A stretch of DNA of 25,058 nt from a virus, in IMG/VR virus record IMGVR_UViG_3300027770_000233, positions 1 through 25,058 of that record; one strand, written 5' to 3'. This document shows, one piece after another, positions 1-25,058 of the stretch. The position numbers and the translations under genes were made by a program. Positions within the stretch are counted from its first letter, which is position 1, and each line of letters opens with the position of its first letter. The notes under the pieces are model-generated. The model was not told the DNA's origin, did no database searches, and saw only the letters and a program-made list of their open reading frames with translations.

Positions 1-1
1 C

Positions 2-406
2 TCATCGTGCTGGGTTCCTTTCGCTACGCATTACGAGTGGATATACAAGGTGATGCGAGAGCTAACAGACAGCATCAATGCCGATGTATGGCGATTCGAC
101 ATCCAAGGCATCCAGCAGTTGCAGATCCTAAAGTACAATCCCTTGCAACAGTTTTGGTGGCACTACGATACCTTCACCTCCGAGGCTCCAGTGCGGAAGC
201 TGACCGCTGTAGTCAACTTATCCGATCCTAGCGAGTACCTGGGCGGTGGATTGCAAGTTAAGGCTGACTTGGATAATGCTCGGTTTATACGAGCGCAGGG
301 GGCTGGCTGCTGGTTCCCATCCTACATCGAGCATCGCGCTCGCGCTCCTATCTGGGGTACACGCTGGGTATTGGTAGCGTGGTTTACAGGACCAGCGTGG
401 AAGTAG
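2..406 (+). CDS. 2OG-Fe(II) oxygenase, prolyl-4-hydroxylase-like (5' partial)
   Basis: The frame is open to the left edge, so the N-terminus lies outside the window; a GTG at 50 is the first in-window start codon but is probably internal. Counting from that GTG, the protein shows an iron-binding HxD (H38-Y-D40), the strand RKLTAVVNLSDPSEYLGGG (49-67), a distal metal-binding His in SYIEHRA (H95) and the 2-oxoglutarate-binding Arg in GTRWVLVAW (R105). This HxD...H...R layout is typical of P4H/PKHD oxygenases, which hydroxylate protein or small-molecule substrates using 2OG and O2 and are common in aquatic phages. The substrate is unknown. The GGEL-type strand argues against a TET/JBP base oxidase. 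It overlaps the next frame by 28 bases. Confidence 0.85.
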   Translation, partial: SSCWVPFATHYEWIYKVMRELTDSINADVWRFDIQGIQQLQILKYNPLQQFWWHYDTFTSEAPVRKLTAVVNLSDPSEYLGGGLQVKADLDNARFIRAQGAGCWFPSYIEHRARAPIWGTRWVLVAWFTGPAWK

Positions 407-618
407 TCCAACTCAATCCCGAACTATGGATGATGACTCCCAAGGGAGAGGGGCTTGCATTCCTGGTGACAGACTACGGATTAGATCATAACAAAATATT
501 TACGATCATGCTTAATCACGGCGAGATTCTTGACTTTGATCTTCGCGATTGTCGCAGATGTGAGAACCCAAGTTTCGGGGTGCAAGCACCAGAAGTTCCG
601 AAGCCATATTACAAATGA
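379..618 (+). CDS. small conserved phage-type protein, unknown function
   Basis: A 79-residue protein with a compact C-terminal region (MTPKGEGLAFLVTDYGLDH, then NHGEILDFDLRDCRRCEN) that looks like small 'GEI' proteins found beside phage metabolic genes; no function is known to me. The start is uncertain: GTG 379 overlaps the oxygenase, GTG 397 has AGGA a few bases upstream, and ATG 430 would give 62 residues. It ends in ATGA overlapping the Mom-like gene, which supports it being a real, translated frame in the same operon. The CRRC pair could bind metal, but nothing more supports that. Confidence 0.6.
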   Translation: MVYRTSVEVVQLNPELWMMTPKGEGLAFLVTDYGLDHNKIFTIMLNHGEILDFDLRDCRRCENPSFGVQAPEVPKPYYK

Positions 619-1283
619 CAAATTTACGCGCAGATAGTTCAGTAGTAGAACTTCCCCTATTCCAAGGGGAGGACGGCGGTGCAATTCCGACCTCTGCGCT
701 CCAACTTAAATTCAGAACTATAAAATCGCAGACGCTTAATGATATGGTTGTTGAGAACCATTATGCTCATAGGGCAGTACCCTGTAGTTGGTCTTTTGGA
801 TGTTTTAATTCAAGCGAATTGCTTGGGGTAATATCTTTTGGTAAGCCAGCATCTCCACACCTTTGTCGTGGTATTTGCGGGGAAGATAATTCAAGCAGGG
901 TGTATGAGCTAAACAGATTGTGGCTTGATGACCGATGCCCAAAGAACTCTGAAAGTAGGTTTATTGCCTGGAGCATAAGAGAGCTTTCTAGGCTACGCCC
1001 ATACTTAATTCTTGTAAGCTATGCCGATACTGGTGCTGGTCACAATGGGGCAATCTATGCGGCCACAAACTGGACTTATACTGGACTATCAGATAAAAGA
1101 TCATCTGGTGACAAGGTGGTTGGCAACAAGCACAGCAGGCATTCTAGGACAATGGAGGATGCTGTCATGGTTCCAAGGACAAGGAAACATAGGTTTGTAT
1201 ATTTTTGCGACCCAGCAGATAAGTGTCTGCTCAAATGGGATATAGCAAATTGGAAAGAGTGGAAAGAATACAAAGGAGAATAG
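615..1283 (+). CDS. mom-like: Mom-family DNA modification protein (GNAT-like fold)
   Basis: A 222-residue protein with the pattern I associate with phage Mu Mom and its many phage relatives: ENHYAHR (47-53), GVISFG (71-76), YELNRLWLDD (97-106), NSESRFIAWSIREL (111-124), then VSYADTGAGHNGAIY (134-148) followed by ATNWTYTG, and a basic aromatic C-terminus RKHRFVYF (190-197). Mu Mom converts adenine in DNA to a carbamoylmethyl (acetamido) derivative and so shields phage DNA from restriction; it has an acetyltransferase-like fold. Here the start ATG overlaps the upstream TGA (ATGA), so expression is coupled. No com-like zinc-finger translational activator is visible. Whether this homologue modifies adenine is an inference. 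Confidence 0.8.
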   Translation: MTNLRADSSVVELPLFQGEDGGAIPTSALQLKFRTIKSQTLNDMVVENHYAHRAVPCSWSFGCFNSSELLGVISFGKPASPHLCRGICGEDNSSRVYELNRLWLDDRCPKNSESRFIAWSIRELSRLRPYLILVSYADTGAGHNGAIYAATNWTYTGLSDKRSSGDKVVGNKHSRHSRTMEDAVMVPRTRKHRFVYFCDPADKCLLKWDIANWKEWKEYKGE

Positions 1284-1286
1284 TAT

Positions 1287-1454
1287 ATGCTCGGAAAAGA
1301 TATTGGAAAGAACATTAAAGAATTGCGTGCAGACAATATGAAGAAAGGCAAGGCTCGCGGTGCTGGTGGTAAGGTGCGCGGACCTAAACAGATTCTAGCC
1401 ATTGCGCTACGTTCCGCAGGGGTAAAGCCTAAGTACAAAATGAAGTCGGCCTAA
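1287..1454 (+). CDS. small basic protein (55 aa), unknown
   Basis: An ATG at 1287 is preceded by AAGGAG (1272-1277) at good spacing, and the reading frame runs 55 codons to TAA 1452-1454. The protein is Lys/Arg/Gly rich: MLGKDIGKNIKELRADN, a flexible middle KKGKARGAGGKVRGPKQ, then a hydrophobic helix ILAIALRSAGVKPK. It could bind nucleic acid on charge alone, but there is no recognised domain. Its stop shares bases with the next ATG (TAATG), so the two small genes are coupled between the Mom-like and methyltransferase genes. Confidence 0.7.
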   Translation: MLGKDIGKNIKELRADNMKKGKARGAGGKVRGPKQILAIALRSAGVKPKYKMKSA

Positions 1455-1633
1455 TGCTTGTAGAGACAAAGGCTCGACTCAAATGGTCACGCGATATACT
1501 TCTCACTGCCAGGGAGAAACTAGTAGTAGAGAAGAATCGCGCGGATCGTGGAAGATCGGTTGACATTATTCAGATTATCACGATGGTGGATGCAGCGGCG
1601 TTAATCGCAAAGGAAATACTTGAAAGTGAATGA
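1454..1633 (+). CDS. small helical protein (59 aa), unknown
   Basis: ATG 1454 overlaps the TAA of the previous gene, and the frame reads 59 codons to TGA 1631-1633. The sequence is mostly helical, with a charged N-terminal half (KARLKWSRDILLTAREKL) and a hydrophobic C-terminal half (DIIQIITMVDAAALIAKEI). Its end overlaps the TTG/GTG start of the C5-methyltransferase and the ATG at 1630 of the second frame, so it may set translation of either. No domain is recognised. Confidence 0.65.
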   Translation: MLVETKARLKWSRDILLTAREKLVVEKNRADRGRSVDIIQIITMVDAAALIAKEILESE

Positions 1634-2384
1634 AAAGACACACCTCGACTTATTCAGTGGGATCGGTGGATTTGCCTTGGCAGCAGGGTGGAATGGATAT
1701 AGAACCCTTGGCTTCTGTGACAACGAACCCTACGCCCAAGCAGTCCTTAAAAAACACTGGCCAGATGTGCCGTGCCACAAAGACATCCGCGAAGTACGAG
1801 GCGAGCTATACGCAGGAGTCACTCTTCTCACAGGGGGATTTCCATGTCAACCATTCTCAGTCGCAATGCAATCCCAAAGAAAGGGAAAAGAAGATGTCCG
1901 TTATCTCTGGCCAGAAATGTTGCGTGTTATACAAGAAGCAAGGCCCACTTGGATCATTGGTGAGAATGTTGTTGGGATTGTCAACATGGCACTCGACCAA
2001 GTATGCACTGACCTGGAAGGTGAAGGTTACGAAGTCGAACCGATCATTATTCCAGCTTGCAGCGTTGGAGCCAATCATAAGAGGGATAGGGTCTGGATTG
2101 TGGCCAACAGTGGCGGCATCAAGATGGAAGAATGTAAATTGGAAACGAGTGGAAACAGGACACAGAGCTTGGGACACGATAGAGAACGCGGTTGCGAGGA
2201 CGGAGTATCTTGGGGGGGGGGCAAAGAGAGGGATGCGTTTAGAGATGACCCCAGAGTTTTGCGAATGGCTAATGGGATACCCCATAGGGTGGACAGAATT
2301 AAAGGAGTCGGAAATTCCATCGTCCCGCAAGTCGCGGCAGAAATCATCAGATGCATCAACCAAGTAATGGAGGATAACAAATGA
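1620..2384 (+). CDS. dcm-like: DNA (cytosine-5) methyltransferase
   Basis: A 254-residue C5-MTase, short for the family. Motif I DLFSGIGGF (10-18) binds SAM; motif IV GGFPCQPFS holds the catalytic Cys76; motif VI is ENV (115-117); motif VIII is KRDRVW (154-159); motif X is GVGNSIVPQVA (229-239). The variable region between VIII and X, where target recognition sits, is only about 60 residues. The start is TTG 1620, with GTG 1626 as an alternative; AGGA at 1611-1614 fits either. It methylates cytosine at C5, presumably in phage DNA to evade restriction, and no partner endonuclease is seen. A 10-G tract (2212-2221) lies inside the gene. The whole length is overlapped by a second open frame. Confidence 0.92.
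   Translation: MKVNEKTHLDLFSGIGGFALAAGWNGYRTLGFCDNEPYAQAVLKKHWPDVPCHKDIREVRGELYAGVTLLTGGFPCQPFSVAMQSQRKGKEDVRYLWPEMLRVIQEARPTWIIGENVVGIVNMALDQVCTDLEGEGYEVEPIIIPACSVGANHKRDRVWIVANSGGIKMEECKLETSGNRTQSLGHDRERGCEDGVSWGGGKERDAFRDDPRVLRMANGIPHRVDRIKGVGNSIVPQVAAEIIRCINQVMEDNK
1630..2367 (+). CDS. overlapping +1-frame protein inside the methyltransferase gene
   Basis: A 245-codon frame lies wholly within the C5-MTase gene, shifted +1. It begins with ATG 1630, which shares bases with the TGA of the upstream 59-aa gene (ATGA); ATG 1894 is an internal alternative. Three stretches look like conserved protein, not random translation: WHSTKYALTWKVKVTKSNR with SLFQLA (120-144), GSGLWPTVAAS (154-164) and TPEFCEWLMGYPIGWTELK (207-225). 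I recognise this pattern (x-LTWK-x-K-x-T...LFQLAP, GLxPT, LNPxFxEWLMGYPxGWT) from phage and prophage proteins found with or beside Dcm-type genes. Its function is not known to me. Absence of any stop over 738 bases, including across the G10 run, also supports it. Expression remains unproven. Confidence 0.55.
   Translation: MKRHTSTYSVGSVDLPWQQGGMDIEPLASVTTNPTPKQSLKNTGQMCRATKTSAKYEASYTQESLFSQGDFHVNHSQSQCNPKEREKKMSVISGQKCCVLYKKQGPLGSLVRMLLGLSTWHSTKYALTWKVKVTKSNRSLFQLAALEPIIRGIGSGLWPTVAASRWKNVNWKRVETGHRAWDTIENAVARTEYLGGGAKRGMRLEMTPEFCEWLMGYPIGWTELKESEIPSSRKSRQKSSDASTK
2212..2221. repeat. G10 homopolymer in dual-coding region
   Basis: Ten consecutive G residues encode Gly codons in both overlapping frames. 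A length change of one base would break or swap both downstream frames, removing motif X of the methyltransferase. Such tracts are classic sites for replication slippage (phase variation) or polymerase slippage, though they are also prone to sequencing and assembly error. Confidence 0.9.
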
Positions 2385-2524
2385 ATGTTAGACAAGAAAT
2401 GATAAAAGAAATAATGACAACCATTCCAGAAAGCGAGCTTCATAATCTTTGCAAGCTTGATCTTGATGACTTGGCTAAGTGCTATGTTGCGGTTGTTTCG
2501 GCAAAAATGGAGAACTCTAAATGA
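2381..2524 (+). CDS. small protein (47 aa), unknown
   Basis: ATG 2381 follows GGAGG (2369-2373) at 7 nt spacing and overlaps the methyltransferase TGA; the frame ends at TGA 2522-2524, which overlaps the next ATG (ATGA). The protein is acidic and helical (IKEIMTTIPESELHNLCKLD, then LDDLAKCYVAVVSAK). The excellent ribosome site and double overlap make it convincing, but no family is recognised. Confidence 0.7.
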   Translation: MNVRQEMIKEIMTTIPESELHNLCKLDLDDLAKCYVAVVSAKMENSK

Positions 2525-3627
2525 AACTCTGGATCAATAACACCAACTCAATCCACAAGGTAGATGACAATCTACTTCACACTCGCAACACCTACGTCAT
2601 TCCAGACGAGCTAACTGGTGCGCTTTGGGATGATGCTGTTCCTTGTCCTCACAAGATTAAGCCATACGCCAAGGGTAGGGCAGCAGGAGGAGCAACCGCA
2701 GTGTACCGCGCTGGTGCTATCGGGGATGCTGTCATCGCTACTGCATTCGTTAATTACCTGGTGCAGGAGTCGGGTGGAGTGGTAGATGTTTACGCCCCTG
2801 CTCGCAACTTACCGCTGTACGCTGGCATAGGCGCGAAGCTATTCCCCCTACCTTGCACGCTGGAGGCGTGGGATAGTTATGATGCACACTTGCCCACGGA
2901 CGATCTCTTCAGTGGTCAGGTTGGTAACACCAAGCTAGGCACTGGCCCAGGCAACTGCTACCAGCGGGTGTACGAGTGGATGGGAGTATGGGATGAGAAG
3001 ACGATGGCGAAGTACTGTAGGCCATCTCTATATCTAATCGAGCCAGATCACGAAGAGTTAAAGGCGATGGGTAAGTGGCCACTGCCAGATCCCTACTTTG
3101 CCTACCACGTTTCATCGAGTGGACCTACCCGCACCTACCCGCCAGCTATGGGGCAACAGGCGGTGCTGGCGTTGCTAGAAGCTTACCCCAAGCATCACGC
3201 TGTTATTATCGGCCTAGATAACTCAAACAACTTCAAGGTGGATCATCCCAGGGTGATTGACTTGTTCAATACGACCAAGGCGATTCGCTCCTTGTTCCCT
3301 GTGGTTGCCAACGCTGACTTCGTAGTGGCTCCAGATAGTTCAGTCAACCATATCGCTGCGGGGTTAGATGTGCCGTGTGTGTCGCTGTGGGGAAGTTACG
3401 ATCCCGCTGACCGCATGACTTACTACCCTAAGAACGTATCGGTGTTCAAACCCGATACTTGTCCTCACGCACCTTGCCGTCCTCATGGTGGGTTGCCACA
3501 AGCGAAGTGTAAGGATGCGAGCAACAAGACTCCTAAGACGCAGTACTGGTGCAATGCTCTGCGAAACATTACGGCAGAAGATATTGTTGTTGCATCGCAC
3601 AAAGCGATGGAGCTAGAAGAGAAGTAA
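2521..3627 (+). CDS. glycosyltransferase family 9 (heptosyltransferase-like)
   Basis: A 368-residue GT-B enzyme resembling ADP-heptose:LPS heptosyltransferases. The N-terminal Rossmann domain begins near residue 60 with VYRAGAIGDAVIATAFVNYL, where GAIGD replaces the family's GxLGD. The C-terminal nucleotide-sugar domain has HVSSSGPTRTYP (196-207), AVIIGLDNS (227-235) and the family hallmark VVAPDSSVNHIAAGLD (268-283) followed by PCVSLWG. A Cys-rich segment follows (CPHAPCRPHGG ... KC ... WC), possibly a metal site. The likely role is transfer of a sugar to a lipid, protein or, less likely, modified DNA. The first 55 residues are an extra N-terminal segment. The gene is coupled upstream by ATGA. 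In a phage it could alter the host surface or glycosylate a phage product. Confidence 0.85.
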   Translation: MKLWINNTNSIHKVDDNLLHTRNTYVIPDELTGALWDDAVPCPHKIKPYAKGRAAGGATAVYRAGAIGDAVIATAFVNYLVQESGGVVDVYAPARNLPLYAGIGAKLFPLPCTLEAWDSYDAHLPTDDLFSGQVGNTKLGTGPGNCYQRVYEWMGVWDEKTMAKYCRPSLYLIEPDHEELKAMGKWPLPDPYFAYHVSSSGPTRTYPPAMGQQAVLALLEAYPKHHAVIIGLDNSNNFKVDHPRVIDLFNTTKAIRSLFPVVANADFVVAPDSSVNHIAAGLDVPCVSLWGSYDPADRMTYYPKNVSVFKPDTCPHAPCRPHGGLPQAKCKDASNKTPKTQYWCNALRNITAEDIVVASHKAMELEEK

Positions 3628-3705
3628 GAAAGAGTACATCGCATGGTGCGCAGAGAGATTCTGCGACTGGTCCTTCTGTGTGTCGAACCACTTGAAACAA
3701 AGATG

Positions 3706-3711
3706 TAGATT
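3706..3711 (+). promoter_or_regulatory. candidate -10 box for the primase gene
   Basis: TAGATT ends 5 nt before ATG 3717. The 89-base gap before the gene has no clear Shine-Dalgarno, and the expected -35 position (3683-3688) matches TTGACA at only three of six bases. It is consistent with a leaderless start but weak on its own. Confidence 0.3.
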
Positions 3712-3716
3712 TTCAT

Positions 3717-4646
3717 ATGACACCACAACGCATCGCTGAATCAATAGTCGGGGAAGTAGATTGGCAGTCCGAGAATCACGGACTATGCAAATGCCCAGGT
3801 GAAGCCGCGCATACCAGCCACACCCGCGTGCGAGATACCACAGTGTTCATTGACGGCGCACCTACAATCTTCTGCTGGCACTCCTCCTGCACGCCATACC
3901 GAGATGAGGCCAACCGCAAGCTGAGGCGTGCTATATCCAGCGACCCGCTGTACAAACCCGCAAACATCATGTCGGGTGGTACTTCGATACCAAGGCCCTT
4001 GGTAATACAGAAAGATCCAGAGTCAGAAGTACTAGACCGCATTAAGACTATCGCAGAGTCAAACAAGCAACGCTACCTAACCCACTACAATTGGGACCCT
4101 GCGGATATGTTCGAGGAATCGCCTACCCCCATACCAGACGAGCCACAGGCGCAGTACGAGGCCATGTTGTCGCTGTTCCGACCAGATGACATCGTATGGA
4201 TAGGTGGGGTCAAGGATAGTGGGAATCACCCACTTCACTTTAAGACGGCACGCGAATGGCTACAGACACCGCCCATCGGTCAGTTTACGACCGCTGGGGT
4301 GTTTGCGGCTGGTACTATCAGCCGAGCCAATGAGAATGTTTTGTCACGCCGTTACCTTGTCATTGAATCGGATGTCTTGACCAAACCGCAGATGGGTGCG
4401 GTATTTCAATTGATGCGTGACTTATTCCAAATGAAGTTGTACGCCGTTGTAGATACTGCGGGAAAGAGTTTGCATGGTTGGTTGGAGATGCCCAAGCAAG
4501 AATGGTTCGATCAACTTAAAGCTTTCCTTATCCCGCTTGGGTGCGACCCTGCTACCTTCAAACCAAGTCAGCCAGTACGGATGCCAGGTGTAAAAAGAAA
4601 CGACAAAACGCAGAGCTTGTTATGGTTTTGCCAAGGAGGAAAGTAA
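3717..4646 (+). CDS. DNA primase (zinc-finger plus AEP/RepB-like primase)
   Basis: A 309-residue protein. The N-terminus carries a zinc-finger pattern C24-x-C26, H32/H35, then FCWHSSC with C53 and C58, like CHC2-type primase fingers, followed by a short EANRKLRRAI helix. The C-terminal part has LVIESDVLTKPQMGAV, YAVVDTAGKSLHGWLEMP, and RMPGVKRNDKTQSLLWF. That VDT-K-S-LHGW...RxPG pattern is what I know from RepB-like archaeo-eukaryotic primases of phages and plasmids. It would make RNA primers for phage replication. It sits two bases before a RepA-like ATPase, the usual primase/helicase pairing. No Shine-Dalgarno is seen before the ATG; a -10-like box lies 5 nt upstream. Confidence 0.78.
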   Translation: MTPQRIAESIVGEVDWQSENHGLCKCPGEAAHTSHTRVRDTTVFIDGAPTIFCWHSSCTPYRDEANRKLRRAISSDPLYKPANIMSGGTSIPRPLVIQKDPESEVLDRIKTIAESNKQRYLTHYNWDPADMFEESPTPIPDEPQAQYEAMLSLFRPDDIVWIGGVKDSGNHPLHFKTAREWLQTPPIGQFTTAGVFAAGTISRANENVLSRRYLVIESDVLTKPQMGAVFQLMRDLFQMKLYAVVDTAGKSLHGWLEMPKQEWFDQLKAFLIPLGCDPATFKPSQPVRMPGVKRNDKTQSLLWFCQGGK

Positions 4647-4647
4647 G

Positions 4648-5664
4648 ATGATTGAACCAGCAGTAGCACTAGGAATTAAACCTAAGACGGACGAGTGGCC
4701 ACCGATTAAACGCTATGATGAATTGATGGTGGAGAAGCTACCAGAGCCAGAGATTCTAATCGCTGGCATCCTGCATCAAGGTGGCAAATTGCTACTTGGT
4801 GGAGGCAGTAAGTCTTTTAAATCGTGGGCATTGATTGACCTTGCCCTGTCGATACAGGTTGGGGGGTTGTGGTGGGGGCAGCAGTGCAAGCGTGCGAAGG
4901 TGCTGTTCATTAACTTCGAGATACAAGAGTGGAGTTTCCGCAATCGTCTAGCTGATGTAGTGAAGGCCAAGAATCTAACCCAAGATCAAGTGGCTGACTT
5001 CGATGTGTGGACGCTGAGGGGTTACGCTGCTGACTTGACAACTATACGCCCGATCATCGAGAAGCAGATCGAAGGCAAGGGCTACCAGGCGATCATTCTT
5101 GACCCAAATTATATGTTGATGGGAGACAGGGATGAAAACAGCGCGGGGGATATGGCAAGTTTGATGAATGAGTTTGAGGTACTGGCAGTTCGGCACAATC
5201 TTAGCGTCATTCTGTCACATCATTTCGGCAAGGGAAACAAGAGTGGAAGTGAATCAATTGACAGATTTAGTGGCAGTGGTGTCTTCGCACGCAATCCAGA
5301 CTCGCTTGTAGTACTTACGGCACATGAGGAGGATGAGAGGAGCTTTACCTGTGAGGTCACGCTCCGTAACTTCCCACCCTTAGACAGCTTCGTGGTGCAA
5401 TGGCACTATCCGCTTTTCTTGACCAACTACTGCCTCAATCCAGACAATTTAAAGCGTGCTGGAGCGCACAAAGCTATCAACGATTCTGACCTACTAAAAG
5501 CAATGGGTAGCAAAGCTTGGGTAGCAAATGACTTGGTCAAAACGATGGCAGAAAAGATGGAGGTTTCGGACAGGACTGTTTATCGCTACATTAAGAGGCT
5601 GACAAACGCTGGCAAGATCGTGATAGACAACGGCTTCTATTCTGCCAACCAAGCCACTTTTTAG
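4648..5664 (+). CDS. RepA-like AAA (RecA-fold) replicative ATPase/helicase with C-terminal wHTH
   Basis: A 338-residue protein of the AAA_25/RepA type. Walker A is GGGSKSFKS (51-59), a conserved acid is in LFINFEI (86-92), Walker B is AIILDP (148-153), and SHHFGKG (190-196) gives the sensor-like His region; SGSGVFARNPDSLVVL (208-223) continues the RecA core. The C-terminus (about 276-330) is a winged helix, with AEKMEVSDRTVYRYIKRLTN as its recognition region. AAGGAGG lies about 7 nt before the ATG. It likely unwinds DNA at the replication fork, working with the primase encoded just upstream; the wHTH may bind the origin. Confidence 0.85.
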   Translation: MIEPAVALGIKPKTDEWPPIKRYDELMVEKLPEPEILIAGILHQGGKLLLGGGSKSFKSWALIDLALSIQVGGLWWGQQCKRAKVLFINFEIQEWSFRNRLADVVKAKNLTQDQVADFDVWTLRGYAADLTTIRPIIEKQIEGKGYQAIILDPNYMLMGDRDENSAGDMASLMNEFEVLAVRHNLSVILSHHFGKGNKSGSESIDRFSGSGVFARNPDSLVVLTAHEEDERSFTCEVTLRNFPPLDSFVVQWHYPLFLTNYCLNPDNLKRAGAHKAINDSDLLKAMGSKAWVANDLVKTMAEKMEVSDRTVYRYIKRLTNAGKIVIDNGFYSANQATF

Positions 5665-5863
5665 TCGCTGACAAAGGTACTGCCAAACGTGCTGACATCT
5701 AAGGTATGACAGACCCCTATAGTACATATAGAAATACAATCTGCAAAGGAGAGGGGGAAAGGCTCCCTGAATCCGCCTTCCCCCCAACCAATCCGAAGCA
5801 GCCTTGAGCGTGAATTAAAAAAAAACAAATGGCATCGCGGTCGGCGTGTGATAAAATACGCAA
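5665..5863. other. intergenic regulatory gap with stem-loop
   Basis: There is no gene in these 199 bases. The gap holds several AT-rich -10-like hexamers (TATAGT 5719-5724, TACAAT 5735-5740). A GC-rich stem-loop lies at 5753-5784 (GGGGG-AAAGGC pairing with GCCTTCCCCC, one bulged A, loop of about 11). An A8 tract lies at 5818-5825, and the promoter of the next gene follows. The stem-loop lacks a following T run, so it is not a standard terminator for the ATPase gene. Lying beside the primase/helicase genes, the gap could also hold an origin, but no iterons are seen. Confidence 0.5.
5829..5857 (+). promoter_or_regulatory. promoter with extended -10, leaderless start
   Basis: A -35 like ATGGCA (5829-5834, four of six matches) is followed by a 17-bp spacer and TAAAAT (5852-5857), with TG at 5849-5850 forming an extended -10. 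The 6 nt after the -10 end exactly at ATG 5864, so transcription would begin on or beside the start codon; no Shine-Dalgarno is present. Confidence 0.55.
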
Positions 5864-5998
5864 ATGAATAAATCAAAATCTGGTCTGTATGCCAACATCA
5901 ACGCTCGCCGTAAGGATGGCACTAGCCGTCCTAAATCGCAAAGCACCATCAAGCCTAAGATATGGCGTATGATGAAAGCTAAGAAGGGTACATTCTGA
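5864..5998 (+). CDS. small conserved phage protein (44 aa, GLYANI family)
   Basis: ATG 5864 to TGA 5998. The protein is basic, with a SGLYANINARRKDGTSRPKS segment that I recognise in many tiny phage and mobile-element proteins of unknown role (GLYANI-x-A-K/R-R). It ends RMMKAKKGTF. It has no Shine-Dalgarno, but a good extended -10 promoter sits 6 nt upstream. Confidence 0.7.
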   Translation: MNKSKSGLYANINARRKDGTSRPKSQSTIKPKIWRMMKAKKGTF

Positions 5999-6021
5999 AC
6001 CCCGATAGGGATGAGCTTAAA

Positions 6022-6273
6022 ATGGCTCACAAGTTTATCAGTCTCCTTCAACTCGAGAATGCGAAGCTGCATGGAGTTGTGAGACTGCTGGGTGGGCTAG
6101 TGGACGATATGGAGGCTAACTGCTCCTATGAGGTCTTCGAGGCGCAGTGGGAAGGGTTGACTACCTACGTTAAGGGCTTGTCAGAGTTCTTTTGCATACA
6201 CCAGAAGGCCCTACAATCGCTCCAGGAGGCTTGCCCTGCCGTTTGGGACCAAGATGAGGTAGATGAGACGTGA
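6022..6273 (+). CDS. hypothetical helical protein (83 aa)
   Basis: ATG 6022, with only a weak purine stretch (AGGGATGAG) upstream, runs to TGA 6273. The protein is mostly helical and acidic: FISLLQLENAKLHGVVRLLG, then EANCSYEVFEAQWEGLTTYV, ending DQDEVDET. No domain is recognised. It overlaps the GTG start of the next gene, so it is probably co-translated. Confidence 0.6.
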   Translation: MAHKFISLLQLENAKLHGVVRLLGGLVDDMEANCSYEVFEAQWEGLTTYVKGLSEFFCIHQKALQSLQEACPAVWDQDEVDET

Positions 6274-6506
6274 GCACCCAAGATTTACCCTGTAACAGCC
6301 CAAGGCGTACACCTGGGGGGCCGAAAAAGTTCGTAGTCCGAGCCTGCCAAGGCGGTGAGAGCAAGACAATCCGCTACGGAGACCCAAAGATGACTATTAA
6401 GAAGAGCAATCCAGACCGCAGGAGTAGCTTTCGGGCTAGGCACAGGTGTGACAGCAACCCACCAGGCAAGCTGACTGCTAGGCACTGGAGTTGCAAGAAC
6501 TGGTGA
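6270..6506 (+). CDS. conserved phage protein (FRARHRCD family)
   Basis: GTG 6270 overlaps the upstream TGA. The 78 residues carry KKFVVRACQGGESKTIRYGD, MTIKKSNPDRRSSFRARHRC and a C-terminal ARHWSCKNW. This pattern (GGxxKKFxV...FGDxxMxIKxxxPxRRxSFRARHxCD...KxxARYWSCxxW) recurs in small proteins of cyanophages and other marine or freshwater phages; its function is unknown to me. The two conserved Cys with His suggest a possible metal site. The sequence is strongly basic. Confidence 0.75.
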   Translation: MSTQDLPCNSPRRTPGGPKKFVVRACQGGESKTIRYGDPKMTIKKSNPDRRSSFRARHRCDSNPPGKLTARHWSCKNW

Positions 6507-6511
6507 CAACT

Positions 6512-6652
6512 ATGCCAAAAAAAACACGCCACAATGCCCCGCAATCGAGCAAGGATGCATCTAGAAAGCGTCTTAAAGCCAAGGCTGATGCAGTGGACGT
6601 TCCAAACAGACCTCTAGGCAACCGAGCGTGCTGTTGCCGTATCGGTCGCTAG
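6512..6652 (+). CDS. possible small basic protein (46 aa)
   Basis: An ATG five bases after the previous stop opens a 46-codon frame to TAG 6652: MPKKTRHNAPQSSKDASRKR, then a C-terminal ACCCRIGR. It lacks a Shine-Dalgarno and a recognised family; composition (Lys/Arg rich) fits neighbouring small phage proteins. Kept because it fills the gap up to the strand switch. Confidence 0.4.
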   Translation: MPKKTRHNAPQSSKDASRKRLKAKADAVDVPNRPLGNRACCCRIGR

Positions 6653-6669
6653 GCTGCCGTTTATATAGC

Positions 6670-6698
6670 CCTTATACGTTCCTTATAGTGCCCTTATA
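6670..6698. repeat. three direct CCTTATA repeats at 11-bp steps
   Basis: CCTTATA occurs at 6670-6676, 6681-6687 and 6692-6698, exactly 11 bp apart (about one helical turn), between convergent genes. Related CCCCTTAT strings occur at about 6967 and 7747. Same-face spacing suggests protein binding; on the - strand each reads TATAAGG. Confidence 0.6.
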
Positions 6699-6702
6699 GA
6701 GT

Positions 6703-6921
6703 CTATTTAGCGTCTTGTATAAGACTAGACTTCCGTTTGACGCTCCGCTGCCCTTCCGTTATTTGCATTAAACGCTTTTCACGCTCCCGATAGTTAGCCC
6801 AGCGCACGGCCACCATCTTCTGATAGTGTTGCCTGGTCTTGACCTTGGTGGGACCCTTTACGCTCCCGCCCTTTCGCCCGATGGTTGCCATGTACTCCCG
6901 AATGATCTGTTCCTTATCCAT
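6703..6921 (-). CDS. small basic protein (72 aa), KGG-type, possibly DNA binding
   Basis: The start ATG (6921) is preceded on the - strand by GGGAGGG at about 8-9 nt. The sequence holds YMATIGRKGGSVKGPTK and a HYQKMVAVRWANYRERE helix. A G-x-KGG turn followed by a basic 'ARWA-x-R' helix recurs in short plasmid and phage proteins thought to bind nucleic acid; that role is inferred. It is the last gene of the leftward operon. Confidence 0.65.
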   Translation of the reverse strand: MDKEQIIREYMATIGRKGGSVKGPTKVKTRQHYQKMVAVRWANYREREKRLMQITEGQRSVKRKSSLIQDAK

Positions 6922-6979
6922 AAAGTTAACCCTCCCGCGAGAATATCTGCGCTTCCGTTTTTACATACCCCTTATGCAT

Positions 6980-7029
6980 CTCGCCCGCATAAAGGCTACG
7001 CTGCCGTTTGAATAGCTTACTTGGGCGAG
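6980..7029 (-). other. inverted repeat enclosing a dispersed-repeat copy
   Basis: CTCGCCC (6980-6986) and GGGCGAG (7023-7029) are perfect complements, with smaller inner pairings (GGCTA near 6994 with TAGC near 7013). The loop carries the 6996-7009 repeat copy. It lies in the 146-base gap between two leftward genes and would form in the RNA leader of the 72-aa gene. No T run follows, so it is not a plain terminator. Confidence 0.45.
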
Positions 7030-7067
7030 CTATTGCAAGCGCGAAAGCCTATATTTTATTTATTCCG

Positions 7068-7298
7068 CTAATTCAAATCAACTCCATGAACAGCAACCTG
7101 TTCTTGATCGGCTCCCATGGATCTTTGTATTGTCACCAAGAATCCATTATCTTCACGAGAGATTGAATATCTAGTCCTTCCCTTTGGCTGGTATCCCATT
7201 GATTGAGATTCTCCAATCATGGAAAGCATGCTTTCAATAGAGTTTCTATCTTTACTGGTAATCCGAAGATTGGCTAAATAAGACATTTTATATTTCAT
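7068..7298 (-). CDS. hypothetical protein (76 aa)
   Basis: AAGGAGG sits 7 nt before the start ATG (7298), inside the end of the upstream gene. The protein is MSYLANLRITSKDRNSIESM, a low-complexity middle (GESQSMGYQPKGRTRYS), then a strand-like region EDNGFLVTIQRSMG. A methionine four codons in is an alternative start. No domain is recognised. Confidence 0.65.
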   Translation of the reverse strand: MKYKMSYLANLRITSKDRNSIESMLSMIGESQSMGYQPKGRTRYSISREDNGFLVTIQRSMGADQEQVAVHGVDLN

Positions 7299-7299
7299 T

Positions 7300-7485
7300 T
7301 CAATTCCTCCTTCTTTCTTTTATATCCTCAGCCACCATCTTGTTGATAAGTTTCAGCGAATACTCCCCCCACTGCTCCATCGCTATCTGTACCGCCACCT
7401 TGTAAGACACACCTTCTTTCTTGGCCATCTTTCGAAGATAACTTTCGGTGATTCCAACGTCATCTAATTGTTCTGGATGTTTCAT
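7300..7485 (-). CDS. hypothetical protein (61 aa)
   Basis: ATG at 7485 lacks a Shine-Dalgarno; TATAAA (7491-7496) ends 5 nt upstream, and the previous gene stops only 17 bases away, so either coupling or a leaderless start is possible. The N-terminus reads PEQLDDVGITESYLRKMAKK, then EGVSYKVAVQIAMEQWGEYS: short helices, with the first resembling a small helix-turn-helix. Function unknown. Confidence 0.6.
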   Translation of the reverse strand: MKHPEQLDDVGITESYLRKMAKKEGVSYKVAVQIAMEQWGEYSLKLINKMVAEDIKERRRN

Positions 7486-7502
7486 ATGTTTTTATATTTA
7501 CT

Positions 7503-7715
7503 TTATGGGCAGAATGGGTCTTCCGTATTGGTGACGTTATAGACTTGATTCACCACAACTTCGCAGTCTCCAACTTCTTGATAGTCTCCAGCGTCAAACC
7601 TCTTGCCCGCTAGTTCTTCCGCTTGCTTTTGATTGTTGGCGTAAACATCCACGATGAATGTTTCCGTCTGCTTATACTCAACCTTGAACTTTCCTTTTCC
7701 AATCTTCTTTTTCAT
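7503..7715 (-). CDS. small beta-alpha protein (70 aa), DpnD/PcfM-like style
   Basis: The 70 residues begin with GKFKVEYKQTETFIVDVYAN, then KQAEELAGKRFDAGDYQEVG and CEVVVNQVYNV. A strand-helix-strand 'KxxVEV...VxA-x-xxxEAEELA' shape is shared with small mobile-element proteins such as the DpnD/PcfM group; homology is only suggested. AAAGGAAA lies about 11 nt upstream of the ATG. Confidence 0.6.
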   Translation of the reverse strand: MKKKIGKGKFKVEYKQTETFIVDVYANNQKQAEELAGKRFDAGDYQEVGDCEVVVNQVYNVTNTEDPFCP

Positions 7716-7801
7716 ATGTCATGTTTCCTTTATAGTTCCACGCTCCCCTTATAGGTTGCGCTTCCGTTTATAGGATGCCTGGACTATCGCCCAAGATCAT
7801 T

Positions 7802-7835
7802 CCTCCGTTCCCCTCCGTTACGAGGGGAAACGAGG
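7802..7835 (-). terminator. stem-loop after the 88-aa gene
   Basis: CCTCCGTTCCCCTC (7802-7815) pairs with GAGGGGAAACGAGG (7822-7835) at 12 of 14 positions, with a 6-nt loop. It begins 7 nt past the stop codon of the leftward gene. There is no T run, so it may act as an RNA stabiliser or partial terminator instead of a simple intrinsic terminator. Confidence 0.5.
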
Positions 7836-7842
7836 AAGGACT

Positions 7843-8109
7843 TCAGCTTGTTGCGTAAGTCGCTTTCGGTTCTTCTACAAACTTGCAAAAGCTTTTCACA
7901 AGTTTTGACCTCCATTCGTCACCATCAGATTTCCAAACATTCAAAACCACATCACGCAAGTTGGGGGATTTCCGATATTCCAACTCATCTTTCATCATTT
8001 TGCTTGCCTCTTTTAGACTTGGGATTTTGTCCGATTCCTCAAGCCATGAGTTTGAATAATCAAACTTACCCAAGTATTCTTTACCTCTTAACATTTCAAG
8101 TGTGTACAT
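7843..8109 (-). CDS. hypothetical protein (88 aa)
   Basis: AAAGGA lies about 9-10 nt before the start ATG (8109). The protein is charged and rich in Lys, Glu and Ser: YTLEMLRGKEYLGKFDYS, a helix SLKEASKMMKDELEYRKS, and a strand-helix end (DVVLNVWKSDG...WRSKLVKSFCKFVEE). No family is recognised. It is followed by a strong stem-loop. Confidence 0.65.
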   Translation of the reverse strand: MYTLEMLRGKEYLGKFDYSNSWLEESDKIPSLKEASKMMKDELEYRKSPNLRDVVLNVWKSDGDEWRSKLVKSFCKFVEEPKATYATS

Positions 8110-8159
8110 ATTCTGTTTCCTTTCTTATTTCTTTTATTAGGTCTCATCTATCGACTTGA

Positions 8160-8193
8160 CCTCTCCCGCCCTCATTGACGAGGACGGACGAGG
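8160..8193 (-). terminator. stem-loop after the 27-aa membrane peptide gene
   Basis: CCTCTCCCGCCCTC (8160-8173) and GAGGACGGACGAGG (8180-8193) pair at 11 of 14 positions around a 6-nt loop, starting 5 nt past the stop at 8199. Its geometry (14-nt arms, 6-nt loop, CCTC/GAGG ends) matches the stem-loop at 7802-7835. No T run follows. Confidence 0.45.
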
Positions 8194-8198
8194 GAAAG

Positions 8199-8282
8199 TT
8201 ATTTCCAGAGCAATTCGAGCCAACTTGATAGGCTCATACCTAGCAAGACTCCAACCATAAGAATCGTATAAATCTTAATCAT
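8199..8282 (-). CDS. 27-aa single-pass membrane peptide
   Basis: The - strand ATG at 8282 follows AAAGGAGG at 7 nt spacing, one of the best ribosome sites in the window, and the frame has 27 codons before TAA: MIKIYTILMVGVLLGMSLSS then WLELLWK. A hydrophobic helix of about 17 residues fills most of it. It is probably a tiny inner-membrane peptide of the leftward operon; function unknown. Confidence 0.6.
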   Translation of the reverse strand: MIKIYTILMVGVLLGMSLSSWLELLWK

Positions 8283-8406
8283 CACCACACCTCCTTTCTG
8301 ATTGTATAATTTTGGACTTGGCGGCAACTCCTCCAGAACTCTGCACGATCTAGGTCAGAGAATCGGCAGACGAATGAACCCGATCGAGTGTAGATGGCGA
8401 AGCAAG

Positions 8407-8631
8407 TCATTTCTGAGTCTCCATTACTCCTTCAGCAAGCAACTTATTCTCTCCAGTTCCGTGCCAAGGAACTAATTCAACCCGATATGATGTTGAGTTG
8501 GTTTCCTTGTCGTGTTGCAATTCAACTCTTACCGCTCCATTCCAGCAAGCAGAGTGGGTTGTCAATTCACGATGACCACAACGAGTAGCCTTTCCTTTTG
8601 CTCCTTCTATCGTTCCGTATAGTGCGCTCAT
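8407..8631 (-). CDS. small conserved phage protein (74 aa, SALYGTI family)
   Basis: The frame is open upstream to 8706, but ATG 8631 is chosen because AAAGGA precedes it by about 10 nt and the upstream part overlaps a stem-loop. The N-terminus MSALYGTIEGAKGKATRCG resembles small phage and plasmid proteins that begin MSAL-x-G-x-I-x-G and continue with a T-x-R-G turn. The rest is beta-rich (VRVELQHDKETNSTSYRVEL). Function unknown. Confidence 0.7.
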   Translation of the reverse strand: MSALYGTIEGAKGKATRCGHRELTTHSACWNGAVRVELQHDKETNSTSYRVELVPWHGTGENKLLAEGVMETQK

Positions 8632-8680
8632 ATTATGTGTTTCCTTTCGTCTTGGTTTCTTTTGTTTCCAGCCTATCGGC

Positions 8681-8722
8681 CAGACTTCTACCCCGCCGTC
8701 TAGCAACGGGGCAGAGTGTCTG
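8681..8722 (-). terminator. long stem-loop after the 87-aa gene
   Basis: An outer CAGAC/GTCTG stem (8681-8685 with 8718-8722), a middle TCT/AGA and an inner CCCCG/CGGGG (8691-8695 with 8707-8711) form a bulged hairpin starting about 4 nt past the stop of the leftward gene. No T run follows. Confidence 0.45.
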
Positions 8723-8726
8723 CTCG

Positions 8727-8990
8727 CTAGTTCTGTGAATCGTATTCAAAACCCTCCGATTGCATCCACTCGAATAAACGAGGCTCAAGTTCTTCCAGCT
8801 TGTCGGCCATCCATCCATCATTTCCAATCGTGAGCATATAACGCCCACCATCATTTCTCTCTCCTAGATCCTCTATAATAATGTTGGCTTGTGCCTCGTC
8901 TAGTTTATAGATTCCACCATATACAACGGCGTTTATAGTATCGCCGTTCTCGGTGAAGGTGTGGAGTTGTTTGGAGTAGGTATTATTCAT
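8727..8990 (-). CDS. hypothetical protein (87 aa)
   Basis: The ATG overlaps the TGA of the upstream gene (ATGA), so translation is coupled. The protein starts MNNTYSKQLHTFTENGDTIN, continues VVYGGIYKLDEAQANIIIED, and ends acidic (ELEPRLFEWMQSEGFEYD). The mixed beta/alpha pattern and high acidity resemble small phage early proteins; no family is recognised. Confidence 0.65.
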   Translation of the reverse strand: MNNTYSKQLHTFTENGDTINAVVYGGIYKLDEAQANIIIEDLGERNDGGRYMLTIGNDGWMADKLEELEPRLFEWMQSEGFEYDSQN

Positions 8991-9208
8991 TTGGTTGCCT
9001 CGTCTGCTTGATATATCGCCTCATCAATGGACGAGATAAGAAAAGCCGTTTTGTTTTTGGGTTTGTCGAAGTCGTGTTTCTCCGTCACAAAATCCAAACA
9101 CTCTTCCAGCGTGGCCTTGAGCGTGGAAATAGTTTCGAGTAATTCCCCTATGCGAATATCTTTAGCCGTGTTCGCTTCGGCGTTTTCTGCTGTGTGTTTT
9201 GTTTCCAT
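8987..9208 (-). CDS. hypothetical coiled-coil protein (73 aa), first gene of leftward operon
   Basis: A helical, acidic protein: ETKHTAENAEANTAKDIRIG, then ELLETISTLKATLEECLDFV with heptad-like leucines, ending IDEAIYQADEATK. There is no Shine-Dalgarno. The -10 box of a good promoter ends 6 nt before the ATG at 9208, so its mRNA is probably leaderless. Function unknown. Confidence 0.65.
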   Translation of the reverse strand: METKHTAENAEANTAKDIRIGELLETISTLKATLEECLDFVTEKHDFDKPKNKTAFLISSIDEAIYQADEATK

Positions 9209-9214
9209 AAACTC

Positions 9215-9243
9215 AATCTACTTAACCCGATTAAGTATGTCAA
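9215..9243 (-). promoter_or_regulatory. leftward operon promoter
   Basis: On the - strand a perfect -35 TTGACA (plus-strand 9238-9243) is followed by a 17-bp spacer and TAGATT (9215-9220, four of six). The six bases after the -10 end at ATG 9208. This sigma70-type promoter would drive the whole block of small leftward genes. Confidence 0.7.
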
Positions 9244-9268
9244 CACTTTATTTTGATTTATTTTGAGA

Positions 9269-9274
9269 TACAAT
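9269..9274 (+). promoter_or_regulatory. -10 box of the rightward (late) operon
   Basis: TACAAT ends 6 nt before GTG 9281 of the small terminase gene. No convincing -35 lies 16-18 bp upstream, so a phage activator may be needed. The gap is shared with the divergent leftward promoter. Confidence 0.4.
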
Positions 9275-9280
9275 AAACGA

Positions 9281-9922
9281 GTGGAGCAAATAGAAGAAAG
9301 CAAGGTTGGCCGCAAAACTTCACTCACTCCAGAGATTCAAGAAAAACTCTTAGGCTATATCCGCAAAGGTTTGACCTATGAGCGAGCGGGTGAAGCGTTG
9401 GGAATATCACCAGCCACAATCCAGAACTGGCAAGCAAGAAACAAGCAGTTTGACAATGCCCTCAAAAAAGCACGGCGTGACCTAGAGGTATCCTTACTCG
9501 ATTCCATAAACTTAGCTGGGGAAAAATCGTGGCAAGCCCGAGCGTGGATTCTTGAGCGTTCATTTTTATACTCGCAACCCTCTGCCCGACTGCAAGTTAG
9601 CCAGGATGTCACGCACGGCATCTCCTCGAACTTGGCATCTCTGTTGGCTGGCATCGCAGTTAAGAAGAAATCACAGAGCGAGAAAATAGCGCAGTCTGCG
9701 AATGATGCGCTAGACATTGAAAGCAAACAACTTACCAACATAACCCCAAATCATTTGTCGCACAATAGACAGTGTATCAACTTAGACAAAAACATTGATG
9801 CACAACCACTTATAGAAGGCAAGTTGCCAAAACTTAAACATAAGCGAATGAGATTACGCAAGCCTCGCAAATCTAGCCTACCCACCACGACACCACCCGC
9901 CACGCCCCCAGCCCCCGCTTGA
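9281..9922 (+). CDS. terS: terminase small subunit
   Basis: A 213-residue protein with an N-terminal helix-turn-helix: RKTSLTPEIQEKLLGYIRKG, then LTYERAGEALGISPATIQNW. A helical oligomerisation segment follows (ARRDLEVSLLDSI...WQARAWILERSF), then a basic, Pro-rich tail (KLKHKRMRLRKPRKS). TerS binds the pac or cos site and stimulates the large subunit during packaging. GTG 9281 is chosen because TACAAT ends 6 nt before it; a TTG at 9263 in the same frame would overlap that box. It lies 61 bases before the large subunit. Confidence 0.82.
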   Translation: MEQIEESKVGRKTSLTPEIQEKLLGYIRKGLTYERAGEALGISPATIQNWQARNKQFDNALKKARRDLEVSLLDSINLAGEKSWQARAWILERSFLYSQPSARLQVSQDVTHGISSNLASLLAGIAVKKKSQSEKIAQSANDALDIESKQLTNITPNHLSHNRQCINLDKNIDAQPLIEGKLPKLKHKRMRLRKPRKSSLPTTTPPATPPAPA

Positions 9923-9983
9923 TATACATAACCCCCCCTAAATTATTGTGGCTCAAAACAAAAAGAAGTCCTAGCACACCACT

Positions 9984-11408
9984 ATGCCAAAACCCCCCAA
10001 GCGTAGCCAAGAAGAGGCGTTAGAAGACCTTGGTAAACCAGCCAATTTCGCATCTAACGCATTGGGCATCAATCTCTATGACTGGCAACGCAAGGTACTG
10101 CGCGATTTAGAGCCAAGAGACTGTCGCGTAGCCCTGCGTGCAGCCAACGGCTCTGGCAAGACCAGCACAGTTATTTCATCTATTTTGATATGGCACGCTC
10201 TCGTTTACCCGCGCTCAATTGCCGTAACAACCGCTGGCGTGTACAGACAAGTTGAAAGTCAGTTGTGGCCTAGCCTGCGCCATCACATTTCTAAACTTGG
10301 CGGTGCATGGGAAGTGACATCTGGCGAGATCCGCTACCTCCACCCCAACGGCAACACGAGTCGCATTATTGGATACTCAGCCACCGATGCAGGGCGTGCA
10401 GAAGGTTGGCACGCTGAAGACCACGATAACCATCCTTTGCTCATGGTAGTGGACGAAGCCAAGACTGTAGCCGACCCTCTATTCGAGGCTATCAGCCGTT
10501 GCCAACCAACTAGACTGTTGATCGCATCCAGCCCAGGCGGGTCTAGTGGCGCGTTCTACCGCGCCTTCACCAAGGAGGCGGATATGTGGAAGAAGCACGC
10601 TGTTACAGCGTTTGACTGCCCCCACATCACGCAGACTCAGATTGATGAGGTTATCCAGCGTTACGGCGAGAAGCACCCGCTAACCCGCTCTATGATTTAC
10701 GGCGAGTTTGTTGACATAGGTTCAGAGAGCCTTGTCATCAGCTTAAATCAACTCCAGCATTGCCTAACTACTCCACCAGCATTCAAACCTGGCACTAGGG
10801 TAGCAGGCGTGGATTTTGCAGCAGGCGGGGATTGCAACGTGCTGGCGATAAGAGATGGCAATAAGGTTCTGCCATTCCTAGCTTGGCGTGATCGTGACAC
10901 GATGGCAGCCGTTGGAAGATTCATCGTAGAGTTTAAGAAGGCTGGACTAGAGGCCAACAACATATTTGCCGATGCGAGTGGGTTGGGTATGCCTATGTGC
11001 GATGCGCTGGCAGAGGCAGGCTGGGAGGTCAACCGAGTCAACTTTGGATCGACTGCCTACGATGCGGATGCCTACACCAATCGGTCCTCTGAGATGTGGT
11101 ATGGCATGGCAAAGAAGATTGATGGGGCTGAGATCATCTTGCCAGAAGACGATGACCTAACTGCACAGCTAACTTGTAGGAAAAGCTTGGTTAACTCGAA
11201 AGGCAAGCTAGGCGTGGAATCTAAGGATTCGATGCGTGCCAGAGGTCTTGCCTCGCCCGACAAGGCTGACGCACTTGCTTTATGCTTGGATGGTGGCAAC
11301 ATGAGGTTCGACTTGACCTTTCAGATTGAAAGGCCAACTTGGAAATCACTTCAAGCCATGATGGAGTTTCACGACCCTGTCATGGCTGGGTTTGAAGCAG
11401 GAGGATAA
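9984..11408 (+). CDS. terL: terminase large subunit
   Basis: A 474-residue packaging motor. The ATPase domain has Walker A ANGSGKT (54-60), an adenine-binding Gln region before it (LYDWQRKVLRDL) and Walker B LLMVVDEAK (152-160), followed by the coupling motif LIASSPGGSSG (179-189). The RNase H-like nuclease domain has Asp residues in VAGVDFAAGGD (D277), FADASGLG (D330) and SPDKADALAL (D426/D429). It cuts concatemers and drives DNA into the prohead through the portal. No Shine-Dalgarno stands before the ATG; a C7 run lies in the short gap upstream. Confidence 0.95.
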   Translation: MPKPPKRSQEEALEDLGKPANFASNALGINLYDWQRKVLRDLEPRDCRVALRAANGSGKTSTVISSILIWHALVYPRSIAVTTAGVYRQVESQLWPSLRHHISKLGGAWEVTSGEIRYLHPNGNTSRIIGYSATDAGRAEGWHAEDHDNHPLLMVVDEAKTVADPLFEAISRCQPTRLLIASSPGGSSGAFYRAFTKEADMWKKHAVTAFDCPHITQTQIDEVIQRYGEKHPLTRSMIYGEFVDIGSESLVISLNQLQHCLTTPPAFKPGTRVAGVDFAAGGDCNVLAIRDGNKVLPFLAWRDRDTMAAVGRFIVEFKKAGLEANNIFADASGLGMPMCDALAEAGWEVNRVNFGSTAYDADAYTNRSSEMWYGMAKKIDGAEIILPEDDDLTAQLTCRKSLVNSKGKLGVESKDSMRARGLASPDKADALALCLDGGNMRFDLTFQIERPTWKSLQAMMEFHDPVMAGFEAGG

Positions 11409-11412
11409 AACT

Positions 11413-11583
11413 ATGAATATATGGAACTGGATCACATCGAATTGGACAGACGTAGTTGCTGCGGTTGGCGGCATTGTATTAGCTGCACGCATTGTAGTTA
11501 AGCTCACCCCCACTCCAGCGGATGATACGATCTTGGAAAAGGTTGTTGCATTCCTGAAGACTGTTGGGTTAAACATCAAATAA
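11413..11583 (+). CDS. small membrane protein, holin candidate (56 aa)
   Basis: ATG 11413 lies 8 nt after GGAGG, preferred over the in-frame ATG 11392 inside terL. One hydrophobic segment (DVVAAVGGIVLAARIVVKL, about 10-28) is followed by TPTPADDTILEKVVAFLKTV. This shape recurs next to lysis genes in tailed phages and fits a small holin or holin partner. The spanin-like genes directly downstream support a lysis role. No endolysin is seen in the window. Confidence 0.6.
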   Translation: MNIWNWITSNWTDVVAAVGGIVLAARIVVKLTPTPADDTILEKVVAFLKTVGLNIK

Positions 11584-11589
11584 ATTTAA

Positions 11590-11778
11590 GTGATCGGTGC
11601 GATACTTCAAATCATCGCATCAGTCCTTCGCCTCATACCAGGTTGGTATGAGAAGCGTGTTGACAAGAACGCTACCGAGTGGAAGAACAATCGCGAAGCT
11701 ATTGATCGTGAACTTGGCTCTGTTGCTTGGTGGGTGCGCGACAACAAGTCCGATAACGAACACGACAGGGGCAGTTGA
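11590..11778 (+). CDS. inner-membrane spanin-like protein (62 aa)
   Basis: GTG 11590 opens a 62-residue frame: a hydrophobic N-terminal helix (IGAILQIIASVLRLIPGW), then a charged helix EKRVDKNATEWKNNREAIDR and a polar tail. An out-of-frame lipoprotein overlaps most of it, the arrangement of Rz/Rz1 spanin genes. The i-spanin would span the periplasm by binding the o-spanin; the helix here is short for that, so the call is moderate. A weak Shine-Dalgarno (TTTAAG) precedes it. Confidence 0.55.
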   Translation: MIGAILQIIASVLRLIPGWYEKRVDKNATEWKNNREAIDRELGSVAWWVRDNKSDNEHDRGS

Positions 11779-11908
11779 GTCGTTAATGAAAGACGATAGC
11801 TACCCTGCGGTTCGTAGTGCCTCTCCAGCCATTCGTGCCTGGGCGAAGAAGGCACTTAACTATGTCAACGACCTTTCTTATGAACTTCAAACGGAGCGCA
11901 ACAAATGA
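11648..11908 (+). CDS. outer-membrane spanin (lipoprotein), Rz1-like
   Basis: From ATG 11648 the 86-residue product has a basic n-region (MRSVLTRTLPSGRTIAK), a hydrophobic core (LLIVNLALLL) and a lipobox LLGGC with the lipidated Cys at residue 30. The mature part, about 57 residues, has a short helix near the end. The frame extends up to GTG 11597 with no better start. It overlaps the i-spanin candidate in another frame and its TGA overlaps the portal ATG. o-spanins join outer and inner membranes to complete lysis, implying a Gram-negative host. Confidence 0.7.
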   Translation: MRSVLTRTLPSGRTIAKLLIVNLALLLGGCATTSPITNTTGAVESLMKDDSYPAVRSASPAIRAWAKKALNYVNDLSYELQTERNK

Positions 11909-13785
11909 ACGCTAAAGATACACGCAGGAATAGTTATTACACACGGATTATTGACTCACTCAACCAGCGTGAGACTTGGGAGAATCGTCAACGGCTGTTC
12001 TACCAAGCTCGCTACTTTGGGGTACGGCGCAAGATTAAGCCTTGGCCTACAGCAGCCGACCTACACGTTCAGTTAATTGACTCTGCTATCGAGAAGTTAA
12101 AACCTTCCTTCGTCAATAGCGCAATTGGTAACGACATCCTTTCTAGCTTTGTTCCTATGCGCCAGCAGTTGACTCCGCTAACAGTCTCAGCCGAGCGTTG
12201 GTTTGATTACCAGATGCGTGAGCGTACCAATTTCCAGAAGGAGATTGTTTCCGTCATCGATAACATCCTGCTCTATGGGCGTGGAGTATCTAAAGTAATC
12301 TGGAACGAGGACAAGAAGCGTATTGACTTTGAGGCGATTGACCCTTTCCACATCATCGTTCCTTCCTACACAAAGGAGTTTAAAGATGCCGATTTCATTG
12401 TTCACATCATCTCAACGAGTGTCGATTCCTATAAGGCAAATCCGCTTTACAAGCAGGGGGACGAATTCGTTAAAATCATTTCGGGTAAACCCTCGAAATC
12501 AGTGGGCTTACGAAGTGAGATTCAAGACGAGATTTACAGGCGTGAAGGAATTACTCAAGAAGCTGACAATGATCGTATTGTCCTTTGGGAAATGTACACG
12601 CCGTCTGAAGATGGATGGAAGGTTGAAACCTACAGTCCTCTGGTTATAGACGAAGACATTCGCAAACCTTTCACGCTACCCTACCGACATGGTGAACCAC
12701 CTTTCGTAGATTTCCCCTATGAGGTCACAGGGGGCGGTTGGTATAGCCCTCGCGGAGTTGCAGAGATCCTCCTCCCTAGCGAGAATCTGTTATGTAAGCT
12801 CAAAAATAGTTTGAGCGATTACGTTGAGCTAGCCAACCGACCCGTTTTTGAAGCGCAGAATCCTATCTCGCTAAACACAGCGAACCTGAAGATGCAACCT
12901 GGCCAGATCCTGCCACAAGGATTAAAGCCAGTTCAATTTAGCCAACCTCCATTCGACTTCCAGCGTTTGATGCTTGAAGAACGTCAGCTTGCTGAACAGC
13001 GCATGGGCAACCCAGACTTTGGCGCAGGCTCGCAGTATAATGCTGGTGACAGAAAGACTGCCACCGAGATTCAAGCGTTACAATCGCAGTCAGCATCTTC
13101 TGGCGATCTTCGCAATCGTATGTTTAGGATGGGTCTATCCCATCTCTTTAAACAGTGCTGGTCACTCTACACGCAGTACAACAAGAAAGACTTGATGTAT
13201 CGGTATGCGGAGGAAACTGGTTCAATGCCACCAGAAGGCATCCATGATGAGTATTCGATTGAACCAAAGGGTGGGTTAGACTTTATAAACCGCCAGTTTG
13301 CATTGCAGAAGTCAGTTAGCCGTATGGCCATGTTCCAAAACAATCCTTTCATCAACCAGGGAGAACTGGTTAAATCAGTCCTTGAACAAGACGATCCATC
13401 GCTGGTCCGTAGGCTCTACCAAGATCCTAACGCTGCCTCTGGGGATCAAGCTGAAGATCAAGCTACTGAAATTGCGACAATGCTCACCACAGGCTTTCCT
13501 GTCGCTATCAAGCCTTCGGACGATCACAAGGCGCATATATCCGTTCTCTTCGCGTTTAACCAAGCTGCTCAACAGCGGCAACAGCAGGTCGATCAGAGCG
13601 CAATGCAAGTTCTGATGGCCCATCTCCAACAGCATTTAGCAGCATTGGAGAAGATTGATCCCAACACATCCCGCGCAATTCAGAAACAGCTTCGAGATGC
13701 AGGCAAGGCTCAAGTGCAACAACAGGGGCAACAACTGCCACCTGAAGCGATGCAAGGCCAAGCACCAGCACCGATGCCTGCTTGA
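11905..13785 (+). CDS. portal protein
   Basis: A 626-residue podovirus-type portal. The N-terminal third carries RRKIKPWPTAADLHVQLIDS and the stem-entry region SAERWFDYQMRERTNFQKEI; the middle has FEAIDPFHIIVPS, VTGGGWYSPRGVAEILLPS and SENLLCKLKNSLSDYVELAN. The C-terminal part has DRKTATEIQALQSQS and an acidic, Gln-rich tail (QQRQQQVDQS, QQQGQQLPPEAMQG) typical of portal barrels. Twelve copies form the dodecameric DNA channel that docks the terminase and the tail. ATGA overlaps the o-spanin. Confidence 0.9.
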   Translation: MNAKDTRRNSYYTRIIDSLNQRETWENRQRLFYQARYFGVRRKIKPWPTAADLHVQLIDSAIEKLKPSFVNSAIGNDILSSFVPMRQQLTPLTVSAERWFDYQMRERTNFQKEIVSVIDNILLYGRGVSKVIWNEDKKRIDFEAIDPFHIIVPSYTKEFKDADFIVHIISTSVDSYKANPLYKQGDEFVKIISGKPSKSVGLRSEIQDEIYRREGITQEADNDRIVLWEMYTPSEDGWKVETYSPLVIDEDIRKPFTLPYRHGEPPFVDFPYEVTGGGWYSPRGVAEILLPSENLLCKLKNSLSDYVELANRPVFEAQNPISLNTANLKMQPGQILPQGLKPVQFSQPPFDFQRLMLEERQLAEQRMGNPDFGAGSQYNAGDRKTATEIQALQSQSASSGDLRNRMFRMGLSHLFKQCWSLYTQYNKKDLMYRYAEETGSMPPEGIHDEYSIEPKGGLDFINRQFALQKSVSRMAMFQNNPFINQGELVKSVLEQDDPSLVRRLYQDPNAASGDQAEDQATEIATMLTTGFPVAIKPSDDHKAHISVLFAFNQAAQQRQQQVDQSAMQVLMAHLQQHLAALEKIDPNTSRAIQKQLRDAGKAQVQQQGQQLPPEAMQGQAPAPMPA

Positions 13786-13796
13786 GAGTACCAGTA

Positions 13797-14312
13797 ATGC
13801 GGGATGCCTTCCAAGCGGAAGGCTTAACAAAACTTTGTGAGTGGGCGAATGAGGCGGGTGCGAATAATAAGGCGGTTGAGATTGGATCTTACAGCGGGGA
13901 AGGCACAGTAGTTATTGCTAAACATTTCAAGGAGGTTATGGCGGTTGATCCTTGGATGAATGGATATGACATTAACGATGTGGCAAGTCAGCAATGCCCG
14001 ATGAAGTTTGTCTTTGAGGCTTTTAAAGAACGCACCACTCCACTTGGCAATGTTTTATATACTAGGGGCAAAAGCTTAGATGCGCTGGAATACTTCAAGG
14101 ATGGTCAGTTAGACTTTATCTACATAGATGGAGACCATCGCTACGAAGGCGTGCTTGCAGACTTGAATGGTTGGAAGCCTAAACTTAGGGCTGGTGGGAT
14201 AATGGCTGGGCATGACTTTAGCTTTAAGTCAGTACAAAAGGCTTTAGTTGAGGTATTTAAGGATAATGAAGCAGTTCTATTTCAGGGGGATTCATGGGGT
14301 ATAAAGCTATGA
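13797..14312 (+). CDS. class I SAM-dependent methyltransferase (Methyltransf_24-like)
   Basis: From ATG 13797 (GAGAG about 8 nt upstream; a TTG at 13782 overlaps the portal stop) the product is 171 residues. It has SAM motif I EIGSYSGEGT (28-37), a motif II acid AVDPW (49-53), FIYIDGDHRYEGVLADL (107-123) and GGIMAGHDF (133-141). The IDGDH-x-Y and GG...GHD steps are hallmarks of small-molecule or O-methyltransferases in the TylF/macrocin group. The substrate is unknown; placed between portal and scaffold, it is an accessory insertion in a structural operon. Confidence 0.8.
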   Translation: MRDAFQAEGLTKLCEWANEAGANNKAVEIGSYSGEGTVVIAKHFKEVMAVDPWMNGYDINDVASQQCPMKFVFEAFKERTTPLGNVLYTRGKSLDALEYFKDGQLDFIYIDGDHRYEGVLADLNGWKPKLRAGGIMAGHDFSFKSVQKALVEVFKDNEAVLFQGDSWGIKL

Positions 14313-14632
14313 GAAAACTAAAAGCAGCACTAGCATTCATACGCGACCAGGAATGGATTAACGAACCTAAGTGGGAAGATGAGGATGAGAAGGCGTGGAC
14401 AGGCTTCTTATCCACACCCACAGGCAAGAAGCTAAGTCTCATACTTTTGAACCTAACCCTACGCCAGAACGCATCCGCAGTAATGAAAAAGCAAGAAGAA
14501 CTTGCGGAAGCCTGCGGGCGTGCTAATGGATATAGGGCGTGTGTTGCGACCTTAGAATCGCTCGCATCTCAAAAACTTAACTCCGCCGTCCCAGGCTATG
14601 GGGATGGATCGGATGAACCAGTAGCCGATTAA
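14294..14632 (+). CDS. conserved phage protein between portal and scaffold (112 aa)
   Basis: AGGGGG (14284-14289) precedes ATG 14294; ATG 14309 is a near alternative. The conserved core is WTGFLSTPTGKKLSLILLNL, then TLRQNASAVMKKQEELAEAC and GRANGYRACVATLESLAS. This 'FLSTPxGxKL...LRNxTLRQNA...GxAxGYRA' pattern is common next to portal and scaffold genes in podoviruses; function not established. It overlaps the methyltransferase 3' end by 19 bases. Confidence 0.7.
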   Translation: MGYKAMRKLKAALAFIRDQEWINEPKWEDEDEKAWTGFLSTPTGKKLSLILLNLTLRQNASAVMKKQEELAEACGRANGYRACVATLESLASQKLNSAVPGYGDGSDEPVAD

Positions 14633-14679
14633 CCTTTGGGTAGAATGACTCCCTACTCATAAGCGTAAGAAAGGGTCAA

Positions 14680-15660
14680 ATGGCAGATTCAAACAACCTA
14701 ACTGAAGCGGATGTATTGGCGATGGCGCAAGCGGCTGACGAAGGGCGGGACTTTAGTCCCACTCCTAAGGAAGACGAAAAAGCCAAAGTAGAAACAACTG
14801 CTACAGAAAAGGCCAGCGGAGATACCGAGCAGAAACCCGCGCCTGCTGGAGAAGCCGAAACAAACAAACTAGGAACCTCGGATGAGGTTCCAGCCTCTAA
14901 GGAGAAATCCGAAGAAGCGAAAAGTTCTTTAACAACGCAACCTTCAGAAGACAACTCGGAATCGGCTTCCGAACAAAAGAAGCCTACCCGATATGAGAAG
15001 GCAAAAAGCAGACTCGAAAAAGAGTGGGACGATGTTAGAGAGGAAAAAGCAAGACTCAAATCAGAGCGTGAATCAATCGAACAGGCCAAAGCCCAACGAG
15101 AGACTTCGCAATCTGGTTCTGAGGCGCAGAAAACTGGAAACCGCCGCTTTACTGCGGAGGATTACAGGGAAGCGGCAAAAAGCTATCGTGACGAAGGCCG
15201 TGATGATCTTGCAAAACTCGCAGAACAAAAGTCCACTGAAATCGAATCTGAGGATCGCAAGGAGTTTGAGCAAAAAACTCAAGCTGAATTAAAGTCAGCA
15301 TGGGATAAAAACCTACTTGAAGAAGTAGATTCTAACCCAGACCTTAAAGATTCTAAAAGCCAACTCTACAAAGCAGTATCTGAGATGCTACAAAACCACG
15401 CTATCCTTCGCAACTATCCAGCGGGGATCAAGGATGCGGTTGGACTAGCAAGACAGAAGCTTCAGGCGGAGACCGCTTCCGAGTTGAAGAAGAAGGTTGC
15501 AGAGTATGAGTCAGAATTGGCTCAACTCAGAAAAGCGACTACACCTGGTTCTGGACAACCAACAGGTCCAGCCAAGACTAAAGCTTTTCACGAACTCTCA
15601 CTAGATGAGCAAGAACGTGAATTGATGAAGATGGCTGGCGAAGTTGACAGAAACAGTTAG
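14680..15660 (+). CDS. capsid scaffolding protein
   Basis: A 326-residue Glu/Lys-rich protein with little hydrophobic core. It has an acidic disordered N-terminus (DEKAKVETTATEKASGDTEQ), long coiled-coil stretches around 100-150 (RLEKEWDDVREEKARLKSER) and 265-290 (SELKKKVAEYESELAQLRKA), and a basic/helical C-terminus (FHELSLDEQERELMKMAGE) that would bind the capsid protein. Scaffolds shape the prohead and are lost before packaging. Its place directly before the major capsid gene fits. AAAGGG lies about 5 nt before the ATG. Confidence 0.82.
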   Translation: MADSNNLTEADVLAMAQAADEGRDFSPTPKEDEKAKVETTATEKASGDTEQKPAPAGEAETNKLGTSDEVPASKEKSEEAKSSLTTQPSEDNSESASEQKKPTRYEKAKSRLEKEWDDVREEKARLKSERESIEQAKAQRETSQSGSEAQKTGNRRFTAEDYREAAKSYRDEGRDDLAKLAEQKSTEIESEDRKEFEQKTQAELKSAWDKNLLEEVDSNPDLKDSKSQLYKAVSEMLQNHAILRNYPAGIKDAVGLARQKLQAETASELKKKVAEYESELAQLRKATTPGSGQPTGPAKTKAFHELSLDEQERELMKMAGEVDRNS

Positions 15661-15687
15661 TCACAACAACAAAGGTAATTAAATTAT

Positions 15688-16716
15688 ATGGTAACTTCAG
15701 GCTCAGTCAGCGCACAGTTCCAGACGTACTTCTCGAAGGCGTTATTGGAACGTGCGATCCCATTGCTCCAGATGGAGCAATTTGCACAGAAAACCCCCTA
15801 CCCAACGAAAACTGGTGGCAATAAAACAGTCAGATTTTTCCGTTTCGGCGATCCAAGCATCACTGCTATCGCTGCTCTTTCGGAAGGAACGACTCCTGCC
15901 TCTGGTGACGAGCGTGATCTCACGTTGTCCTCGGTGGAAGCCACGCTGGTTCAGTACGGCAGCAAGATCATCCTCACGGATATTTTGCTCGCAACAGAAC
16001 TGTTCTCGCACTTGGCACAGGCCACTAAACAATTGGGCGAAGATGCGGCACTCCACGCTGACACACTCTGTCACCGCGCGTTGGTGCAAGATTCCTCGAC
16101 CAGCACTGGCACTGGTGTAGCCACCAAATCGTATAACCGCTATGCTCAGAACAGCACTAACGGAACGACCTGGGCTACTGGTTCAGTTGCTAACAGCGCA
16201 ATGACCGCCACCGACTTGCTCGATGGTGCGACTTCGTTGTTCATCGCTCGCGCACCTAAGATCAAAGACGGCTACGCTCTCGTAGCGCATCCCGCCGTTC
16301 TTCGTGATTTGATGCAGGACGATGATTGGTTGAAGGTGTCCAGCTATCAGAACGCCGATGCCATCTATAAAGGTGAAATCGGAAAACTGTTTGGCGTGGC
16401 CTGCGTTTCGTCAACAAACGTTCAGACCTTTAACACGTCTGCTTCTGGTATCGCTGAAAACAGCGTGGGAACAACTGGTGTTAACACTGGTTACGCAAAC
16501 GTCCTCCTCGGTGGTGGCGCGTTTGGTGTTCCTAATATGTCTGGTCTTGCGGCTTCTGGCTCGCCCTTCTCCCCGAAGGTGTCGATCCTTGATGCGGCTG
16601 ACAAAAGCGACCCCTATAACCAAAAAATTATTGCGTCCTTTAAGACGTTCTACGCTGCGAAACAACTTGATCCTCGGTTCTTCCGAGTCATTGTCTCGAA
16701 GTCTAACTACAGCTAA
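15688..16716 (+). CDS. major capsid protein, N4-gp56 family
   Basis: A 342-residue HK97-fold capsid subunit. The N-terminal arm has FSKALLERAIPLLQMEQFAQ; TKTGGNKTVRFFRFGDPS (39-56) then ITAIAALSEGTTP and VEATLVQYGSKIILTDILLA match the N4-gp56 capsid family as I know it. Later segments YALVAHPAVLRDLMQDDDW and LFGVACVSSTN form the P and A domain core. The closing DPRFFRVIVSKSNYS is typical. Codon use appears biased toward a few codons, as expected for an abundant protein. AAAGG lies about 12 nt upstream. Confidence 0.92.
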   Translation: MVTSGSVSAQFQTYFSKALLERAIPLLQMEQFAQKTPYPTKTGGNKTVRFFRFGDPSITAIAALSEGTTPASGDERDLTLSSVEATLVQYGSKIILTDILLATELFSHLAQATKQLGEDAALHADTLCHRALVQDSSTSTGTGVATKSYNRYAQNSTNGTTWATGSVANSAMTATDLLDGATSLFIARAPKIKDGYALVAHPAVLRDLMQDDDWLKVSSYQNADAIYKGEIGKLFGVACVSSTNVQTFNTSASGIAENSVGTTGVNTGYANVLLGGGAFGVPNMSGLAASGSPFSPKVSILDAADKSDPYNQKIIASFKTFYAAKQLDPRFFRVIVSKSNYS

Positions 16717-16723
16717 TAATTAA

Positions 16724-17092
16724 ATGGGAACCCTAGTAATCGCTATGGGACCTAGGAAAGCTGGGGAGGGTCAAACCTCCCCAGCCTCTTCCTCATCTGA
16801 AAGACCAATGGATAAAATGCTAAAATCTGGAATGGTAATGCTACCAATGTCAAAGTTCGAGATGAACGATGGCAGTGAAAATGTTGCCCCTGAGGTTGGC
16901 GATTCTGTTGAACTTTCTGGGACGATTGACATGATCAAGAATGGCGTGGCACACGTTATGGTGGAACACGCCGTTGGTGAGAATGCTCCTAAGGATAAAT
17001 CGGAAGATATGTCTGAAGGCGAAAACTCAATGTCCGAAGAAGAGAAGATGATGAAGATGGCTGAGGAATCTGATAAGGAAAACTATAGCTAA
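16724..17092 (+). CDS. small acidic virion-associated protein (122 aa)
   Basis: The N-terminus is polar and Ser/Pro rich; a small beta region follows (EVGDSVELSGTIDMIKNGVA and HVMVEHAVG), then a very acidic, Met-rich tail (SEDMSEGENSMSEEEKMMKM). The beta region resembles an SH3- or OB-like barrel seen in capsid-adjacent proteins. The start is uncertain: no Shine-Dalgarno at 16724, and in-frame Met at 16745 and further in. It could be a decoration or completion protein, but that is only by position. TAATG couples it to the next gene. Confidence 0.55.
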   Translation: MGTLVIAMGPRKAGEGQTSPASSSSERPMDKMLKSGMVMLPMSKFEMNDGSENVAPEVGDSVELSGTIDMIKNGVAHVMVEHAVGENAPKDKSEDMSEGENSMSEEEKMMKMAEESDKENYS

Positions 17093-17370
17093 TGCCTATT
17101 TACGAGTACGAGGACACCAGAAATGGAAAAGTTGTCGAACTCGAAAAGACAGTAGCCGAAAGGGATTCAGTCCCTCGTTACCTTAAAAGATTCACAGTAC
17201 CTAGAAAATTGACCCTAGTGGGTGTTGGCGAACCCCTCGACAACCCGCTGGGAGTTAATGAAACAAATTTGATGAAGGGGTACTACCGCCAGGAACAAAA
17301 GCTTGGCAGTAGGTTCAAAAGCAAGTACACGCCAGATAGTATCAAACGTGCTACCTTAAGGAGAAAATAA
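17092..17370 (+). CDS. FmdB-like N-terminus lacking zinc ligands (92 aa)
   Basis: It opens MPIYEYEDTRNGKVVELEKT, like the MPxYEYxC start of FmdB-type zinc ribbons, but no Cys is present anywhere in the protein, so the zinc site is gone. VAERDSVPRYLKRFTVPRKL and NETNLMKGYYRQEQKLGSRF follow. Similar Cys-less versions occur next to capsid genes in phages; role unknown. Expression is coupled (TAATG). Confidence 0.6.
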   Translation: MPIYEYEDTRNGKVVELEKTVAERDSVPRYLKRFTVPRKLTLVGVGEPLDNPLGVNETNLMKGYYRQEQKLGSRFKSKYTPDSIKRATLRRK

Positions 17371-17371
17371 T

Positions 17372-17566
17372 ATGGCTACTGAGTTTATGCGGAATATTCG
17401 CAAGGCTAAGAACAAGGCGTTACGCTTTGATTCTGCTAGCTTTGCTAACGTGTTTGAGATTACTGCAAGTTCCAGCGGTGGAACAGTTAATACTGTTGCA
17501 ACAGCCCCTGCGTCCTTGAATGTGACTCTTAACGGCACTTCGTACAGAATTGCCCTTCACACCTAA
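17372..17566 (+). CDS. small structural-type protein (64 aa)
   Basis: AAGGAG precedes the ATG by about 8 nt. The N-terminus is basic (EFMRNIRKAKNKALRFDSAS) and the rest is Thr/Ser/Val-rich beta sequence (VNTVATAPASLNVTLNGTSY). No family is recognised. It overlaps the next start by one base (TAATG) within a row of small late genes, so a minor virion role is inferred by place only. Confidence 0.6.
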   Translation: MATEFMRNIRKAKNKALRFDSASFANVFEITASSSGGTVNTVATAPASLNVTLNGTSYRIALHT

Positions 17567-17802
17567 TGCGACTCTTATCTCGCCTTGTTCTTGGTAATGG
17601 CGGGACAATTATTGCATCGTCAGCTTCCACTAATACTGGAAGCTACGATGCTGTAACTGCCCTAACGCTTTCTACCGCAACTCTTGTCATTAGTGGTGCG
17701 ACTACCGCTGCAACCTTTAACGCTGGAGTTACTGTCTTTGGAGACATTGACCAGGTGGCGTTGACAGGTGGCGCAATGGCAATCTACGCTCGCAAGGATT
17801 AA
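17566..17802 (+). CDS. small beta-rich protein (78 aa), unknown
   Basis: Low-complexity Thr/Ala/Gly/Ser sequence: GNGGTIIASSASTNTGSYDA, then VISGATTAATFNAGVTVFGD and QVALTGGAMAIYARKD. Such repetitive beta sequence is common in phage tail and fibre-associated proteins. Coupled by TAATG; function unknown. Confidence 0.6.
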   Translation: MRLLSRLVLGNGGTIIASSASTNTGSYDAVTALTLSTATLVISGATTAATFNAGVTVFGDIDQVALTGGAMAIYARKD

Positions 17803-17811
17803 GGTCTTAAC

Positions 17812-18225
17812 ATGGGCCGCCAGTGGAATAAGATCATTGATGATCTTGAGGCAATCTCAAGTGGCACTTCTGTAATCAATGTTAACCTTGGTGACATTGA
17901 AGCGTTACTGACCACGCTCCAGGCGGATGTTGCCAACGGCGTGTTGACGGCTCCGAGTACTAGTGGTGGAACAGGACCTAAAACATTTACTTCAACAAGT
18001 TATGGAACTATTGCAGTTGCTGATAGCACTAGATTTGGTTTAGAGATATACAACGAAGGCCCTGGAAATCTTCACGTCACCCTTGGCACAGGAACTACCA
18101 GCACCACATCCTACACAGTGCGCCTTAGTAGCGGTGATCTATTTGAAATGCCAGTAACCTATACTGGCCTTGTTGGTGGTATATTTGCAACTGCTGGGAC
18201 GGCATACGTCACAAGTCTAACCTAA
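17812..18225 (+). CDS. hypothetical beta-rich virion protein (137 aa)
   Basis: A short N-terminal helix (WNKIIDDLEAISS; then LGDIEALLTTLQADVANG) leads into beta sequence with Thr/Ser turns: FGLEIYNEGPGNLHVTLGTG and YTVRLSSGDLFEMPVTYTGL. The C-terminal half resembles small beta-sandwich domains of phage fibres or spikes that trimerise through an N-terminal helix. AAGG lies upstream of the ATG at 17812. Confidence 0.6.
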   Translation: MGRQWNKIIDDLEAISSGTSVINVNLGDIEALLTTLQADVANGVLTAPSTSGGTGPKTFTSTSYGTIAVADSTRFGLEIYNEGPGNLHVTLGTGTTSTTSYTVRLSSGDLFEMPVTYTGLVGGIFATAGTAYVTSLT

Positions 18226-18235
18226 GGACTAGGCG

Positions 18236-18718
18236 ATGCCAATTTTCCGCTCCACTCCGCAAATCTTCACGCTTTACGACACGACACTTACGCAAGCAGT
18301 TTCTACTGCCTTTGTTTCTTCTGCTAAACAGATCACGCTTCCTGCTGGAACATACCAATATGAAGGATGGGTGGGCGGCGATACTGCCTCAATCACAGGG
18401 GGAGTATCCCTTCAACTTTCCTCATTAACTGGGTCTGGTTGCTTTATAATTAGAGTAAGCCGTGGTAACGGATATTTTTCATTAACCACAGACCAAGGAG
18501 CATCACGCAGAGCAGATTCAAATACTCAACTACACGCAAGCGTAAATATGGATGGCGGTGCATCCGCTAAGAATGTTTCTGGTTGGATCAATGGAACTCT
18601 AATTTTAACAAGCGCACAAACCTTTGGCCTTCAAATTGCTCAAAGGACAATAACCGATGCAAGCAATCCCGCCATTATGTCGACTGGTTGTTACATAAAA
18701 TACACAAAAATAGCCTAA
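18236..18718 (+). CDS. hypothetical beta-sandwich virion protein (160 aa)
   Basis: AAGGA precedes the ATG by about 8 nt. The sequence alternates strands typical of a jelly-roll or sandwich domain: TLTQAVSTAFVSSAKQITLP, AGTYQYEGWVGGD, GCFIIRVSRGNGYFSLTTD, FGLQIAQRTITDASNPA, ending GCYIKYTKIA. It resembles receptor-binding or decoration domains in composition, but no family is recognised. TAATG couples it to the lipoprotein gene. Confidence 0.6.
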   Translation: MPIFRSTPQIFTLYDTTLTQAVSTAFVSSAKQITLPAGTYQYEGWVGGDTASITGGVSLQLSSLTGSGCFIIRVSRGNGYFSLTTDQGASRRADSNTQLHASVNMDGGASAKNVSGWINGTLILTSAQTFGLQIAQRTITDASNPAIMSTGCYIKYTKIA

Positions 18719-18885
18719 TGCCCCTCCTCCTCCTTGTCCTCTGCCTCGCTTCATGTAGCCCACGGCAACATGCTGGCAATGACATGAACCCATTTCCTAG
18801 ATATAGCGACATGGGAGCCGCCGACGATGCAGGCCGTACCCCCGCTTTTAGCCCCGCCCAACCAGAATCGGCAGGGGTCAAATGA
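18718..18885 (+). CDS. small lipoprotein (55 aa)
   Basis: ATG 18718 gives a signal peptide with very short n-region and hydrophobic core MPLLLLVLCLAS, then the lipobox LASC (Cys13) and a 42-residue polar mature part (SPRQHAGNDMNPFPRYSDMG). It is thus probably a phage-encoded lipoprotein. In a late operon that can mean a superinfection-exclusion or second spanin-like component; neither can be decided. It overlaps its neighbours at both ends. Confidence 0.65.
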   Translation: MPLLLLVLCLASCSPRQHAGNDMNPFPRYSDMGAADDAGRTPAFSPAQPESAGVK

Positions 18886-19013
18886 AAACTTCTAATTTGC
18901 AAAAGAAGTTAAAACCCCTTGGCGCACATATACTAAAACGCCGTTCGCTTAACACGACTAAACGGACGTGCAAAGAAAATACGCCAAACTTGAATAACCA
19001 CTTTCCTTATTAA
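18882..19013 (+). CDS. small basic protein (43 aa)
   Basis: ATG 18882 overlaps the lipoprotein TGA (ATGA) and follows AGGGG. The 43 residues are basic and polar (KTSNLQKKLKPLGAHILKRR, then SLNTTKRTCKENTPNLNNHF). Coupling and ribosome site argue it is translated; no family is recognised. Confidence 0.5.
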   Translation: MKTSNLQKKLKPLGAHILKRRSLNTTKRTCKENTPNLNNHFPY

Positions 19014-19015
19014 AC

Positions 19016-19294
19016 ATGAAAACCATAGGCATCTGGCTGATCAATTTGAGTTTGCGTTTAGTGATGACGCGAGCCGAGTATGCCTGCTTCAAGGAGGCTT
19101 TAAAGTTTGCGGTAGAGAACAACAACATGGTCAAGGAGACAAAGTATGTGGGCAAGGTGAAGCACCTACTATCGGTCAACCGATCCATCAAGCGGATTGT
19201 GGACGATGGACGCAATCGGGACGAGGTGACGGATGCGGTTGTCCATCTTGCAGTTGCACTAAGATACTTGGAGGGCAAGGGTCGTGAGTCTTGA
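19016..19294 (+). CDS. hypothetical helical protein (92 aa)
   Basis: Begins 2 bases after the previous stop. The first 17 residues are hydrophobic (KTIGIWLINLSLRLVM), so a membrane or signal segment is possible, or the true start is the Met at residue 17. The rest is helical and charged: YACFKEALKFAVENNNMVKE, HLLSVNRSIKRIVDDGRNRD, VTDAVVHLAVALRYLEGKG. Function unknown; it overlaps the next gene by 11 bases. Confidence 0.6.
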   Translation: MKTIGIWLINLSLRLVMTRAEYACFKEALKFAVENNNMVKETKYVGKVKHLLSVNRSIKRIVDDGRNRDEVTDAVVHLAVALRYLEGKGRES

Positions 19295-19532
19295 TGAGGT
19301 AGCGGATCTGCGCGATAGGGTCGCTAACGTATCAGAGCGTTTGGTTCGAATGGAAGAACGCCAGATGACGTTGTACTCGATGGTAGAAAGGTCACTTGCT
19401 TTTCATGGGGATACAGCTAATAGATTAGGTGCGCTGGAAACCTTAAAGACGAAGGTTTTGGCTGTAGCTGGAGTCGTTGGGCTGGCCTGCTCAATGGCGT
19501 GGGATGTACTTAAACACCGCTTTAACGGATAG
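19284..19532 (+). CDS. coiled-coil plus C-terminal membrane segment, possible holin/XhlA-like (82 aa)
   Basis: GTG 19284 within the end of the previous gene. Residues 1-50 form a coiled coil (EVADLRDRVANVSERLVRME, then RSLAFHGDTANRLGALETLK); residues about 54-72 form one membrane helix (KVLAVAGVVGLACSMAWDVL). This is the layout of hemolysin XhlA-type and related phage membrane proteins often tied to lysis. It would be the second holin-like protein of the window. Confidence 0.6.
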   Translation: MSLDEVADLRDRVANVSERLVRMEERQMTLYSMVERSLAFHGDTANRLGALETLKTKVLAVAGVVGLACSMAWDVLKHRFNG

Positions 19533-19540
19533 GAGATAAA

Positions 19541-20056
19541 ATGGCTACACTTGGAACGCAGAATATTTCGACCAGTTACGTCCAGCTAATGAAAACTAGC
19601 GGTCTTACTGGAATTGACGGAACAATTCAGACTATTACCGATGGTAATAATACGTCTTCCGCCTTGCAACTATCTACAGGAGGCGTGAGTAGCACAGGAT
19701 CTCTTTCCGTTACTGGTGTGGCAACAGTTGGCAGCCTTGAAATCGGTGGTACGGCAGGACCAACTATTACAAAGGTATCTTACGGAACCGCAGCGTTTAC
19801 CCTTTCCACAGTTCAACCACATAACTTAGCTGATACAACCACAGGAACATTTGTCTTAACAGGCGCAGAACTTGGTGACATAGTTACTGGATCAATCAAT
19901 TCACTTGGATCAACAACTGGCACAACGCAGATTGTTACTAGCTTCTTTCCTATATCATCAAACGTAATAAGGTATGTTGTCGACAGTAAAGGTGCGACAG
20001 CTGGCACAGTTCCAGCAGGAACAATCTTCGCGACCGCAATGAGGTTTATAGCATGA
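19541..20056 (+). CDS. tail-fibre-associated protein (171 aa)
   Basis: AGGAG lies 5 nt before the ATG. The sequence has repetitive Gly/Thr/Ser beta structure as in fibre shafts: IQTITDGNNTSSALQLSTGG, VSSTGSLSVTGVATVGSLEI, then a beta domain (QPHNLADTTTGTFVLTGAEL ... SNVIRYVVDSKG). The 'STGGVSSTGSLSVTGVATVG' style matches S74-type fibre proteins, and the ATGA overlap with the next gene suggests a fibre partner. Confidence 0.65.
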   Translation: MATLGTQNISTSYVQLMKTSGLTGIDGTIQTITDGNNTSSALQLSTGGVSSTGSLSVTGVATVGSLEIGGTAGPTITKVSYGTAAFTLSTVQPHNLADTTTGTFVLTGAELGDIVTGSINSLGSTTGTTQIVTSFFPISSNVIRYVVDSKGATAGTVPAGTIFATAMRFIA

Positions 20057-21501
20057 GTAAATTTAACGCAGGTCAATCTTTCGCCGATGGCGATACAGTA
20101 ACAGGCGCAAAGTTAAACAACATTGCTGGGCTACTGGATATTTATACTGGTCTAATTTCCGAGCAAACAGCAATGTCTGCAACTGTCAGTACGGCAGATC
20201 AGCTTCTTATTGCGGATGTCGATAATGGGGATAGTGGTGCTGCCAATCGAGTGACAGTTCAAAAGTTGTTAAACGATACTCTGACCAATGGTACTTTTAC
20301 AGGCGTAAACCTAACTGGAAACTTAAATGTCGCACAACTTTCTACCCTTGGAACGATCAGTAGTACTACTGGAACCATTCAGACTCTTACCTCAAGCACG
20401 GCAAACATTAGCCAGGGATCGGCGATATTTACTCAAGGAACTATTGGAACTTTCAATAGTACTACTCCTACATTTCTTGGAGCCATCACCGCTTCCACCA
20501 ACACAATCAATATCGGCAGTGGGCAGATTGTTAAGGATGCCACAGGAAATGTCGGCGTAGGAACTACGAGTCCGAGTGCCCTGCTTCATGTATCTGGATC
20601 TGGAAGTACTGCTGTAAAAATAAATGGTGGCACTAGTGCAAATCAAGGGCCTTTTATTAAATTCCAAAAGAATTCTACTGACACCCTTATTCTCGGTGTT
20701 GCAAGCGTAATTTTAGGTGGGGGGTCAACATCAAATGACTCAATGATTTATACTGAAGGAACTAATAATACGATATTTTATGGTAACGCCGCAGAACGCC
20801 TCCGCATTGATTCGAGTGGGAATGTTGGGATTGGGATAGCAAGCCCCGCAAAACGTCTTCATGTGGTTGGCTCAACTACTACTGTTGGTGCAACTCAACT
20901 TGAGCTTGAGGGATCTGAAAATGGTTATGGTGCGGGAATAAACTTTTCGTCAAGAACAACAGCTGGTGGAACTCTTGTCACAATGGCGAAAATTACTGCT
21001 GACGGAGAGAGTGGCTGGACTACAACACTAGCGCAACAAAACTCTGGATTGAGGTTCTCAACAACCGCATCTGGGGTTACAGCAGAACGCCTCCGCATTG
21101 ATTCGAGTGGCGGTGTAACTATTGCTGGTCTTGCTGGTTCTGGATCAAGGGCGGTAAACGCAAGTGCAGCTGGATTACTTTCGGCGGCATCTGATGCCTC
21201 CCTAAAAGAAGAGGTTGTTGGGGCGCACATTGCTGGCCTTGATGAAATACTCCAAATTCATCCAAAGATGTATAGATGGAAAGATGATATTGCTAATCGC
21301 GGTGACGAAGCATCAGTTGAACTTGGATTTATTGCAAATGATGTTGCACCAATAATTCCATCTGCCGCCCCTATGGGCAATGATGGTCTTTATGGATTTT
21401 ATGATAGATCAATTACAGCGGCCTTGGTTAAGGCAATCCAAGAACTAAAAGCTAAAAATGACTCACTAGAATCAAGGCTCCAGGCACTAGAAGCCAAATG
21501 A
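20053..21501 (+). CDS. tail fibre/spike with S74 intramolecular chaperone
   Basis: A 482-residue fibre. The N-terminus (SKFNAGQSFADGDTVTGAKL) probably attaches to the tail; a Thr/Ser/Gly shaft follows with repeats GNVGVGTTSPSALLHVSG (165-182) and AERLRIDSSGNVGIG (247-261), again AERLRIDSSGG (344-354). The C-terminus (380-482) is an endosialidase-type chaperone: SDASLKE, LDEILQIHPKMYRWKDD, ELGFIANDVAPIIPSA, DRSITAALVKAIQELK and a trailing coiled coil. The S380/K385 pair has the spacing of the self-cleaving Ser/Lys dyad, so the chaperone is probably cut off before Ser380 after trimerisation. Confidence 0.85.
   Translation: MSKFNAGQSFADGDTVTGAKLNNIAGLLDIYTGLISEQTAMSATVSTADQLLIADVDNGDSGAANRVTVQKLLNDTLTNGTFTGVNLTGNLNVAQLSTLGTISSTTGTIQTLTSSTANISQGSAIFTQGTIGTFNSTTPTFLGAITASTNTINIGSGQIVKDATGNVGVGTTSPSALLHVSGSGSTAVKINGGTSANQGPFIKFQKNSTDTLILGVASVILGGGSTSNDSMIYTEGTNNTIFYGNAAERLRIDSSGNVGIGIASPAKRLHVVGSTTTVGATQLELEGSENGYGAGINFSSRTTAGGTLVTMAKITADGESGWTTTLAQQNSGLRFSTTASGVTAERLRIDSSGGVTIAGLAGSGSRAVNASAAGLLSAASDASLKEEVVGAHIAGLDEILQIHPKMYRWKDDIANRGDEASVELGFIANDVAPIIPSAAPMGNDGLYGFYDRSITAALVKAIQELKAKNDSLESRLQALEAK
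20791..20819 (+). repeat. 29-bp perfect repeat, copy 1 (copy 2 at 21082-21110)
   Basis: An identical 29-base sequence occurs at 20791-20819 and 21082-21110, 291 bp apart, and encodes AERLRIDSSG in both. Perfect identity at DNA level, beyond the coded residues, points to recent duplication or recombination; an exact deletion between copies would keep frame (291 is a multiple of three). Confidence 0.9.
21082..21110 (+). repeat. 29-bp perfect repeat, copy 2
   Basis: Second copy of the repeat at 20791-20819, in the same reading frame of the fibre gene, just before the chaperone-linked C-terminal region. Confidence 0.9.
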
Positions 21502-22193
21502 CCCTAACTGAAATCGCCCAATACGCAGGCGAGAAGATTGGCAAGACTGATGCCGATACGCTTACCTTCCTGCAAAAGTCAGCCAGCCTAAACTATAGGC
21601 GGGTGTGGAATTTTGCAGCTTGGCGCGAAACAGTTACCACATCTACCTATGCTGTTACTGCTGGAAGTAGGACAGTAACTCTTGGGTCAAACGTAGAGAA
21701 CCCACTTTCAATTGCCTATAATAACTCAGAGTTGCAGGCGATGGACCTAGCAACCATTGTAAGCCAAAACTCTTCCTTGCTTGATGATGCCAGCACAGGC
21801 ACGCCTGTATTTTTCTACTTTAAGGGTCGCAACACTGGAGGGACAGCGCAACTTGATCTTTACCCAATCCTGGAAACTACAAGTACCAATACGCTCTTAG
21901 TTGTTGAGAAGCTTCAATGCCTAACCAGAACGAACTACGTTGTTGACTTTCCTCCTTCAACAAATGCAATCAATGATGAGCTTCGTTTACCCCATGTAAG
22001 CCACGTTGTTCTTGCTTTAACCCATGCCGATGCCCTAGAGCGTGAACGCCAGTATGGTAAGTCACAGATTGTTACGCAGGCCGCTAATGCCGATCTTGCT
22101 GCAATGGCGAACTATGAACTCTCTCAAGTTGGCGGTATGAAGCAGATTACACCAATCAGCCTTGGCGAACTCTCTATTGAAGAGATGATTTAA
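21498..22193 (+). CDS. head-to-tail adaptor protein (231 aa)
   Basis: ATGA overlaps the fibre stop. The start TLTEIAQYAGEKIGKTDADT and then TFLQKSASLNYRRVWNFAAW match the helical N-terminus of podovirus adaptor proteins (P22 gp4 / T7 gp11 type roles), followed by a beta domain (VTAGSRTVTLGSNVENPLSI, FYFKGRNTGGTAQLDLYPIL) and helices (SHVVLALTHADALERERQYG). Such proteins ring the portal and join it to the tail. Assignment is by shape and place before the stabilisation protein, so moderate. Confidence 0.65.
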   Translation: MTLTEIAQYAGEKIGKTDADTLTFLQKSASLNYRRVWNFAAWRETVTTSTYAVTAGSRTVTLGSNVENPLSIAYNNSELQAMDLATIVSQNSSLLDDASTGTPVFFYFKGRNTGGTAQLDLYPILETTSTNTLLVVEKLQCLTRTNYVVDFPPSTNAINDELRLPHVSHVVLALTHADALERERQYGKSQIVTQAANADLAAMANYELSQVGGMKQITPISLGELSIEEMI

Positions 22194-22198
22194 CTACC

Positions 22199-24052
22199 AT
22201 GCCATACTTCGTTGACGCAACGGATGATGTCCTGACGTTTGATGGCATTAGGAGTTTTACAGGTGGGCAGGCTAGTGGCCTGCAATCTGATTTACTAGCC
22301 GAGAACCAAGTACAGCAGTTATACAACATGACCCTTTCTCCAAAGGGTAATCTTGAAACTCGCGTTGGCACAACAAACTTTTGCACTACTGCTACCAGCG
22401 CGGTTGGCTCTGTGGGTGGAATGCGTTACTACGAGACATCTGTAAATGAGCAGTTGCTAACTGTAACTAACGGAAGATTCTTTAGCATTGAGTCAAATGG
22501 AACTGCAACAATGCATCCAAGTGATATAACTTGGGCTGAAGCAACAAGCACATGGGATTCCTACACCACTAGAAAATGGGCTAATGGCTATTCAATCAAT
22601 AGCGCAACTGAAGTTTCGATGGCGCAGTTTAACGACAAGATGTTCTTGGCCGATGCGGATGGAGACCTTCATTTCTGGAATGGTAGCATTATCACTAGGC
22701 AAGGCGGAAAGGTTCGCGCTGTAACAATTACTACTGCTGGAACTGGATATACAAGCGCAACTGCAATTGCTTCTGGACCTAATTTTGGCGGAACAGTACC
22801 AACCTTTATTACAACAGTTGCTGGTGGTGCGGTAACAGGCGTGACTGTTGTTGATGGAGGATCTGGCTATTCAGCCAACCCAACAATCACAATCGTTGGA
22901 GATGGTGCTGGGGCAACTGCCACAGCTACCGCCAGCCCTCCTCCACAAGGTTTGAGGCTTTTAATTAACACGGAGAACAGGCTATTTGCGGTTGGCTCTG
23001 CATCAAACCGAAACACGCTTTACGCCTCGGACATATTAGATCCTTCCGTATGGGATGCGACCAACAGCATTGTTGTCAACGGCGATGATGGTGACGAGAT
23101 AACTGCAATCGTTCCGTACTACAAGAACAGAATTATCGTATTCAAGAAACGTAGGGTGTTCCAGATTGATATTCCAAGCGATGCCGTCACAGCAGCAGAT
23201 TGGGTTGTTTCAATTATATCCAACAACACAGGGTGCGTGGCTACTGGTACTGCGGTTCAAGTGAGTAGCGACATATTGTTCTTGTCGGACAATGGAATTA
23301 GGTCGCTGGTACGATCAGTAGCGGATGACTTTAGCTCAGTTGGCATACCAATTTCAGAGATAGTTAAAGACGTTATCCAGAGCATAAACACGCAGGCTGT
23401 CGCAGTATCTACTGCTATGTATTACGATAATAGATACTTTTTGTCTATACCTACTGAGGCAAATGATACCAATGATACGTTGCTTGTGTACAACACTGCT
23501 CTAGGTGTGTTTGAGGGAACCTGGACTCTTAAAGCAATGCAGTTTACTTTGACCAATTTCAATGCCGAAGGATCAAGGCTGATGCTTAAAAATACAACTG
23601 GAGTGATAAGTAAGTATGCTGGATTTAAGAGTCCAGCTGGAACTACTTCATCTGATTATGTTGATGAAGGAACAGCCTATGAGTCTTTTGTAAGGACTAA
23701 AGACTTTAACTTTTCCGATCCTTTCTCGCTAAAATATGGAAGTCACTTCGAGATTATATTTGATAACTCATTCTCAAATGATGCTAATATATTCATTCAG
23801 CGTGATGTCGATGTTGGGGATGTCAGCGTTGCTCCAAACATAAACATTGCAAGCTCAACCCTAGTCTTGCCATTCACATTACCAGCCATCCTACCATCAT
23901 CAGTCAAGAAGAAGCTTGCCAGCGACCTTCGCAAGTACGAAAAGTGGCGTTTAATAAATATCAAGATTTCTAGTTCAGCAAACAAGATGGCTATTCGCCA
24001 GATCATGGCAGCAGCCAACCCAGATACCATAGAGGTGCAAAAGACCATATGA
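22199..24052 (+). CDS. tail tubular B / stabilisation protein with inserted GSGY module (617 aa)
   Basis: Starts DVLTFDGIRSFTGGQASGLQ, then LAENQVQQLYNMTLSPKGNL with ETRVGTTNF, the usual start of podovirus stabilisation proteins (P22 gp10 / T7 gp12 type). Propeller-like repeats follow (AQFNDKMFLADADGDLHFWN; LYASDILDPSVWD; FKKRRVFQIDIPS; DILFLSDNGIRSLVRSVADD; YYDNRYFLSIPTEAN). Residues about 172-247 (22712-22939) are an inserted Gly-rich double repeat, AVTITTAGTGYTSATAI and GVTVVDGGSGYSANPTITIV, with a TATATA tail, unlike the propeller. Function: extends the short tail below the adaptor. Gap of 5 bases from the adaptor gene. Confidence 0.75.
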   Translation: MPYFVDATDDVLTFDGIRSFTGGQASGLQSDLLAENQVQQLYNMTLSPKGNLETRVGTTNFCTTATSAVGSVGGMRYYETSVNEQLLTVTNGRFFSIESNGTATMHPSDITWAEATSTWDSYTTRKWANGYSINSATEVSMAQFNDKMFLADADGDLHFWNGSIITRQGGKVRAVTITTAGTGYTSATAIASGPNFGGTVPTFITTVAGGAVTGVTVVDGGSGYSANPTITIVGDGAGATATATASPPPQGLRLLINTENRLFAVGSASNRNTLYASDILDPSVWDATNSIVVNGDDGDEITAIVPYYKNRIIVFKKRRVFQIDIPSDAVTAADWVVSIISNNTGCVATGTAVQVSSDILFLSDNGIRSLVRSVADDFSSVGIPISEIVKDVIQSINTQAVAVSTAMYYDNRYFLSIPTEANDTNDTLLVYNTALGVFEGTWTLKAMQFTLTNFNAEGSRLMLKNTTGVISKYAGFKSPAGTTSSDYVDEGTAYESFVRTKDFNFSDPFSLKYGSHFEIIFDNSFSNDANIFIQRDVDVGDVSVAPNINIASSTLVLPFTLPAILPSSVKKKLASDLRKYEKWRLINIKISSSANKMAIRQIMAAANPDTIEVQKTI

Positions 24053-24438
24053 ACGCTATGGAGTATGTTGAGCTATCTGGCGTGCCAGAGTCTCGCTGGC
24101 CTATCTTTAGGGAGTGGTTTAGCTGGTACGCCGAGCGTGGCATGGTTGGAGTTGCCAAGGATGGGGATGAAATAGTAGGTGTAGCGGTTGCCAGGGTAAT
24201 CAATGGATCAGAAGAACCTACCCATTATCTACATAGACCAGACGGAGATACTGCTTTTGTTGACTTGACTGTTACCTCTACTGATGGTAGAAGTACTGCT
24301 CGTAGCCGATTGGCTATGCAATGCCTGCTGACTATCCTATGGGATAGGTTTGGCCCCCGCAGGAGCCTAATCTTCAAACGCAATGGAGTTCAAAAAAAGT
24401 ACGATTATATGAAATTTATGCAGAAAGCTTTGGCTTAA
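24049..24438 (+). CDS. GNAT-like virion-operon protein (129 aa)
   Basis: ATGA overlaps the previous stop. The GVAKDGDEIVGVAVARVING hairpin, TAFVDLTVTSTDGRSTARSR and LLTILWDRFGPRRSLIFKRN give the strand-helix pattern of acetyltransferase-like folds, ending KKYDYMKFMQKALA. T7 gp13 occupies the same position and also looks GNAT-like, but direct homology is not claimed. There is no clear acetyl-CoA motif (R/Q-x-x-G-x-G/A), so it may be structural. Confidence 0.6.
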   Translation: MNAMEYVELSGVPESRWPIFREWFSWYAERGMVGVAKDGDEIVGVAVARVINGSEEPTHYLHRPDGDTAFVDLTVTSTDGRSTARSRLAMQCLLTILWDRFGPRRSLIFKRNGVQKKYDYMKFMQKALA

Positions 24439-24439
24439 T

Positions 24440-24892
24440 ATGGGTGGTTCTCCATCTATTCCTTCACCGCCCCCACCGCCCGATCCTATGGATGCGGCCA
24501 AGGCGAATGATTTGTTTTACAGATCGTCATTAGAGACGTACATACAAAAACAACCAGAAATTGCAGATTTAGAGCAAAGCCTTCGAGAGAAATATATGCC
24601 CCGCCAGCGTGAACTTGAACGCCAGATGTCGGCATTAGACCTACAAAAATCAGCCCAGGCTGGGTTACAGGTTGAGCGCGAGCTAGGCCCACAGCGTTCA
24701 GTTGAGGCTATGCGCCGTCAGTTTGAAATGGCTCCAGAAGCATTTGCTACCCAGCGTGGAATGGGGCAACAAGCCGCCCTACAGTTTGCTAGGCTTTATG
24801 GACAATCCCCAATGGGAGCAGTTCCAGAAAACGTTTTAAATAATCAAGGCTTAAAGCCAGTAAATTACTTGTCAAATATCGGAAATACATAA
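24440..24892 (+). CDS. probable internal virion/ejection protein (150 aa)
   Basis: Begins MGGSPSIPSPPPPPDPMDAA, a Gly/Pro start shared by many small proteins at this place in podovirus operons. Then come long helices: EIADLEQSLREKYMPRQREL, ERQMSALDLQKSAQAGLQVE, RSVEAMRRQFEMAPEAFATQ. Helical, Gln/Arg-rich proteins after the stabiliser gene are usually ejected into the host with the DNA. Family not securely identified. Confidence 0.6.
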   Translation: MGGSPSIPSPPPPPDPMDAAKANDLFYRSSLETYIQKQPEIADLEQSLREKYMPRQRELERQMSALDLQKSAQAGLQVERELGPQRSVEAMRRQFEMAPEAFATQRGMGQQAALQFARLYGQSPMGAVPENVLNNQGLKPVNYLSNIGNT

Positions 24893-24893
24893 T

Positions 24894-25058
24894 ATGGCAT
24901 TTAGAGGATTTGTAGAAAAAAGCACTGGTAAGATTATATCCTTGCCAAATCCTGATGCATATTGGGGAGATGCGATCCATAGGCAGTATTATGATTTTAT
25001 TGTAAAACAAGGTTTGCCAGCCCCAAATAAACCAGGAAGACCATATTGGGATTGGAGT
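24894..25058 (+). CDS. start of next late gene (3' partial)
   Basis: ATG 24894, one base after the previous TAA, opens a frame of 55 codons that continues past the edge: AFRGFVEKSTGKIISLPNPD, then AYWGDAIHRQYYDFIVKQGL. No Shine-Dalgarno is clear; coupling to the previous gene is likely. Too little is present to identify it. Confidence 0.55.
   Translation, partial: MAFRGFVEKSTGKIISLPNPDAYWGDAIHRQYYDFIVKQGLPAPNKPGRPYWDWS

Follow-up and report, generated by a model that had tools for sequence, protein, structure and literature searches.

A second protein nested within a phage C5-methyltransferase gene is a probable specificity subunit of a two-polypeptide enzyme

A C5-cytosine DNA methyltransferase (C5-MTase) gene of a virus contains a second, conserved reading frame, and the two products probably form a two-polypeptide C5-MTase of the M.EcoHK31I kind, in which the smaller product, hereafter beta, is the specificity (small-domain) subunit that accompanies the larger catalytic product, alpha. 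The gene is located on a virus fragment from IMG/VR, whose 25,058 bases are referred to here as the window (Table 1). Long same-strand overlaps that encode two conserved proteins are rare and usually disputed, whereas the present overlap is accompanied by hundreds of homologues and by sharp edges of selection.

Two overlapping frames in the window

The original prediction stated that two frames are open at once over positions 1630-2367, and both open reading frames (ORFs) are present as described, beta being wholly nested within alpha in the +1 frame. The conserved blocks quoted for the +1 frame are found in its translation, and the bases of GLWPTVA (+1) are, as claimed, those of VWIVANS (frame 0). 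The sharing of bases near motif X also holds, since the +1 block LMGYPIGWTELK (2269-2304) overlaps NGIPHRVDRIK and reaches the first base of GVGNS. The +1 open stretch comprises 245 codons, compared with a mean of 79 in 500 shuffles in which the protein and codon usage of frame 0 were preserved (p=0.002, which is the floor of this test). Judged from the sequence, the overlap is genuine and not a product of chance. With regard to the starts, GTG 1626 is a possible alternative for alpha, whose TTG at 1620 has AAGGA upstream of it (1610-1614) in a check for Shine-Dalgarno matches, and ATG 1693 is a possible later start for beta.

The surroundings constitute a DNA-modification neighbourhood, in which genes for an oxygenase, a Mom-family protein, the MTase pair, and a glycosyltransferase-9-like protein lie side by side. 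Located beside a C5-MTase, the oxygenase could act on 5mC.

Table 1 Features of the window discussed in the text, with positions numbered from its first base.
Feature	Position	Strand	Basis
Truncated 2OG-Fe(II) oxygenase	2-406		
Mom-family protein	615-1283		PF25680, 2.8e-39
Frame 0 (alpha), C5-cytosine DNA methyltransferase, 254 aa, TTG start	1620-2384	+	ORF list, PF00145, phrog_363, AF2
Second, nested protein in the +1 frame (beta), 245 aa from ATG 1630	1630-2367	+	ORF list, phrog_1008, homologues, stop avoidance
Catalytic large domain of alpha, comprising motifs I-VIII with PCQ at residues 75-77	1641-2111	+	Pfam and TIGR00675 alignments, AF2
Beta stretch clearly selected in +1 (frame-0 codons 61-228)	1800-2303	+	Synonymous identity, third-position rates
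Beta core sheet, +1 residues 116-146, inside LSTWHSTKYALTWKVKVTKSNRSLFQLAA	1975-2067	+	AF2 strands, conservation
Beta GLWPTVA, single WPTP-type module, bases common to alpha motif VIII	2098-2118	+	Module consensus
Alpha linker, motif VIII to X, predicted disordered	2112-2303	+	pLDDT <50, residues 167-232
G10 tract in linker, possible slippage site	2212-2221	+	Sequence
Beta motif IX-like block MTPEFCEWLMGYPIGWTEL	2245-2301	+	Conservation, AF2 helix, in-frame class A equivalents
Alpha motif X GVGNSIVPQVAAEI	2304-2345	+	Sequence, conservation, AF2 helix
Glycosyltransferase-9-like protein	2521-3627		

Frame 0 encodes the catalytic half

Alpha matches PF00145 (DNA_methylase) at 2.7e-37, but the match joins residues 9-170 to positions 4-168 of a profile of 324. 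TIGR00675 is matched with 102.5 bits, above its cut-off of 100.65, and phrog_363 at 2.3e-69 over residues 5-252. Frame 0 had been predicted to contain all C5-MTase motifs; motifs I-VIII, including PCQ and ENV, and motif X are indeed present, but there is no recognisable motif IX. Neither this motif nor a target-recognition domain was found in the alpha chain in the Pfam alignment or the AF2 model. In that model, the blocks of motifs I-VIII mostly exhibit pLDDT values of 82-97, with two blocks at 67-76, and the motif X helix (residues 236-252) forms a block with a pLDDT of 95, G231 and P236 of this motif being invariant in alignment A3. The model superposes on M.HhaI with a Z of 23.8 and an rmsd of 2.2 over 192 of 327 residues, and the structural alignment runs as far as residue 326. 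The half-profile Pfam match, the AF2 confidence pattern, and this superposition identify frame 0 as the large domain. The small domain missing from frame 0 would most simply be the +1 product.

Anatomy of the +1 product

Beta matches phrog_1008 at 2.3e-25, a PHROG labelled 'DNA methyltransferase', and showed no match to any Pfam or NCBIfam family in the profile searches. Its core follows the pattern S.W.ST.Y.LTWK.K.TK..RLLFQL, for which three strands are predicted (residues 116-120, 123-133, and 139-146, block pLDDT up to 92), and W120, S122, W129, T134, and L143 are at least 90% conserved. The AF2 model of the whole of beta is weak (mean pLDDT 57.5, pTM 0.26). The confidence of the two models is complementary, alpha being disordered over residues 167-232 and beta being confident at the sheet and at the motif IX helix.

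The beta module listed in Table 1 belongs to a type that exhibits the consensus [ML][WL]PTPTA.D.K.G in the +1 linkers of the homologues. These linkers contain 317 PTP modules in the +1 frame, 1 in frame 0, and 6 in the +2 frame, and the number of WPTP modules, which lie between motifs VIII and IX, rises with linker length (Spearman 0.57). The modules would provide target specificity, although they may serve a purpose other than target recognition, since they are kept in the +1 frame of some class A MTases, whose motif IX is in frame. In this class, +1 stops occur at about half of their expectation. The actinophage-type class A loci L158, L178, L179, L180, and L192 exhibit long +1 ORFs with several LPTP modules and motif IX in frame; in L178, the +1 ORF ends where frame 0 picks up an LPTP module.

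The C-terminal part of beta comprises a motif IX look-alike, TPEFCEWLMGYPIGW, which is conserved across the family as LNPxWVEWLMGYPxGWTDL. Within it, P208, M215, G216, and P218 are nearly invariant, and residues 208-215 are modelled as a helix (block pLDDT 86). In class A MTases, a motif IX-like sequence is found in frame and aligns without gaps with residues 282-307 of M.HhaI (motifs IX-X), an alignment that is short and exact in its positions, with a score that is not significant on its own.

Both frames are under selection

The homologues comprise 80 viral loci collected by the frame-0 protein alone, a set that is unbiased for motif IX. Each of the 80 has a +1 homologue, always in the same relative frame and even where frame-0 identity drops to about 40%. 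Among distinct homologous genes, 314 stops are observed in the +1 frame, compared with 647 expected from synonymous shuffles, whereas the +2 frame shows 1288 observed and 1297 expected. The overlap was originally predicted to be old, to give perhaps an accessory or specificity factor, and to reduce synonymous variation. This prediction is supported: the +1 homologue is present at every locus, +1 stops are strongly avoided, and the reduction in synonymous variation is very strong, with abrupt limits where the +1 ORF starts and stops. The phage proteins named in that prediction as associated with Dcm-type genes are this same +1 product, PHROG 1008.

Excess synonymous identity was calculated as codon identity at conserved amino acids relative to the gene's own codon usage, in genes less than 85% identical. 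In a distant clade (31 genes), the +1 ORF opens with an ATG close to frame-0 codon 58 and closes just past GWT(D/E)L. The excess in this clade is 0.02-0.07 over codons 1-60, 0.17-0.27 over codons 61-164, 0.49 over codons 206-229, and 0.06 and -0.01 past the +1 stop, so the edges of the constraint coincide with the +1 start and stop. Several codons are frozen: G219 is GGG in 47/47, P211 is CCC in 40/40, V224 is GTG in 32/32, and D225 is GAC in 29/29. The ratio of third- to first-position changes falls from 2.38 to 1.37 and then to 0.70, before returning to 1.73 beyond the +1 stop. The most variable position of the last block is the first of frame 0, which is the third of the +1 frame. An independent set of 52 bacterial genes replicates the viral pattern (0.057, 0.212, 0.398, and 0.042), whereas class A MTases, which have an in-frame motif IX, exhibit a value of 0.053 at this motif, which represents no excess. 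Taken as patterns of substitution, these results indicate that both frames are under coding selection.

Beta is presumably translated as a separate protein. A Shine-Dalgarno match of at least 5 bases is present at the first +1 start in 93 of 237 loci, compared with 8.2% of deeper in-frame starts; for ATG 1630 of the window, no good match was found. As only the core from about position 1800 is clearly selected, and as the clade of the window is too closely related to reveal selection on the +1 extension upstream of it (1630 to about 1800), ATG 1630 is a candidate rather than a proven start of beta. The +1 start of the window is uncertain, and it may be coupled to the start of frame 0.

Distribution and annotation of the family

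Viral contigs were scanned with a DNA pattern for FVEWMMG[LF]P, and both the +1 and the in-frame forms were recovered. Among the fetched loci whose motif X lies in frame 0, motif IX is in the +1 frame in 283 and in frame in 32, figures to be read with the genome-contig and class A loci having been chosen by motif IX, which biases their motif IX frequencies. Only 1 of 354 motif IX matches has no MTase nearby, and that one lies at a contig end; no standalone beta gene clearly free of an MTase was found among the 354. This near-constant association with an MTase gene is expected of a subunit. On a plasmid of Paenibacillus bovis, a second beta-like ORF, which comprises WPTP and motif IX (L360:2052-2453), is located directly downstream of a nested alpha/beta pair, without an overlapping MTase of its own, and is possibly a spare specificity subunit.

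The nested layout, in which core and motif IX are in +1 relative to the frame of the MTase and motif X, is found in named phages of Paenibacillus, Lactobacillus, Mycobacterium, Escherichia (Kagunavirus), Klebsiella, Pseudomonas (PMG1), Vibrio, and Porphyromonas, in marine and enrichment-culture phages, and in plasmids of Enterobacter and Paenibacillus; it is absent in Streptococcus phage Javan6. Bacterial matches belong to Bacillota, Bacteroidota, Pseudomonadota, Calditrichota, and others, and, within the phylum of Shouchella (L291), an even sample of 299 genomes contained 4 with a match.

Databases usually annotate such a gene as a single protein, and they carry frame 0, the +1 frame, or both, depending on the gene caller and the choice of the annotator. 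The records of Lily and Diva list an 'internal gene', and those of PMG1 and Rctr197k contain the +1 frame only. At L358:1406-2167, L153:2495-3175, and L362:1546-2133, only the +1 product or split pieces are annotated, as methyltransferase or hypothetical protein. No description of the +1 protein of phage MTases was found in the literature searched, nor of its breadth, of the selection on both frames, or of the modular +1 linker.

Linker tracts and frame swapping

The close relatives L003-L006 lack the G10 tract that the window has in its linker. Across the homologues, linkers contain 25 mono- and dinucleotide tracts in 75.5 kb, compared with 8 in 119.5 kb for motifs I-VIII. Such tracts are present in 8 of 10 loci with a frame swap between motifs VIII and IX, compared with 11 of 221 intact loci. 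Frame-swapped relatives exhibit AG tracts (L094, L096, L293, and L319) or G8-G9 tracts (L100, L304, and L348), and frame states differ between closely similar tract-bearing relatives. L094 and L096 have most of the linker in common and differ in (AG)n length and in the frames that are joined. The tract pattern fits either phase variation or, in the G runs, sequencing error.

Probable function and alternatives

In the two-polypeptide reading, frame 0 would provide alpha, which contributes motifs I-VIII and X as the large catalytic domain and has a short disordered linker in place of the target-recognition domain of one-chain enzymes. Internal initiation in the +1 frame would provide beta, whose small sheet core, WPTP modules, and motif IX helix would make up the missing small domain. 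We infer that the two assemble, with beta positioning the DNA target for methylation by alpha, and that their biological role could be the protection of phage DNA, the locus adjoining a Mom-type modification gene.

The +1 protein might instead be real but not an MTase subunit, acting as a regulator, a nuclease partner, or an inhibitor of host restriction. That beta belongs to no Pfam or NCBIfam family agrees with such a role, which we nevertheless consider improbable: the motif IX look-alike at the end of beta falls precisely at the place where this motif is missing from frame 0, class A enzymes have the in-frame counterpart, and beta practically always accompanies a C5-MTase. It is more improbable still that slippage of ribosomes or polymerase in the linker joins frame-0 motifs I-VIII to the +1 C-terminus, with no separate beta. 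The G or AG tracts of some linkers would allow such a fusion, and L094, L100, L304, L345, L348, and L049 have the frame-0 N-terminus and motif IX in one ORF. However, a slippage tract is present in only 11 of 221 intact linkers, the fusion would be without motif X, and the Shine-Dalgarno enrichment at the first +1 starts is at odds with it. As a main product, the fusion is disfavoured because selection on the +1 frame begins early, at codon 61, far ahead of the linker. The least probable of the alternatives, by a small step, is that there is no second protein but a nucleic-acid signal (an RNA structure or DNA element) or a shadow of the highly conserved frame-0 protein, which can mimic a protein: synonymous constraint is by definition unexplained by frame 0, stops are avoided in +1 and not in +2, substitutions follow +1 codon positions, the linkers keep PTP modules in +1 and not in frame 0, and class A lacks constraint at motif IX, the first and last of these ruling out the shadow.

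A wider version of the two-polypeptide reading is possible, though we regard it as tentative. The family may represent a large unrecognised class of phage and prophage C5-MTases, spread over many phyla, whose entire specificity domain is overprinted on the catalytic gene, whose +1 WPTP modules set the target, and whose G and AG tracts swap frames to give phase-variable alpha/beta chimeras. If the two-polypeptide reading is true, the annotation of many phage methyltransferases would change, the 'DNA methyltransferase' of PHROG 1008 being beta. It would also explain the many phage C5-MTases that seemingly have no recognition domain, and codon-optimised cloning of the annotated frame alone would destroy half the enzyme.

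Comparison with known systems

The closest known systems include M.EcoHK31I and M.EaeI; in M.EcoHK31I, beta is read from within the alpha gene in a different frame. The window resembles M.EcoHK31I in its motif layout, on which the likeness is drawn: motif IX belongs to the smaller polypeptide, and motifs I-VIII and X belong to the larger one. The window is assigned to the same kind because it fits every defining feature tested. M.EcoHK31I is a bacterial restriction-modification enzyme, whereas the MTase of the window is that of a phage, and no restriction gene was seen beside it. Moreover, the target-recognition domain of M.EcoHK31I is predicted in alpha, whereas the alpha linker of the window is disordered and the modules are in the +1 product. 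M.EcoHK31I recognises YGGCCR and carries motif IX on a different polypeptide from motifs I-VIII and X, and the title of Lee, Kam and Shaw (1995) states that two proteins are required in vitro (PMC3404938).

M.AquI (CYCGRG) is naturally split, with specificity elements in its smaller subunit (PMC3404938). As in the window, the catalytic motifs and motif IX are on separate chains; however, the small subunit of M.AquI comprises part of the variable region with motifs IX and X, whereas in the window X remains in alpha, within whose gene the small protein is nested in another frame. M.HhaI and M.HaeIII are single chains, in contrast to the large and small domains spread over two frames in the window. 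The likeness to M.HhaI consists in the superposition of the alpha model and in the +1 motif IX, which resembles M.HhaI 282-307 via the in-frame relatives.

Mycobacteriophage methylases of the ShiLan type contain an out-of-frame HNH element (PMC11855218), and thus also hide a second protein in another frame of a phage methylase gene. The HNH element is a mobile insertion of patchy occurrence, whereas the +1 product is conserved, tied to the MTase gene, and encoded over the catalytic motifs themselves. PHROG 1008 and the 'internal gene' entries of the Paenibacillus larvae phages Lily, Diva, and Tadhana correspond to the +1 family, which is labelled 'DNA methyltransferase' or 'hypothetical'. For the Paenibacillus phages, the accessible part of the published account lists both genes without comment on their frame relation (PMC6070908). 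An arrangement known biochemically from one enzyme appears to be present in hundreds of phage and prophage genes.
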